64,000 nucleotides of DNA, from positions 270,187-334,186 of the forward strand of contig NZ_LFZW01000001.1 of NCBI RefSeq assembly GCF_001183985.1, written 5' to 3'. Below the pieces are notes generated by a model. That model did no database searches. It was not told where the DNA came from and was given only the letters and a program-made list of their open reading frames with translations. Both the position numbers and the translations under genes were made by a program. Position 1 is the stretch's first letter; every line of letters begins with the position of its first letter. Below are positions 1 to 64,000 of this stretch, one piece after another. The DNA is from Peribacillus loiseleuriae (GTDB taxonomy: Bacteria; Bacillota; Bacilli; Bacillales; DSM-1321).

Positions 1-9
1 TCATATCGT

Positions 10-78
<69 letters not shown>

Positions 79-83
79 TCATA

Positions 84-116
84 AAAAAAGCGAAACCTAG
101 GTTTCGCTTTTTTTAT
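84..116 (+). terminator. terminator after tRNA copy 1
   Basis: AGCGAAACC/GGTTTCGCT hairpin around CTA followed by seven T. An identical copy follows the second tRNA. Confidence 0.85.
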
Positions 117-201
117 TGTCTTGTTTATATTTAATAATAATTAATGTATAATTTCTTAAATGAAGGATATACTATTATTATTAAGTAACAACTCATATCG
201 T

Positions 202-275
<74 letters not shown>

Positions 276-280
276 TCATA

Positions 281-313
281 AAAAAAGCGAAACCTAGGTT
301 TCGCTTTTTTTAT
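281..313 (+). terminator. terminator after tRNA-fMet
   Basis: Second copy of the AGCGAAACC/GGTTTCGCT hairpin with a T run, identical to that at 84-116. Confidence 0.85.
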
Positions 314-332
314 TGTCTAAATGAATGGAGAT

Positions 333-609
333 TGTGGATAAGCTTACTCAATTCGTCTGTCTGCATTCAACCTCAGTGGCTGATTCCCAAGAATTATTAA
401 CATGTGTATAACTAATTAAGGGATTTTTAGAAACCATAAAAAGAATTAAGATGGCTCAGATAAACTGAGCACAGTACAACACGTTAACCGATAAGGGTTA
501 ATAATGAGAAACATATATTGTGAATGCATAGCTTGAATAAACTTGTTTTAAAATTATCCACAGAATGAAAAGTAAAAATTAAGAACTACTCATTTCATTT
601 TGTGGATAA
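333..609. promoter_or_regulatory. DnaA-box cluster upstream of tsaE
   Basis: The 560-bp gap before tsaE holds three perfect 9-mer DnaA boxes: TGTGGATAA at 333-341, TTATCCACA at 554-562 and TGTGGATAA at 601-609. A one-mismatch box, TGTGTATAA, lies at 403-411. No gene is evident here. A second, denser cluster lies after tsaD. Confidence 0.65.
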
Positions 610-874
610 CTGAAAAGTGCTTGAGTGAAATTCCGGTTTTTACAATACATTAAGATGTGCCAAAAGCAGTTTAATTCATTGAGATCCAGTAACCTCTAAA
701 TTAATAATAGGGATTTATTTCCAATAAAAGAGAAGGCGGCTCCCTTGGTAAAAATTCCTCGTGCATTCTTGTGCTTTTCTTGTTTGTGTCTTGTTTTGAA
801 AAAAGGTAAACTACATATAGGATTATGAAATAGCTTGTGTATAGCTAATTGGCTTTTTTGAGGTGATAGTATAG

Positions 875-1333
875 ATGGAACAGAAGTTTGAATGGGTTTC
901 TAAGAGTGAATTAGAGACGGTAGACTTTGCTAGTACCTTGGCAGAGAAGCTTAATGCTGGAGATGTCTTGGCTTTAGAAGGCGATCTTGGTGCGGGTAAA
1001 ACAGCCTTTACCAAAGGGCTTGCAAAAGGCTTAGGTATAAAGCGGAATGTGAACAGCCCAACATTTACGATAATAAAAGAATATATGGGCCGTTTACCAT
1101 TGTATCATATGGATGTATATCGAGTGAGTGAAGAAGAAGAGGACCTTGGTTTTGACGAGTATTTTGAGGGAGAGGGAGTGACTGTTGTTGAGTGGGCCCA
1201 TTTAATTCAAGAACAGCTTCCGGAAAAAATGTTAACGATTCAAATTTTTAGACTGGGTGATTCTGAGAGGCGAATTGTATTGCAGCCTTCTGGAACTCGG
1301 TATGTTGAGTTATGTAAGGAGATTATTTCATGA
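875..1333 (+). CDS. tsaE: tRNA threonylcarbamoyladenosine biosynthesis ATPase TsaE
   Basis: TsaE is the small P-loop ATPase that, with TsaB and TsaD, transfers threonylcarbamoyl to A37 of ANN-decoding tRNAs in the cytoplasm. The 152 residues have the usual family length. The Walker A motif GDLGAGKT lies at residues 36-43 and is followed by the family sequence NSPTFTIIKEY. The ATG at 875 is preceded by GAGGTGA. The stop overlaps the tsaB start by four bases (ATGA), so translation is probably coupled. In B. subtilis thiL precedes this gene; here a tRNA and a gap precede it. Confidence 0.95.
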   Translation: MEQKFEWVSKSELETVDFASTLAEKLNAGDVLALEGDLGAGKTAFTKGLAKGLGIKRNVNSPTFTIIKEYMGRLPLYHMDVYRVSEEEEDLGFDEYFEGEGVTVVEWAHLIQEQLPEKMLTIQIFRLGDSERRIVLQPSGTRYVELCKEIIS

Positions 1334-2022
1334 AGGTATTAGCGATTGATACATCCAATTTTACATTAGGAATAGCTTTGACCGATGGAGACCAAGTGGT
1401 TGGGGAATATGTTACAAACTTAAAGAAAAACCATTCTTTGCGCGTAATGCCGGCCATTGAATCACTTTTAAGAGATTGTGATACAAAGCCGGCTGAATTG
1501 GAGAAAATTGTCGTAGCAAAAGGACCTGGCTCATATACTGGGGTTAGGATAGGCGTTACTATTGCTAAAACACTTGCTTGGACATTAAATATTCCCTTGG
1601 TTGGAATCTCGAGTCTAGAAGCTCTAGCAGCAAATGGCCGTTATTTCAATGGGATGATATCTCCTTTATTCGATGCGCGCCGTGGACAAATTTATACAGG
1701 ATTGTATCAATTTACTGAGAGTGGTCTAGAGTGTCGTGGTGAGGACAAAAATATGTTGGCAGTTGAATGGGCACAAAAGCTTAAAGAGTTGAATGAGCCA
1801 GTACTATTCGTCGGTCAAGATATTGCAATTCATGTTGACACACTTAAAGATGTATTAGGTGAAAAAGCTTATTTTATTCCAGTACAAGCCTATAACCCAA
1901 GACCTGCCGAGCTGGCGTTTTTAGGAAGAGATAAGAAACAAGAGGACGTTCATATGTTTGTCCCGAATTATGTGAGGATGGCAGAGGCAGAAGTTAAGTG
2001 GTTAGAGCAACAGAAAAAATAG
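1330..2022 (+). CDS. tsaB: TsaB, t6A-synthesis partner of TsaD
   Basis: TsaB is an inactive ASKHA-fold paralogue of TsaD that dimerises with it and helps dock TsaE. The N-terminus LAIDTSNFTLGIAL and the block KGPGSYTGVRIG near residue 60 are family-diagnostic. At 230 residues it has normal length. It overlaps tsaE by four bases and is followed by rimI, whose start lies just beyond the tsaB stop. The four genes form one operon. Confidence 0.95.
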   Translation: MKVLAIDTSNFTLGIALTDGDQVVGEYVTNLKKNHSLRVMPAIESLLRDCDTKPAELEKIVVAKGPGSYTGVRIGVTIAKTLAWTLNIPLVGISSLEALAANGRYFNGMISPLFDARRGQIYTGLYQFTESGLECRGEDKNMLAVEWAQKLKELNEPVLFVGQDIAIHVDTLKDVLGEKAYFIPVQAYNPRPAELAFLGRDKKQEDVHMFVPNYVRMAEAEVKWLEQQKK

Positions 2023-2054
2023 ATAAAAATTCTAAATGGAAGAGACCGGTTGCG

Positions 2055-2507
2055 ATGAGTAAAACGATGACGTTTCGATTAATGAGAACAGAAGATATCG
2101 ATCAAGTTTTAGTTGTAGAGAGACAGTCCTTTACGTTGCCTTGGAGCAGGGAAGCTTTCTATAATGAATTGAATCATAATCAATATGCGAAGTATCTGGT
2201 TATTGAGGATGAAGGTAAGATTGCCGGATATTGCGGCGCGTGGATTGTCATCGATGAAGCTCATATTACCAACATAGCAATTTTGCCTGATTATCGTGGG
2301 CTCAAGCTTGGTGAAGAACTGCTTCGAAAGATGATTGAAGTTGCTTTAAGTATGGGGGTCATTCGGATGACGCTTGAAGTACGTGTTAGCAATATGGTTG
2401 CCCAGTCTCTTTATAAGAAGCTTGGCTTTCAAACTGGAGGCATTCGTAAAAACTATTATACCGACAACCAGGAAGATGCATATGTAATGTGGGTGAATTT
2501 AACGTGA
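2055..2507 (+). CDS. rimI: ribosomal protein S18-alanine N-acetyltransferase RimI
   Basis: GNAT-fold acetyltransferase of about 150 residues. The acetyl-CoA loop is visible as [20 protein letters not shown], followed by the C-terminal SLYKKLGFQ and YYTDNQEDA segments typical of RimI. The reading frame opens at GTG 1998 inside tsaB, but ATG 2055 ([10 protein letters not shown]) matches the family start and has GGAAGAG upstream, so it is chosen. Its TGA overlaps the proposed tsaD GTG start. Co-transcription of rimI with tsaB and tsaD is usual in Bacillaceae. Confidence 0.9.
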
Positions 2508-3523
2508 AAAAAGATCAACTTATTTTAGGGATAGAAACGAGCTGTGATGAAACAGCAGCAGCCGTTATTAAAAATGGGACCGATATTCTTAGTAATATCG
2601 TTGCCTCACAAATTGAAAGTCATAAGCGTTTTGGTGGGGTTGTTCCTGAAATTGCATCAAGACATCATGTAGAGCAGATTACTCTTGTATTGGAAGAAGC
2701 GTTGCGAGAAGCAAATGTTACCTATGACGATCTTGATGCTATTGCGGTCACTGAAGGACCAGGTCTTGTTGGTGCATTATTAATAGGAGTAAACGCAGCG
2801 AAGGCAGTGGCGTTCGCACATAACATCCCATTAGTAGGTGTGCATCATATTGCGGGACATATTTATGCAAATCGGTTGATTAAAGAAATTGAGTACCCGG
2901 CTCTTTCGCTAGTCGTCTCAGGGGGGCATACAGAGCTTGTATTGATTGAACGTCCCGGGCATTTCAAAGTGATCGGTGAGACACGGGATGACGCAGCTGG
3001 AGAAGCATATGATAAAGTGGCTAGAACCCTGCATCTACCTTATCCGGGCGGCCCTCATATAGATCGATTAGCTCAGGAGGGGGATCCCACTTCTGTACCA
3101 CTTCCAAGGGCTTGGCTTGAAGATTCTTATGATTTTAGCTTTAGCGGTTTGAAATCAGCGGTAATCAATACACTTCATAATGCAGAGCAGCGTGGTGAAA
3201 CGATTGAGCCAGCCGATTTAGCAGCAAGCTTTCAGCAAAGTGTGATTGATGTTTTAGTTAAGAAAACAGTCAAGGCTACTCAGGAATATGATGTTAATCA
3301 AGTCCTTTTGGCTGGCGGGGTAGCTGCAAATAAAGGTCTCCGTAAGGCTCTTACTGAGGCATTTGAATCAATTACGGAGACTGAATTGATTATTCCTCCT
3401 CTTTCTCTCTGTACAGATAACGCAGCAATGATTGGAGCGGCAGGAAGTGTGTTATTTGAAAATGGGAAAAGGTCTGGTATGGCGATGAATGGGAACCCAG
3501 GTTTAGATATTGAAACAATATAA
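2504..3523 (+). CDS. tsaD: tRNA N6-adenosine threonylcarbamoyltransferase TsaD
   Basis: Catalytic subunit of the t6A transferase, formerly Gcp/Ydi[13 protein letters not shown] at the N-terminus and the metal-binding motif HHIAGH identify the family, and VVSGGHTEL and [12 protein letters not shown] are ATP-site blocks. The start chosen is GTG 2504, which overlaps the rimI stop as GTGA and gives 339 residues; a GTG five codons upstream is also possible. It is the last gene of the operon and is followed by a strong hairpin. Confidence 0.95.
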
Positions 3524-3527
3524 TTGA

Positions 3528-3568
3528 AAAAGGTGAGTTAGCGGTAAAAGGCAACTCGCCTTTTTTTA
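3528..3568 (+). terminator. terminator of the tsaE-tsaD operon
   Basis: AAGGTGAGTT pairs with AACTCGCCTT (one G-U pair), then seven T. Confidence 0.85.
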
Positions 3569-3577
3569 TGAATAGGT

Positions 3578-3739
3578 TGTGGATAATTAGAAATAACAGG
3601 TAAATTATCCACAAGAAAGCGCATTACTTATTAAAAAAATAGAAAATTCTATCGTCTGTGGATAACTATCCTGTTGCTATGTGTATAACCACATGATTTT
3701 GTGGATAAATATGAGTTAATCTGTGGATATTGTGGAAAA
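3578..3739. promoter_or_regulatory. dense DnaA-box cluster after tsaD
   Basis: Four perfect DnaA boxes lie at 3578-3586, 3605-3613, 3657-3665 and 3700-3708 (TGTGGATAA or its complement). One-mismatch boxes lie at 3680-3688 (TGTGTATAA) and 3722-3730 (TGTGGATAT). Six sites in about 150 bp is far above chance. From memory, DnaA-box clusters outside oriC, one near gcp/tsaD, have been described in B. subtilis as titration or regulatory sites. That role is inferred here. Confidence 0.75.
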
Positions 3740-3820
3740 CGTTAATGAGGCTAGGAATAATAACGTTGATAGTGTGGGTAAGATTGTGGGTAACTAGGGG
3801 GCGGAATGAGGGGGCGAAGC

Positions 3821-4351
3821 ATGGAAAAAGAAACGGTCGTGGAACTTTCAATGAAAAAAATAAATATAGCCGTTTTTGTTGTAATCTTGTTACTGTTTAT
3901 TGGGTTTTGCTTTCTTCATGTGTGGCTGCATGGGAGGTTGGAAGTCAGTATGACGTTAAACGGTTTATTACTGTTCATAGCTTTATATGTTTTTTTTATC
4001 CTCTTCCATGAAGCTCTACATTTGTGTGCTTTTCATTGGGTTGGTCATGTAGAATGGAAAAAGCTAAAATGGGGGGTGAATTGGAAGTTGGGAGTAGCTT
4101 ATGCACATTCTACAATGCCTGTTACTGTAAAACAGATGAAGTGGGTTTTGTTTATGCCATTTGTTCCAACTGCAGTCATTCCGTTGCTATTTGGCTTAAT
4201 CTTCAATTCACCTAGTTTTCTTTTGCTTGGTATCTTTATGGTGGCAGGTTGTTTAGGAGATTATGCCCTTTATCAAAAGCTGAAACGCTTTTCCAACAAG
4301 GCCAAAGTAATCGACCATCTAACAAAACCACAGTTTACTGTATATGAATAA
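3821..4351 (+). CDS. DUF3267-like membrane protein with HExxH motif
   Basis: Small polytopic membrane protein with about four hydrophobic segments. The second ends in FILFHEALHLCAF, giving a zinc-metalloprotease-type HEALH motif at the membrane boundary. This matches DUF3267 putative zincin-like proteins of Bacillaceae; no substrate is known. ATG 3821 has GAGGGGG upstream; ATG 3806 in the same frame is an alternative. Its promoter region coincides with the DnaA-box cluster, so DnaA could affect its expression (inference). Confidence 0.75.
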   Translation: MEKETVVELSMKKINIAVFVVILLLFIGFCFLHVWLHGRLEVSMTLNGLLLFIALYVFFILFHEALHLCAFHWVGHVEWKKLKWGVNWKLGVAYAHSTMPVTVKQMKWVLFMPFVPTAVIPLLFGLIFNSPSFLLLGIFMVAGCLGDYALYQKLKRFSNKAKVIDHLTKPQFTVYE

Positions 4352-4366
4352 AAGGATCTCGTCCCA

Positions 4367-4462
4367 TAATAAAGAGTCAGAGCCCATATTTGCTATATAT
4401 CGTTTAAGTGTCGTGTAAATGACACGATAAACGGTATATAGAGTGTGGGGTCTGACCCTTTT
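4367..4462. repeat. imperfect ~95-bp inverted repeat (REP/MITE-like)
   Basis: The two arms read AGTCAGAGCCC ... TATATATCGTTTA and TAAACGGTATATA ... GGGGTCTGACCC, around a GTGTC/GACAC core. The whole segment can fold into one long hairpin. It lies between convergent genes and may act as a bidirectional terminator. The GGGGTCTGACCC end resembles REP-type dispersed repeats; only one copy was found in this window. Confidence 0.5.
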
Positions 4463-4515
4463 GTGATACTCTAAATAGAATAATTAAACTCGGTATTTAA
4501 ATACCATCTTCGTTC

Positions 4516-6435
4516 TTATTCTGCAAGCTCTGCCCATTCTTCAAGAAGTACATCAAGTTCTGTCTGAACGCGATCAAGATCAGCTTGGATCGTGAGTACT
4601 TTTTCGTGATTTTGAAATACATCAGGGTCACAGAGAAGCTCATTATATCGTTCAACTTCACTTTCAAGCTTTTCCATCGTTGCTTCGATTTCTTCAATGC
4701 GACGTTTACGCTGACGTTCTGCTTTTTTCACTTCTTTATCTACTTTAAATGTAGATTTGTCTGTTTTTTGTTCTTGGTTTGTACGGTTATGACTTTGTTC
4801 ATATTCTTTAATCTCTAGTTGTTCTTGCTTTTTTTCGACATAATAATCATAATCACCGAGAAATTCCTCGCTTCTAACTTTGGAAAGCTCAATTACTTTG
4901 GTGGCAATTCGATTAATAAAGTAACGGTCATGTGAAACGAAAAGGATCGTACCTGGATAATCAATCAAGGCATTTTCTAATACGAGTTTACTGTCAAGGT
5001 CGAGATGGTTGGTTGGTTCATCTAGAATGAGGAGGTTCCCTTTCTCCATCATCATCTTCGCTAAAGCTAATCTTGCTTTCTCGCCACCGCTTAGGGTTGA
5101 GACTGTTTTCAATACTTCATCACCCGTAAATAGAAAATTACCAAGTATCGTACGAATTTCTTTCTCAGGTACAGATGGGTACTCGTCCCACAGTTCATTA
5201 AGCACACGTTTATTAGAAACAAGGTTCGCTTGTTCCTGGTCGTAATAGCTGACTTGAACATTTGTGCCGAAACGAATGTTACCATGTATCGCCTCAAGCT
5301 TGCCAATAATCGTTTTTAATAAAGTTGATTTTCCGACGCCGTTTGGACCAACAAGAGCAAGGCTATCTCCCTTTGAAATCTTCATCGTAATGTGTTGAGA
5401 GACAGTCGTGTCCTCGTAGCCGATTGCTAAGTCCTCGATGGAAAGAACATCATTGCCACTCTGCCTTTCTATTTGAAAAGAGAAAGAGGCGGATTTCTCA
5501 TCGCCTTGAGGCCGATCGATTACATCCATCTTTTCTAACTGCTTCCGCCTACTTTGAGCTCTTTTGGTTGTGGAAGCTCTTGTAAGGTTTCGTTGGACAA
5601 AATCACGCAGTTTTCCAATCTCCTCCTGTTGTTTTTCAAACAGTTTCATGTCACGCTCGAAGTCTTCTGCTTTTTTTACGAGATAATTGCTGTAATTTCC
5701 ATGATACTTCCTGATGGCATTGCGCGAGATTTCATAGACTTGATTCACCACTTTATCTAAAAAGTAACGGTCATGGGATACGATTAATACAGCACCATGA
5801 TAACTTTGGAGGTATTGTTCAAGCCATGATAATGTTTCAATATCCAGATGGTTTGTGGGTTCATCCAAAATTAAAATATCAGGCTTCGTCAACAGCAATT
5901 TCCCAAGTGCTAATCTTGTTTTTTGACCGCCGCTTAAGCTGTGAATCAATGTAGAACGGTCAAAGTCTGCAAACTGAAGACCATGAAGAACGGAGCGGAT
6001 ATCAGCTTCGTATTGATAACCGCCTTGTTCCTTGAACTGCACCTGTAAAGTATCATATTCAGAAAGTATCTTTTGATAGAAGATTTCATTTTCAAATGTT
6101 TCAGGCTGTGACATCGTTTCTTCTAGTCTGCGCAGTTCTTTTTCTTTGGAAATAAGATCTTCATATACAGTTAGCATCTCATCCCAGATGGAGAGTTCGG
6201 ATTCAAGCCCGGTATCTTGTGCCAAATAACCAATGGAAACACCCTTTGGCTTGATCAATTCACCACCATCAAAAGAAAGATGCCCGGCAATGATTTTTAA
6301 TAATGTGGACTTACCGGCACCATTTCTGCCGACTAATGCAATTCTGTCTCTATTTTGAACTTCGAGCTTCATATTGGATAAAATAAGTTCAGCTCCATAA
6401 TACTTGGATAATTGATTGATTTGTAATAAAATCAT
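4516..6435 (-). CDS. ydiF: ABC-F family ATP-binding protein (YdiF type)
   Basis: Soluble protein with two ABC ATPase domains, no membrane segments, 639 residues. The first domain has Walker A GRNGAGKS and signature LSGGQKTRLAL; the second has GPNGVGKS and LSGGEKARLAL. Both have LDEPTNHLD Walker B blocks. A charged linker joins them, and a C-terminal coiled coil rich in E, K and R follows residue 560. ABC-F proteins bind the ribosomal E site and aid translation; the substrate state of YdiF is not known. It sits in the same place in B. subtilis, between tsaD and rex, transcribed away from rex. Confidence 0.93.
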   Translation of the reverse strand: MILLQINQLSKYYGAELILSNMKLEVQNRDRIALVGRNGAGKSTLLKIIAGHLSFDGGELIKPKGVSIGYLAQDTGLESELSIWDEMLTVYEDLISKEKELRRLEETMSQPETFENEIFYQKILSEYDTLQVQFKEQGGYQYEADIRSVLHGLQFADFDRSTLIHSLSGGQKTRLALGKLLLTKPDILILDEPTNHLDIETLSWLEQYLQSYHGAVLIVSHDRYFLDKVVNQVYEISRNAIRKYHGNYSNYLVKKAEDFERDMKLFEKQQEEIGKLRDFVQRNLTRASTTKRAQSRRKQLEKMDVIDRPQGDEKSASFSFQIERQSGNDVLSIEDLAIGYEDTTVSQHITMKISKGDSLALVGPNGVGKSTLLKTIIGKLEAIHGNIRFGTNVQVSYYDQEQANLVSNKRVLNELWDEYPSVPEKEIRTILGNFLFTGDEVLKTVSTLSGGEKARLALAKMMMEKGNLLILDEPTNHLDLDSKLVLENALIDYPGTILFVSHDRYFINRIATKVIELSKVRSEEFLGDYDYYVEKKQEQLEIKEYEQSHNRTNQEQKTDKSTFKVDKEVKKAERQRKRRIEEIEATMEKLESEVERYNELLCDPDVFQNHEKVLTIQADLDRVQTELDVLLEEWAELAE

Positions 6436-6540
6436 AATTTCACCTCGATTGCGTTATCCATAGTGTAACGTATTATGGCATTTATCGGCAATAGAAGCGT
6501 TTATATATAAGCATTCGTGTAAGGAAATTAAACAAAGTTG

Positions 6541-6568
6541 TTACAAATAATGCATTATAGTGTATGAT
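6541..6568 (+). promoter_or_regulatory. candidate sigma-A promoter for rex
   Basis: TTACAA at 6541-6546, 16-bp spacer, TATGAT at 6563-6568. This leaves a leader of about 200 nt before rex. The leader has short inverted repeats near 6650-6670 but no recognised riboswitch. Confidence 0.4.
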
Positions 6569-6778
6569 TTAAAAAGAGAAGTTCACTTAGGAATTGTAGC
6601 CAAGATAGGATAATATCCTACATGAACATGAGGGTACAAGCATTGAAATGGTAACGCTACCAGTAACCCTTTTCATTGTTAGTATCAAAAGATATACAAA
6701 GTGCAGACCAAAAGCATGAGATATCGACCGTTTTGACTACTAAATAAAGAAATAGCACATGGGAAAGCGGGGAAAATT

Positions 6779-7444
6779 ATGATCCACGAACCAATGAAGA
6801 TTCCGCAAGCAACTGCCAAACGGCTACCTTTATATTATCGTTTTTTAAAAAATCTACATTCTGCTGGTAAACAAAGAGTATCGTCTGCAGAGTTAAGTGA
6901 TGCAGTTAAAGTTGACTCGGCTACGATTCGTAGGGATTTTTCTTATTTTGGAGCTTTAGGCAAAAAAGGCTATGGATATAATGTGAATTACCTATTATCA
7001 TTTTTTCAAAAAACATTAGACCAAGATGACCTAAGCAAAGTTGCCCTAATTGGAGTGGGTAATTTAGGAACAGCCTTTTTAAACTATAATTTCATGAAAA
7101 ATAATAATACAAAAATTGCGATAGCATTTGATGTAGATCCAGAGAAGGTTGGGAAACGGATAGAAGATGTGTATGTCCATCATATGGATGAGATTGAAGA
7201 AAGATTGAAAGAAGAAAATATTGCAGTTGCGATTTTGACAGTACCGGCACCGGTTGCTCAGCCAATTACTGATCAATTGATTCAAGCGGATATTCGCGGC
7301 ATATTGAATTTTACACCTGCGCGATTAAATGTACCTAGTACAGTTCGAATTCATCATATTGACCTCGCTGTGGAATTACAGTCTCTCATTTACTTCCTTA
7401 AGAATTATACAGGGTCAGAAGAAGAGGATAGTATAGAAGAATAA
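6779..7444 (+). CDS. rex: redox-sensing transcriptional repressor Rex
   Basis: Rex binds operators of fermentation and respiration genes and is released by NADH. The N-terminal winged helix (about residues 10-75) contains [24 protein letters not shown]. The Rossmann domain follows with [12 protein letters not shown] near residue 92 and a C-terminal helix that swaps in the dimer. At 221 residues it has normal length. The butanediol and acetoin genes of island 2 are of a class often controlled by Rex, but I did not identify a Rex operator there. Confidence 0.95.
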
Positions 7445-7496
7445 TAAACACGCTGCTCGATTTTTTCCATCAGGCAGCGTTGCTTATTATTTTTTT
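7441..7496. terminator. bidirectional terminator between rex and ydiK
   Basis: AATAATAA ... ACGCTGC and GCAGCGT ... TTATTATT arms with A and T runs on both sides serve the convergent genes. Confidence 0.75.
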
Positions 7497-7707
7497 ACTT
7501 TTTCTTACTCTTTTGTATCGCTTTAATCTTAAAATGCAGAATAAGCATTCTTACGCCTGAACCCATGTCAAGAGTAGCTAAACCGACAAGAAAATAAGAA
7601 AAGAAGCCCCAACCGTTTGATGAGACCGATTGAATGGCAAATACGATGAATAGAACCCCTAATACGATATAGATAATCCCAATTGATAATGGTGACTGAC
7701 GTTTCAT
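7495..7707 (-). CDS. ydiK: YdiK-family small membrane protein
   Basis: Seventy residues with two predicted membrane helices (about 8-27 and 34-55) and a lysine-rich C-terminus. Length, hydrophobicity and position beside the CPBP gene before groESL match YdiK of B. subtilis. Its ATG overlaps the stop of the upstream CPBP gene, so the two form a translationally coupled pair. Function unknown. Confidence 0.8.
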   Translation of the reverse strand: MKRQSPLSIGIIYIVLGVLFIVFAIQSVSSNGWGFFSYFLVGLATLDMGSGVRMLILHFKIKAIQKSKKK

Positions 7708-8426
7708 AAAAACCCTCCGATAAATGATTGCGCTTTGTCCAAGGAATCCAAGTATTTTTCACTATTCAACTGAACGATGACGACAAGTGTATTCATCGTT
7801 ACATGTGCAAATATTGGGACAAGAATTCGATTGGTTTTTATATATAGATATGCAAAGGTGAAACCCATTGCGGAGTATAAGAGAATATGTTCGGGCTCAA
7901 AATGAGCAATACCGAATATGACTGAACTAATAAGTGCGGATAGGTAAAAGTTCAATCGTTTATAAAGAGAGCCGAAGATGATTTTTCGGAAAATAATTTC
8001 TTCCAGGATGGGTCCTACGATAGAGGTTACAAGCATAACGATTGGAAATTGTGTAATCAGCTTTAAAATTTGCTCTGTGTTTTGTGAGTTCTGTTTAATG
8101 CCCATCTTCTGTTCAAGCAGTCCAGCTATTATCTGCGCAAACATGGCAAGGAAGATCCCGCCAAACCCCCAAAGAATCGAAACAGGAATCGTTGTCTGAT
8201 TACGCATATCCTTCATGCGCATCTCGTTCCGCATGAAAAATAGGACGAATATCAGGGCGATAATGAAGCTAAAAACAATCCAGTAGGCACCAATTAAGGT
8301 CTTTAGTTCGTTCGTTAACTCAGCACCAGCAGAAACAGTAATCTTTGCTATGATATCGACAGCTAATCCACCGGACAGTTGCATAATGACGTATGTAATG
8401 ATGACAAACCAAAATTCTTTTTTCAA
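7704..8426 (-). CDS. ydiL: CPBP-family intramembrane metalloprotease (YdiL)
   Basis: Polytopic membrane protein of 240 residues with about seven hydrophobic segments. The CPBP/Abi motifs are present in order: EEIIFRKI (EExxxR), FGIAHFEP (FxxxH) and HVTMN (HxxxN). These form the active site of the type II CAAX prenyl endopeptidase-like family. Its bacterial substrate here is unknown. It is the first gene of a two-gene unit with ydiK and is transcribed away from groES. Confidence 0.9.
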   Translation of the reverse strand: MKKEFWFVIITYVIMQLSGGLAVDIIAKITVSAGAELTNELKTLIGAYWIVFSFIIALIFVLFFMRNEMRMKDMRNQTTIPVSILWGFGGIFLAMFAQIIAGLLEQKMGIKQNSQNTEQILKLITQFPIVMLVTSIVGPILEEIIFRKIIFGSLYKRLNFYLSALISSVIFGIAHFEPEHILLYSAMGFTFAYLYIKTNRILVPIFAHVTMNTLVVIVQLNSEKYLDSLDKAQSFIGGFL

Positions 8427-8686
8427 AAAGATATCTCCTTTAATCTAGGGTATACAATCATTTTATGAATATAAAAAGAAGATAAGACCACATGCTCTAA
8501 TTAGGCGCGCATGCTGTATCATAAATCTTATTCTTCTCTTATAAAGAAAAGGGTATCAAAAAAAAACAAATAACTCCAATTATACGTACGAACCCTCAAT
8601 TAGTTTCTAAAAATAAGGAATTTCCATGAGAATTAGTATCCCCATCATCTCAATAAAATTAATAGAAAAATTTACAATAGAATTAC

Positions 8687-8752
8687 TTGCAAAAGAACCA
8701 GGTTTTATTTAATATAATAATTGTGTTAGCACTCGAGTGTGGTGAGTGCTAA
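8687..8752 (+). promoter_or_regulatory. groESL promoter with CIRCE operator
   Basis: The CIRCE inverted repeat TTAGCACTC-N9-GAGTGCTAA is perfect at 8726-8752, the binding site of the HrcA heat-shock repressor. It follows a sigma-A-like promoter, best read as TTGCAA at 8687 and TAATAT at 8710, with TATAAT overlapping at 8713. Class I heat-shock control is therefore expected. Confidence 0.93.
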
Positions 8753-8800
8753 TAAAAATGAGAAACCATGCATCAACACAATTTGAGGAGGGTGTTTCAC

Positions 8801-9085
8801 TTGTTAAAACCATTAGGTGATCGCGTTATTATTGAACTAGTTCAATCTGAGGAAAAAACTGCAAGCGGTATTGTACTTCCTGATACTGCAAAAGAAAAGC
8901 CGCAAGAAGGTAAAGTAGTGGCTGCCGGCAATGGTCGTATTCTTGAAAATGGTGAACGTGTAGCTTTAGAGGTTGCCCAAGGCGATCGTATCATCTTCTC
9001 AAAATATGCTGGTACTGAAGTGAAATATGAAGGTACAGAATACTTAATTCTACGTGAAAGCGATATTTTAGCTGTTATTAGCTAA
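8801..9085 (+). CDS. groES: co-chaperonin GroES
   Basis: Ten-kDa lid of the GroEL chamber. The start is TTG 8801 ([13 protein letters not shown]), with GAGGAGGG eight bases upstream, as in B. subtilis; the frame extends further 5' but lacks family sequence there. The mobile loop [21 protein letters not shown] is intact and the 94-residue length is normal. It is first in the CIRCE-controlled groES-groEL operon, 57 bp before groEL. Confidence 0.97.
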
Positions 9086-10780
<1,695 letters not shown>

Positions 10781-10835
10781 GGCTTTTAGCCAAACATCTG
10801 AGAACCAGTCTGTATCCTAAATAGTTTGTAAATAG

Positions 10836-10871
10836 AAGACTACTTCCTAAAAAAAGGAGGTAGTCTTTTTG
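10836..10871 (+). terminator. hairpin terminator that buries the integrase RBS
   Basis: A 13-bp stem, 10,836-10,848 with 10,855-10,867, is followed by TTTTG. Its right arm contains AGGAGG (10,855-10,860), the only ribosome-binding site for the integrase TTG start at 10,869. Transcripts arriving from groEL would terminate or mask the site; a transcript starting inside the hairpin would not. Confidence 0.75.
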
Positions 10872-11780
10872 TTGTTAAAATTTGCTTTCCAAGATTTTAT
10901 TGAGGATCGAAAGTTTAGAAATACAACCAGTGTCAATATCCAAAATCACAAAGTCTTATTGGGTGGTTTCATCGACTATTGTATTTTAAACGAAGTAATC
11001 AACGTTGAAGATGTAAGTAGTGGTCACGTAAAAAGCTTTTTGATGTCATGCCAAGAGAAAGGGAATGGGGCAAGCACCATTAACACCAAGTTGCAGAAAA
11101 TCAGAGCATTTCTCAACTACATGGTTGAAGAAGGGATGATAAAGGAAAACCCTGCTAAAAAGGTTAAGCGGTTAAAAGAAGATGTAAAAATCAATGTGTT
11201 TACAGATGAACAGATTCAACAGATGCTTGGTTACTACAGAGGACTGAAAAGGCGTGAGAAGAGTTATTTTGCCTATAGAGGCTATATGATGATTGTAACG
11301 CTTCTAGGGACAGGGATTAGAAGAAAAGAAATAATCAATTTGAAATGGTCTGATGTTGATTTAACTAACTTAACCCTTTTCGTATTTGGGAAAAACAGAA
11401 GAAGAGAAACAGTTCTAATGACAGAGAAATTAGTGAAAGAGTTATCAGCCTATAGTCTATTTTGCCAAAGACACTTTAAAACACTAGGCGAATATGTGTT
11501 TGTTGATTCGAAAAATAATTCAATGACAGACAACTCTATCATGCTGGTATTTCAGAATTTACAAAAAAAGATGAATTTTTCTGATGTAAGAGTTTCTCCA
11601 CATACATTTAGACACACCTTTTGTCATCGTATGGCAATGAGTGGCATGTCAGCATTTGCAATTCAAAAAATGATGAGACACGAAAATATAGCAGTTACAA
11701 TGCGCTATGTCGCCATGTGGGGTAATGATTTGAAGGAACAAAATGATAAATTTAATCCTTTGAATACTCTTGATATATAA
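10869..11780 (+). CDS. tyrosine recombinase / island integrase
   Basis: Site-specific DNA recombinase of 303 residues, XerC/D-like. The N-terminal SAM-like core-binding domain spans about residues 5-100. The catalytic domain carries the full set: R151 (GTGIRRKEI), K175 region, H245 and R248 (HTFRHT), H271 (RHEN) and tyrosine Y280 (MRYVAM). It starts at TTG 10,869, seven bases after AGGAGG that lies in a hairpin arm. Position directly behind groEL, with the attachment repeat on its left, makes it the likely enzyme for island 1. All catalytic residues are present, so it should be active. Confidence 0.93.
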   Translation: MLLKFAFQDFIEDRKFRNTTSVNIQNHKVLLGGFIDYCILNEVINVEDVSSGHVKSFLMSCQEKGNGASTINTKLQKIRAFLNYMVEEGMIKENPAKKVKRLKEDVKINVFTDEQIQQMLGYYRGLKRREKSYFAYRGYMMIVTLLGTGIRRKEIINLKWSDVDLTNLTLFVFGKNRRRETVLMTEKLVKELSAYSLFCQRHFKTLGEYVFVDSKNNSMTDNSIMLVFQNLQKKMNFSDVRVSPHTFRHTFCHRMAMSGMSAFAIQKMMRHENIAVTMRYVAMWGNDLKEQNDKFNPLNTLDI

Positions 11781-12424
11781 AGATTTGTGTTTGCCATTAC
11801 TAATCTTTATCATGAGACATCGAATGACAAAAAGAATAAAGAAAGTAATAATGGTAATGTAATAGCATAAAGTTTAGAAATTTTTTAAAACAAATCATTG
11901 ACTTTCTAAAATCAAAATGAATTTAACGGTAAGAGGAGCAGATGTTTTCCTCCTTTTCAGATCTTAGAGGAGGGAGGCTGGTTTCAAGAAATTATCATCT
12001 TCAATATTGGGGGGGCAGGTTGTACACTTATATACAGAAACCCATATTGATATTAATTGCGATCCGAAAAGTCAAAATCAGCCGACACACTTGCATTAAT
12101 TTGAAGTTTTTGATTGTTGAACTCGATTATAAATAAAGTGTTGGATAGAGATATTAATATAAAAATAAAATATATTTTTGATGTTTTGTGGGATATCCCG
12201 CTTCACATGTACAATATATATAGGGAGCTTTTTATAAACTTGAGTCATCAGCCAAAGACATATAAAAACGCTGGTTGTATTCACTATTAAAAATGAAGCT
12301 CTGAATCGAAACTTCTACTTTGTAGGAGTTTTTTTGTTTTTATGAATTCTGAAAATAGGAAGGAGTATAGAGATAATCCAACAAGAGCAATTCAAAATTT
12401 TAATTATAAAAGGGGAAATCAACA
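11781..12424. other. 640-bp gap inside island 1
   Basis: AT-rich, with only one short weak reading frame (64 codons at 11,942). A hairpin terminator AACTTCTAC/GTAGGAGTT with T run sits at 12,310-12,335, ahead of the helicase-like gene. No protein similarity or RNA family was recognised. Confidence 0.5.
12310..12335 (+). terminator. terminator in island 1
   Basis: Nine-base-pair stem with one G-U pair, tetraloop-sized loop and seven T. It has no obvious gene directly upstream. Confidence 0.65.
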
Positions 12425-13735
12425 ATGACGACAACAATCAATGTAGTAGATGCACCGTGTGGTTATGGGAAGACATCTTGGGCAATTCAGTATATGAATA
12501 GTATGGCAACTGATTCACATCAATTCATTTATGTAACACCATTTTTAGAAGAGATTGAAAGAGTGAAACAATCTGTGACTAATCGGCAATTTTTTGACCC
12601 AGTAGCTAGTAAAGGAAAAACAAAATTAGATGATTTACACAAAATGTTGGGGGAAGGGAAAGACATTTGTACAACACATGCATTGTTCCAGATGGCAAAT
12701 GATCAAACAAGAGAGCTGTTAAGAGTAAATAGATACACTTTAATTTTGGATGAGGTCATTAATGTAATCGAACAAATCAAATTAAAGAAAGATGATTTAA
12801 GACTATTACAGAATGCTAATGCAGTAAGTATTATCGAACGAGAGAACGGACTGAAATATATCGATTGGAATGAAAATGTGGATTCAGATACTAAATATAA
12901 TGATATTAAGAATATGGCTTTAACGCATAATCTAATGTACTGCGATAACTCTGCTCTCATATGGAATTTCCCATGTGAGATTTTTTTATCGTTTCAAAAT
13001 GTTTTTATTTTAACTTATTTATTTAAAGGACAAATACAAAAGGCTTATTACGACTTGCATGATATTAGTTATAGATATTTATCTGTTAGTGAAGATTATG
13101 GTACCTATGAGCTAATCCCTTACGATGAAAGAAAGGTCTATGACAAAGAACTGTTGCGAAAAAGAATTAACATATACAATGGTCATCTTAATGATATTGG
13201 CGATAGACGGAATAGTCTTTCGAAATCATGGTTCCTGAAACCAGATAATAAAGACTTAATTGTAAAGCTAAAAAATAATGCACGGAATTACCTTATGAAT
13301 ATTTGTAAGGTTACTGGGGAAGAAGTTATGTGGACAACAATAAAAGGAGATAAAGTAAAAGGCGACAAAGGGAAAATTATGATTAAAGTTACTCCAAGGG
13401 GGTATACAAACTCGTTTGTTCCGATGACCTCTCGTGCGACCAATCAATTTAAGCTCAAAACTTATCTAGCTTATCTTGTAAATAGATACATGAATCCTAT
13501 AGAAAAGAAGTTCTTTGAACAATATGGCGTAGTAATTGATGAAGAAACTTGGGCATTATCAGAATTAGTTCAGTGGCTGTGGAGGAGTGGTATTAGGGAT
13601 GGTAATCAAATATCAGTATACATTCCAAGTAAAAGAATGAGGGATTTATTTATAAAATTTCTTAACAGTGAAGTATATGAAGAAGCACCAGAAAACGCAA
13701 TTACAAATGAACCACCAAGTGACTGGCATTTATGA
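12425..13735 (+). CDS. helicase-like P-loop ATPase of mobile-element type
   Basis: This 436-residue protein opens with a Walker A motif APCGYGKTS (residues 10-18). It is followed by a helicase Ia-like YVTPFLEEI and a Walker B-like YTLILDEV near residue 103. The C-terminal part has WLWRSGIRDG and YIPSKRMRDLF, which could supply arginine-finger residues. This order resembles diverged SF2/DEAD-like helicases carried by phages and plasmids. The exact family is not recognised; a replication or defence role is possible. AAAGGGG precedes ATG 12,425. Base composition is AT-richer than the backbone. Confidence 0.6.
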   Translation: MTTTINVVDAPCGYGKTSWAIQYMNSMATDSHQFIYVTPFLEEIERVKQSVTNRQFFDPVASKGKTKLDDLHKMLGEGKDICTTHALFQMANDQTRELLRVNRYTLILDEVINVIEQIKLKKDDLRLLQNANAVSIIERENGLKYIDWNENVDSDTKYNDIKNMALTHNLMYCDNSALIWNFPCEIFLSFQNVFILTYLFKGQIQKAYYDLHDISYRYLSVSEDYGTYELIPYDERKVYDKELLRKRINIYNGHLNDIGDRRNSLSKSWFLKPDNKDLIVKLKNNARNYLMNICKVTGEEVMWTTIKGDKVKGDKGKIMIKVTPRGYTNSFVPMTSRATNQFKLKTYLAYLVNRYMNPIEKKFFEQYGVVIDEETWALSELVQWLWRSGIRDGNQISVYIPSKRMRDLFIKFLNSEVYEEAPENAITNEPPSDWHL

Positions 13736-14243
13736 GCTAGGTAATAAGACTGCCTAAGCATACCTTGAAAACCCAGTAAAAATCTAGCTTTTAAAATGAA
13801 ATCCTTAAGAGAAAGATACTTAAATATATCATAATTGACTAAACGGAAAGGTTTCTGTGGTTGCAAAAAAGATGCATTTTAGCACTTCACTTTCACTAAG
13901 CTTGCGCTTAGCTACCGTGTACTGCTTAAAATACACCTTTTTTAGCACCACTCTTCTAATTACAGTGGATCATAAATTGTAAGAATCTAAAAATTGCACC
14001 TCATTCGAGTTAACAATCCGCTTGGAGAAAGCTTGCTTTCTACAAGAAGCAAAGAATAAGCGTAGCCAGCGTAGCGTTTCTGCGGTAGGCTCTTATATCA
14101 AGGATATGTTGTAAAAAAATACTTTATTTAGCACCTATAAACATGTCTACTTTATTTGGCACCTGGGTATACTAAATAATTTACATAATGTATAAGAACA
14201 ATTTTTTTGGTAATGCTAGTTTCTAAGAAGGAGTGAATTAAAT
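13736..14243. other. 508-bp gap with GCACC-motif repeats
   Basis: No convincing gene. The motif TTTAGCAC(C/T) recurs at 13,877, 13,941 and 14,127. A 16-bp direct repeat ACTTTATTTRGCACCT lies at 14,121-14,136 and 14,149-14,164, 28 bp apart. Short self-complementary GC-richer patches (AAGCTTGCGCTT near 13,900; TAGCCAGCGTAGCG near 14,065) stand out from the AT-rich background. The repeats could be protein-binding sites; no function is shown. Confidence 0.45.
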
Positions 14244-14510
14244 ATGACAAAAGTTGAAAAAGCATTGTTTTATGAAATTGTAGTTTGTGAGATAGAGCAT
14301 GACGGAGAGTTAGAAGAAGATATCTTTGAATTTCTAAATGTACAAATATGGATTGAAGAAGATAATCTTTTTAACTTTTTTCGCAGTATACCTGAAGAAG
14401 CAGTTTTGGAATGGCTCGAGATGTATACAGACAGTTGGAATCCAAACAGCGACATTTATATAAGGATAATAGATCAAATAAATAATTTCGAAAAAAGTGT
14501 AACAATCTAG
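14244..14510 (+). CDS. hypothetical acidic 88-residue protein
   Basis: Strong AAGGAGTG eight bases before ATG and a coherent acidic protein with no membrane segment. The sequence has aromatic-rich segments such as IWIEEDNLFNFF and AVLEWLEMYTDSW. No family recognised. It precedes an HNH endonuclease gene by about 115 bp and may be co-transcribed. A small acidic protein in an island could be an inhibitor or DNA mimic, but nothing here proves it. Confidence 0.6.
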   Translation: MTKVEKALFYEIVVCEIEHDGELEEDIFEFLNVQIWIEEDNLFNFFRSIPEEAVLEWLEMYTDSWNPNSDIYIRIIDQINNFEKSVTI

Positions 14511-14624
14511 TAGAAAATGAACACTTCTAATTAAATAGATATAAATAGGTATTATATGGTGAAGTAAAGTTGCTATATAGAAATCTAACGTTAATTCGAA
14601 CAATCATTGGAGGTATTAACTAAC

Positions 14625-15287
14625 TTGGAGAAGTTACAAGCAAAAAACGAATTTTCCCAAACAATTATTGATGGCAAAGAGTATATTAAATTCGTTACAG
14701 GAGGAAAGTATAAGGTAGAAGTGATTGTAGACAAACTTACTTGGGAGAGATATTTACACAAATTTCATTGGACAGCATTATGCAAAGATAATTATCATGT
14801 GGTGAAAACAAGTATCAATAAGCACTCGGTCAGAATACACAGAATGATAGTAGAGAATGAGTACAACGAGCTAGACTATTGGGGCAATACTGTTGACCAT
14901 ATTAACAAAAATTCACTTGACAATCGTAAAGAGAATCTTCGTATATATAATAGTAAACTTAACTCTACTAATACAACAAGCAAATACTCTTCTGAAGGAT
15001 TAAATTTAATTTACCCTCAACGTAAAAAGAAGAATGGTGAGTATGTAATTTATGGTTATAAAGTTCATACAAATGTATTTGATACGACAATATACAAAAA
15101 TTTCTCAACAGTTGAAGAAGCAATAAGTTATCGTGATAATGAAGTTCTTCCACTTATTGAACAAAAGATAGAAGAACTAAAGAAGAAAACAAGGGATATA
15201 GAATTTGAAAGAGGATTGCGAGACAAATTGATAAATAACGAAATAAATGAAGTGAGACTTATTTTAGAAAAATATGGCACTTCGTAA
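14625..15287 (+). CDS. HNH endonuclease, mobile/phage type
   Basis: The core HRMIVENEY...TVDHINKNSLDNRKENLRI is the HNH fold of phage and intron-type endonucleases (about residues 80-120 of 220). The residues after it resemble an AP2-like or NUMOD DNA-binding tail followed by a charged helix. TTG 14,625 is chosen because GGAGGT lies ten bases upstream; the frame also opens at TTG 14,607. A strong terminator follows. Such enzymes often act as homing or defence nucleases; the target is unknown. Confidence 0.8.
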   Translation: MEKLQAKNEFSQTIIDGKEYIKFVTGGKYKVEVIVDKLTWERYLHKFHWTALCKDNYHVVKTSINKHSVRIHRMIVENEYNELDYWGNTVDHINKNSLDNRKENLRIYNSKLNSTNTTSKYSSEGLNLIYPQRKKKNGEYVIYGYKVHTNVFDTTIYKNFSTVEEAISYRDNEVLPLIEQKIEELKKKTRDIEFERGLRDKLINNEINEVRLILEKYGTS

Positions 15288-15293
15288 GCCTGA

Positions 15294-15327
15294 ACCCACT
15301 CTTCAAAAGCTGGAGTGGGTTTTTTTA
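15294..15327 (+). terminator. terminator after HNH gene
   Basis: AACCCACTC/GAGTGGGTT stem with seven T. Confidence 0.85.
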
Positions 15328-15643
15328 TAGTAATGTAAATGTTATGATCGACCAAAGCTTTGTACTTAGATGCGGTTCGGTGATCCTTATCATAAATAAA
15401 AGAGGGAGTTTTATTGAATTCAGAATGAGCTAAATCAATAACAAACAAGCAAGAGAAGTATGGAATTCATTAATTACAATAAAATACTTAGATATAGAGG
15501 CGGGAATTTTAACTTTAAATCTAGAAGACCATCGTTAGGAGACCTGTAATTCGAGTTCAAGAAAATGCAGAAATAACAAATCATATAAAAGTTCAACATA
15601 TAACCCCCCCATTAAGAGGAGCGTTTTACCTATAAAAGAATAG

Positions 15644-15820
15644 ATCTATCCCATCAATTCTTTTCATTTTCACCACAAGGTATGGGAGTGTAAACGAAGA
15701 TTTATTGGCTGTAAGCAATTTATCTTTAGGTATATCCGTAAAGACGAACCGATGAATTGTAATATTCCTGCGGAAAGAATGAGTAATTTGCTTAAGGATT
15801 GGTCTAAATTTGACATTTAA
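15644..15820 (+). pseudogene. C-terminal gene remnant, unrecognised
   Basis: An open stretch of 58 codons without a start codon, ending in TAA, reads as a plausible protein tail with CKRRFIGCKQFIFRY and ERMSNLLKDWSKFDI. An in-frame TAG lies just upstream. It looks like the surviving end of a deleted gene; family unknown. The surrounding 600 bp (15,328-15,850) otherwise shows no gene. Confidence 0.35.
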
Positions 15821-15850
15821 AAGGAGCGAACCATAATCAGTTCTATTTTT

Positions 15851-15878
15851 TTGTTTGGTATACAAAAATTGGTATAAT
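15851..15878 (+). promoter_or_regulatory. candidate promoter for the AbiV-like gene
   Basis: TTGTTT at 15,851, 16-bp spacer, perfect TATAAT at 15,873-15,878, 32 bp before the chosen start. Confidence 0.5.
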
Positions 15879-15909
15879 AGGAGAAAAATAATGGTTTGGG
15901 GTGGATACA

Positions 15910-16497
15910 TTGACTGCTCTTTCTTTTGAAAAGTTAGAAGAAGCATATATCTGTGTTTATGAGAATGCAGGAGAATTATTGGAGGAATCAAGATTATTAT
16001 TCAGAAATAATAAATATGCAAGGTCATACGCTTTAGCCCAATTTGCTCATGAAGAATTAGCGAAACTACCGATTATTTATCAAGAAGCTACTAAGTCATT
16101 TTTCAAAGAAAAACATGATTGGAAAAAATTTCACAATCGTTTGAGAAGCCATGAATCTAAAAATAAGCAAAATTTCGCCTTTTATCAAATGATGTTAAAC
16201 TTTACGGGAAATGGTAGTTTGAATTTAAAAAAGGAAGAAATCAAAGACAATCTAGCATTTGTTAATCATTTGAAGAACGTTAGTATTTATACGGATATTA
16301 AAAATAACAAGTTCACTAAACCATCCAATGAAATTGGTAAAAATTTAGCGAAAACGCAATTGGAATTAGTGGAAGAAATGTTTAAAACCTTTTCCCTAAG
16401 TAGTTTTCATATTGCGGGTGGAATTAAAAAGTCTTTGGATAATGATAAGGCTAAACTAAAAAGAAAATTGTTTACGCAAGCAGGATTAATTGAATAA
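15910..16497 (+). CDS. AbiV-like HEPN-family abortive infection protein
   Basis: About 195 residues, mostly helical, soluble. The N-terminal block NAGELLEESRLLFRNNKYARSYAL...QFAHEELAKLPIIYQ matches the pattern of AbiV/HEPN proteins (alternating LL, aromatic and ARSYALA...EELAK). A basic RLRSH segment near residue 75 could correspond to a HEPN RNase-type motif. AbiV of Lactococcus blocks phage translation after infection. TTG 15,910 is chosen over GTG 15,901 because GGGGTGG lies just upstream. It has its own promoter and no obvious antitoxin partner beside it. The family call rests on pattern recognition. Confidence 0.72.
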   Translation: MTALSFEKLEEAYICVYENAGELLEESRLLFRNNKYARSYALAQFAHEELAKLPIIYQEATKSFFKEKHDWKKFHNRLRSHESKNKQNFAFYQMMLNFTGNGSLNLKKEEIKDNLAFVNHLKNVSIYTDIKNNKFTKPSNEIGKNLAKTQLELVEEMFKTFSLSSFHIAGGIKKSLDNDKAKLKRKLFTQAGLIE

Positions 16498-16695
16498 TAT
16501 GATGGGAGAACATTTCAAAGGGCTTTTGGTTGAGTACGTTAAGTACCAGTGTAGGAAGGGATTAAAAGACAGATAAAGGGGATGAAATATTGAATTGTAA
16601 ATTTAAGGGTTTTCATTGGCAAGAGTTAGTCTGGACGGCTTGTGGAGCTAATATAATTTTTCAATAGAAGTATATGTGAAGGATGCTAACAATCG

Positions 16696-16881
16696 TTATA
16701 CATCCCATTCCTTATTACAATCTGGACATTGCCATTTCAAAATTCTATCTCTTTCAACTTTAGTAAGTCCAATTTTTCTAGTGAAATGTGTGGATTTATA
16801 ATACTTTTGAGACTCTTTTGGGATAGGGTCACCTTGTAAATTAGCGTTACAATGAGGGCAAAATTCTTCAGAGTTGTTCAT
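16696..16881 (-). CDS. small zinc-ribbon protein
   Basis: About 61 residues with two Cys pairs, CPHC near the N-terminus and CPDC near the C-terminus, expected to bind one zinc. Between them is a basic helix-like segment. AGGGAG lies eight bases before the chosen ATG; a GTG three codons upstream is possible. Function unknown; such ribbons often bind nucleic acid or partner proteins. It is the only gene of island 1 on the minus strand. Confidence 0.6.
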   Translation of the reverse strand: MNNSEEFCPHCNANLQGDPIPKESQKYYKSTHFTRKIGLTKVERDRILKWQCPDCNKEWDV

Positions 16882-16957
16882 TAATAGCACTCCCTTTTAA
16901 TTAGTCTTTTATTAATGATACAGCGCTAATTGTTGCTTAGTCAAATGACAATAAAAA

Positions 16958-16991
16958 AACAGGGGCATACCCAATCTAATTGCCCCTATTT
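16958..16991. terminator. hairpin with T run
   Basis: AGGGGCA/TGCCCCT stem around ACCCAATCTAAT, with A run on the left and T run on the right, so it may serve either strand. Confidence 0.65.
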
Positions 16992-17007
16992 TAATGTAAG
17001 GTAGAAG

Positions 17008-17190
17008 CATGTTGAGATATTAAAAGCTAAAAGTAGCAAAGGGGATTCTGGTGGTTCTTTTAATCAAGTGGAAACTTGTAAAACGTGCGGTATAGGAGTA
17101 TCTGTAAAAGTTAAAGATTTTTGCATATCTAATAATGAACGATTTAAAGGAAACATCTATTGTTTTGATCATCAGAAACCTCATCTTTAG
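17008..17190 (+). pseudogene. remnant of a cysteine-rich protein
   Basis: Sixty codons without an acceptable start, ending in TAG. The translation contains ETCKTCGIGV, then KDFCISNNERFKGNIYCFDH, giving four Cys that could bind zinc. A rho-independent hairpin follows at once, suggesting this is the true 3' end of a gene whose 5' part was lost. Confidence 0.45.
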
Positions 17191-17208
17191 AAATGGATGA
17201 GGTTTTAT
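17180..17208 (+). terminator. terminator of the cysteine-rich remnant
   Basis: AACCTCATC/GATGAGGTT stem followed by TTA; it overlaps the end of the remnant. Confidence 0.65.
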
Positions 17209-17270
17209 TATGGAGTAGTGATTAAAAGGATATATCATAAATGTGTTCATTACCGATAGACTACACTTTA

Positions 17271-17388
17271 ACGGTAACGAACAGGTGCAAAATGGAATAC
17301 AGTCATATCAAGGCTTTCAAGACTGAGGTTTATTACCGTTTGACTATTACCGTAATTACTAGTAAGTTATTATTATAGATAACGGTAA
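17271..17388. promoter_or_regulatory. candidate resolvase binding sites
   Basis: The 7-mer ACGGTAA or its complement TTACCGT occurs four times just before the recombinase gene: 17,271-17,277 (+), 17,333-17,339 (-), 17,347-17,353 (-) and 17,382-17,388 (+). The last ends 13 bp before the ATG. Clustered inverted half-sites beside a small serine recombinase are what a res site or an autoregulatory operator looks like. Confidence 0.55.
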
Positions 17389-17401
17389 TGGAGTGGTTTA
17401 A

Positions 17402-17989
17402 ATGAAAATGGTTGGATATATCCGTGTTAGCAGTGAAGGTCAAAACATCGCTCGTCAAAAGAAATCTTTAAAAGAAGTAGGATGTACACACTTTTATATT
17501 GAAAAATTGAGCGGTGCTACAATGGAACGTCCAGAATTACAAAGAATGCTTGAGGAACTTGAAGTGGGTGATATGGTAATTATCCATGAAATTAGTCGGT
17601 TATCACGTTCAACTAAAGACTTATTAGCAATTGTTGAAACGATCCAGAGTAAAGGCGCAGGATTGAAGTCTATTACTGATAAATGGTTGGACCTTTCAGA
17701 TGATAACCCTATGAGTGAGCTACTATTTACTATCTTCTCAGGTCTAGCGCAGTTTGAGCGTAAGATGATTAAGCAGCGTCAAAAGGAAGGTATAGAGATA
17801 GCTAAAAGTGAAGGGAAATTCAGAGGACGTAAAACAAAGCTAATTAATGGTGGTAAGGAAGAACAACGAATGAAAGCAATAATTGAAGCCTATAAAAATG
17901 GGAAATCTATAAATGATATTCGTACAACCTTTAAGGTTGGTACAGGTACGATATACAGGATATTGGAACGTGAAGGATTGAAAAGGTAG
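17402..17989 (+). CDS. small serine recombinase (resolvase/invertase family)
   Basis: Catalyses site-specific strand exchange through a 5'-phosphoserine link. The 195 residues comprise the catalytic domain with nucleophile Ser in YIRVSSEGQ (about residue 10), the arginine motif ISRLSRSTKD, and the family block SELLFTIFSGLAQFER. A C-terminal helix-turn-helix ends in GTIYRILEREGLKR. It is complete and likely active. Small resolvases of this type serve plasmids and transposons, so this segment may have a different origin from the groEL integrase. The stop lies inside a terminator hairpin. Confidence 0.93.
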   Translation: MKMVGYIRVSSEGQNIARQKKSLKEVGCTHFYIEKLSGATMERPELQRMLEELEVGDMVIIHEISRLSRSTKDLLAIVETIQSKGAGLKSITDKWLDLSDDNPMSELLFTIFSGLAQFERKMIKQRQKEGIEIAKSEGKFRGRKTKLINGGKEEQRMKAIIEAYKNGKSINDIRTTFKVGTGTIYRILEREGLKR

Positions 17990-18004
17990 TCTATTGACTA
18001 CCTT
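17983..18004 (+). terminator. terminator overlapping the recombinase stop
   Basis: Perfect AAGGTAGTC/GACTACCTT stem with TATT loop; the stop codon lies in the left arm. Confidence 0.7.
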
Positions 18005-18235
18005 ATTCTATTTATACTCATTAATAATAAAAAAGGATAATCGTTGCTGTATTATAGAAAGGTATTAGAAGATAAAGGGTTTTACTATGATATAATGTAC
18101 ATATTTATATTAGTTTCTTGACTTTTTTGATTTTTCCTGCATTAGTTTGAATATATAGTGCTTTTACGGATATATAATGTTTAATAATACCTAGTTTATA
18201 AAAATTTGATAAAAGGATTTTAGGGAGATGAGTGT

Positions 18236-19687
18236 TTGGATAATAATCAATTGTGTTCTTTAATTGATGAATTTCGGGAAATGAATGAAAATGAGTGGGT
18301 TGAATTTAAAGTTAATAATGACGAGCCTGATTTGATTGGTCAATATTTATCGGCTCTATCTAATTCTGCTTGTTTACACAATCAAAAGTTTGGTTATTTA
18401 ATATATGGAATTGATGATAAAACCCGTGAAGTTATAGGGACTGAATTCAAACCTCGGACAAAAAAAGTTGGGAATCAAGAACTTGAGAGTTGGCTTGCGA
18501 CGATAATTGCCCCTCGTGTAGACTTTAAAATTTTTGAGTTTAAATATAATGATAAAGATTTGGTAATGTTTAAAGTGGATGCTACAAATAATATGCCGGT
18601 AAGTTTTAAAGGAATTGCATATATTAGAGTAGGGTCATACAAGAAAAAGTTAGATGAATATCCTCAGAAGGCAAGGAAGATATGGACAAAAACTAGTAAT
18701 CAAGTATTTGAAAGTCAAATTGCTTTACATTCGGTTGATGAGGATACAGTTCTAAAGCTACTTGATTATCCAAGCTATTTCAGTTTGTTAAATCAAAATT
18801 TGCCAACTGATAAGTCCGGCATTCTTAACAAACTTGAAGAAGAAAAGATGATGGTTAAGAGCGGGAAACTTTATGATATTACAAATCTAGGTGCAATTCT
18901 TTTCGCAAAAGACTTACACAGCTTTGAAAAGTTAGCTAGAAAAGCAATAAGGGTAGTTATTTACAAAGGTAAAGATAGGCTTAACGCCAAAAAAGAGCAA
19001 GTTGGTGGAAAGGGATATGCAATTGGCTTTGAAGGATTGATTAATTACATTAATGACCAACTACCAACAAATGAAGAAATCGGTGCTGTATTTAGGAAAG
19101 AAGTAAAAATGTACCCTGAACTTGCAATTCGTGAAGCTGTAGCAAATGCTATTATTCATCAAGATTTCAATGAGGTTGGTACGGGTCCCATGATAGAGAT
19201 ATTCGCAGATAGAATTGAGATTACTAATCCAGGAAAGCCTTTGATTAACTATTTAAGGCTAATTGACCATAGTCCTCAATCAAGGAATGAAAAGCTTGCA
19301 TATTTTATGAGAAGAATAAATGTGTGTGAGGAAAGGGGGAGTGGTATTGATAAAATTGTTAACTTATCTGAAGAATACCAACTACCTGCACCTAACTTTA
19401 TTGAAGGAACTAATTCCATGAAGGTTATAATGTATGCCTATAGAAAGTTATCTCATATGGACAAACAAGATAAAATTAGAGCGTGTTATCAGCATAGCTG
19501 TTTGAAATATGTATCATCAGACTATATGACTAATCAAACGTTTCGAGAACGTCTTCAAATAGCTCAAAAAAATTATTCTATTGCTTCAAGAATTATTGCA
19601 GATGCTATTGAAGCCGGATTGGTTAAAGATTACGACCCAGAAAATAAGTCGAAAAAGTATGCTAAGTATGTACCATTCTGGGCTTGA
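18236..19687 (+). CDS. AlbA_2 (Schlafen-like) / HATPase / winged-helix protein
   Basis: Soluble protein of 483 residues. The N-terminal AlbA_2 domain (about 15-140) is marked by ENEWVEFK, GYLIYGIDD and YIRVGSYKKK; this domain is related to Schlafen nucleic-acid-binding cores. A GHKL-type ATPase-like region (about 290-385) has EAVANAIIHQDF, IEIFADRIEITNPG and EERGSGIDKI. A C-terminal winged-helix-like part follows. Such proteins are described as DNA-binding regulators and recur in defence and mobile regions. The TTG start has AGGGAG upstream. Its stop codon is followed within two bases by a tandem repeat array. Confidence 0.82.
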   Translation: MDNNQLCSLIDEFREMNENEWVEFKVNNDEPDLIGQYLSALSNSACLHNQKFGYLIYGIDDKTREVIGTEFKPRTKKVGNQELESWLATIIAPRVDFKIFEFKYNDKDLVMFKVDATNNMPVSFKGIAYIRVGSYKKKLDEYPQKARKIWTKTSNQVFESQIALHSVDEDTVLKLLDYPSYFSLLNQNLPTDKSGILNKLEEEKMMVKSGKLYDITNLGAILFAKDLHSFEKLARKAIRVVIYKGKDRLNAKKEQVGGKGYAIGFEGLINYINDQLPTNEEIGAVFRKEVKMYPELAIREAVANAIIHQDFNEVGTGPMIEIFADRIEITNPGKPLINYLRLIDHSPQSRNEKLAYFMRRINVCEERGSGIDKIVNLSEEYQLPAPNFIEGTNSMKVIMYAYRKLSHMDKQDKIRACYQHSCLKYVSSDYMTNQTFRERLQIAQKNYSIASRIIADAIEAGLVKDYDPENKSKKYAKYVPFWA

Positions 19688-19689
19688 AA

Positions 19690-20076
19690 AATCTTATGTG
19701 ATCGTCATGTGATAGTTCAGATTAGATAAGTGGAAAACCAAGATATATCAAGGGAAATCTTATGTGATCGTCATGTGATAGCTCAGATTAGATAAGTGGA
19801 AAACTAAGATATATCAAGGGAAATCTTATGTGATCGTCATGTGATAGTTCAGATTAGATAAGCGGAAAACCAAGATATATCAAGGGAAATCTTATGTGAT
19901 CGTCATGTGATAGCTCAGATTAGATAAGTGGAAAACTAAGATATATCAAGGGGAATCTTATGTGATCGTTCAGATTAGATAAGTGGAAAACCAAGATATA
20001 TCAAGGGAAATCTTATGTGATCGTTCAGATTAGATAAGTGGAAAACCAAGATATATCAAGGGAAATCTTATGTGAT
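19690..20076 (+). repeat. 66/55-bp tandem repeat array after the AlbA_2 gene
   Basis: Four 66-bp units start at 19,690, 19,756, 19,822 and 19,888. Two 55-bp units start at 19,954 and 20,009, and a 13-bp partial unit starts at 20,064. Units 1 and 3 carry GTTCAG...ACCAAG and units 2 and 4 carry GCTCAG...ACTAAG, so a 132-bp pair was duplicated. The short units lack the same 11 bp. All six reading frames are closed within a unit. Each junction can pair AAGAT with ATCTT. There are no unique spacers, so it is not CRISPR. Confidence 0.95.
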
Positions 20077-20770
20077 TTTTCTCTTTCGTGATAGTTAGTA
20101 CATATGATTAGCGAAATCATACTGTTGTTCACATAAAATGAGTTGAGAAACTCATAGGCTTCCAAATTAATGTCAAGGTTAAAAGTGATTTCCTATTTGC
20201 TTAGTAATAGGTGATTTTTTAGTTAAGGTTATTATCCACAAGTTATTAAATAAATCATGGACGGAAATAATATCACCATGGCTTTCCTTATAAAATTATT
20301 GGAATTTTATATACATGGTTTTTCTTTTTACAAATTATGATATATCTGAGTTAGTTCGTACAAGGCTTAAGTTATTAATAAATGCTATGAATGAACTATG
20401 CAATACAACCACATATATAATAGAAAGAAAAATAATAAACGTTGATATAATCATGTTTTTGCTAATTTTCTATGTCATGTACAGACCGTATTACGAAGTT
20501 AATATTTCCATTTAAAACGAACATTTTCGGCACTCATAAAGGGTGTCTTTCTTTTTTTTGTGAAAACGGAGATATTATCGACTGATTACAAGGGTTTATG
20601 ATATGTATTAGGTGGTAGCTAGGATTAATGACATTGGTAATGGAAATAGTGTAATAAAAAACCAAAAGAATCTTTACATTTTTCTATAACTGCTTTATAT
20701 TAAAAATGTTAGATATAACCTAAGAAGTAGTCGATTCTATTTACAACTATAAATGATACAGTTTTTTCGC
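20077..20770. other. 694-bp right end of island 1, no gene
   Basis: Contains two hairpins (TATGATT/AATCATA at 20,103-20,121 and ATGAGTT/AACTCAT at 20,138-20,155), a single perfect DnaA box at 20,232-20,240 and a terminator-like hairpin with a long T run at 20,529-20,560. A 66-codon frame at 20,315 lacks a ribosome-binding site. Integrase arm sites would be expected here but were not recognised. Confidence 0.5.
20529..20560 (+). terminator. terminator-like hairpin
   Basis: GGCACTC pairs with GGGTGTC using two G-U pairs, then a T-rich run. Confidence 0.5.
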
Positions 20771-20894
20771 ATCAGTAGCTGCAATGTTCTTAACAACAGA
20801 AGCAGTAGTTGCTGACAAACCAGAACCTGCTGGTGCTGGCGGCATGGGTATGCCTGATATGGGCGGCATGGGTGGAATGGGCGGCATGATGTAA
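20771..20894 (+). repeat. second copy of the groEL 3' end (island 1/2 junction)
   Basis: Identical over 124 bp to the end of groEL, including the last 40 codons and TAA. Upstream bases (TTTTTTCGC) and downstream bases (TAAGCCGC) differ from groEL. It is both the right attachment site of island 1 and the left boundary of island 2. Confidence 0.93.
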
Positions 20895-20903
20895 TAAGCC
20901 GCT

Positions 20904-20966
20904 TCAACCCTTGATATATAAGGGGTTGTATGTAAGGTGAAAGTGAAATGCTAACATTTTGCTAAC
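20904..20966. promoter_or_regulatory. island 2 left arm: hairpin and TGCTAAC boxes
   Basis: An inverted repeat CAACCCTT/AAGGGGTTG is followed by the paired box TGCTAACATTTTGCTAAC at 20,949-20,966, which overlaps the 3' end of the integrase remnant. The same paired box recurs at 26,985 and, with one change, at 35,763. This fits an integrase arm-type site. Confidence 0.55.
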
Positions 20967-21435
20967 ATAAAGGATCATAATCGAGGCTTCTCATTAGTTG
21001 TGCAAACTTTTGGGAAGCTTCCTTTTTCATTTCTTTTGTCACGTGGAGATAGACATTCTTGGTGATTTGATCATCTGAATGGCCAAGTCTATCTATAATT
21101 TGTTCAAGTGCGATATCTGCTGCTGCTAAAAGCGGAGTGTGTGTATGTCTCAATGAGTGAGGTGTTAAGTCAGGGTTTAATTTTGCGATTGCAAGAAGTC
21201 TAGCCATCCTAAGTTGTACCATTTTAATAACGATAGGATATCCGGGGTGTCTCTCTGTTTTAGCAAAGATGAAATCTTGATTATAGTAAGCGTTACCTAA
21301 CTGCTGAATGATTTTCGCTTGAGTTTCTTTGTTAAGGCTCAAAGCTTTGATTACATCTTCATCCACAACAATTTTTCGTTTAGATTTTTCGTTTTTGGTG
21401 TCACCAATTGCATTCAAGGTTCTTAATGATTTCAT
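20962..21435 (-). pseudogene. truncated phage-type tyrosine integrase
   Basis: C-terminal 157 residues of a tyrosine recombinase. HSLRHTHTPLL supplies the second His and Arg, RLGHSD the later His, and NVYLHVTKEMK the tyrosine. The N-terminal DNA-binding domain and the first catalytic arginine are missing, so it is inactive. Serine is usual where HTHTPLL has proline. On its 5' side it is fused to the tail of an unrelated gene read on the plus strand. Confidence 0.88.
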
Positions 21436-21595
21436 AAATTCTATTAATGAAGAGTATAAATGTGATTTTCAAATTATTGTGTTTGAACACATTCCATCAT
21501 CAATTTGGGGAAATACAAATCTAGAAAATGTGGTGTTGGTTGATAAGGAATTTAAAGATGGTAATGCTTTAATTCCTGATGATCTTTTATTATAA
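21433..21595 (+). pseudogene. C-terminal scrap of a DUF3732-like ATPase (tentative)
   Basis: About 53 codons in one frame end in TAA and read as a protein tail: CDFQIIVFEHIP, then NVVLVDKEFKDGNALIPDDLL. The order (FQIIV, EH, a VE-like turn, DG..LIP) resembles the C-termini of DUF3732 coiled-coil ATPases found in ABC-3C-type defence loci. The rest of the gene is absent, cut at the integrase remnant. The family call is uncertain. Confidence 0.35.
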
Positions 21596-21709
21596 ATTTT
21601 AGTTTTAACAATGTTTTTTATGGTATTTCTATTATTAATATATTCCGAAGAGGGTTCCTATTTTGATGAAAAAAAATCAAGAGGTTTTGTGTTGTAAAAT
21701 GTGGAAATT

Positions 21710-21780
21710 AAAATACTCGGTTCTATAGAGAAACCGGGTATTCCATATAAACACACCATAAACCCACCAACAAGGCATTA
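21710..21780. repeat. hairpin plus CCCACCAACA repeat, copy 1
   Basis: ATACTCGGTT/AACCGGGTAT hairpin (one G-U) followed by ATAAACCCACCAACA. Related copies lie at 23,133 and 26,899. The hairpin can also terminate transcription. Confidence 0.5.
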
Positions 21781-21920
21781 AATAGCCCATTGTTCATCAA
21801 GTTCAAGAGAGGGCTATTCAAGTGAATTGAAGCGCACTAAAAGAGTAGGTGTTAGTTCCGTGATTTTAGAAACGGTATCAATTGCTTTCCAGCAAATAGA
21901 TTGTATACAACTAAGTATGT

Positions 21921-22898
21921 TCAGACAGCAGAAGGGTATACAATACTTCCAAGATAGATTGGTTGCGTACCATGTGTATTATAATTCCAAAGACTTGCCG
22001 TTAAGATTTGATTATTCTCATAGGTTTTAAAGTAGTATTCACATGTATTTGTGCTCATAAAAGCAATATATTTCGTATAATCATAAGTTCCTCTATCCGT
22101 TATAATAATGCCCTTAGGAATAAAAACGCTATTCATCAGATGAAAGCATGTCATAATTGTTTCGGCTTGGTTGTCTGGTATATTAGCATGTGTTTTTAGA
22201 AATGCTGTACGAACAAAACGCTCAGGAGAAGTAAAGCCACCCGGTAGATGTATCGTTCCTGCTCCTTGGCCAAAAGGGATTAAGGATACATTTCCCCAAT
22301 TAACTTTCTGTTCTTGCGTAGTTGATACATCCATATAATTTCTTAGATTGGTCATATGCCAGTGAAAATCAGGGCTATTTGCCATGACTCCTATAGGGTT
22401 ATCAATTACCTCAATCCCAGTTTTCGTTTGCTCAATCACAACACATTTCCCACTTCTATCCGTAGCAATCCAATGTAAGGGAGCGGCTTTTTGTGTAACA
22501 GGATCGGGAACACCTACAATACGAATGTTTTCTAATAAAGGCTTTAAATCATCTACTGAGCTACAACAACCTAACAGATAATGTAGAAAATCTAAGGAAG
22601 CAACAGGCTCTTTATTTTCTAACGGTAACTCATAATTAGCATAACCTTCAAAATATAACGTTGCCGCAGCAAACCCTCGTTCATTTACGCCATCAAAAAA
22701 ACCTAACATACCGTCTGTTTCTTGACCGATACCAATAAAGCTATAGTGATCAATGTTTTTTTTCATTGTCGCAAGGCTATGCCATTGGTGATTTCTTGGT
22801 ATTACATAAAGTCCGGGTTCGATAGGATAGGAAAAATCCATAGTTCTTCCAAAGAAGTTTTCCCCTTGCAAAGATTGTAATGAAATGGCAGTACACAT
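21921..22898 (-). CDS. linear amide C-N hydrolase (bile salt hydrolase / penicillin V acylase family)
   Basis: Ntn-hydrolase of 325 residues. Cys2 becomes the N-terminal nucleophile after removal of Met (MCTAISL), and GRTMDF with the conserved Arg and Asp follows near residue 18. NNERGF-like VNERGFAAATLYF and NPIGVMANSPDFHWHMTNLRNY are also family blocks. It hydrolyses amide bonds of conjugated bile acids or penicillin V; substrate choice cannot be read here. There is no signal peptide. It lies in island 2, without an obvious operon partner. Confidence 0.9.
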   Translation of the reverse strand: MCTAISLQSLQGENFFGRTMDFSYPIEPGLYVIPRNHQWHSLATMKKNIDHYSFIGIGQETDGMLGFFDGVNERGFAAATLYFEGYANYELPLENKEPVASLDFLHYLLGCCSSVDDLKPLLENIRIVGVPDPVTQKAAPLHWIATDRSGKCVVIEQTKTGIEVIDNPIGVMANSPDFHWHMTNLRNYMDVSTTQEQKVNWGNVSLIPFGQGAGTIHLPGGFTSPERFVRTAFLKTHANIPDNQAETIMTCFHLMNSVFIPKGIIITDRGTYDYTKYIAFMSTNTCEYYFKTYENNQILTASLWNYNTHGTQPIYLGSIVYPSAV

Positions 22899-23132
22899 AT
22901 CATTTAACCTCCGATGTTATAAAATTCCCTAAATATAATTTATGTTCTAGGGTGAAATAAGATGAATGTTGCTTGTTTCGGAGTTAAGTTCTTGTTTATT
23001 AGGATGGATCTACGTCAAGATTTTAGAAACGCATTGCTTAACGTTTTTGTTGAGGAACAATTATTTTTAGTGTTCTACAACCCGAGTTTGGCGTTGGTGT
23101 TTGCATAAACAATAGTTAAAGATTAGACAGGG

Positions 23133-23205
23133 AAAATAGGCTTGATTCCACTTAAATGGGATCTGAGCCTATATCATAAACCAACCAGCATTCCTGTGTT
23201 GCCAC
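23133..23205. repeat. hairpin plus CC.ACCA.CA repeat, copy 2
   Basis: AGGCTTGATTCC...GGGATCTGAGCCT imperfect hairpin followed by ATAAACCAACCAGCATTCC; a diverged relative of the copies at 21,710 and 26,899. Confidence 0.45.
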
Positions 23206-23539
23206 AAACAATCAACACATTGTGAAGCGGTCGCTTGGTTGGAGTTGAAGTGTGACCTTGTAAAATAATTTCTATATGATAAAAATCTGTACAAATATAG
23301 CTAATAAATAAAAATGTCTCCACTTTAATAATGGGAGTGGAGACAAAACCAATAAAATCTAGAGCTTTTTTAGATTAAAACAAACTTCTAAGAAATGTTC
23401 CAAAATAATTACTTCAACTTTATTAAGTTTACTATAGTTCAAGAAATTATCTTCTATAGGAGGTTTCTTCATTAGCTAGGTACGATTGGAACGTGAATAC
23501 CTTTTTCTGAGTTACTCATGCAGGTAGGTAATACGAAAA

Positions 23540-23565
23540 GAGCATGGCTGCAATTAGCCATGCTC
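23540..23565 (-). terminator. terminator of the butanediol dehydrogenase unit
   Basis: Perfect GAGCATGGCT/AGCCATGCTC stem with six-base loop and TTTT on the minus strand. Confidence 0.75.
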
Positions 23566-23604
23566 CTTTATTAAGAATAGATTTATATTAATCTATCAAT
23601 TGTA

Positions 23605-24654
23605 TTATTTTGCTCCACTCATCGCGACTAAAATTTTAGATTGAGTGTTGTCGTTTGTTAACGTTTCGAATCCTTTATCAACGATTTCATCTAGTTCAAT
23701 TTGACTTGTGATGATACCTTGTGGATTTAGTTGACCAGAGCTCATTGCATCAATTGTTCTTTGGAAAATTGATGGTGTATAAACAATGGAAGACATAATA
23801 TTAACACCAGTGTTTGTAAGCTGAATTGGATTCCATTCGATTGGTCTTGCGAAGATTGACACAATCATCATGTTACCACGTGGTTTTGTTACATCAATTG
23901 CTTGTTTAAAGGTAGGAGCAACTCCCGCAACTTCAAAGGATACATCAACCCCGTCCGCTACAATCGCTCCAACAACTTGTACAGGATCTTCTTTACCAGA
24001 GTTAATTACATGTGTTGCACCTAATTCTTTTGCTTTTTCTAATCGATTATCAGATAGATCTAATACGATAACTTTGCTTGCACCAGATGCTTTTGCAGCG
24101 ATCACTGTTAATAATCCAATTGGTCCAGCACCAAATACTGCAACAGAATCTCCTAATGTAACTCCAGCATCTTTAACAGCTTGTACAGCAACAGCCATTG
24201 GTTCTACTAATGCACCATCTTGTAATGTTAAGTTATCTGCTAAACGATGTACATTTGTTACAGGGACGTTGGCATATTCTGCAAATCCACCGTTTCCATG
24301 TAATCCGATGAAGTTGAATCCATCATAACGATCGACATCTTCATGTTTGTTTCTATATGTTAATGTAGGATTTATTACCACACGGTCTCCTGCTTTAAAG
24401 TCAGTAACTTTAGAGCCAACTTCTTCGATAACACCAGAAAATTCATGACCCATTGTAAGTGGGGCAACTTCACCTGTTAAATCAGCTTTAGCATCAACTG
24501 GTACGAATACTGGCCCTTCTTGATATTCATGTAAGTCACTTCCACAAATACCGGCCCATGCTACTTTCACTTTCACTTCATCTTCTCTTAAAGCTCTTAA
24601 TTCAACCTCTTCAACTCTAATATCTTTTACACCGTGCCAAACTGCCGCTTTCAT
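23605..24654 (-). CDS. bdhA: (R,R)-butanediol dehydrogenase, zinc-dependent
   Basis: Medium-chain zinc alcohol dehydrogenase of 349 residues that interconverts acetoin and 2,3-butanediol with NAD(H). Catalytic zinc ligands lie in AGICGSDLHEY (Cys) and GHEFSGVIEEVGSKV (His, Glu). The Rossmann motif GAGPIGLL is near residue 180. Sequence and length fit BdhA of Bacillus. ATG 24,654 (MKAAVWHG) has GGGGG upstream; the frame runs 25 codons further 5' into the gntR region without family sequence. It is directly downstream of a GntR regulator on the same strand, its probable controller. Confidence 0.9.
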   Translation of the reverse strand: MKAAVWHGVKDIRVEEVELRALREDEVKVKVAWAGICGSDLHEYQEGPVFVPVDAKADLTGEVAPLTMGHEFSGVIEEVGSKVTDFKAGDRVVINPTLTYRNKHEDVDRYDGFNFIGLHGNGGFAEYANVPVTNVHRLADNLTLQDGALVEPMAVAVQAVKDAGVTLGDSVAVFGAGPIGLLTVIAAKASGASKVIVLDLSDNRLEKAKELGATHVINSGKEDPVQVVGAIVADGVDVSFEVAGVAPTFKQAIDVTKPRGNMMIVSIFARPIEWNPIQLTNTGVNIMSSIVYTPSIFQRTIDAMSSGQLNPQGIITSQIELDEIVDKGFETLTNDNTQSKILVAMSGAK

Positions 24655-24673
24655 ATATATTACCCCCATAAAA

Positions 24674-25315
24674 TTAATTAAAATGGTGCCATAAAATAAC
24701 ATCTTTAATAGCTGTTCGGGCCTTTTCAAAATCCGACAATTCTATACACTTAATAAACGTATGAATGGACTCATGATAGGATTCAAGTAGATTCATTTTC
24801 CATTTTGTTTGTGCAGCTACATTTGTAACAAATATGGTTTCTTTAAAGAACCGCAGCATCGCAATATTTCCTGTAACCTCAAAAAACAATTCTAACAAGT
24901 GGGCAAACGAAACAACATATTCATAAATATTTTCAGCAGACTTTTTTTGCTTCATCGTTTCAAAACGAAGCAATAGTTCATTTTGCAAATTGGTAGTCCA
25001 TTTTGGTTCACAACTTGTAAGTGCAAAATTCAATAGGGAATAAAGCGCTTCCAAATAATCCTTCAATTCCTGATCCGAAATAGTCTTAACTCTTACACCT
25101 TTATGTTGTACTTTTTCAACTACACCATCTTTTTGCAAAAGATAAAGAGCCTCACGGACAGGTGCATGACTTACTTGCAGCTCTTTTGCGATTTCCGCTT
25201 CTATCAGTCGCTGGCCTTGTTCATAATAACCAGAAAATATGCGAAATAATAATTGTTCAGCTATTTGTTCTGAAATTGTTTTTTTAGAAATTGAATTTTC
25301 ACCAAACCCCATCAA
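24674..25315 (-). CDS. GntR-family (FCD) transcriptional regulator
   Basis: N-terminal winged helix (about residues 10-75) with QLLFRIFSGYYEQGQRLIEAEIAKELQVSHAPVREAL is the GntR signature. The helical C-terminal domain fits the FadR/FCD group that senses organic acids or sugar acids. It precedes bdhA by 19 bp on the same strand and likely forms an operon with it. A 36-bp perfect palindrome lies 70 bp upstream of its start and is a candidate operator. The ligand is unknown. Confidence 0.88.
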   Translation of the reverse strand: MMGFGENSISKKTISEQIAEQLLFRIFSGYYEQGQRLIEAEIAKELQVSHAPVREALYLLQKDGVVEKVQHKGVRVKTISDQELKDYLEALYSLLNFALTSCEPKWTTNLQNELLLRFETMKQKKSAENIYEYVVSFAHLLELFFEVTGNIAMLRFFKETIFVTNVAAQTKWKMNLLESYHESIHTFIKCIELSDFEKARTAIKDVILWHHFN

Positions 25316-25385
25316 ACCACTCCAATAAATTTATATCTTTATATTTTAACATAGTTCAGTGTATAGGGTGGCTAGCTAAAGGTGT

Positions 25386-25421
25386 TATATATTATAGATT
25401 ATCGATAATCTATAATATATA
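25386..25421. promoter_or_regulatory. 36-bp perfect palindrome upstream of gntR
   Basis: Eighteen bases on each side of a central ATCGAT pair perfectly, and the core reads TTATAGATTATCGATAATC. It could be an operator for the adjacent GntR protein. It could also be a transcription terminator, but it lacks a flanking T run of the usual type. The rest of the 454-bp gap shows no gene. Confidence 0.5.
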
Positions 25422-25769
25422 TTTTAATATATAAATTCATTACTTTCAATTAGTTTGTTTTAGGAGTAGTTTTATTATTATCTTTGTACTAATGTACCGA
25501 TAGGATTGAACCGATTAAATAAGTAGGTATCTAGACTGTTCACTACTAATTGAAGAAAGAAATTGTGATTCATTCGAATTTAAATTAATGAGGGGCTTTA
25601 GCAAATAATTGAGGAACTATTTTATATCTTTATATTTTCAAAATTCTAAATCTACTATCATTATTGATGGTGTTTTACGTGCCTAGTCGTTAAGGCTTGA
25701 GGAATGTTGTTCACTTTGGAAAGGGACGAACAGCTGTAGATCGTTCGTCCCTTTCTTCATATGAATAGA

Positions 25770-26549
25770 TTAATTGAAAACCATACCACCATCAGTTAGA
25801 ATATTTTGCCCCGTGATGTAATCGGAGTCAGAAGATGCCAAGAAGGATACTAGGTTAGCCGCATCTTCTGGAGTTTGAGGACGGCCAAGTGCGATGCCTT
25901 GAGTGAATTTCGCGAAGGCTTCGCCTTTTTTCGTTCCCATATGTTCCATCATTTTTTCATCAAGTCGTTCCCACATTCCTGTTCCTACAATTCCCGGGCA
26001 ATAGGAGTTTACAGTAATTTTAAATGGGGCAAGTTCTTTAGCGGCAACATGAGTCAATCCTTTAACTGCGAATTTAGTGGCAGAATAAACACCTAACATT
26101 TCAAATCCTTCTTGCCCTGCAATAGAACATGCATTAATAATTTTACCGCCAGTACCCTGTTTTTTCATTTGGTTTGCTGCGGCTTTAATTCCGTAAATTA
26201 CACCTTTAATGTTTACATCTAAAGTAAAATCTACAGCTTTAGGATCTACTGCTGTTAAAGGGGCAACTTGTCCCTCTACTCCTGCATTGTTAATAAATAC
26301 ATCAACATTACCAAATGTATCTACAGCATGTTTAACTAATCCTTCTTGATCTTCTGGTTTTGTTACATTCCCTACAAAGGAGGTTACATTTACACCTTTA
26401 TTTTTGAATTCTTTTTCTGTTTCCTTCAAAACTTCTTCATTAAGATCACTTAATACGATAGAAAAACCATCTTTTGCTAATCTCTCAGCTATCCCTCTAC
26501 CAATACCTTGTGCGGAACCGGTAATAACTGCCACTTTTTGAATGCCCAT
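25770..26549 (-). CDS. acetoin reductase / diacetyl reductase (SDR family)
   Basis: Classical short-chain dehydrogenase of 259 residues. TGSAQGIG cofactor loop at the N-terminus, NNAG near residue 88, and catalytic S, Y and K in CSIAGQ and YSATK. The C-terminal half ([19 protein letters not shown]) matches acetoin reductases (BudC/ButA) that make meso- or S-butanediol. ATG 26,549 follows GGAGGAAG; the frame opens five codons earlier. Together with bdhA it would interconvert butanediol stereoisomers through acetoin. Confidence 0.88.
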
Positions 26550-26898
26550 TATGACTTCCTCCAAATGTATATTTTGTGAAAATCATTCTACACTCAACTA
26601 ATCGTCTTGAAAACGAACATAGTACTTTAGTGACGAATTTAGATTAATCTTGAATAGTATAAAGCACGAGAAATTTTTTATTCACTCTTAAGATAGAGCC
26701 TGCGAAAAGATACATAAGGTTCATTTTTGATGGGGAAATATAGAAATTAATAATTACGGGATCAATATATTAAACAAAAAGGTGTTAGAAGGTTTAATTG
26801 CTTACATCTTCAATCATATTTATTTTTAATCTTATTCTAGAATCAGGCGTGATTGTGGAATAGCTTTAGTTGAATAAGCAACAGTTGAAGATGAATAT

Positions 26899-26965
26899 AA
26901 AATAGGCTAGGTTCCACTGAAATAGGAACCTAGCCTTTATAATAAACCCACCAACACTCCGCACA
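26899..26965. repeat. hairpin plus CCCACCAACA repeat, copy 3
   Basis: A perfect 12-bp stem AGGCTAGGTTCC/GGAACCTAGCCT at 26,904-26,936 followed by ATAATAAACCCACCAACACTCC-like sequence. The best-preserved of three related copies in island 2; the hairpin with TTTAT could terminate transcription. Confidence 0.6.
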
Positions 26966-26984
26966 GGAGGAGTGTGTGAATAGT

Positions 26985-27137
26985 TGCTAACATTTTGCTA
27001 ACGCAATTTCATGAAAAACGGTAAATTCTCGTTATAGATGTTACACCTTTGATTATCAAAAACATTGATTTACCGCACTTTTGGAACACGTCGTTAAAGA
27101 TATTACACACTTTCACCTTACGGGCGGCATGATGTAA
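26985..27137. promoter_or_regulatory. island 2 right end: arm sites and groEL core
   Basis: TGCTAACATTTTGCTAAC at 26,985-27,002 is followed by two related boxes (TCGTTATAGATGTTACA and TCGTTAAAGATATTACA) and then the 16-bp core GGGCGGCATGATGTAA at 27,121-27,136. The same block without the core occurs at 35,763-35,900. This fits a P' arm plus attachment core. Confidence 0.65.
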
Positions 27138-27158
27138 GAACGGCCATACCAAATAAAA

Positions 27159-27207
27159 AGAAGCTTTTCATAAGTTCATTGAACTTGTGGGAGGCTTCTT
27201 TTTTGGT
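27159..27207 (+). terminator. probable original groEL terminator
   Basis: A roughly 21-bp stem (AAGAAGC...AAGTTCA with TGAACTT...GCTTCTT, several G-U pairs) ends in six T. It lies 20 bp after the third copy of the groEL stop region, where the groEL terminator would be if islands 1 and 2 were removed. Confidence 0.75.
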
Positions 27208-27424
27208 GAGAGACTTAAATCAACATTGTATGTTAGTGGATATAGATAGTACTTAACTTGGGCTAGGCTAGCCATCCTTTTCAACGAAGGTAAATAGCTC
27301 GCAAAGATAATTCCTACGGCTATGCAAAATACGATAAATAATTACAGAGTCATCTTTTGTATTTGGCAATCAAAAAATGGTTCTTTCCAAAGTTAGTTGA
27401 AAAGAACCACTTTTATGATGCCAT

Positions 27425-28129
27425 AAACATTCGAGTATAATAGATGAGAGTGCCATAGCTTTAAAACCACAAAACCTATCGTTTGTGGAAGCAGCATCAA
27501 TTCCTTTAGTAGGGCTTACCTCCTATCAGGCGTTACATGATATTTTACAGTTAACTGCTGGACAAAAAGTGTTAATTCCAGCTGGGGCAGGCGGGGTTGG
27601 TACCTTTGCAATACAACTTGCTAAAGCAATGAATGCTTATGTTGCAACGACCACAAGCGAAGCTGGGTACAAATTAGTAAAGTCTCTAGGGGCTGACCAA
27701 ATTATAGATTATAAGACTGAACAATTTGATGAGGTATTACACAACTATGATGTAGTATTCGATACAATCAGTGGAGAAACTTTGGAAAAAGCATTTAAAA
27801 TAGTGAAATCAGGAGGACAAATTGTTTCTATTGCAGGATTACCCAATGCCCGTTTTGGGAAGAAATATGGTTCTGGTTTTCTAAAAACCAATTTATTCCG
27901 AATTGCTACTCATAAAATAACAAAGCTAGAGAAATAAAATAATGTAAAATATACCTTTTTGTTTATGAAACCGAGCGGTGAACAGTTAAAAATCATTACT
28001 GAGTTAATTGAATCTGAAAAAATTAATCCTGTAATTGATCGTGAATACCTATTTGAGGAAGCCCAAAAGGCTATGGAATACTCCAAATCAGGTAGAGCAA
28101 AAGGAAAAATTATATTAAGAATAAAATAA
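27425..28129 (+). pseudogene. NADP-dependent quinone/alkene oxidoreductase, truncated with in-frame stop
   Basis: Zinc-independent medium-chain oxidoreductase remnant. LKPQNLSFVEAASIPLVGLTSYQAL and the cofactor loop GAGGVGTFAIQLAKAMNA are clear, but about 120 N-terminal residues are missing. An ochre codon at 27,935-27,937 interrupts the frame after KITKLEK. The same frame then continues with YTFLFMKPSGEQLKIITEL and ends at 28,127-28,129, with the normal C-terminus. Two separate lesions show a dead gene. Confidence 0.85.
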
Positions 28130-28302
28130 GTAGCCTCTAGTCAGATTGGTGGAGTCGTTTTATCGGTTGCTCTCATTTTAGGCGGTGCATTTGCGGCTTT
28201 AAATACCTTCAGGTGTATTAACACTCATTCTAGTAGCAATTTCCGTTATTGTTGGACTAACATTTCTGGTTAATCAGATGGAAGTCAACTTCTCGTTGTA
28301 AA
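28130..28302 (+). pseudogene. C-terminal scrap of a multi-pass transporter (MFS-like)
   Basis: ASSQIGGVVLSVALILGGAFAALNTF is followed, after a frame change near 28,208, by GVLTLILVAISVIVGLTFLVNQ and a stop. Two hydrophobic helices and the SSQIGG motif resemble the end of a drug-exporter-type MFS protein. The rest is missing. Confidence 0.4.
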
Positions 28303-28376
28303 ACAATTTACATCAAGTTAGGGAATTGAAATGGCAAAAGAGTCATATAAAATTATGAAAGGAGGAGAGTGATAAA

Positions 28377-29486
28377 ATGCAGATAATAAACAAGGATTAT
28401 CGTACGAGTGTGAGTATGGTCTACATGATGACTAATAATGAAGTAATGAATCAAATCATTGCCTTTTACAGGGATATGAATGGAATGCTCACTTTTGTTG
28501 GGTCTTACCCGACTCATGGTAGAGGTACTGGAACAAAGGAAGTCTCCACTGCAACAGCAAATGATGGAGTCGATCCCCTTACTTCGCAAGGCGCCCTAAC
28601 TTTGTCCCATGACGGACGTTTCCTACTTGCCGTTAACGCAGGAAGTCATAGTATCAGTAGTTTCATCATAACCGAAAGCGGAACACCTGTCCTCGTAGAT
28701 GTTAAGCCATCAGGAGGTGCTCAGCCCAATAGTGTGGATGTGTTTGGTACTCTTGTCTATGTTTCCAATGTAGGTAATGCTGCAAATAATTTTTCATCCA
28801 ATATCACTGGATTTCACATCGATGATAACGGACGTATCACTCCTATTCCCAGATCTACCCACTCTCTCAGCACATTTAATGCCCAACCCGCGCAGGTTCT
28901 CTTTACTCCTGATGGCAGTAAAATCCTTGTATCCGAACTTACTTCAAGCCATCTCAGTGTATTCCATGTAAATAAAAATGGGACGATTACAGGACCAATC
29001 GTTAATGATTCTTATGGTCAAGGACCATTGGGCGCTTATTTTCTAACCTCTGGAATACTCTTAGTTACAGAAGCAGTTTCAAACGCGCTATCATCTTATT
29101 CATTTAGCAACGACGGGATCCTTCATGTGATTAGCGGCTCTGTACCAAACGGATATAAGACTGCTTGCTGGGTTATACCAACGAAGGATGAACGTTTTGC
29201 ATTCATTACTAACACTTTAAGCGGCACTATCTCCACCTACCGAATCGATCCCAATGGTGCACTGTCGGTGGTACGGGATATTACCAGTACACCGCTAGGT
29301 ACAACACCAGGTCTGCCGATGGATGTTGGGGTGAGTAAAGACGGAAGGCATTTTTACACTCTTAACGGGAATCAGGGGACAGTGTCAGTATTTAATATCC
29401 AAAATGATGGTAGTCTAGCAAGATTGCAGGTTGCTTCCTGGACTAACTTTCCTTACTTTGGGTCGCAAGGTTTAGCTGTTCTTTGA
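28377..29486 (+). CDS. lactonase-family seven-bladed beta-propeller protein
   Basis: Protein of 369 residues with repeated blades of the type SHDGRFLLAVNAGSHSISSF and TPDGSKILVSELTSSHLSVF. This matches the lactonase / 3-carboxymuconate-cyclase-like (6-phosphogluconolactonase YkgB-related) family. The internal GSYPTHGRGTGT and VDPLTSQGAL blocks are typical of the subgroup with unknown substrates. AAAGGAGGAGAG precedes ATG 28,377. No signal peptide is evident. GC content is higher than in flanking remnants, hinting at separate acquisition. Confidence 0.85.
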   Translation: MQIINKDYRTSVSMVYMMTNNEVMNQIIAFYRDMNGMLTFVGSYPTHGRGTGTKEVSTATANDGVDPLTSQGALTLSHDGRFLLAVNAGSHSISSFIITESGTPVLVDVKPSGGAQPNSVDVFGTLVYVSNVGNAANNFSSNITGFHIDDNGRITPIPRSTHSLSTFNAQPAQVLFTPDGSKILVSELTSSHLSVFHVNKNGTITGPIVNDSYGQGPLGAYFLTSGILLVTEAVSNALSSYSFSNDGILHVISGSVPNGYKTACWVIPTKDERFAFITNTLSGTISTYRIDPNGALSVVRDITSTPLGTTPGLPMDVGVSKDGRHFYTLNGNQGTVSVFNIQNDGSLARLQVASWTNFPYFGSQGLAVL

Positions 29487-30172
29487 TTCTAATGGTTTTT
29501 GTGATCTCTTTATTTTTAGATTTCTTGAAGCTATTTTTGTGAAGTAATTCAGTTTCTTTTTTCACTACCATGAAAATAAGTTTCTTCAAGAATAGAAAAA
29601 TGACAATACTAAAGAAGACCCGGCTCAATCGTAAAAAAAAGAGAAGGGCGTTAATTAATAAGCCCATGGATTAGGGTCAGTATCAGTATTGACATCTCCT
29701 ACCCATTTTCATACTCTGTGGTGAAGCGCTGATTTTTGCGCTTCATGGATGGTTAATGGAGTCTTTTGTTAAATATTAATAATTATTAACAAGCAGAAAA
29801 TATGCAAGTTTTTATTCATTTCAGACATGTTTGCCATCAACACAAGGATATCTTGTACCGTCAACTCTTGGACAAAATAGTTTGGTAGTAACATAACTGT
29901 TCCAATGGTAACAAAGGAAAATCCATTTTCTTTGATAACTAAAATTGAATGTAATTCCTCTGTTTTATAAGCTACCATGTCCCTACCTTTATTATTCCCA
30001 CCTCTACTAAACTATTCTCTATTAACAAACCCTACCTTACCTGTGTAATATACATGATATGAAAAAACTCAAACGTGCAAGCATTCCTATGCTCCTTGCG
30101 CGTATTTTGTGTTTCGTGATCACAGTAAATGGTCGTAAAACGTTCATTCGGCGCAATTGGTACATTTCTAAC
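29487..30172. other. 686-bp gap, no confident gene
   Basis: Contains a hairpin GTGAAGCGC/GCGCTTCAT near 29,722-29,748. A weak 69-codon minus-strand frame (29,769-29,978) starts MVAYKTEELHSILVIKENG, with AAAGGTAGGG upstream. It might be a small gene but matches nothing I recognise. Confidence 0.4.
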
Positions 30173-30221
30173 TTGACGTTCACACAATGTATATAATATA
30201 AAATCGTAATGATTACGATTA
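30173..30221 (+). promoter_or_regulatory. Zur-box promoter
   Basis: TTGACG at 30,173, 18-bp spacer, TATAAA at 30,197. The inverted repeat AAATCGTAAT-G-ATTACGATT at 30,201-30,220 overlaps and follows the -10 element and matches the Bacillus Zur consensus almost perfectly. Zinc-dependent repression is expected. Confidence 0.85.
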
Positions 30222-30236
30222 TAAGGAGTGTTATAA

Positions 30237-30365
30237 ATGAAGATTTCATTTGCAACGGGGCTAAGCATATTAGCTATCAGTTCATTACTAGTAGGGTGTC
30301 AGACTTCAGATTCATCCAAAGGGGAGTCTGCTGATCATGAAACAACATCATCATCAGTTACCTGA
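30237..30365 (+). CDS. very short Zur-controlled lipoprotein, probably truncated
   Basis: AAGGAGTG precedes an ATG that opens 42 codons: a signal peptide ending in the lipobox LLVGC, then QTSDSSKGESADHETTSSSVT and TGA. Zur-controlled lipoproteins of Bacillus are normally zinc-binding proteins of several hundred residues (ZinT or ZnuA type). Only the export signal and linker remain, so this is best read as a 5' remnant with a working operator. The following 300 bp contain no recognisable continuation. Confidence 0.6.
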   Translation: MKISFATGLSILAISSLLVGCQTSDSSKGESADHETTSSSVT

Positions 30366-30718
30366 ACTGGTAGAAAGCCTTTTTGTATGGGACATGGGGC
30401 GGGTCTTCGCAATTTCATGATATAGCCAATCTTCTTATCAAGTATACCTATATCTGGCTTCGCACCGCCGCCATTGTGATTAGGTGAGTGTAGCGTTATA
30501 CACGATTTAGCCTACATAGTAAATGGTGGCGTTAGAACGCCATATGCGTTTTGTATGTTTGCAGTAACCTGAATAATTTAAAGCAATCTTAGTTGCTTCA
30601 ATAAAGAACAATTTTTGCAAAATAAAAAGTATTGTTTTATTTCGCGAAAATTGTTGAAGTTTGTAGAATTATGTGAGATTATAATAAAATGTGATTTTAG
30701 ATTGGTGTTTATGGAATA

Positions 30719-30891
30719 TAAAGGCAAACTACTCCGAAAGGATAGGACGCAAAGCCTAGGGTCTAAGGTTTAGGTTGGGGGTCGAAAGTCCCTTGATCTA
30801 AACTATGATCGCCTGGTTACCAAATTTGTGGATTAATGTTTATTAATATCCTTTGGCTATTCTATGGTACATAGAGTAGTCTTTTTTTTTT
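30719..30891 (+). ncRNA. cyclic-di-GMP-I riboswitch with terminator
   Basis: Aptamer about 30,719-30,823. Diagnostic segments are AAAGGCAAAC, GACGCAAAGCCTAGGG and the receptor CGCCTGGTTACC, the pattern of the GEMM-I class. An expression platform follows: GGCTATTCTATG/CATAGAGTAGTC stem at 30,855-30,881 and ten T. It lies 170 bp upstream of a chemotaxis receptor gene, a usual target of this class. Confidence 0.92.
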
Positions 30892-31057
30892 GCAATACTA
30901 GTTTCCAGAAGTGAGAATTTGTGAATCATCAACAAATCTGGATTGTTTTTTAGTGAATTGTGAATGTAGGGTAATAACTTTGCTAAAAAAATATTTAATA
31001 AGGGATGAGAAATTATTGAAGTTAACGATTTAATAGCTATGTAACAGTAAGGATCTT

Positions 31058-33148
31058 ATGTTTGCTTCGAGTAAAAAAATGGAAGGTTTTGGTAAAGTGA
31101 AAAATAAAAGATTTTCATTTAAAGCAAAGTTTTTAATTAATTCTTTATTACTATCATTAGTACCAATCATCTTTATTGGCTTTTTAGTTAATAAAACAGT
31201 TAGTGAAAAAACCGAGAAGGATTATATCAATTCTAGTGAAAGAGAAATTAAACAGGTAGACAATGGAATTTCCTTGTACTTTGAATCTATTAGGGAAAAT
31301 GTCAATTTATTAGCTACCACCCCTGCCGTTTTAAATGCTGATTCAAGCATTGCCTCCTATAAAGATATAGCAGGAGAAGGCTCAATTGACATGACCCCTT
31401 CAGCAAATGGGGAGAAAGAGAAAGCAATATTTGATATGCTTTCTCAATTTGGTAAGAGCCATCCTAATGCAGCTTATGCTTATATGGGGACATCGGATGG
31501 AGGGTATGTTCAATATCCTGAGGGTCCTGTGCCAGCTGGTTTCGATCCCAGAGAACGTCCTTGGTATACTACGGGTATAGAAGAACCAGGGAAAGTAAAA
31601 TTAACAGGCGCCTACGCCGCAACTGGGATAGAAGGAATCATTGTAAGTAATGTAGTTGCGATTGAAAAAGGCGGAAAACAAATCGGGGTGTTAGGTCTAG
31701 ATGTTAGTTTAGAAGGTTTAACGAGTATTATTAAGGAAATCAGTATAGGAAAAAATGGCTATGTCATTCTAGCGCAAGGAGATGGAACAATCATTGCAAA
31801 TCCAAAAAATTCTGATTTGAACTTTCAGCCCATTTCTAAGCTAAATGTTCCCGAATTAAAAGATTTAAGTAAAGATGGCTCTTTTGAAACAAAAATTGAC
31901 GGAAAAGATTATGTATTAAACACAATCTCTTCAAAAAATGAAGGCTGGAAGTATATCGCTGTTATTGAGAAGAGCGAACTTTTAACTACTGCAGATTCTA
32001 TACGCTCGACGATTTTCATTATAGGCGGGATTTTCGCTGTTGTATCTTTATTAGTTTCCATTGTCGTTAGTTTGAGGATAACACGAAGCATCAAAAGTAT
32101 TAGTGATTTATCCTTAGCTATGTCTAAAGGTGATTTGACTCAATTAGTCACGATTAAGTCAAATGATGAAATTGGAGATATGGGGAAGAATTACAATATT
32201 ATGTCTAGTAGTTTAAAAGAAACAATTAAAAAGATTTGGTTTGAATCTCAAGCATTATCAGCTACATCTGAGGAACTAGCTGCTTCTTCCATTGAGAATC
32301 AAAAAGCCTCCAATCAAATAACTGAGTCAATTCAAAGTGTTGCCACCGGAACAGATGAACAGAACGCTGCAATGAAGAATGCAGTAGGTATTATCAATGA
32401 AGTATTTAAGCACGTTGATGATGTTACACTGAGTATGAAAAATGTTAGCAATTCCATCCATTATTCAGCTGAATCCGCTAAACAAGGTAGTGATGTTGTT
32501 AACCATACCGTAAAGAAAATGGGTGAAATAGATAAAAATGTAACCTCTTCTGCTGAAAAAATTAGTGTATTAAATGAGAAATCGAACGAAATTGGCCAGA
32601 TAAGTTTGATCATCCAGTCCATTTCAGAGCAAACGAACTTATTAGCTTTGAATGCGGCAATTGAAGCTGCAAGAGCTGGTGAACATGGGAAGGGATTTGC
32701 GGTAGTGGCAGATGAAGTACGAAAACTTGCTGAGCAATCCAGCCATTCAGCATTGCAGATTAATGAGATTATTAATGATATTAAAGATGGCATTGAGGAT
32801 TCAATGAGTTTCGTAAATCAGGGGGCAACCTCTGCTAAAGAAGGAATGAAACTTGTTAATGAAAGTGGAAAAGCCTTTGGAGAAATTAAGGATTCAGTTC
32901 TAGCTGCTACAACAAAAATATCTGAGGTTAGCCTCGCGATGGATAACATGAAAAAACATATAGCAGAAGTTGTAACCCATATAGAGGAAGTTTCAAAAAC
33001 GAGTTTAGAGGTAAACGAACATTCACAAAATGTTGCTGCATCCTCAGAACAGATGAGTGCTTCAATGGAAGAGGTTTCATTAGCATCTCAAGAGTTAGCA
33101 AGAATGTCATTAGAATTAGAGGAAGTTATCCAGCAATTTAAACTGTAA
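31058..33148 (+). CDS. methyl-accepting chemotaxis protein (dCache receptor)
   Basis: Membrane receptor of 696 residues. TM1 at about 28-48, an extracellular dCache sensor (about 50-310, with [19 protein letters not shown]), TM2 at about 318-342 and a HAMP domain. The cytoplasmic signalling helical hairpin has the conserved tip [20 protein letters not shown] near residue 520. It relays a small-molecule signal to CheA. AAGGA lies before ATG 31,058; a GTG at residue 14 with GGAAGG upstream is an alternative start. The c-di-GMP riboswitch upstream links its expression to the motile/sessile decision. Confidence 0.93.
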
Positions 33149-33315
33149 TATTATTATTTCTATCAGCAAAATGGCTGAAAAGATTGCTAGATTATCTAAC
33201 ATAATCTTTGACCAAATGTATATCGTATTTTTAGTCTATGTAAAATGTCTTAAAAAAAATAGAGAGATAGAAGAGTTTAATCATTAATTAGGAATTATAT
33301 TAGGGGGGAAACACC

Positions 33316-35496
33316 ATGTTTAAGACGATATACAAGTTTAAAACTTTGATAGCTTTTATTTTAGTAATAACCATGCTTCCTTTGGTAAGTGTTTCTGCAG
33401 AAGAAATCAAATTTGACCCATTTGAAAAGAGTATTAGTGAAATTTCCGAAGCATTAAATAACAATCAGATTACCTCTGAGCAATTGGTTAAATATTATCT
33501 AGAGCGTATAGAAAAATATGACAAGCAAGGTCCAACGATTAATTCAATCATTACTATTAATGATCAAGCTTTAGAGATTGCAAAGCAATTGGATGCAGAA
33601 AGACAAAGTGAAGGCTCAAGAAGTATTCTTCATGGTATCCCAATCGTTGTTAAAGATAATTTTGATGTAATAGGAATGCCTACGACAGCAGGCTCAGTAG
33701 CATTAAAGGATGCTTATCCTACAGAAGACGCTTTTACGATTCAAAAACTTAAGGATGCAGGGGCAATTATCATTGCAAAAACAAATTTATCAGAGTTCGC
33801 AGCATCATATGGCAGGTTAGGATACAGCTCATTAGGTGGCTTAACTCTAAATCCGTATAATCTAAATCGAGATGCTTCTGGATCAAGCAGCGGATCTGCT
33901 GCGGCAGTTGCAGCAAATTTTGCCGTATTTGGACTAGGGACAGATACATCTGGATCAGTCAGAGGACCAGCTAATGTTACAGGACTAGTTGGTATTAGAC
34001 CGACACTTGGTTTAACAAGTCGTAGCGGAGTAGTTCCGTCCTCGTTAAATTTTGATACTACTGGACCATTAGCGAAGTCTGTGGAAGATGCAGCCATTGC
34101 ATTAAGTTTTATGGCTGGTGTTGATGAGAAAGATGACAAAACTTTGCTTGCAAAGGATCACATTGTAAAAGACTATAGTAAATTATTAGATAGCAAGGCT
34201 TTAAAAAATGCTCGAATCGGAGTAGCTAGTGACTTTTTTGGAGATAACGAAGAGGTAGACTCTATTACCAAAAAGGCACTAGAAAAGATGGAGAAAATAG
34301 GTACAGAGCTTATACCAGTTTCTTTCTCAGAAAAGACGAAATATCTTTGGACACCTATTATTGGCCCTGTTAATGACGCGGATTTTAAAGTTCAATTAGA
34401 AGAATATCTAAGTCAACTTCCAGAGGGTCAGCCGAAAACTCTAGAAGAAATTATTAAAATCAGTGAATCTCCAGAGGTCTTGAATTCATCGACTCCAGTA
34501 AATCCAGCGCGTCTGGAAGGTCTAAAAAACTCTATGGTACAAGCAGAGTTTAAGGACACACCAGAATACAACAATATCGTAACGAAAGAAATGTCTGAAG
34601 TACGTCATGAAATCGAAACAATGATGGAAGAAAATGATTTGGATGCCATTGTTTTTCCAACGTTGTCATGTCCAGCTTCACCGAGATTTGATAAGGAAGA
34701 TCCTACATATGTATGTGAAGCATATGACACGTATGCTGCGGGTTATGTAGCAACGGCGACAGGGTTCCCTGAAATTACCGTGCCTGCCGGAGCTACGAAA
34801 GAAGAGGTACCTGTTGGGATTTCTTTCTTAGGTTTGGCATATAGTGAACAATCTCTATTCGATTTAGCTTATTCTTTTGAACAAGCAACCGATGCTAGAA
34901 CTATACCAAAAACAACGCCTAATTTCCAAGATGATTTCGATGGTAAAACTACATTTAAAGATGTAACTTCCTTTGTAGATGAGATTGAGTATTTGGCTGA
35001 TAAAGGAATGATTAAAGGATACGAGGATGGAACATTTAAACCAAATGAACCAATTACTCGTTTGCAAGCTATAGAGATCATTTTAAGAGAAAAGGGAATT
35101 ACGGATTATTCTAGTGTTCTTAATCCGGGATTTATTGATGTGAAGCCTGGTGATTATGGATATGAAGAGATTGCGAAGGCTGTTGAATTAGGTATTATCA
35201 ATGGAAATATAAATGCCCAAGGTCAAAAATATTTTGACCCTGCCGGAAAGTTAACCCGATCACAAATGGCTAATATCCTAGTGCTGGCTTATGACTTGAA
35301 AGGAACTTATCCAGCAGATTTCAAGGATGTCCCAAAAGGATACTGGGCATATAATTCTATATCGATACTGGCAGCAAATAATATTACCGCTGGTTACAAA
35401 GATGGAACGTTTAAACCAACTATTAATCTATCACGTCAACATTTTGCTGCTTTTATGGCTCGATGTCTAGATGATACATTTAAACCTTCAAAGTAA
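33316..35496 (+). CDS. S-layer-anchored amidase (amidase-signature enzyme plus three SLH domains)
   Basis: Protein of 726 residues. An N-terminal signal peptide ends near VSVSA (residue 28). The amidase-signature domain (about 35-535) has catalytic Lys in IVVKDNFD and the Ser-Ser pair in GSSSGSAAAVAANF and GTDTSGSVRG. Three SLH domains follow (about 548-720), with FKDV...DEIEYLADKGMIKGYEDG and two relatives, which should hold the enzyme to wall polymer. GGGGGG precedes ATG 33,316. Substrate unknown; extracellular amide hydrolysis is likely. A terminator follows. Confidence 0.92.
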   Translation: MFKTIYKFKTLIAFILVITMLPLVSVSAEEIKFDPFEKSISEISEALNNNQITSEQLVKYYLERIEKYDKQGPTINSIITINDQALEIAKQLDAERQSEGSRSILHGIPIVVKDNFDVIGMPTTAGSVALKDAYPTEDAFTIQKLKDAGAIIIAKTNLSEFAASYGRLGYSSLGGLTLNPYNLNRDASGSSSGSAAAVAANFAVFGLGTDTSGSVRGPANVTGLVGIRPTLGLTSRSGVVPSSLNFDTTGPLAKSVEDAAIALSFMAGVDEKDDKTLLAKDHIVKDYSKLLDSKALKNARIGVASDFFGDNEEVDSITKKALEKMEKIGTELIPVSFSEKTKYLWTPIIGPVNDADFKVQLEEYLSQLPEGQPKTLEEIIKISESPEVLNSSTPVNPARLEGLKNSMVQAEFKDTPEYNNIVTKEMSEVRHEIETMMEENDLDAIVFPTLSCPASPRFDKEDPTYVCEAYDTYAAGYVATATGFPEITVPAGATKEEVPVGISFLGLAYSEQSLFDLAYSFEQATDARTIPKTTPNFQDDFDGKTTFKDVTSFVDEIEYLADKGMIKGYEDGTFKPNEPITRLQAIEIILREKGITDYSSVLNPGFIDVKPGDYGYEEIAKAVELGIINGNINAQGQKYFDPAGKLTRSQMANILVLAYDLKGTYPADFKDVPKGYWAYNSISILAANNITAGYKDGTFKPTINLSRQHFAAFMARCLDDTFKPSK

Positions 35497-35557
35497 AAGT
35501 TGAATATAAATTTTTAGAGGAAGAAACACGAATTAGACAAAAATAATAATATAATTT

Positions 35558-35599
35558 AGGCTTCCCATAAATAATCCAAATTTATGAGAAGCCTTTTCT
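35558..35599 (+). terminator. terminator after the SLH amidase
   Basis: AGGCTTC-CCATAAAT pairs with ATTTATG-AGAAGCCT, then a T-rich run. Confidence 0.8.
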
Positions 35600-35762
35600 T
35601 CTTAAATTGGAGATTATAATTGTAAATTAGTTATATCGTATAAACATGAAATTTACGGGGGAATTGTTGAAGTGTTGTAAATATTATTTTATATTTCTAA
35701 ATGATTTATTAGTTGAAAATAATTATTGTTATACAAGGTTTCTGTGTAAAGGGAAAACAAAA

Positions 35763-35940
35763 TGCTAACATTTTGTTAACTCAATCAAGTGAAAAACTGT
35801 AAATTCCCGTTAAAGATGTTACATCTCAGATTCAGCAAAACCTTAATATACCGCACTTTTAGAACATATCGTTAAAGATATTACACACTCTCAACTTACG
35901 GGAAGCCTCTTTTTCATTTCTTAAGTTACGTAGACGCATC
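35763..35940. repeat. integration scar: arm-site block joined to an integrase tail
   Basis: Bases 35,763-35,900 match the island 2 right end (26,985-27,120) at roughly 80 percent: TGCTAACATTTTGTTAAC, then the boxes CGTTAAAGATGTTACAT and CGTTAAAGATATTACAC, up to CTTACGGG. Where island 2 continues with the groEL core, this copy continues with a degenerate minus-strand integrase tail (VYVT, stop, EMKK). A third, otherwise deleted element is implied. Confidence 0.65.
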
Positions 35941-35943
35941 TTA

Positions 35944-36855
35944 CTATAAATTTTTATATTCTCTTTGTAGTTTTTTTGGAGAAAGGTTGTATTCTTTTTT
36001 GAAGAGTCTATAGAAACTAGAATAATCAGGAAAACCGCATTTTAAAGCAATTTCCTCTATGGAGATTTTATTTTGTTTAATCATTGTTACCGCAAAAGAT
36101 AGGCGCTTTAATGAGACGTAACGGTAAAAGGGTAGGTTCATATTTTTTTTAAAATAATGAGAAAAATAGTATTTATTTAAATGAAAATAACTAGATATAT
36201 TATCTAAACTTAAATCTGGCTCTGTCAAATGTGATTCAATGTATTCTAATATAGATACGAACCTTTGGTCTAATTCTTCCTTGTTTCTAAGGTGGGGCAT
36301 ACTACTTGCGGGTTCGAAGATAATTTGAAGTGCTTGAAATAATTGATAATTTAATGTGAAGGAAAAATTCTTTTCGCCATTTTTCATTCTATGAGTCATT
36401 TCATCAAGTAAAGAAATGATATCTTGAAAGTTTTTTGAATGTAGGTGTAATACATAAGAACCTTGTGTCTTTTGATTAACCATATTCTCTTTCATAGATG
36501 GTGAACTAGATAGAAAGTCTGCCATTAAATGCTCACTAACGCTAACAATTATGCGCTCATAGTTATCGATACTCTTAACATTCGCTTTATGAACAGCATA
36601 AGGAGGGATTACCACAACATCGCCTCTCCGTAAGGAATATGTTTTTCCTTCACAAAAGAAGTCACATTCTCCATCTAAAAATACAAGAATCTCCAAAACA
36701 TCGTGCCTGTGCAATTGAAATAAAGCCTCTAATTGGGAAAAATCCTTTGCTGATTCGTTATATTTCTTGAGCCAATCATGAGCTTGGTTTTTTTTGCTAA
36801 AGTAATGAATTTCAAAACCTTGATTTATTACTGGAATAAGAACAGATTGCTTCAT
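35944..36855 (-). CDS. AraC-family transcriptional regulator
   Basis: Protein of 303 residues. The N-terminal cupin sensor (about 30-120) has FQLHRHDVLEILVFLDGECDFF and RRGDVVVIPPYAVHK. The C-terminal pair of helix-turn-helix units (about 200-300) has LNKYYFSHYFKKNMNLPFYRYV and CGFPDYSSFYRLFKKEYNLSP. It is divergent from a GH3 glucosidase gene across a 190-bp gap and probably controls it in response to a sugar. The stop lies four bases from the integration scar. Confidence 0.9.
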   Translation of the reverse strand: MKQSVLIPVINQGFEIHYFSKKNQAHDWLKKYNESAKDFSQLEALFQLHRHDVLEILVFLDGECDFFCEGKTYSLRRGDVVVIPPYAVHKANVKSIDNYERIIVSVSEHLMADFLSSSPSMKENMVNQKTQGSYVLHLHSKNFQDIISLLDEMTHRMKNGEKNFSFTLNYQLFQALQIIFEPASSMPHLRNKEELDQRFVSILEYIESHLTEPDLSLDNISSYFHLNKYYFSHYFKKNMNLPFYRYVSLKRLSFAVTMIKQNKISIEEIALKCGFPDYSSFYRLFKKEYNLSPKKLQREYKNL

Positions 36856-36948
36856 TTGGTGTCAACCTCTCGCATAGCAATAATTACAATATTTTTAGCA
36901 ACAAACGCCATTTATTTTTAACTTTTTGTTGTTATTATAACAGTATAA

Positions 36949-36962
36949 AGAAAGCGATATCA
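36949..36962 (+). promoter_or_regulatory. cre-like catabolite site
   Basis: AGAAAGCGATATCA matches the CcpA consensus TGWAANCGNTNWCA at 13 of 14 positions. It lies between the divergent araC-type and GH3 genes, where carbon catabolite repression would be expected. Confidence 0.55.
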
Positions 36963-37048
36963 AATTTATTATCCATGGTGTTTGCATGATAGATAGATTC
37001 TTCTCAAGGGCATAATGAGGAGAAAGCCAAGTTAAGGAGGCATTAAAA

Positions 37049-39172
37049 ATGGAATTTAACCATAAACAACCGGAATTAGAAGTCAGAGTCAAGAACATCA
37101 TTGAAGTGGATGGGTTAAAATTTAAAGATTTGAATAACAATGGGAAACTAGATCCTTATAAGGATTGGCGTTTAAGCCCGAAAGAGCGTGCAGAGAACCT
37201 TGTTTCATTGATGAATATTGATGAAAAGATCGGTATGATGCTGATTAATACGCGTAAAATGGGGCTTTCTCAGGAAGATAAGGAAAAGACAAGTCATGAT
37301 GGTATATTAGATGAAGCGATTGTGGAAAAAGGGGAAAATATATTCGCCGCATCAAAAATATATGGAACAACACATACCATCGAGAAAAGGAATTTAAGAC
37401 ACTTCATTTTAAGAGACAACTTTAGTCCAGCAGAAATGGCCGAGTGGATTAATAAAATGAATGAAGTTGCTGAGGGAACCCGTTTAGGTATTCCTTGCTT
37501 GATTACATCTAATTCAAGAAATGAAAATGCAGAACCTATTTTTGGTATGAATGATGCAGGTGGAATTTTCTCTACATGGCCTGGAACCCTAGGACTTGCA
37601 GCGGCAGCACAGGGAGATATTAAAAACGGTGGAGATGCATCACTTATTAGCGAATTTGCTAAAATCGCTCGCGAAGAGTGGGATGCTGCGGGTATCAGAA
37701 AAGGTTATATGTACATGGCGGATACTGTTACAGATCCAAGATGGCAACGAACGTATGGTACATTTGGAGAAGATCCAGCATTTATTTCTGATGCTATTGG
37801 TCGCCTTATCGACGGATTCCAAGGCGAGGAATTAGGGAAAAATAGTATTGCAATGACAACGAAGCATTTTCCTGGTGGAGGAGCAAGAGAAAATGGATTT
37901 GATCCTCATTATAAAGAAGGGAAATGGAATCTTTACCCAACTCCAGGAAGCTTAGAAAAATATCACTTACCACCATTTAGAGCAGCGGTGGAACATGGTA
38001 CATCATCTATTATGCCATATTATTCTATACCAAGTATCAAGAAGAGTGTGGTACAAGAGTTCGAGGGTGAAGACATTCCATTCGAAGAGGTAGGCTTCAC
38101 ATTCAATCACTATTTCATTAACCATATTCTAAGAGGAAAACTTGGATTTAAAGGCTATATCAATAGTGACAGCGGCATTGTGAATAATATGAGCTGGGGC
38201 GTAGAAGAATTAAGTGAGGCTGAACGTTTTGCTAAGGCAGTCAATGCTGGGACAGATATCGTTGCTGACACAAATGATATAGAAAATCTTAAAATTGCTA
38301 TTAGCAAAGGCTGGATTAGCGAAAAGCGTATTAATGAAGCGAATGTACGACTCCTTACAGAAATGTTTACTTTAGGTATTTTCGATGATCGTACATATAA
38401 TTCGCCAAAAGAGGCTACAGCTGTAGTTAGCAACACAGCGAATTGGGAAGCAGCTTATGAAGGGCATAAAAAATCTGTAACGATCCTTAAAAACCAAAAT
38501 GAGACGTTACCATTAACAGCTGAAAAGCTTAATAATAAAAAGATTTATGTAGAAGTATTACACAAGGAAGTAGAACGAGCAACAAAGTATACTGAAAAGG
38601 CAAGAAAAGAATGTCAAGAGCTCAGCCAATTTACGATGACTGATAACTATGAAGAAGCTGATGTAGCGATCATGTTCTTACATCCGAAATCTGGTTCTTA
38701 TTTCAACGCGACACCTGGACTATTAGAGCTTGAGGTTTGTGAGGATAAAGTAGTGTCAGCTTTAGATGGCTCACTGTATCAGGAAACGACTATAACTGGT
38801 ATGGATCATCTAAAAGAAGTGACCAACAACCTCCATAGCCGTGGTGGAAAAGTCGTTATCAGTGTTAATGTAACATTGCCATGGATACTTGGAAATATTG
38901 AACCAATGGCAGATGCATTAATCGCTGGATATGATACCTTCTATAATGCACAGCTTGAGGTTATCGCAGGTAATAGTAAACCAGTAGGTGTTTTACCATT
39001 AACATTACCAGCGAGTGAAGATGTAATTGCGGTTCGTCAGAATGGTGAATGTGTGTCTAGAAACGATGTACCGGGCTATGATAAGGACAAGTATATGCCT
39101 AAAGGACTCAGCTATGCATATAAGGATAGTGATGGTAATATTTATAAGCTTGGTCATGGACTAAGATATTAA
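37049..39172 (+). CDS. glycoside hydrolase family 3 beta-glucosidase-like enzyme
   Basis: Protein of 707 residues, full length for GH3, without a signal peptide and hence cytoplasmic. The (beta/alpha)8 domain contains TKHFPGGGARENG and the catalytic Asp region GFKGYINSDSGIVNN. The alpha/beta sandwich domain follows from about residue 470 (SVTILKNQNETLPL). DLNNNGKLDPYKDW at residues 28-41 resembles a calcium-binding loop; it is unusual so near the N-terminus. AAGGAGG precedes the ATG. It likely hydrolyses imported beta-glucosides; no sugar transporter lies next to it. Confidence 0.88.
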   Translation: MEFNHKQPELEVRVKNIIEVDGLKFKDLNNNGKLDPYKDWRLSPKERAENLVSLMNIDEKIGMMLINTRKMGLSQEDKEKTSHDGILDEAIVEKGENIFAASKIYGTTHTIEKRNLRHFILRDNFSPAEMAEWINKMNEVAEGTRLGIPCLITSNSRNENAEPIFGMNDAGGIFSTWPGTLGLAAAAQGDIKNGGDASLISEFAKIAREEWDAAGIRKGYMYMADTVTDPRWQRTYGTFGEDPAFISDAIGRLIDGFQGEELGKNSIAMTTKHFPGGGARENGFDPHYKEGKWNLYPTPGSLEKYHLPPFRAAVEHGTSSIMPYYSIPSIKKSVVQEFEGEDIPFEEVGFTFNHYFINHILRGKLGFKGYINSDSGIVNNMSWGVEELSEAERFAKAVNAGTDIVADTNDIENLKIAISKGWISEKRINEANVRLLTEMFTLGIFDDRTYNSPKEATAVVSNTANWEAAYEGHKKSVTILKNQNETLPLTAEKLNNKKIYVEVLHKEVERATKYTEKARKECQELSQFTMTDNYEEADVAIMFLHPKSGSYFNATPGLLELEVCEDKVVSALDGSLYQETTITGMDHLKEVTNNLHSRGGKVVISVNVTLPWILGNIEPMADALIAGYDTFYNAQLEVIAGNSKPVGVLPLTLPASEDVIAVRQNGECVSRNDVPGYDKDKYMPKGLSYAYKDSDGNIYKLGHGLRY

Positions 39173-39183
39173 TCAATTTCTAT

Positions 39184-39256
39184 AATCCCTTTTAGATAGA
39201 CTTGGACAAAGAGACCATAGTAATATGTCCCTTTACAGTCTATCTGAAGGGGATTT
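39184..39256 (+). terminator. terminator after GH3 gene
   Basis: Nineteen-base-pair stem (AATCCCTTTTAGATAGACT with AGTCTATCTGAAGGGGATT) capped by an inner GGACA/TGTCC hairpin, then TTTTTC. Confidence 0.85.
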
Positions 39257-39589
39257 TTCTATGGAAAGAAAAGGACAAGCCTTAAAAACATCGTTCATTT
39301 GTAGAACATATATTTTAAGTCAAATTCCAATATTTAGACATGATTTAAATTTTATTTAGGTCTACTATATGAAAACCATTTGGGAAAGTATAAAACCTAA
39401 GATTGTATAAGTACGATATGTTTGGGCTATCTAAATAATTGGCTGGAGAGAGGTTTTCTTGACGGTTGAAATATATTCCTGTTAATCTAAACCCACTGCA
39501 AACTTAAGTGTGTTTAGGTGAGGCTGTAACTGAGAACACTTCATTTTTATAAAATGATGGTTATTGCACTTGGTCCCTAACAACTCAAT

Positions 39590-39690
39590 TTATTGGCAGT
39601 AAAATCCCCATCATAAGGCAAAGAGAATTGTAGGCGGGGAATGGAACCCCTCACTGATTGAAGTTTCACTTGATCCACTGGGTTCCATCA
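39590..39690 (+). ncRNA. structured leader upstream of the yibE/F pair (unassigned)
   Basis: Two nested pairings are visible: TCCCCA (39,604) with CGGGGA (39,635), and ATGGAACCC (39,641-39,649) with GGGTTCCAT (39,680-39,688). The second ends nine bases before the ribosome-binding site. This resembles a cis-regulatory RNA, but it fits no riboswitch class I know. The wider gap 39,257-39,710 has no gene. Confidence 0.35.
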
Positions 39691-39710
39691 TGATAGTTGG
39701 AGGTTTTTTC

Positions 39711-40850
39711 TTGAACATACTTATAACCAAGTTTAAAGAGTTGTCTTACAAACAAATGGTCTTATTCACCTTAATAGCTGTTTGTTTTGTCGCCTCTGTC
39801 ATTTTTGTTCATCACAATTATTCGTTCTATGAGCTCCCAATAGCCAAAGTGATCAAAACCAATCTGGAAGATACGACTGAAATGATTGATATGCATAATA
39901 ATAAAGATCATCTTTTCACACAGCAGATAACAGCCGAAATAAAGAACGGGGAAAATAAAGGGAAGATCCTTCATTTAACTAATCAGTATTCATCATCTGG
40001 AGCTTATGACCAAGAGTACCGTGTTGGTAACGAATTGTTTGTTTCGATTGATACAAACAGTAAAGAAAATACAGAGTTAACGGGATCTATAAAAGACGTA
40101 AAACGTGATAAATTCGTTTTATATATAGCATGGGTTTTTATCTTTATTTTACTTATCGTTGGAAAAAAACAAGGGCTGTTTTCGATTATAAGTTTGGCAG
40201 TTAATGCGGTTTTATTATCTTATGCATTGGATATCTATTTGCATGACCCAGAAACGAGTTTGTTATTGATTTGCAGTATAAGTGTTATTTTATTTACTGT
40301 CATTTCTTTGTTACTCGTTAATGGTTTTAATGATAAAACATATGCCGCTATTATTGCGACCTTGTTGGGAACTTTTGTTTCGTTGTTCATTGCCTATCTT
40401 GTTATGTGGGTAACCTCTGGAAAAGGCCTTAGATATGAAGAAATGCAATATTTAACTCGGCCTTATCGAACGGTGTTTATGGCAGGGGTATTCATCGGAT
40501 CTTTAGGTGCCGTAATGGATATAGCCATTACAATGTCTTCTTCTATCTTTGGATTGTATGAAAAGAATCACAACATATCAGTAAAAGCACTTAAAACATC
40601 AGGTATAGATATTGGAAAAGATATTATGGGACCTATGACAAATATTTTGTTTTTTGCTTATATAAGTGGTTCTATACCAATGCTTATTTTGTATTTAAAG
40701 AATGCTTCTCCATTGGGATTTACACTTTCCATGAATCTTTCATTGGAATTGGCCCGTGCTCTAGCCGGAGGTATTGGCATCGTGTTGACGATTCCGATCG
40801 GTCTATATACGTCTATTTATTTTGTTAATCGAAAGAGGGCAAGATCATGA
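39711..40850 (+). CDS. YibE/F-family membrane protein, first of pair
   Basis: About 379 residues. TM1 is near the N-terminus, followed by an extracellular domain (about 45-125) with the YibE/F segment KNGENKGKILHLTNQYSSSG. About seven further membrane helices follow, with GVFIGSLGAVMDIAITMSSSI and GKDIMGPMTNILFFAYISGS. TTG 39,711 has TTGGAGG eight bases upstream; an ATG seven codons earlier lacks one. The function of the family is unknown; transport has been suggested. It overlaps the next gene by four bases. Confidence 0.88.
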   Translation: MNILITKFKELSYKQMVLFTLIAVCFVASVIFVHHNYSFYELPIAKVIKTNLEDTTEMIDMHNNKDHLFTQQITAEIKNGENKGKILHLTNQYSSSGAYDQEYRVGNELFVSIDTNSKENTELTGSIKDVKRDKFVLYIAWVFIFILLIVGKKQGLFSIISLAVNAVLLSYALDIYLHDPETSLLLICSISVILFTVISLLLVNGFNDKTYAAIIATLLGTFVSLFIAYLVMWVTSGKGLRYEEMQYLTRPYRTVFMAGVFIGSLGAVMDIAITMSSSIFGLYEKNHNISVKALKTSGIDIGKDIMGPMTNILFFAYISGSIPMLILYLKNASPLGFTLSMNLSLELARALAGGIGIVLTIPIGLYTSIYFVNRKRARS

Positions 40851-41626
40851 ATGTATTAGTCTGGCTGGCAGCCATTTTATTGATATTGATGCTACTTATT
40901 GGTGGGAAAAAAGGAGCACGGTCTTTTATTTCTTTATTCTTAAACTTTGGTGTGCTACTTCTTACCGTCCTTTTTATGACAGATCCAAATGCCAATCCGA
41001 TTATCTTAACATTGATTGCATGTGCAGTGATTAGTTGTATTAATCTATTTTATATTAATGAAGTGAACAGTAAAACAATTACTGCATTTATTTCTACTAT
41101 TATCACAATTGGTATTTTACTTTTTTTTATTAACATTGTGGCAAAGAATGCTTTGATTCAGGGATTTGGTGAAGAAGAAGTAGAGGAACTGGGCGTATTT
41201 TCCCTTTATATTGGCGTAGATTTTGCTAAAATTGGGGCTTCCATGATTATTATGGGTACAATAGGTGCCATTACTGATGTTGCCATTTCCATTACATCTC
41301 CCATGCGTGAAATCTTTAATCACAATCCACTAATTAGCAGGAAAGATTTATTCACATCTGGATTAAGTATTGGGAAGGATATCTTAGGAACAACTACAAA
41401 TACGTTATTTTTTGCCTTCTGTGGGGGCTATCTGGCATTGCTTATATGGTTTAAAGATTTATCTTATTCTGTTGGAGAAATCGTAAATTCAAAGTTATTT
41501 AGCGCCGAGATGATATCTATACTTTATGCAGGAATTGGTGTAGCTTTGGTTATTCCAATTGCTTCCTGGATTAATGCGTATTTTTTAGTGAAAACAAGAG
41601 AAAAAAATAAGATATCTAATAATTGA
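40847..41626 (+). CDS. YibE/F-family membrane protein, second of pair
   Basis: Protein of 259 residues with about eight membrane helices and no extracellular domain. MGTIGAITDVAISITSPMREI and GKDILGTTTNTLFFAFCGGY match the corresponding segments of the preceding protein, so the two are diverged paralogues and probably form a heteromeric complex. It starts by ATGA overlap with the upstream gene. No third gene follows in the unit. Confidence 0.88.
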   Translation: MNVLVWLAAILLILMLLIGGKKGARSFISLFLNFGVLLLTVLFMTDPNANPIILTLIACAVISCINLFYINEVNSKTITAFISTIITIGILLFFINIVAKNALIQGFGEEEVEELGVFSLYIGVDFAKIGASMIIMGTIGAITDVAISITSPMREIFNHNPLISRKDLFTSGLSIGKDILGTTTNTLFFAFCGGYLALLIWFKDLSYSVGEIVNSKLFSAEMISILYAGIGVALVIPIASWINAYFLVKTREKNKISNN

Positions 41627-41760
41627 ACAGACAAAAGGCTATTGTCAAAAATCAACAGAGTTAATGAACAAAGCCTAATTCGTGAAATGTGTTTACTTAC
41701 ACTTTATTTCAAAAAAGGTTAAAATAAACGTATCTCATCAAAAGTAAAGGAGCAAAAAAT

Positions 41761-42477
41761 ATGCAATCGATCACAGGAAAAATAGCGTTAATTACGGGAG
41801 CAGGGCGTGGGATTGGCCGTGCAACAGCGATAGCTTTTGCCAAAGAAGGAGTACATGTAGGCCTAGTTGGACGTACGCTTGAAAATTTAGAACAAGTAGC
41901 AGAGGAATTAAAACAGTATGATGTGAAGGTAGCATACGCTTGCGCAAATGTAGCGGATTTAGATTCGATTACAACAGCGGTTGAATCCATTCGTGGTGAG
42001 CTAGGTGCCATCGATATTTTAGTAAACAATGCTGGTATTTCAAAATTCGGTGGCTTCATGGACTTAACGCCTGAAGAATGGACAAATATTATCGATGTTA
42101 ACGTCAAAGGTGTGTACTACACAACACGTGCGGTATTACCGGAAATGATTGAGCGCAACACAGGCGACATCATTAATATCTCATCAACAGCTGGTCAAAA
42201 GGGTGCACCTATCACAAGTGCATACTCGGCTTCAAAGGCTGCGGTGATCGGACTAAGTGAATCATTAATGCTTGAAGTGCGTAAGAAAAATATTCGTGTG
42301 ACAACGTTAACGCCAAGTACAGTGGCAACAGATATGGCTGTGGAGCTAAACTTAACAGATGGCAATCCAGAAAAGGTGATGCAAGCAGAAGATTTAGCAG
42401 ATTTAATGGTGGCACAGCTAAAACTTCATCCACGTGTTGTCTTAAAACATGCTGGACTTTGGTCAACGAATCCTTAA
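41761..42477 (+). CDS. short-chain dehydrogenase/reductase (FabG-like)
   Basis: Classical SDR of 238 residues: [12 protein letters not shown] cofactor loop, NNAG near residue 88, and catalytic Ser, Tyr and Lys in ISSTAGQKG and YSASK. Best match by pattern is 3-oxoacyl-ACP reductase-like SDRs such as YdaD-type proteins of bacilli. Because fatty-acid genes are absent nearby, a role outside fatty-acid synthesis is likely. AAAGGAGC precedes the ATG. A strong terminator follows, so it is monocistronic. Confidence 0.87.
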
Positions 42478-42496
42478 AAGAATGATTCGAAATATC

Positions 42497-42536
42497 AAGA
42501 CGCTATCCAATGTATGTTGGATAGCGTCTTCCTTTT
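42497..42536 (+). terminator. terminator after SDR gene
   Basis: Perfect 14-bp stem AAGACGCTATCCAA/TTGGATAGCGTCTT with six-base loop, then CCTTTTT. Confidence 0.88.
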
Positions 42537-42781
42537 TGTGATTTAAAAAACTTTGATGTAGGTACGAATATGAAAAAAGGATGATAGAAGGTTTGATGAT
42601 AATGGATATCTTTACATAACGAAGAGGGCAGTGGCTACCATTTTATTTATGTTTTTTGTGAGTAGCCGATTTGTATGGGAATCAGGGGGACTGGCTCGTT
42701 TAAAAAATAATCATTAGTGAGTGTGACGCCCAATCGAGTAGCTTTTTTTCGAATAAATTATGAATAAGGGAGGGACAAGCG

Positions 42782-43579
42782 ATGGAAAAAAATCAAATTG
42801 TAGACATTTCACACTATCAACCTTCTAATAAAATAAATTGGGAAAAGGCTGCTAAAGAAGTCGCCTTTATGATCATCCGGGTCCAGTACGGATCTAGATC
42901 AATGGATAGCGAATATAAAAATCACGTAGCAAATTGTAAAAAATACGGTATCCCATTTGGCCACTATGCATATGCTCGTTTTGTTAGTGAGACTGATGCA
43001 AAGGTAGAAGCCAATGACTTTCTAAATCGTATTGATAAAGAGGCTAAATTTCTCGTTGTAGATGTAGAAGAAAAAACGACTTCTACGGCTGCGCAAATGG
43101 TACCTGCTACACAAGCATTTATTGATGTTTGTAAAGAAGCTGGATGGAAAACGGGGCTATATACCGGACATCATTTTTACCAACCGTACTCTATGGATCA
43201 AGTGAAAACGGATTTTTTATGGCTACCAAGATACGGGACAAACAATGGATTAAAGCAAACGCAACCTGATTACCCTTGTGACATTTGGCAATACACGTCA
43301 GTTGGGAGAGTTAGCTGGTATGAAGGGGATCTTGATCTAAATGTTTTAAATGGCAATAAATCACTTGAGTGGTTTATTGATATTGATCAAAAGGAGGGTG
43401 TTAAAGTGGTAGCTAATATAGATGATATTACAGGGCATTGGGCTGAAAAGTCTTTGGGAAAGGCAAAAAAGGCAGGCATTATGATTGGCTATGAAGATGG
43501 CTCCATGAGGCCGAATGAACCCGTCACAAGGGCACAATTGGCAGTTATTCTAGATCGATTAAAATTGCTGGATAAGTAG
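42782..43579 (+). CDS. GH25 lysozyme with one SLH domain
   Basis: Protein of 265 residues. The GH25 muramidase domain (about 5-195) carries the catalytic Asp/Glu set in VDISHYQ and LVVDVEEKT, plus PCDIWQYTS. A single SLH domain (about 215-262) has DDITGHWAEKSLGKAKKAGIMIGYEDGSMRPNEPVTRAQ. There is no signal peptide, which fits a phage-type endolysin released by a holin rather than a secreted autolysin. No holin gene is adjacent. GGGAGGG precedes the ATG. It may be a leftover lysis gene of a prophage. Confidence 0.9.
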   Translation: MEKNQIVDISHYQPSNKINWEKAAKEVAFMIIRVQYGSRSMDSEYKNHVANCKKYGIPFGHYAYARFVSETDAKVEANDFLNRIDKEAKFLVVDVEEKTTSTAAQMVPATQAFIDVCKEAGWKTGLYTGHHFYQPYSMDQVKTDFLWLPRYGTNNGLKQTQPDYPCDIWQYTSVGRVSWYEGDLDLNVLNGNKSLEWFIDIDQKEGVKVVANIDDITGHWAEKSLGKAKKAGIMIGYEDGSMRPNEPVTRAQLAVILDRLKLLDK

Positions 43580-43593
43580 TCAAAACGAGCATG

Positions 43594-43653
43594 TTCCAAA
43601 GTGAAGTACCTTCGTGAGATTACAGAATTCATGAGGGTGCTTCACTTTGGGAA
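43594..43653. terminator. bidirectional terminator
   Basis: Long stem TTCCAAAGTGAAGTACC...TCATGA with matching GGGTGCTTCACTTTGGGAA between the convergent lysozyme and MFS genes. Confidence 0.7.
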
Positions 43654-43689
43654 TATAAGGGTTTTTGATGATTCAATCTACTACACGAA

Positions 43690-45159
43690 CTAGCTTATTT
43701 TCTTTTTCAAAGGTAACGAAGATTGGCGAACCATTTTACTAGAGACACCTAATACAAGTAGTAAACCTGCTGCCATTAATATACCGTCTAGCACAAGTGG
43801 TATGCCCCAACTACCAGTATTATCTCGTAGTACTCCAGAGACAACTGGTGAGAGTACGGCTCCGATTTCAGCAATTAAATTTAGCATCCCAAACATGGAT
43901 CCTCTGCTTTTTTCAGGTGTTAAATCGGAAGCAAGTGCATGGGCAACGGGTTGTAAGGCAAAAAAGAATAATCCGGAAACAAATAGGATTATGGACATAA
44001 CGATCGGACTATTATTCCCCATCATGACATATGCAGCAAAAATAAAAATAAGAACGGTCAAAACAGCGGTTAACGCAGCTAGAATATTACGTCGTCCATT
44101 TGGTCGATCGGCCACCATGTCAGAAATTTTACCACCAAGAGGAAAACCAATGATTCCAGCTAAACCATTAAACGATGCGATCAAAGCCGCCGCCATTAAG
44201 GCACCACCACCGAAATCTTTGACAATCGATACGGACCAAAATCCGTAAAACCAAAGATGCCACATGATAGGAATGAAGAATAAGTATAACAAGAAAAGGT
44301 TTTTGTTGGCCAAAATTGGCTTTATGTCGGACTTTTTAGTAGTGTACAGATAATAGATTAGGAGCGGACAAAGCGCTACAAGTATTCCTGCAATCGTAAT
44401 ATTGGATAGTCCAAGTTTTTCGGAAAAATAATAGATTCCCATGACAATTACTAGAAAAACGGCAGAGTATAACGACATATATAAGAGTGCTTTATTAAAT
44501 TGTACTTTAATGCCTGGGGAAGATGGATCGACAGATTGAGTCGGATTATTTTTTGGCTTCATATATCTAAAGATAAAAAATGCACTAACAAGCGTAATAA
44601 TTCCCATCACAAAAAAAGGAAAACGCCATGCATCTTCTCCCATTATTGGTTCTGCGGCTGTGATCAGAAAAGGTACACCAATTGTACCTGCTGTAAGACC
44701 TACAGATAATCCAGTAAGTGCAACACCCATGCCTAAGCCGACTTTTTTAGGCGGTGTATGAAAGGCAATATATGAGCGATCATTTGAATAGAACGCACCT
44801 TCACCTAGCCCTAGTATGACTCTAAATAGTATAAATGCGATAAGGCCGCCAGCTACACCTGTTAATAATGTGGCGATGCCTGCCCAAACGACACTTAAAA
44901 TAATAATGGTACGATAGCCAAAGCGATCTCCAAGATAGCCGCCAGGAAATTGCATAAGCATAAAGCCCGCAAAAAACAAACTACCGATCAGACCACCTAT
45001 TCCATGTGGATTAGCCACATTTGCAAAAAAGCCTATGTCATTTTCAATCATGTAGGTAATAACCGGTCCAGTTGCTGTTCGATCAACATAAGAAACAAAC
45101 CAACCTAAAAATAATAACCCCCAGATTGTGTGATACCTTTTCCAACCTTCTTTTTCCAT
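43690..45159 (-). CDS. MFS transporter under SAM-riboswitch control
   Basis: Major facilitator of 489 residues with about 12 membrane helices. DRTATGPVITYMIEND in helix 1 and GYLGDRFGYRT between helices 2 and 3 are the MFS signature. RVILGLGEGAFYSNDRSYIAFHTPPKKVG lies after helix 4. The overall form resembles anion:cation symporter-type (ACS) permeases for organic acids. The SAM-I riboswitch upstream implies a role in methionine or sulfur supply, yet the substrate cannot be read from sequence. It follows the methionine-synthase-like gene on the same strand. Confidence 0.88.
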   Translation of the reverse strand: MEKEGWKRYHTIWGLLFLGWFVSYVDRTATGPVITYMIENDIGFFANVANPHGIGGLIGSLFFAGFMLMQFPGGYLGDRFGYRTIIILSVVWAGIATLLTGVAGGLIAFILFRVILGLGEGAFYSNDRSYIAFHTPPKKVGLGMGVALTGLSVGLTAGTIGVPFLITAAEPIMGEDAWRFPFFVMGIITLVSAFFIFRYMKPKNNPTQSVDPSSPGIKVQFNKALLYMSLYSAVFLVIVMGIYYFSEKLGLSNITIAGILVALCPLLIYYLYTTKKSDIKPILANKNLFLLYLFFIPIMWHLWFYGFWSVSIVKDFGGGALMAAALIASFNGLAGIIGFPLGGKISDMVADRPNGRRNILAALTAVLTVLIFIFAAYVMMGNNSPIVMSIILFVSGLFFFALQPVAHALASDLTPEKSRGSMFGMLNLIAEIGAVLSPVVSGVLRDNTGSWGIPLVLDGILMAAGLLLVLGVSSKMVRQSSLPLKKKIS

Positions 45160-45203
45160 TCAATTCACTTCCAATACTCAATTAGTTTGTCTTACCTTGC
45201 ATT

Positions 45204-45366
45204 AAAAAAATACCTCTCTATGTTTAATTAGAGAGGCATTTGGTGGAATAATCCTCTCTTATTTGTCAAAGCATGACGCTTTGCAGGAATTAGCACCTTT
45301 TTAACAGTTTGTTAAATGGTTGCCGGGCTTCATAGGGCCAGTCCCTCCACCGCTCTTCATAAGAGT
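45204..45366 (-). ncRNA. SAM-I riboswitch (S-box) for the MFS gene
   Basis: On the minus strand: CTTATGAAGAGCGGTGGAGG, then GGCCCTATGAAGCCCGGCAACC, then AAGGTGCTAATTCCTGC. These are the invariant S-box segments. The aptamer is 45,255-45,366; the terminator stem ATGCCTCTCTA/TAGAGAGGTAT with seven T is at 45,204-45,240. SAM binding should stop transcription. Confidence 0.95.
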
Positions 45367-45429
45367 TGTTATATAGTTTGTGATTTTTTCATTGTTAGGT
45401 TTTAGTGCAACTGGGAAAGTGTTTATTAA

Positions 45430-46548
45430 TTACTTCCAAACGTCCTGTGCAATATTTACAACGTGGCGTACTTTTGCCCATTGTTCTTCTTCTATTAGTA
45501 CATTTCCTTCTTCTGTTGAGGCAAAACCACATTGTGGACTCAAACAGATTTGATCTAATGGAACATACTGTGAAGCTTCGGTAATTCTCTCTTTAATTCG
45601 TTCAGGGTCTTCCAATGCGCCTTTTTTAGAAGTAATTAAGCCTAATACAACGTAAAGATCAGGTCGCTTGATATGGCGTAGTGGTTCAAAACCACCTGAA
45701 CGATCGTCATCAAATTCAAGGAAAAGACCGTCAAGATTTAGTCCACCGAAGATCGTCTTAGAAGCATCTTCATAACCACCAGTGGATGAATATGTGGATC
45801 TGAAATTACCTCGGCAAATGTGCATTGTAATGATCATATCATCCGGCTTATTTGCAATGGCCTCATTGATTCCTCTTTGGAACAATTGTGCTAATGTAGC
45901 AGGATCAGACCCTCTATTAGCAATTTGTTCTCTCCCTTTTTCTGAAAAGAATAGGGACCAAGCTGTATCATCTAATTGCAGATAACGACAACCTGCATCA
46001 TAAAGCGCCTGAATCACACCTTGATAAGCAGCAATTAAATCATCATAAAATTCTTCGTGAGTGCGGTACACGTCAGTTTCAAGTGTTCCTCTGAAATAAA
46101 GCATATTGGGGCTAGGTATTGTAAACTTTGCCACAGCATCGCCTGCAATATTATGAAGAAACTTATAATGATCGATCATATAATGATCAGAAAATGCAAT
46201 TTTTCCCGTCACCTTAATACCGTGTGCTCTCGTTTTAACGCCGTTAAATTGAATTCCATCATTTGTTTCATGGAACAAAACACCATCAAAGCCTGACAAA
46301 AAGTCTAAATGCCACCAAGCACGTCTAAATTCACCATCCGTAACAGCTTTTAAACCCGCTTCTTTCTGCTTTTCAACTAGCTTGATAATTTCCTCGTCCT
46401 CAATTTTGCGTAATTCATCAGCGGTAATTTCCCCGTTCTCCTTTTGTAAACGCGCTTGCTTAAGACGTTCTGGTCGTAAAAAACTACCGACGTGATCGGC
46501 TTTAAAAGGTGCATTCGTTACTAGTTCTTGTGTTGTTAATGCTGTCAT
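45430..46548 (-). CDS. cobalamin-independent methionine synthase-like protein (YxjG/YxjH type)
   Basis: Protein of 372 residues equivalent to the C-terminal catalytic half of MetE, as in YxjG and YxjH of B. subtilis. FKADHVGSFLRPERL begins the domain. Zinc ligands are in ITMHICRGN (His, Cys) and LSPQCGFAS (Cys), with the substrate block YLQLDDTAW. It should transfer a methyl group to homocysteine or a related thiol; the donor for these short forms is not established. It has its own SAM-I riboswitch. Confidence 0.92.
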   Translation of the reverse strand: MTALTTQELVTNAPFKADHVGSFLRPERLKQARLQKENGEITADELRKIEDEEIIKLVEKQKEAGLKAVTDGEFRRAWWHLDFLSGFDGVLFHETNDGIQFNGVKTRAHGIKVTGKIAFSDHYMIDHYKFLHNIAGDAVAKFTIPSPNMLYFRGTLETDVYRTHEEFYDDLIAAYQGVIQALYDAGCRYLQLDDTAWSLFFSEKGREQIANRGSDPATLAQLFQRGINEAIANKPDDMIITMHICRGNFRSTYSSTGGYEDASKTIFGGLNLDGLFLEFDDDRSGGFEPLRHIKRPDLYVVLGLITSKKGALEDPERIKERITEASQYVPLDQICLSPQCGFASTEEGNVLIEEEQWAKVRHVVNIAQDVWK

Positions 46549-46617
46549 GTTACATTCCTACTTCCTTTTATAGTTTTTTCATCAAGCTTTTAAATGAGGA
46601 TACGAATTTTTCTCTAA

Positions 46618-46785
46618 TAAAAAAATAAGTGGGCCCTCAAGTAAGAAGAGGGCCCACGAAAATACGAAGACAATCTTCTTATCTTCAAGGTATGACTTAT
46701 ACCTATTGGAATTAGCACCTTGCCGAAACCCGGCTGGTTGCTGAGACATCATCGGGCCAATCCCTCCGTCTCTCTTGATAAGAAT
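46618..46785 (-). ncRNA. SAM-I riboswitch (S-box) for the MetE-like gene
   Basis: On the minus strand: CTTATCAAGAGAGACGGAGG, then GGCCCGATGATGTCTCAGCAACC and AAGGTGCTAATTCC. The aptamer is about 46,675-46,785. The terminator GTGGGCCCTC/GAGGGCCCAC with T run is at 46,618-46,658. Confidence 0.95.
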
Positions 46786-47208
46786 ATGAATATTTAGTTA
46801 TTTGAAAAATTCAATTTATCCAACTTTATCATTCTGTAAAGGAAAATTCAAGTAGTTTTTTAAACCGTGAAAGATCGTGTAGGTCTTGTCATGTTTTTCA
46901 TTAGCCCGTTACTTACTCTTACAGCACCCAATATCGATTATCAAGATCCGTATGTCTAAGGTGTACGTGTCGATTCAGTATGGGACAGGCTCTCTTTTTA
47001 CAATGGCAATCATCGTTCAAGTAAGAAAATAAGCGGTCTCTTTAATCATTTAATCAATCGATTGATTAATTAAATATTCTCCATTGATTCGACTGTAATA
47101 CCAATAGTAGGAAAGATAGGAAAGAACCGTAGGAGTTTAATACGTTAAATATGTTATCAACAAATTTTTACAAATTATTCTCACTGTATACATAACTGAA
47201 CCGAGGGG
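46786..47208. other. 423-bp gap with a copied gene start
   Basis: Contains 47,047-47,125, a degenerate copy of the first codons of the next gene: ATTTAATCAATCGATTGATT is shared exactly, then ATGATTCGA-type and CCAAAATTAGGAA-type sequence with mutations and stops. The rest shows no gene or RNA signal. Confidence 0.6.
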
Positions 47209-50200
47209 ATGAGTGAGTTTGCGACGCATTTAATCAATCGATTGATTAATGAGCTTTATCCCAATGATTCGATTTTTATTCCAAAATTAGGAATGGTTGT
47301 GTATAATTTTCTATATTATAGTAGTAGAGTTTTCAGAGAAAGGGGGCTTATTGTGACGGATTCTAATGACAATATCCCAATTGAAAAGAAGCGAGAGATC
47401 TTTCATGATGAACTTAAGATACTAAGAGAAAAACGATTGATTCCCAAATCGGATTACATAAGACTTAGTAGTGCGTATGAACGGCATTATCACCAGCTGC
47501 TGCAGCAAACAGCATTAATGGAAAAGCAAGAGAACAAAGAGGAAGCACCTCAATCGAGCACGATTGAAGAGCCACATAACATACAGCGAACTCAAGAGCA
47601 CGTTCCAAAACCAATTCAAGATCCAGTACAAACGCCAATGGTTAGCCCTGAACCTAGGACGGTTATTCAACAACAACCCATTGTGAAACCTGCAAAAACA
47701 GCAGAGCAAATTCGGGAAAGAAATATAACACTAGTCTTGGTGATGGGTGTGATACTTCTCTTGTTTGGCGGTTTAATCCTAGCGACGTCAACGTGGGGAG
47801 CATTGAATGCTATTTTGAAAGTATTTTGTATTAGCATGGTGTCCGTGTTTTTCTGCGGGATGGCTTTTATCGCTTTTAAACTAAAAATTAAACAAACGGC
47901 CTTTGCCTTCTTAACACTCGCAAGTCTGTTTATTCCAATTGCGATATTATCAGCTTCGTATTATCGGATATTTGGAGAGTATTTATCGCTGCAAGGTGAG
48001 GGGAGAGGGTTATTGGGGTTAATCGGCGGAGCGATTTGTTTGGGCATCTATTTTGTAATCGCTAAGCACTTTGCGTCAAAATTATTCACGCTCCTTTCAC
48101 TGATAACCTTTGCATTAGCAAGCATTTTCGGCTTCACTTATGTGGCGCCAACTACAGAAACATTATTTATTCTACTCGTGCTGTTTAATTTATTATTTTT
48201 ATGGTATCTGGATCGTTTGAAAAGTCATCAGCAATTGATTTTATTCAAACCCTATTTATTTTACTTTATCCAATTCAAAATTTTCGTCGAAGCCTTTGTC
48301 GTGTTTGCGCTAGCTTCAAGCACCGTATTGTATTCGTTTACTTTGCTCTTAACATCCCTGCAATTCCTACTGTTAACGATAAAGTACAATCAAAAATATT
48401 ACAACTTTGCATTTAGTATTGTATTCAGCTATGGCTATATCCATCTTGTCTTGAAATTGGCTGTTTTGAGTGACTTCACTTCTATTGCTTTTGCTGTGCT
48501 TCCAATCGTGTTCATTGCTCTTTATTTATTTATGGCCAAAAGAAACGAAGAAGTATCGAAAAGCTTTGTGTATACGGGCGTTGCGGGTAGTGTACTCGTG
48601 TTTGCTTATGTGAATGCACAGGTGTTTGGAGAAGGATATGCACAAATTTTCTTTGCACTGATCCTTCTATCTGCCCAATATGTATTTTTAGCTGTTCAAA
48701 CGAAGAAAGTCGTGTTTACTTATCCAGCAATTGTCTTATTCAATCTGTCGCTCGTTTATCTTGGCTGGGCATTCGGATGGACCTTTAAATTGCACTCTAG
48801 TTTCCTATTTGCAATTCAAATCCTCCTGTATTTAGGATTGTTTGTATATAATTTTGCCAAAACAATGGAGGTATTCCGAACGAGTATAGGGATTTTTTCG
48901 AGTAGTGTGATGTTGTTTTTGACTTATATCAATCTGGTGAATGGAGATTGGTTAATCGTCAGCCTCTTTCTGGCTGCCATATCTGGTTTATTATTCTTCA
49001 GTCATAATAAAGTGATAGAAAAGTGGATGAAGGATATTAGTACGTATGGTTTTCCGTTATCCCTAGCTGCTTCATTGCTCATTTTGTATCTGTATATAAG
49101 CGAAACAAGCAGATGGTATGACCTTACGATTCCGCTTAGTCTACATGTCATGATTGTCGCATCGCTTTTAATCGGGCTAGGCTATTTCTTACAAAAATCG
49201 TATAAAGGCTTTTTCAATATCTTTTTTATTACCGGTCAAGTCCTATCGATGGTGTCGTTTATGACGCTCTATTTTGGAACATTGCAAGCTTATCTTATTA
49301 CCGCTTTAATGGTGGTTTCAACAGCAATCCAAGTTCTTTCCGTCTATTTATATCGTCATCATCTTCTATGGATTCCGGTTGTCTATACAAGCTCTGGCGT
49401 GTATGCATCCATTTGGGCCATTTTCAAATTCGAAAATGAATATATCTGGATGTCGTATCTATTCTTAGGACCATTATTGTTCTACGCTTTGTCAGTATAT
49501 GTAGGGAAATATTCAAAGATCGGCAGAAATTATTTCTTTTGGTTTAGCCATCTTTCAAACTTGCTTGTGGCGACACTCGGCTATCTTTATATAAGTATGA
49601 CAGGTGCGAATCTGTATTTCTACTTAATTCCGCTCAGTCTTTATGCGATTAGTGCAGTGAAAACAACGGTGGTATGGGAGCGATTTACATTTACGTACGT
49701 TGGATTTACAGCGTTGCAGTTACAAGTATTACTCGTCTTTCAGAAGTACGGACTTACCAACTATCTGATATTTGCTTTCACAACTACGGCAGCTCTGATA
49801 ACGATTCTATGGAGTCGAGTGAATCCAGAATGGAAACGGATGATTGAGTATTATTTACTAGTATTCTTAAATCTGACTCTCCTTGTTTATTTGTCAGATT
49901 GGAATATGTTCCACTTTTCTAGCAACTTGAATGTACTTTCAGTTATGCTTTTCACCATTCAAGCTGCGTTTGCCATCTATTTAATGATGAAACGGAAGTG
50001 GGAACATTCCATTGCAGTCCCATTGCTTCTGGCATTCTTGTTTTATGTGCGCTATGCAAGCGAGCTATCAATATTTGCGGGTACGATGTTGTTGTTCGTT
50101 GCATTATGTGTGGTGACTTGGATGAGTAAGATGTTTTTCCACGGAATGGTTCGAAAAGAAGAATCGCATCTAATGATTGATGTGTATCGGATTGTAGGGT

Positions 50201-50874
50201 TTCTGTATGTGGTGACAATTAACTGGCGTATTTTTACGAATGCGGATAGCTATCCTGCTTTAGAAATTATCGCAGCCTGCTTAGTCAGCGGCTATTTACT
50301 TGTCATTCGGGCTTTCACTTTAGATCGATTAGAAAAGAAAATCTATCTTACGGCAGCGGTTGTATTGAGCCTGTATCCATATTACGTCATTATTGACCAG
50401 TTTAACATTCCTAATCTCGTAACAACAGAAGTCACGATTCTTCCATTGTTTATCATCAGTACAATATTGCTGAGAAAAGTATTCGATTATGGGAATATGA
50501 CGCAAACCATTGAATTAGTAATTGTTCCTTTGTTATTTTTAGTCTTAATCATAGACGCTCTACAAGGAAATACCGTCAATGATGCGTTAATAATTGGTAC
50601 GTTGGCATTAGTCGCAATCATCTTCGGATTTATTATGAAATATAAATCATATTTCTTAGCGGGGACTGGGACTATTTTGTTAAATATCTATATGAACACC
50701 AAACACCTATGGGGAAATCTGCCATGGTGGTTCTACTTGATCATCGGCGGTATCGTGCTTATCGCGCTTGCCAGCTTCTTTGAATGGAAAAAACAAAAGG
50801 AAAATACGACGTCTAAGAAAATTTTTGAACGTAACAAAGAAAAAATTCAGAAGTGGTTTGAACGGTGGAGGTAG
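47209..50874 (+). CDS. very large polytopic membrane protein, function unknown
   Basis: Protein of 1221 residues. The N-terminal 165 residues are soluble and charged, with a helical segment near 55-100 and a Pro/Gln-rich linker. From about residue 170 the chain is an almost unbroken series of some 30 hydrophobic helices. It ends in a lysine-rich tail. Such giant multi-helix proteins (DUF2157- or SCO7613-like types) occur in Bacillaceae and are uncharacterised. GAGGGG directly abuts ATG 47,209, too close for good initiation, so the true start may be a downstream TTG. Monocistronic, followed by a terminator. Confidence 0.8.
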   Translation: MSEFATHLINRLINELYPNDSIFIPKLGMVVYNFLYYSSRVFRERGLIVTDSNDNIPIEKKREIFHDELKILREKRLIPKSDYIRLSSAYERHYHQLLQQTALMEKQENKEEAPQSSTIEEPHNIQRTQEHVPKPIQDPVQTPMVSPEPRTVIQQQPIVKPAKTAEQIRERNITLVLVMGVILLLFGGLILATSTWGALNAILKVFCISMVSVFFCGMAFIAFKLKIKQTAFAFLTLASLFIPIAILSASYYRIFGEYLSLQGEGRGLLGLIGGAICLGIYFVIAKHFASKLFTLLSLITFALASIFGFTYVAPTTETLFILLVLFNLLFLWYLDRLKSHQQLILFKPYLFYFIQFKIFVEAFVVFALASSTVLYSFTLLLTSLQFLLLTIKYNQKYYNFAFSIVFSYGYIHLVLKLAVLSDFTSIAFAVLPIVFIALYLFMAKRNEEVSKSFVYTGVAGSVLVFAYVNAQVFGEGYAQIFFALILLSAQYVFLAVQTKKVVFTYPAIVLFNLSLVYLGWAFGWTFKLHSSFLFAIQILLYLGLFVYNFAKTMEVFRTSIGIFSSSVMLFLTYINLVNGDWLIVSLFLAAISGLLFFSHNKVIEKWMKDISTYGFPLSLAASLLILYLYISETSRWYDLTIPLSLHVMIVASLLIGLGYFLQKSYKGFFNIFFITGQVLSMVSFMTLYFGTLQAYLITALMVVSTAIQVLSVYLYRHHLLWIPVVYTSSGVYASIWAIFKFENEYIWMSYLFLGPLLFYALSVYVGKYSKIGRNYFFWFSHLSNLLVATLGYLYISMTGANLYFYLIPLSLYAISAVKTTVVWERFTFTYVGFTALQLQVLLVFQKYGLTNYLIFAFTTTAALITILWSRVNPEWKRMIEYYLLVFLNLTLLVYLSDWNMFHFSSNLNVLSVMLFTIQAAFAIYLMMKRKWEHSIAVPLLLAFLFYVRYASELSIFAGTMLLFVALCVVTWMSKMFFHGMVRKEESHLMIDVYRIVGFLYVVTINWRIFTNADSYPALEIIAACLVSGYLLVIRAFTLDRLEKKIYLTAAVVLSLYPYYVIIDQFNIPNLVTTEVTILPLFIISTILLRKVFDYGNMTQTIELVIVPLLFLVLIIDALQGNTVNDALIIGTLALVAIIFGFIMKYKSYFLAGTGTILLNIYMNTKHLWGNLPWWFYLIIGGIVLIALASFFEWKKQKENTTSKKIFERNKEKIQKWFERWR

Positions 50875-50970
50875 GAATGATGAGTTTTATATGTCAAATG
50901 ACTATGATTCGTTTTTAGATAAATAAAGAAGGGACCGGAATAGTTAGAGGTTTCAAGATAGAAAGTACAG

Positions 50971-50999
50971 AAAAGGCTGTCCCGTGGGGCAGCCTTTTC
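50971..50999 (+). terminator. terminator hairpin
   Basis: AAAAGGCTG/CAGCCTTTT stem with GC-rich cap TCCCGTGGGG; it can serve both converging transcripts. Confidence 0.8.
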
Positions 51000-51122
51000 T
51001 GCACTTATGTTTTCCATGATTGTCTGGATGAGCCCAAGTATAAGGGCAATGCTGCTGAAGAAGTGTCTCAGCATATTTGGTTCCTCCAGGTCGAAATTTA
51101 AAAGAGAGGATTTGTCTGCATC

Positions 51123-52088
51123 TTATTTGAATAGATCTGGGTAAACTGTTTTGGCAACAAGCTCGACAGCTTCGCCGATACGTGGTCCAGGGCGGGACAT
51201 CAAGTCTTCATTTAAGTAGTATACTTTGTCTTCCTTAACGGATGTAAGTTGGTCCCAGCCTGTCCGGCTCTTAATTTCTTGCTCAGGATTTTCAATGAAA
51301 CCAGCAGTCGTTGTGATGACATCAGGATTGCGTTTAATGATTTCTTCCTCAGAAACTTTGATCCAACCTTCCTGATCCTCAAATATGTTGGTTACACCCG
51401 CATTTGCAAGGATTTCTTGTTGAAATGTCTTCTTTCCAGGTGTGTAGATTTCTGGAGCAGGGCTTATTTCTAAATAGACACGTTTCTTTTCATTAATAGA
51501 GTCTGTTTTTTCAACGACAGCTGCAATTTGATTTTTAATCGTATCGACGATTACGTTCCCATTCTCCTTAACGCCCATTACTTCTGCAATTTGCTGAATG
51601 TCTCCGTAAACATCTTCAAATGTAGCAGCAGATGCAATGACAAATATTGGGATTCCTGCATCTCTCAGCGGCTGTAAAGTAGTTTCATCGCCAATTGTAT
51701 AGGCGATGATGACATCTGGGTTTAACGCAATTATTTTCTCTGCGTTAATATTCATTGAATCAGAAACAGATTCAATATCGGCAGCTTCTTTTGGATAGTT
51801 ATCAACATCTGTGACCCCAACTACCTTTTCACCTGCTCCTAGAGCAAAGAGAATTTCTGTATTGCTTGGTTGAAGGGAAATCACTTTTTCAGGTACTTTA
51901 TCAAAGGTGATCTTGTCGCCAAGATCATCAGTTACTGAATAGGACTGGTCTTTTTCTTTTTTAACTTCACTTGCAGGGGCATTATCCTTACTTGGTGCTG
52001 TTTGATTATTATTCCCACAGCCAGCAAGTACTAAAATGAAAGAAAGCATTAGTGCAAGTAACCAATTGTTCCATATGAATTTTTTCAT
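51123..52088 (-). CDS. btuF: cobalamin/iron ABC-transporter substrate-binding lipoprotein (BtuF-like)
   Basis: Lipoprotein of 321 residues: signal peptide, lipobox LVLAGC and a low-complexity linker. The periplasmic-binding-protein type III fold begins at VTDDLGDKITFDKVPEKVISLQPSNTEILFALG. SRPGPRIGEAVELVAK at the C-terminus is typical of BtuF. ATG 52,088 follows GAGGAGA. The unit is headed by a cobalamin riboswitch, supporting vitamin B12 rather than siderophore as ligand. Genes for BtuC and BtuD are not adjacent. Confidence 0.88.
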   Translation of the reverse strand: MKKFIWNNWLLALMLSFILVLAGCGNNNQTAPSKDNAPASEVKKEKDQSYSVTDDLGDKITFDKVPEKVISLQPSNTEILFALGAGEKVVGVTDVDNYPKEAADIESVSDSMNINAEKIIALNPDVIIAYTIGDETTLQPLRDAGIPIFVIASAATFEDVYGDIQQIAEVMGVKENGNVIVDTIKNQIAAVVEKTDSINEKKRVYLEISPAPEIYTPGKKTFQQEILANAGVTNIFEDQEGWIKVSEEEIIKRNPDVITTTAGFIENPEQEIKSRTGWDQLTSVKEDKVYYLNEDLMSRPGPRIGEAVELVAKTVYPDLFK

Positions 52089-52130
52089 TGTGTTCTCCTC
52101 ATTTCTCATTCCCATTAATGAATGGAGGTA

Positions 52131-52664
52131 TTATTTTTTCGTCGATTTAATGTCATAACATATACTCTCGTGAGGGATTTCCTCAACACCAAGTTGTTTA
52201 TTTACATAGACGGCCATAACGAATAAAACGTTTGCTAGTAAATGAGCGTAATCGAACAGGATTTTAGGAACTTCTCTTTCAAGACTCACTTTATGTAGTG
52301 CTCTTACTGACTTCTTCGCTTCACTGCGGCAAGTGTGCAAAATACAGGCACCGGGAGTTCCTTGTGGCAAGACGAAAGTACCGATAGAGTCTTTGACCTC
52401 TGCTGTATAAAAATCATACATACCACTTAGGCGATCTAAGTCTTCTTGCGTGATACCTAACCGTCCGCGTACCGAGCCGTTTAGATTATAGCCCATGTCG
52501 AGTAAGTACATTAAATCTTTGTGTACAACAGGTACGTCTTTAGTAAATGCACAAGCTAAGCCAATACGAGATGTCAAGGAGTCAGTTCTGATCTCGAAGT
52601 CCACTGTTGAAGCGGATTCGCGCATGTACGGGTAACACATAAAACGGAAATCTTTTTTTGCCAA
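52131..52664 (-). CDS. PduO-type ATP:cob(I)alamin adenosyltransferase-like protein
   Basis: Cytoplasmic protein of 177 residues. SDSLTSRIGLACAF-like segment, ILHTCRSEAKKSVRALHKV and FDYAHLLANVLFVMAVYVNKQLG fit the four-helix bundle of cobalamin adenosyltransferases, with conserved Arg-Ser-Glu and Asn. It would convert imported corrinoid to adenosylcobalamin. The short N-terminus lacks the usual TKTGDKG-type ATP loop, so it may be a diverged member. It lies between the riboswitch and btuF on one transcript. Confidence 0.75.
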   Translation of the reverse strand: MAKKDFRFMCYPYMRESASTVDFEIRTDSLTSRIGLACAFTKDVPVVHKDLMYLLDMGYNLNGSVRGRLGITQEDLDRLSGMYDFYTAEVKDSIGTFVLPQGTPGACILHTCRSEAKKSVRALHKVSLEREVPKILFDYAHLLANVLFVMAVYVNKQLGVEEIPHESICYDIKSTKK

Positions 52665-52723
52665 ATGTAATCCTCCTTATATGATGAATAGAGTGAATAA
52701 CCCTTGAAATCGTTTTTTATAAC

Positions 52724-52751
52724 AAAAAAACCGACCAAGAAATTTGGGCGG
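52724..52751 (-). terminator. attenuator terminator of the cobalamin unit
   Basis: On the minus strand CCGCCCAA/TTGGTCGG stem with one mismatch, then seven T, between aptamer and first gene. Confidence 0.7.
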
Positions 52752-52837
52752 CACACCATCCTGCATATCCAGTTGGAAAGAAAAGATGAGAGTTGCCGTA
52801 CAATCCTCTTATCTTCCGAAGAGCGTAATACGATGGA

Positions 52838-53036
52838 AAGAAGGCAGGTCTCCTGGCTTGTGCATCCATTTACTTTAAGAACCTTCCCATTTTACATAAC
52901 AGATTGAGTGCTACGTCCGATTCCGTTAAATAAAACAGTGGCATATCCTTATTTCATCGCACTTACAGTTGCGGAAACAGCTTCGGATTTTCATCGAATT
53001 CCCTATTAAGCTGAATATTCAGCACCTTTTTTCTGC
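52838..53036 (-). ncRNA. cobalamin riboswitch
   Basis: Minus-strand aptamer with AATAGGGAA, GAAGCTGTTTCCGCAACTGT, the core ATGCCACTG and the B12 box AAGCCAGGAGACCTGCC near 52,845-52,862. The order and spacing match the AdoCbl family. It controls the adenosyltransferase-btuF unit. Confidence 0.93.
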
Positions 53037-53040
53037 AAGA

Positions 53041-53417
53041 TTATATTCACTTATCAATAGTTTACCATATAAATATGATGAGAAACTCATACTTTTTGTG
53101 ATGTTTACGAATCCATATTTTTACTAGAATTAAATATTTGAAAATTCGTATAATTATTATATGTGTTGAATGAAAGATTCGCCGTTCTTGTTTTCAGTCC
53201 ATGTGATAAAACTCATTTTGGCGCGAAATATGCTCAACCTAACTGGGTAAGTCGATGATGTAAAGTTTGTGAAAATAATGGAAAAAAGAAGGGTAACAAG
53301 AAATGTTGTCGAATTTAGATTAAGTTAAAGCGAATTTAAATGGATTGTGTCGATAGGACGAAAGTTTTTTTCGGATTTAAAAAAAGTCGATAAGGAATGA
53401 ATCACAGGAGGAATGGA
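53041..53417. other. gap before the moxR operon
   Basis: About 375 bp without a gene. AT-rich; no riboswitch or clear operator was seen. The promoter of the downstream operon must lie here. Confidence 0.4.
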
Positions 53418-54377
53418 ATGACATACGAAGGAAAGCACCCAAAGTTAAATGAAGTGATACGTAATATTGAGAAGGTTATTATAGGGAAAAGAGATATAGC
53501 AGAATTAAGTGTAGTGGCCTTGTTGGCGGGAGGGCATGTTTTATTGGAAGATGTTCCAGGAGTAGGGAAGACAATGATGGTTCGCGCGCTGGCAAAGTCA
53601 ATCAGTGCAGATTTTAAACGAATTCAATTCACACCTGACTTGCTACCATCTGATGTAACAGGCGTCTCCATTTATAACCCAAGGGAGCAAGAGTTTTTTT
53701 TTCGTCCTGGACCGATTATGGGGAATATTGTCCTGGCTGACGAGATTAATCGAACATCTCCGAAAACCCAGTCTGCTTTATTAGAGGGGATGGAGGAAGC
53801 AAGTGTGACGATTGATGGTGTAACAAGAGTGTTGGAGCAGCCATTCTTTGTTATGGCAACACAAAATCCTATCGAATATGAAGGAACCTACTCGCTTCCT
53901 GAAGCTCAACTGGATCGTTTTTTATTAAAAATGAGAATGGGGTACCCAAATATATATGAAGAGATGGAAGTTCTGCATCGTGCGCGTTTGGCTTCGCCTC
54001 TTGAGAGCCTTGAGCCTGTTATGTCATTAGTTGAACTACGCAGTTTACAGCAAGAGTCACGAGCAGTCATTGTCGATGATACTATTAAACATTATATTGT
54101 TGAAATGACACAAACAACGCGCCATCATCGTAGTGTGTACTTAGGGGCGAGTCCGCGTGGCTCGATTGCCTTAATGAAAGCATCCCAAAGCTATGCCTTA
54201 TTATGTGACCGAGATTATGTATTACCAGACGATGTTCAATATCTTGCCCCATTTGTGTTATCGCATCGCCTCATTTTGAAATCTGAAGCGAAGTACGAGG
54301 GGATTACAGCTGAACAGGTGGTTGCAGAAATTATTAATAATATTCCCGTACCAGTAAAAAGGGCTGTGAATGAATGA
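53418..54377 (+). CDS. MoxR-family AAA+ ATPase
   Basis: Chaperone-like ATPase of 319 residues. Walker A in EDVPGVGKTMM, Walker B VLADEINRTSPKTQSALLEGMEE, sensor 1 ATQNPIEYEGTY. MoxR proteins mature partner proteins, usually the VWA/DUF58 protein encoded next to them. ATG 53,418 follows CAGGAGG; an ATG seven codons upstream lies before that site. First gene of a three-gene operon (B. subtilis YeaC-YeaD-YebA order), overlapping the next by four bases. Confidence 0.93.
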   Translation: MTYEGKHPKLNEVIRNIEKVIIGKRDIAELSVVALLAGGHVLLEDVPGVGKTMMVRALAKSISADFKRIQFTPDLLPSDVTGVSIYNPREQEFFFRPGPIMGNIVLADEINRTSPKTQSALLEGMEEASVTIDGVTRVLEQPFFVMATQNPIEYEGTYSLPEAQLDRFLLKMRMGYPNIYEEMEVLHRARLASPLESLEPVMSLVELRSLQQESRAVIVDDTIKHYIVEMTQTTRHHRSVYLGASPRGSIALMKASQSYALLCDRDYVLPDDVQYLAPFVLSHRLILKSEAKYEGITAEQVVAEIINNIPVPVKRAVNE

Positions 54378-55582
54378 TGAAATCGTTGGTAGAGAAAATA
54401 AGACCTTATGCAAAGGTTATAGTGCTTATTAGTTTAGTTGTCTTTGCATTTGGGTTTGCGATGTTTCAGGGAGGTTTTCTCAGCTGGTTTCTGTTCTATA
54501 CGTTTCTGCCTTTTGCCCTTTATTCGATAGGGCTGTTTTTCTATCCTATTCACAAGTTCACGGTAACAAGATCGTTAGATAAAACGGAACCCAGAGCAGG
54601 GGAAACGATTGAAGCAAGGGTTGAAATTACACGAAAAGACCGCTTCCCGCTGTTATTTCTTCTAGTGGAAGAAGAGCTTACTGGCCGATTAGGCAAAAAC
54701 ACGTCCATGAAGAAGGCGTTCATTTTTCCTTGGTTCCGGAAATCATTTTCGATTACGTTTCTGCTTCATAAGCTCCCAAGGGGAGAGCATGGCTTGTCTG
54801 CGATTCGTCTGAAAACGGGTGATATGATTGGATTGTTCGAAAAGGAAGCCAATTATGATCTTCCGAAAAAAATTCTAGTTTGGCCAGCATATTATGATTT
54901 ATCGTTTAAGCAGTTGGAGAATTTCTTTGATCAAGGCGAAGCGGGGTCTGTAAAAAAGATGCAGCGAGAGCATTCAATCGTCAGTGGAGTTCGAGAATAC
55001 CAGCCGGGTGACCAAATGTCATGGATTAACTGGAAAGCGACAGCCAATAAGAATGCCATTATGACCAAGGAATTTGAAGAACAGAAAAGCCATGATTTAT
55101 ATATAATTCTGGACGAAGATTCATCAGATACCTTTGAAGACTTGGTAATGTTTTCTGCCTCCTTGGCGCATGCTCTTCTGAAAAAAGGGATACTAGTTGG
55201 CTATACCGGCTCTACGATGGATGAGGTTCCTCTGCCAATCCGTGGAGGGGATGGACAGCGGCGAAATATCTTTTCCCGTTTGGCAAAAACAGAAGCAGAT
55301 GGACAAGGGAGCTTAAGCTCTTTGTTTGGATCGCATCACCCTGTACTATCTCAACATGCGGCGTTAATCTTGCTTACTTCACATTTGAATCGAAGAATCG
55401 TGGAACAAATCAGTGCTTATAAAACGAATCAGTCCATTACGATATTTTGTATAAAAAAAGAAGAGAAGTTGACAGCAGAAGAACTGGCGGCAAAGCAATC
55501 TGCCTATACAAGAGGGATGAAAGTTAGTTATTTGGAGCCGGGGCGTTTTGAATCCGGATTAGTCGAGGTGATGACTCAATGA
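54374..55582 (+). CDS. DUF58-domain protein
   Basis: Protein of 402 residues with two membrane helices near the N-terminus (about 15-55). The DUF58 core follows, with SGVREYQPGDQMSWINWKATA near residue 205 and DLYIILDEDSS after it, where a von Willebrand A-like fold begins. It is the usual partner of MoxR ATPases. It starts by ATGA overlap with moxR and ends by ATGA overlap with the transglutaminase gene, so the three are tightly coupled. Confidence 0.92.
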   Translation: MMKSLVEKIRPYAKVIVLISLVVFAFGFAMFQGGFLSWFLFYTFLPFALYSIGLFFYPIHKFTVTRSLDKTEPRAGETIEARVEITRKDRFPLLFLLVEEELTGRLGKNTSMKKAFIFPWFRKSFSITFLLHKLPRGEHGLSAIRLKTGDMIGLFEKEANYDLPKKILVWPAYYDLSFKQLENFFDQGEAGSVKKMQREHSIVSGVREYQPGDQMSWINWKATANKNAIMTKEFEEQKSHDLYIILDEDSSDTFEDLVMFSASLAHALLKKGILVGYTGSTMDEVPLPIRGGDGQRRNIFSRLAKTEADGQGSLSSLFGSHHPVLSQHAALILLTSHLNRRIVEQISAYKTNQSITIFCIKKEEKLTAEELAAKQSAYTRGMKVSYLEPGRFESGLVEVMTQ

Positions 55583-57801
55583 TTCAAAGAAATAGCCTAC
55601 TCGATATTTTGTTGAAAGTGGTTTTATACGGATATGGCACTTTGTTGATATGGGAATGGCTTCAGCCGGTTAATCAATTGACAGATACCGATAATATGGG
55701 TGTGTTTATTGTATTTGTGTGTCTTTCTTTGTTATCGTACTTTTTACAGGTGCATTGGGTTGTGAGAATTATGATTTTAGTGGGATATATAATTCTTTCC
55801 ATTCAATATTTATATTCACAATTTTCGCTTTTTGATCTTGCCTGGATTGGGGAACTCATAAGTGATATGAAAATGAATATTACAAGAATGGTGGAAGCGG
55901 ACTGGATGTTATTAACGAATAGCTTCAGAACATTATTGTTTTTTATTTTGATTTGGCTTATTTCCTATTTAATTCATTATTGGGTAGCTGTCCGTCGAAA
56001 TCTTTTTTTATTTTTTCTGCTAACCATTGTTTTTTTAGCGGTTCTTGATACGTTTACCCCGTACGATGCAGACGGTCCGATTATTCGGGTCGTTATTATT
56101 GGTTTTGCTGTACTAGGATTACTCGCTTTTTTCCGTTTATTTGAACAGGAAAAATTATCAGTTTCTATCCGTGGATTACGAAACTGGCTCATGCCGTTAA
56201 CGATCATGGTATTGTTCAGCGGGACAATCGGTTTTGCAGCACCGAAACTAAAACCGCAATGGCCGGATCCTGTTCCATTTATTACATCCTATTCAAATAA
56301 ATCAACAGGAGATTCAAACAAAGCGGGAAGCAAGCGTGTTGGATACGGAGAAAATGATAGCCAACTAGGTGGTTCGATTTCTGACGATCATGCAGTTGTG
56401 TTTTATGCAGATGCTCCTACTCGTCACTATTGGAAGGTGGAGAACAAGTATTATTATACTGGCAAGGGCTGGACAAGGCTTGATTATCCAGGAGAATTGA
56501 CAGAGTATGACAATGATCGGGATATGGTGAATCTTACAGGTACGGAATTACCTGGGATGAAGCTTCAAGAACTAAAGACTACCGTTAAAATGGAGCAGTT
56601 CTACAATCACGTCCCGTATCCAACTCCTAGTATACTTAAGAGGGTTTCAGCTGAAGGAGCAGATCAGTATATTTTTAATGACTCGACGAATCTATTGACA
56701 GCTCAATCGAATAGTTGGGGTAGGCTCAAGCTTACTGATTATGAAGTGAATTATTATCTTACAACATTTGATAGGAATTATTTAAAAAAGGTTACATCTG
56801 CAAATGATGTTCCTAAAGATATCATAGGTATTTATACACAGTTGCCAAGGAATCTACCTGAAAGAATTCGTAATTTAGCGCTAGAGATCACTAGTGATCA
56901 AGATAATTGGTATGACAAGGCAAAGGCCATTGAAAATTATTTTGATGGTCCGAAGTTTGTATATGATAAGCAAGATATTCCTTATCCAGAAGAGCAGCAA
57001 GATTATGTGGATCAATTTTTATTTGAAACACTTCGGGGGTATTGTGATAATTTCTCTACTGCGATGGTTGTTCTATTGCGTTCACTCGACATTCCGACAC
57101 GCTGGGCAAAAGGCTATTCTGATGGTGTGGCAACGATCAAAAACGGTGAATCCGTTTATATGATCACAAACAATAATGCCCATTCATGGGTAGAGGTTTA
57201 TTTTCCAGAGGTTGGTTGGGTTCCGTTTGAGCCAACAAAAGGCTTTAATAACACAAATCAGTTTTATGATGCTTCTTTGAATACCAACTCTAACGCGAAT
57301 GACCATGATACGGCTGTGACGACTCAAGAGAAAAAGGAAGCTACTCAGTCGGACAAAAAAACACTTCCGGAAATAGATAAACCAAATCAATCAACATCTT
57401 CAAAATTGGATGGTGTTTATTGGAAAAACGTTTTGCAAAATACAGCGATAGGTCTTGCTGGAGTGACGATCTTTGTTTTCTTGCTCTATCAATCGAGAAG
57501 AAAATGGCTGCCATATGTATTTATTACAAGATATAAAGGGAAAAACGGTACAGATACATTTACAAGTGCTTATCATGTTCTTCTCAAGCAATTGAATCGC
57601 GCGGGTGTACCGCGACCTGAAGGCCAAACATTACGAGAATACGCGGTTTATGTTGATCGTGTCTATCATATGGCTAATAATAATATGCAGCAGATGACGA
57701 AGGAATACGAAAGGATTATATACCGCGGAGATCAGGAAAACCAAGCTTGGAGGCAGTATCAAGAATTATGGGAAAATTTAATTAAAGAAACTACCTCTTG
57801 A
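55579..57801 (+). CDS. TgpA-like membrane transglutaminase
   Basis: Protein of 740 residues. About six N-terminal membrane helices (to residue 225), then an extracytoplasmic transglutaminase-like domain. The Cys is in RGYCDNFSTAMVVLLR near residue 494, the His in NAHSWVEVYFP and the following Glu/Asp in WVPFEPT. A last membrane helix (about 620-640) and a cytoplasmic DUF4129-like tail follow. It corresponds to YebA of B. subtilis. The operon likely builds or remodels an envelope protein; substrate unknown. Confidence 0.92.
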   Translation: MIQRNSLLDILLKVVLYGYGTLLIWEWLQPVNQLTDTDNMGVFIVFVCLSLLSYFLQVHWVVRIMILVGYIILSIQYLYSQFSLFDLAWIGELISDMKMNITRMVEADWMLLTNSFRTLLFFILIWLISYLIHYWVAVRRNLFLFFLLTIVFLAVLDTFTPYDADGPIIRVVIIGFAVLGLLAFFRLFEQEKLSVSIRGLRNWLMPLTIMVLFSGTIGFAAPKLKPQWPDPVPFITSYSNKSTGDSNKAGSKRVGYGENDSQLGGSISDDHAVVFYADAPTRHYWKVENKYYYTGKGWTRLDYPGELTEYDNDRDMVNLTGTELPGMKLQELKTTVKMEQFYNHVPYPTPSILKRVSAEGADQYIFNDSTNLLTAQSNSWGRLKLTDYEVNYYLTTFDRNYLKKVTSANDVPKDIIGIYTQLPRNLPERIRNLALEITSDQDNWYDKAKAIENYFDGPKFVYDKQDIPYPEEQQDYVDQFLFETLRGYCDNFSTAMVVLLRSLDIPTRWAKGYSDGVATIKNGESVYMITNNNAHSWVEVYFPEVGWVPFEPTKGFNNTNQFYDASLNTNSNANDHDTAVTTQEKKEATQSDKKTLPEIDKPNQSTSSKLDGVYWKNVLQNTAIGLAGVTIFVFLLYQSRRKWLPYVFITRYKGKNGTDTFTSAYHVLLKQLNRAGVPRPEGQTLREYAVYVDRVYHMANNNMQQMTKEYERIIYRGDQENQAWRQYQELWENLIKETTS

Positions 57802-57847
57802 CCATGTTTTTAACATGTTGGTACAATTGAAACATTCAAATACGAGC

Positions 57848-57960
57848 CCTTCATATATCCTCGATAATATGGATCGAAAGTCTCTACCGAATCACCGTAA
57901 ATGATTTGACTATGAAGGCAGATGTTTCAGTGTAACAGCTAGAATTCTGCCTTTTTAGAC
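57848..57960 (+). ncRNA. guanine riboswitch upstream of guaA
   Basis: Purine aptamer 57,848-57,919 with CTTCATATATCC, ATATGGATCGAAAGTCTCTACC and GATTTGACTATGAAG. The C in GACTATG is the guanine-specifying position. A terminator AAGGCAGA/TTCTGCCTT with T run follows to 57,960. Confidence 0.95.
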
Positions 57961-58068
57961 TTTTTTAGGGTGGAGTTTAGCTTTTTTGTGTTTTATTTTT
58001 ACATTTTTGAAATAATAAGAACAAACCGCTTCTGTAAAGAAGTGAATATATCAAATGAGGTGACAATA

Positions 58069-59622
58069 GTGACGGGGAAAACAGACTTACAGAACCAGGA
58101 AATGATTGTCGTACTAGACTTCGGCAGCCAATATAATCAATTAATCACTAGACGTATTCGTGAATTTGGCGTGTACAGTGAATTACATCCCCATACTATT
58201 ACGGTAGAAGAAATCAAGAAGCTAAATCCAACCGGAATTATTTTCTCCGGCGGACCGAATAGTGTATACGATGCATCTGCTTTCGGGTGTGATGAGCGTA
58301 TTTTTGAGCTTGGATTACCGATTTTCGGAATTTGCTATGGTATGCAATTGATGACGAAGCATTTCGGTGGCAAAGTTGAACAAGCAAAGAATCGTGAATA
58401 TGGTAAAGCAACTCTTGCGATTCAGAACGATTCAAAACTATTCAAGGACCTACCTAAAGAACAAACTGTCTGGATGAGCCACGGAGATCTTGTTGTGGAA
58501 ACTCCAGAAGGATTTCAGGTTGATGGAACGAATGCATCTTGTCCAATCGCAGCGATGAGCGATGAATCAAGAAAGCTCTACGCAGTACAATTCCATCCAG
58601 AAGTTCGTCACTCTGTTTATGGAAACGACATTTTGAAAAACTTCGTGTTTGGTGTTTGTGGCTGTAAAGGTGACTGGTCGATGGGGAATTTCATTGAAGT
58701 CGAGATAGAAAAAATTCGTCAAACAGTAGGGAACAAAAAAGTTTTGTGTGCCCTAAGTGGTGGAGTCGATTCATCGGTTGTTGCAGTGCTTATTCATAAG
58801 GCAATTGGTGATCAATTAACTTGTATTTTCGTTGATCATGGTTTATTGCGTAAAGGAGAAGCTGAAGGTGTTATGAAAATGCTGGGCGAAGGCTTCCAAA
58901 TGAATGTTATTAAAGTAGATGCCAAAGAACGTTTCCTTTCTAAGCTTGAAGGCGTTTCTGACCCTGAGAAAAAACGTAAAATTATTGGAAATGAGTTCAT
59001 CTATGTGTTTGATGATGAGGCGACGAGATTAGAAGGAATTGAATTCCTTGCTCAAGGTACTCTTTATACAGATATTATCGAAAGTGGTACAGCAACAGCA
59101 CAAACGATTAAATCGCATCACAATGTTGGTGGTCTGCCTGAAGATATGCAGTTCAAGTTGATTGAACCGCTAAACACATTGTTTAAAGATGAAGTACGTG
59201 CACTTGGAACGGAACTTGGTATGCCAGATGAAATCGTTTGGCGTCAACCATTCCCAGGTCCTGGATTGGGAATTCGCGTGTTAGGAGCGATCTCAGAGGA
59301 CAAGCTAGAAATTGTACGTGAATCAGACTATATCTTGCGTGAAGAAATCAAAAAAGCTGGCCTGGATCGTGAAATTTGGCAGTACTTTACCGTTCTTCCT
59401 GATATCCGTAGTGTTGGGGTTATGGGAGATGCGCGAACGTACGATTATACAATTGGGATTCGCGCTGTCACTTCAATTGATGGGATGACTTCAGATTGGG
59501 CCCGTATTCCATGGGATGTACTTGAACTTATTTCAACGAGAATCGTTAACGAAGTGAATCATGTTAACCGTGTTGTTTATGATATTACAAGTAAACCACC
59601 TGCAACGATTGAGTGGGAATAG
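58069..59622 (+). CDS. guaA: GMP synthase (glutamine-hydrolysing)
   Basis: Converts XMP to GMP with ATP and glutamine; 517 residues. The class I amidotransferase domain has Cys in GICYGMQLM and His-Glu in FHPEV. The synthetase domain begins at the PP-loop SGGVDSS (about residue 230), and the C-terminal dimer domain ends in [11 protein letters not shown] 58,069 follows GAGGTG; the frame extends 33 codons upstream without family sequence. Controlled by a guanine riboswitch. Confidence 0.97.
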
Positions 59623-59673
59623 ACGAAAGATACTGAATTTTTTTGATCTGAAATAAAAAATACCTGACTTATA

Positions 59674-59717
59674 AACGAACATTGTTTCTGTAAAAAAGAA
59701 GCAATGTTCGTTTTTTT
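59674..59717 (+). terminator. terminator after guaA
   Basis: AACGAACATTGTTTC/GAAGCAATGTTCGTT stem with seven T. Confidence 0.88.
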
Positions 59718-59778
59718 ATTGACAGCTATTTTCTCTTTTAGTACAATTGGACTGTAATTACTAATAGATATTATTTGT

Positions 59779-59920
59779 TCACCGTATAATATTGGGGATA
59801 AGGCCCAAGAGTTTCTACCGAGCTACCGAAAATAGCTTGACTACGATGTGAAGGATACGCATGACTGATGGAGGGGATCTTGCTCTTCTAAAACCCCTTT
59901 ACATAATTTGCAGGTAAACA
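59779..59920 (+). ncRNA. guanine riboswitch upstream of pbuG
   Basis: Purine aptamer about 59,779-59,850: CGTATAATATTGGGGATA, CCCAAGAGTTTCTACCG and AGCTTGACTACG, with the guanine-specifying C. A possible platform hairpin AGGGG/CCCCT with short T run lies at 59,873-59,905. Confidence 0.93.
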
Positions 59921-59981
59921 TCGTTTCGGTTAGAAGTGAGGCTTTTGGTCAGCGTTGAATTTATTTAAGGGAGACTGAACG

Positions 59982-61313
59982 ATGAAAAAGTATTTTCAAT
60001 TTCAAGAGCTTGGCACCAATTATCGACGAGAAATAATTGGGGGTCTGACAACCTTCTTAGCCATGGCTTATATTCTAGTTGTAAATCCAAGTATTTTAAC
60101 GCTTCAGGGCATTGAAGGATATCCTGATGAATTAAGAATGAATTATGGTGCCGTATTCGTAGCAACAGCATTAGCTGCAGGTATCGGTTCAATCCTCATG
60201 GGGATTATTGCTAGATATCCGATTTCACTTGCTCCGGGCATGGGATTGAATGCTTTCTTTGCTTTCACAGTTGTACTCGGATTCGGTATTCCGTGGCAAA
60301 CGGCGTTAACAGGTGTACTGATTTCAGGAGTTATTTTCGTTATCCTTTCTTTATCGGGAATTCGTGAGAAAATCATAAATGCAATTCCTGCAGAACTTAA
60401 GTTTGCAGTTGGAGCAGGTATTGGTTTATTTATCACATTTGTTGGTTTTCAAAACTCGCGCATTATTGTTAAAAACGATGCCACTCTCGTTGGGTTAGGT
60501 GATTTGACTTCAGGTAACACACTTCTTGCTGTTTTTGGTATTGTTATTACAGTTATTTTAATGGCGAGAGGTATTAAGAGCGCCGTTTTTCTAGGTATGA
60601 TTATTACGGCAATTGCTGGTATGATCTTCGGACTTGTACCGTTTCCGGAGAAAATTGTTGGAGCGGCACCGAGCATTGCTCCTACATTTGGAGCAGCGTT
60701 TGAAGCGTTCGGGAATTTGCCTGACCTATTCTCAGGTCAGATGTTGATTGTTATTTTAACCTTCTTATTTGTTGCATTCTTTGATACAGCAGGAACATTA
60801 GTGGCTGTTGCTCAGCAAGCAGGACTAATGAAAGATAATGTCCTACCACGCGTAGGGAAAGGGTTACTTGCAGATTCATTAGCTATCGTATCTGGAGCTG
60901 TTTTAGGAACTTCTACAACAACATCGTATGTTGAGTCCACTTCAGGTGTAGCTGCGGGAGCACGAAGCGGTTTTGCAGCGGTTGTTACAGGATTATTATT
61001 TATTCTTGCTATTTTCTTCTTCCCGCTTCTATCGGTAGTAACATCCGCGGTAACGGCTCCGGCCTTAATTGTAGTCGGTGTTCTAATGGCAACCGGATTG
61101 AAACATATTGATTGGTCACGATTTGAAATTGCTGTACCAGCTTTCTTCACAGTCATCATGATGCCGTTAACTTACAGCATTGCAACAGGTATTGCGTGTG
61201 GGTTCGTCTTCTATCCGATTACGATGATTATGACAGGAAAAGCAAAACAAGTTCACCCAATCATGTACGGATTGTTTGTTATCTTTATCGCTTATTTTAT
61301 ATTCCTAGTTTAA
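59982..61313 (+). CDS. pbuG: NCS2-family hypoxanthine/guanine permease
   Basis: Purine:proton symporter of 443 residues with about 13 membrane helices. SLAPGMGLNAFFAF and FVAFFDTAGTLVAVAQQAG are the AzgA/PbuG signatures, with TSTTTSYVEST following. Position after guaA matches B. subtilis pbuG (yebB). The guanine riboswitch should shut off uptake when guanine is plentiful. Confidence 0.95.
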   Translation: MKKYFQFQELGTNYRREIIGGLTTFLAMAYILVVNPSILTLQGIEGYPDELRMNYGAVFVATALAAGIGSILMGIIARYPISLAPGMGLNAFFAFTVVLGFGIPWQTALTGVLISGVIFVILSLSGIREKIINAIPAELKFAVGAGIGLFITFVGFQNSRIIVKNDATLVGLGDLTSGNTLLAVFGIVITVILMARGIKSAVFLGMIITAIAGMIFGLVPFPEKIVGAAPSIAPTFGAAFEAFGNLPDLFSGQMLIVILTFLFVAFFDTAGTLVAVAQQAGLMKDNVLPRVGKGLLADSLAIVSGAVLGTSTTTSYVESTSGVAAGARSGFAAVVTGLLFILAIFFFPLLSVVTSAVTAPALIVVGVLMATGLKHIDWSRFEIAVPAFFTVIMMPLTYSIATGIACGFVFYPITMIMTGKAKQVHPIMYGLFVIFIAYFIFLV

Positions 61314-61323
61314 TGAACCATCA

Positions 61324-61351
61324 GAGGACCTTAACGGGTCCTCTTTTTTAC
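61324..61351 (+). terminator. terminator after pbuG
   Basis: AGAGGACC/GGTCCTCT stem with TTAACG loop and six T. Confidence 0.88.
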
Positions 61352-61596
61352 CCTTATTGTCGACGTGCAGTAAAAACATCACTATGTCATTCTTGGTAGG
61401 GGTGGCTGCCCGAAAACTCCCGAGACAATGATTTAAATAAAAAGTGCCACAACATTAAGATGTCGTTTTAACGATTATGATGAATCTTCGTTAAATGGTA
61501 GGTGTAATGATTCGGTTGAGGAATGTTCATGTTGATTTAATGGAATGAATTGACTAACATAGATGACATAGATTATGGGGTGAAAGAGGGACGCGG

Positions 61597-62439
61597 ATGG
61601 GAGTAGCTATAATTAATAAAGTTTTGAATAATAATGTCGTGATAGCAAACCATCCTTCTTATGGTGAAATCGTAATAATCGGCAAGGGGATTGGGTTCAA
61701 TCGAAAAAGAGACGACGAAATATCCTTAGAAAATGCTGATAAGATGTTTGTATTAACAGGGAAAAAAGAACAGGAAGATTATAAAAAATTGCTTCCGGAA
61801 ATCGATGAAAAACACCAAGGGGCAATCATTGAAGCGATCAATCATATTAGTAAAAGAGTGTCTGGAAGTGTCAATGAATATATCCATGTGGGAATGACCG
61901 ATCATTTACTTTTTGCCTTAAACAGGATTGAAAATGGTCTTTCGATAAAGAATCCGTTTTTAGTTGAAACGAGTACGCTTTATCCATTTGAATATGAAAT
62001 CGCAAAAGAAGTAATCGAGATTTTAGAAATAAAGACGGGAATTAGTCTTCCGGAAGGAGAAGCTGGCTTTATTACCCTTCATATTCATAGTGCGCTGACG
62101 AATAAAGAGTTAGCGAAAGTGAATCAACACTCTCAGCTAGTCACGCATTTGATTAATCTTATAGAAGAACAAATGCAAATAGATATTGATAAAGAAAGTA
62201 TTGACTATGTAAGGCTTGTCCGTCACTTGCGGTATACCATCGATCGAGTATTAAGAGGTGAGAAAGTAGAGGAACCTGAAATACTCACTACCCTCTTGAA
62301 AGATGAATATCCGTTATGCTATAATTTGGCTTGGAAACTGATGAAAATTATGCAACAGCACTTGAAAGAACAAGTATGTGATGCAGAAGCCATCTATTTG
62401 ACGATGCATCTTCAGCGGCTACAAAAGAAAATTACATAA
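61597..62439 (+). CDS. glcT: transcription antiterminator GlcT
   Basis: BglG-family regulator of 280 residues. N-terminal CAT RNA-binding domain (about 1-55, with KVLNNNVVIANHPSYGEIVIIGKGIGFNRK), then two PRD domains whose histidines are phosphorylated by the PTS (HVGMTDHLLFALNR, GFITLHIHSAL, VRHLRYTIDR, YLTMHLQRL). Unphosphorylated GlcT binds the leader of ptsG and prevents termination. The next gene is ptsG, as in B. subtilis. Confidence 0.95.
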   Translation: MGVAIINKVLNNNVVIANHPSYGEIVIIGKGIGFNRKRDDEISLENADKMFVLTGKKEQEDYKKLLPEIDEKHQGAIIEAINHISKRVSGSVNEYIHVGMTDHLLFALNRIENGLSIKNPFLVETSTLYPFEYEIAKEVIEILEIKTGISLPEGEAGFITLHIHSALTNKELAKVNQHSQLVTHLINLIEEQMQIDIDKESIDYVRLVRHLRYTIDRVLRGEKVEEPEILTTLLKDEYPLCYNLAWKLMKIMQQHLKEQVCDAEAIYLTMHLQRLQKKIT

Positions 62440-62742
62440 AAATCATAACCTTTACGTGTTACTGATTCGATCAGGCATAAGTGAAGAAAGTGATTGGATG
62501 AAGCGAATGTGGGTATAGTATACCCGGTACGCTCTTTCGATGCTTTTTTTGCTTATGCCTTTTTTATTTGTCTTTTTCGTTGTAAACGTTTTATAGCGAG
62601 CTATCGGTTGGTGGATACATGCAGGCTGAGTGCTTCGGATCTTAATGCCTTTTCTGTGCGACGCATTCTATAAGTTTACCCTCTAGCTTTGGAGGTTTCG
62701 TTTTATCAGTTTTACAAAACTTAATTTCGGAGGTTTTGCACC
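62440..62742 (+). promoter_or_regulatory. glcT-ptsG intergenic leader
   Basis: A long hairpin, AGGCATAAG (62,473-62,481) with CTTATGCCT (62,552-62,560) plus T run, encloses a perfect GGGTATA-G-TATACCC stem at 62,511-62,525. It could terminate glcT or be the GlcT-controlled terminator. The RAT antiterminator sequence is expected between here and ptsG but was not pinpointed. Confidence 0.5.
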
Positions 62743-64000
62743 ATGTGGAAGAAAATCTTTGGTGTTTTGCAAAAGGTAGGAAAAGCTTTGATGCTCCCTG
62801 TTGCAATCTTGCCTGCTGCGGGTATTTTACTTGCATTTGGTAATGCGCTTCAAAATCCTACATTATTAGAGCTTGCTCCATTTTTAGAGAGCGGTGGAGT
62901 CGAAATGATTGCTTCCGTAATGGAAAATGCGGGACAAATTATCTTTAGTAATTTGGGATTGCTATTTGCTGTTGGTGTCGCTATTGGTCTTGCGGGGGGA
63001 GATGGCGTTGCAGGTCTAGCGGCAATTGTCGGTTTCTTCATTATGAATGTTACAATGGGTACAGTGTTAGGGATTGAAGCTGCGGATCTTAAAGGTAGTG
63101 TGGAATATGCGAGTGTCCTTGGTATTCCAACTCTACAAACGGGAGTATTCGGCGGTATTATTGTGGGTATCATTGCAGCAGCGATGTATAATAAATTCTT
63201 CCGTATTGAGCTACCTTCCTACTTGGGCTTCTTTGCGGGGAAAAGGTTTGTTCCGATAATAACAGCAGCAAGTGCTCTTGTTTTGGGTTTATTGATGATT
63301 GTTGTTTGGCCGCCTATTCAATCAGCGTTAAATACGTTCTCAGAAAATATGTTGGGTGCCAATTTAACGTTATCTGCATTTATTTTCGGTGTAATTGAGC
63401 GATCTCTTATTCCGTTTGGTTTGCATCATATTTTTTACTCACCATTCTGGTTTGAATTCGGCACATATACAAATGCTGCTGGTGAGATTGTTAAAGGTGA
63501 CCAAGCCATTTTTATGGCTCAAATTAAAGATGGTGTTCAAAATTTAACAGCTGGTACGTTCATGGTTGGTAAATATCCATTTATGATGTTCGGTTTACCA
63601 GCGGCTGCTTTAGCTATTTATCACGAAGCGAGACCTGAAAAAAAGAAAATTGTCGGGGGACTTATGGTATCTGCCGCACTTACTTCATTCTTGACAGGTA
63701 TTACAGAACCGCTTGAATTCTCATTCTTATTCGTGGCCCCTATTCTTTTCGGAATTCATGCTGTTTTTGCTGGTTTATCTTTCATGACCATGCACTTATT
63801 GAATGTGAAAATAGGGATGACATTCTCCGGTGGGTTGATAGACTATGTATTGTTTGGGTTGATTAATCCACAAACAAACGCTTGGCTCGTTATTCCTGTT
63901 GGTTTAGTATTTGCTGTTATTTATTATTTTGGATTCAGATTTGCTATCCGTAGATTTAACTTAAAAACACCAGGGCGTGAAGTAGAAGAAGAATCCGAAG
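62743..64000 (+). CDS. ptsG: PTS glucose permease EIICB(A), incomplete at window end
   Basis: Open from ATG 62,743 (GGAGG nine bases upstream) to the last base, 419 codons without a stop. [20 protein letters not shown] is the EIIC start; [17 protein letters not shown] and [18 protein letters not shown] are glucose-family EIIC motifs. EIIB, with its phosphorylated Cys, must follow outside the window. It transports and phosphorylates glucose. Expression should depend on GlcT encoded just upstream. Confidence 0.95.

Follow-up and report, generated by a model that had tools for sequence, protein, structure and literature searches.

Within the 64,000-nucleotide stretch of Peribacillus loiseleuriae DNA analysed here (the window), a gene for a Schlafen-like protein is followed by a tandem array of short units. 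The gene is preceded by groES-groEL, a tyrosine recombinase, an HNH protein, AbiV and a resolvase and is followed by a truncated integrase; the region behind groES-groEL (8768-21435) is a hotspot for mobile islands. The features, in window coordinates, are:

10869-11780: tyrosine recombinase
12425-13735: Cas3/DEAD-like fragment
14607-15287: HNH protein
15901-16497: AbiV
17402-17989: resolvase
18236-19687, plus strand: Schlafen-like protein, 483 aa, TTG start (Pfam, AlphaFold, Foldseek)
19569-19613, plus strand: recognition helix codons, including Tyr447 and Ser448 (model helix 444-459 starts here)
19652-19660, plus strand: wing codons 473-475 (Lys-Lys-Tyr), covarying with motif positions 1-2
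19689-20076, plus strand: whole array, non-coding (Tandem Repeats Finder and ORF check)
19694-19759, plus strand: unit 1, 66 bp, type A; sites at 19695 and 19706
19760-19825, plus strand: unit 2, 66 bp, type B; sites at 19761 and 19772
19826-19891, plus strand: unit 3, 66 bp, type A; sites at 19827 and 19838
19892-19957, plus strand: unit 4, 66 bp, type B; sites at 19893 and 19904
19958-20012, plus strand: unit 5, 55 bp, type A; single site at 19959, one 11-bp repeat missing
20013-20067, plus strand: unit 6, 55 bp, type A; single site at 20014
20068-20080, plus strand: 13-bp stub with the eleventh and last site at 20069
20962-21435: truncated integrase

The protein contains an SLFN_AlbA_2 domain (PF04326, residues 18-139, E 4.1e-19) and a GHKL-type HATPase_c_4 domain (PF13749, residues 315-399, E 2.4e-24), as the initial annotation had recognized, with a winged-helix-like stretch between them. 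In the AlphaFold model, computed with 32 relatives as input (pLDDT 84.4, pTM 0.67), the chain ends in a winged helix at about residues 410-483, formed by helices 410-426, 433-440 and 444-459 followed by a β-wing. Foldseek matched the model best with 3lmm (E 3.7e-19) and then with human SLFN14 and SLFN13 (E 6e-5 to 2e-4); since the r.m.s.d. is large over the whole chain, the match is domain-wise. PADLOC returned only weak, partial matches for the gene, and Pfam found no recombinase domain in the protein. Three acidic positions form a putative Glu-Glu-Asp triad, with E18 and E23 kept in 81 of 82 rows and position 61 occupied by Asp in 64, Asn in 15 and Ser in 2. E18, E23 and D61 presumably correspond to the nuclease triad of mammalian Schlafens.

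With an SLFN_AlbA_2 domain, a GHKL-type ATPase and then a winged helix, the protein has the domains of bacterial Schlafens. The same domain order (SLFN_AlbA_2, a GHKL 'minimal histidine kinase' and a wHTH) is given for the Schlafens of BREX and BREX-related loci in the available part of a 2026 BREX survey, in which proteins of this architecture are predicted to be Schlafen RNases and are counted close to BREX-type loci in at least 1,017 taxa (PMC12839542). That part of the survey concerns the protein only, and the paper contains the term 'direct repeat' 0 times; the DNA element and its covariation are added here.

The array begins two bases past the stop codon (TGA, 19685-19687). Tandem Repeats Finder delimits it at 19689-20076 (period 66, 6.2 copies, score 580) and, together with the motif phase by which the unit starts were set, bears out the four 66-bp units, two 55-bp units and 13-bp stub of the initial annotation. 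Type A (AGTT...AACC) and type B (AGCT...AACT) alternate A, B, A, B, and the units differ further by single letters; the two 55-bp units, identical in sequence and both type A, lack the same 11 bp. The AAGAT and ATCTT noted there are indeed present on either side of the unit junction. The array was also correctly called non-coding: no ORF wholly within it exceeds 24 aa, and ORFs of 43 and 46 aa overlap its ends.

At the start of each 66-bp unit stand two 11-bp direct repeats that the initial annotation had missed (TTATGTGATCG and TCATGTGATAG), and 44 bp follow them. The 55-bp units differ from the 66-bp units by one such repeat, and the puzzle of the two unit lengths is thereby solved, as 11 bp correspond to one putative binding site. 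In total, the array holds eleven copies of YATGTGAT.

In the 5.43-Mb genome the array matches only itself (E<=1e-3), phage and plasmid records gave no blastn match, and a 32-base exact pattern of the array matched no viral contig. The sole same-genus match, 27 bp at 93% to the spacer of the units, belongs to an unrelated intergenic repeat and was set aside; it lies at locus L011 (G012:C60, about 37,700-38,050) in an intergenic run of imperfect repeats like ATATCAACGGAAAACCAAG.

A paired and phased element among relatives of the gene

A protein search supplied the best 120 of 7,999 scored candidates. The homologue loci comprise the best 80 of 577 from genome contigs and 15 from viral contigs, 95 in all, from which the distant and partial L107 and L108 were dropped; counts over 94 loci refer to the remaining 93 plus the window.

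The array in the window is an amplified copy of a short element carried by most examined relatives of the gene. In the 60 bp after the stop codon, a 9-mer is repeated at +11 (at least 8/9 identities) at 53 of 94 loci, the window included, and repeats of this type at other offsets from 7 to 15 occur at 0 or 1 locus each. The same repeat at +11 is found at 6/92 loci in the 60 bp upstream of the gene, at 1/92 at +600 and in 48/4,700 shuffles. Under a strict definition, which requires two 8-bp direct repeats at a spacing of exactly 11 bp, the element is present within about 140 bp downstream at 66 of 93 loci, upstream only at eight and on neither side at 19; a relaxed search was still empty at L049, L099, L103 and L105. 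Homologues generally lacking downstream repeats, which the initial annotation had named as evidence against its proposal of a functional protein-repeat pair, are thus not what is found.

A second pair is present at many loci. At the 45 with two measurable pairs, the pair-to-pair distance is 65-67 bp in 18, 76-77 bp in two, 86-90 bp in 12, 97-101 bp in seven and 109-111 bp in four, and two loci are off phase (104 and 118 bp). The distances are therefore mostly 66, 77, 88, 99 or 110 bp, i.e., the pairs lie on one face of the helix. At a period of 11.0 the phasing vector has a length of 0.81 (45 loci); without the 65-67 bp class it is 0.70 (27 loci), a value attained in none of 20,000 uniform draws, and periods from 10.5 to 11.25 fit nearly equally. 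The commonest distance among homologues is also the unit length in the window, 66 bp. The sites share the orientation of the gene, upstream copies exist too, and at several loci elements in the same orientation stand on both sides of the gene.

The IHF-like WATCAANNNNTTR (at most one mismatch) occurs in the spacers of 23 of 73 loci, about threefold over 20 shuffles (mean 6.9, highest 14), and on the reverse strand, where there is no shuffle baseline, in 18 of 73. Read from sequence, this enrichment fits a bent complex. It may also be caused by an inverted half-site, since ATCAA is also the reverse of TTGAT in the site.

Two clusters of 11-bp direct repeats around a spacer are likewise found in parC-type centromeres, where the repeats occupy one helix face and ParR binds while ParM pulls. 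A partition site of this type would call for such partners, but Pfam finds neither a ParR-type (RHH) binder nor a ParM-type ATPase here.

Most homologues have a single element of two pairs, so the large array is not the general layout. Two or three elements in tandem are present at L033, L064, L082 and L084, which makes the array in the window the extreme of a tendency. It is conceivable, if on balance doubtful, that this array is a tandem repeat without any function beyond that of one ancestral element: more than one element occurs in only a few homologues, and the A, B, A, B order and the two identical 55-bp units resemble slippage or unequal exchange. Against this, the site sequence is preserved throughout, as TATGTGATCG or CATGTGATAG in ten of the eleven copies and as TATGTGAT in the last one, and the family-wide element is untouched by such a reading.

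Covariation of site letters with residues of the winged helix

The repeat itself varies among relatives. It could be called at 82 of 100 loci, as ATTTGA in 28, ATGTGA in 22, GCTTGA in 12, ATGTAA in six and other forms in 14. With a motif finder restricted to G/T for position 3 and to G/A for position 5, G at position 3 goes with Tyr447 in 28/28 loci and T with other residues in 54/54, while A at position 5 goes with Pro448 in 6/6 and G with Ala/Ser448 in 76/76. Positions 1-2 track residues 473 and 475 less strictly, a rule based on Arg, Lys or Pro at 473 accounting for 58 + 19 of 82 with five exceptions. Residues 447 and 448 lie at the start of the predicted recognition helix and residues 473-475 in the wing, and these are the two parts with which a winged helix touches DNA.

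Changes in both traits were traced on a tree built without the winged helix. Tyr447 and G3 change six times each, and all four supported independent pairs are concordant; the sign test (p 0.125) is not significant because the independent pairs are too few. Pro448/A5 shows four changes and three independent pairs (p 0.25).

The rule was further applied to loci outside its derivation. Ten plasmid loci, picked for variety from 61 records, all carry the predicted letters, nine downstream of the gene and one (L151) upstream, the test being lopsided since nine of the ten belong to the majority (non-Tyr) class. L151, the sole Tyr-Pro plasmid locus, has ATGTAAC twice, 75 bp apart; L146 has the predicted letters in the second of its two pairs only, and at several plasmid loci one site of a pair has decayed. 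A second set was drawn from the 18 loci at which no motif had been called; it comprised 14 of them (all but L100, L102, L104 and L112) and was not blind, as their downstream DNA had already been inspected. Here, the predicted letters were found at phased distances, partly as single sites, at eight of the 14 (L019, L031, L034, L036, L038, L041, L047 and L101). L035 (Tyr447-Thr448) carries TATGTCAT twice downstream, and its C at position 5 is a possible third letter of the code, while L051 has an odd TATTTGCT. Overall, the predicted letters are present in 18 of the 24 further loci, in some only in part.

Three Bacillota loci (L072, L118 and L120) have AACTTGC as the site in place of ...TTGA. In the covariation table, C occupies position 6 in three rows, and the protein has Gln438 in each of them.

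Because the element is common among relatives and its letters track DNA-reading residues, it is very probable that the gene takes the binding sites of its product along when it moves. It is the covariation that points to sequence-specific sites read by the encoded protein. The C-terminal winged helix would read the 8-bp site, with the recognition helix facing the GTGA half and the wing the 5′ letters.

The initial annotation had proposed a functional pair of protein and repeat, either as iterated binding sites or as an RNA decoy or antitoxin. The phased spacing and the residue-letter covariation argue for DNA sites read by the protein rather than a type III antitoxin-like RNA. The first guess thus appears right in kind and wider than the window, as the elements of the homologues suggest that a defence-type gene family carries its own phased DNA sites.

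In type III toxin-antitoxin systems, 36-nt-type RNA repeats upstream of the toxin fold into pseudoknots, and the window resembles them in having a gene beside tandem non-coding repeats. In contrast, the array here is downstream, Rfam gave no match over 17900-20962, and in place of a ToxN/AbiQ-type fold the only domains identified by Pfam and Foldseek are Schlafen and GHKL. A 3′ RNA transcribed from the repeats that binds or inhibits the protein is therefore very improbable, even though the sites lie in the orientation of the gene behind its stop codon and A-form RNA also has 11 bp per turn. Among 11 elements that were folded (z -2.67 to +1.12), three, the window's included and all of the ATGTGA type, fold more than 1.8 s.d. 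better than shuffles, but the other eight do not and there is no common structure. Short direct repeats one helical turn apart, variable spacers, sites that occur upstream of the gene too and letters that covary with a DNA-type recognition helix also speak against it, and the RNA decoy or type III antitoxin was rejected.

Genomic settings and possible roles of the element

The gene is patchily distributed. Within the genus it was found in 1 of 36 genomes, within the family in 1 of 43, within the order in 1 of 397 and within the phylum in 4 of 398, counts that each include the genome of the window; one of the four phylum carriers is split in two pieces. At the DNA level, 4 of 5,426 E. coli genomes match, and in these the gene lies within larger satellite-type islands with retron and P4-like genes.

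A Pfam scan of the first or last 420 residues of neighbouring proteins identified HSDR_N in 18/62 and ResIII in 21/62 of the first plus-strand genes behind the element, and Methylase_S in 18/61 of those before it. The gene is also found between a DUF1156 methylase and a PLD nuclease (L113; L027 has a DUF1156/PLD-type system likewise), on plasmids and between housekeeping genes. In Aliarcobacter (L146) the element precedes hsdS, not hsdR, and L112 lies beside satellite-phage integrases with no element called there. Two cyanobacterial loci (L021 and L028) have neighbours that by eye are TniQ-like and TnsC-like, and are possibly transposon cargo. A plasmid homologue from Cereibacter (L150) is annotated as MloB, presumably the 'M-linked ORF B' of type I R-M loci, and the gene indeed stands inside many type I R-M operons. 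A conserved small ORF behind the element was considered and rejected: among 897 compared, the larger clusters are antisense hsdR-type pieces and the plus-strand ones pair two related loci.

From these data we infer three possible functions, an operator (most likely), a DNA tether for the Schlafen nuclease, or a mobility site. Our preferred reading, to which we assign a probability of about 0.6, is that the array consists of eleven putative binding sites (TATGTGAT/CATGTGAT) for the protein of the gene just upstream, on which a phased complex would form, most likely with the function of an operator. A pair would consist of two sites separated by one helical turn, and pairs whole turns apart would present one DNA face. 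The DNA between pairs is often bend-prone (IHF-like), and this layout would let multiple GHKL dimers join in one complex. Gene and element would move together. The complex would keep the locus quiet, repressing its own gene where the element precedes the start codon and the neighbouring restriction gene where it sits between the two, and the AlbA_2 domain, a putative nuclease, might be released on phage attack.

An operator is favoured because the sites are close to start codons and are kept there despite an insertion. Upstream elements end 9-14 bp before the start codon at eight loci (L014, L016, L024, L043, L046, L050, L069 and L076). At 18 loci an hsdR-like gene, assigned by its N-terminus rather than by individual Pfam searches, stands behind the element; the distance from the last site to its start codon is 18-20 bp in seven, 30-33 bp in five and 10 bp in one; the remaining five have it at 22, 27, 37, 59 and 63 bp. 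At L059 and L074 the second pair is at -29/-18 and -30/-19 of hsdR despite about 480 bp between the pairs. The ~480-bp insertions at these two loci share a 69-aa ORF.

An operator of whichever gene lies downstream was rejected as a general rule. The downstream element is present at 17 of 27 loci with a minus-strand neighbour, about as often as with a distant plus-strand neighbour (14/22), at 32/40 with a close plus-strand neighbour and at 3/4 with none. Where no co-directional gene follows, there is no downstream gene for the element to control as an operator, and an upstream copy is absent from most such loci. The lack of a sigma-70-type signal in the spacers and the position before hsdS in Aliarcobacter also weigh against an operator.

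A close parallel is RptR, a regulator tied to type I R-M loci that binds three 9-bp direct repeats containing TAGCTA in a promoter and represses it, as described in the accessible part of the report (PMC12255303). According to the same part, RptR is a small, separate homodimer with a 6-bp palindrome upstream of rptR (PMC12255303), whereas here a large Schlafen/GHKL protein goes with an 8-bp site that is not a palindrome and in most cases follows the stop codon of the gene itself.

That downstream elements occur whatever the orientation of the next gene would suit a different role, in which the element docks the idle Schlafen nuclease beside its own gene until loss of the sites, or a competitor such as phage DNA or phage DNA-binding proteins, releases it. 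Such tethering is possible but rather unlikely. The element follows the gene into R-M operons, the DUF1156/PLD-type system, E. coli islands, plasmids and housekeeping settings; the spacers carry no promoter signal, sigma-70-type promoters not being enriched (72 spacers, mean z -0.09 ± 0.10, with approximate weights and mixed phyla); and an array with many copies, such as that of the window, would make for a larger sink. However, sites flush with start codons are better explained by expression control, the nuclease activity of the subfamily is putative, and we know of no precedent for a nuclease held idle by specific DNA sites of its own gene.

The patchy occurrence of the gene in unrelated contexts, and the same-orientation elements that flank it at several loci, could also reflect a single-gene mobile cassette whose phased sites and bent spacer are recombined in trans, with arrays as by-products. 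This we consider improbable: the covariation indicates that the site is read by the protein of the gene, in which no recombinase domain is present; no common recombinase stands beside the gene; and there is no empty site for comparison, the sole candidate (G429) being alone in its genus.

Copies of the element separate from the gene bear on these roles as well. A pattern of one pair plus a third site, the latter allowed at 64-94 bp, was found in viral contigs in 16 stretches as TATTTGAY, four as TATGTGAY and two as TTGCTTGAY, compared with 2, 0 and 0 for permuted or reversed controls. Three of these stretches are by the gene (L141, L142 and L125, where the C-terminus of the family ends the first 107 bases). 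The other 19 (17 distinct: L121-L124, L126-L131, L133, L134 and L136-L140) have no homologue in the flank and, for 17, none in the whole record, though records may be incomplete. In 16 of the 17 distinct elements the third site lies at 64-67, 74-77 or 87-88 bp (phasing p 0.00025). Seven of the 17 fall inside a predicted ORF, where chance or coding constraint may contribute; the element of L127 follows a DNA methyltransferase/DUF4942 gene and that of L129 adjoins a replication gene. Arrays elsewhere without the gene, a finding that the initial annotation would have counted against itself, are thus partly borne out by these phased viral elements, while the array of the window has no genome or blastn match elsewhere. 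No gene-less element was found in 398 Bacillota genomes, a negative that says little because the pattern omits the CATGTGAT form of the window and the control was also 0.

The viral copies may serve as decoys or as operators for phage genes, or may be what is left of a former gene unit; decoys would fit the tethering of an idle nuclease. A bolder view, in which defence genes across bacteria carry a fixed phased element with a two-residue code that serves as a 'DNA antitoxin', a safety catch for the nuclease, with phage copies as decoys or triggers, seems to us rather unlikely. While the family-wide element, its spacing and its covariation with the protein are shown here, we infer for the preferred operator the binding itself along with the oligomer, repression and nuclease release. 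Our literature search found no published description of the element; preprints on bacterial Schlafens, which were outside its reach, may describe it.

Bacterial Schlafens are increasingly recognised as anti-phage proteins, and the element may bear on how a potentially suicidal Schlafen nuclease is kept quiet. It goes with the gene in many phyla and its site is predictable from two residues, which makes the proposed recognition directly testable. If the viral copies are decoys, they would represent a new route of counter-defence.
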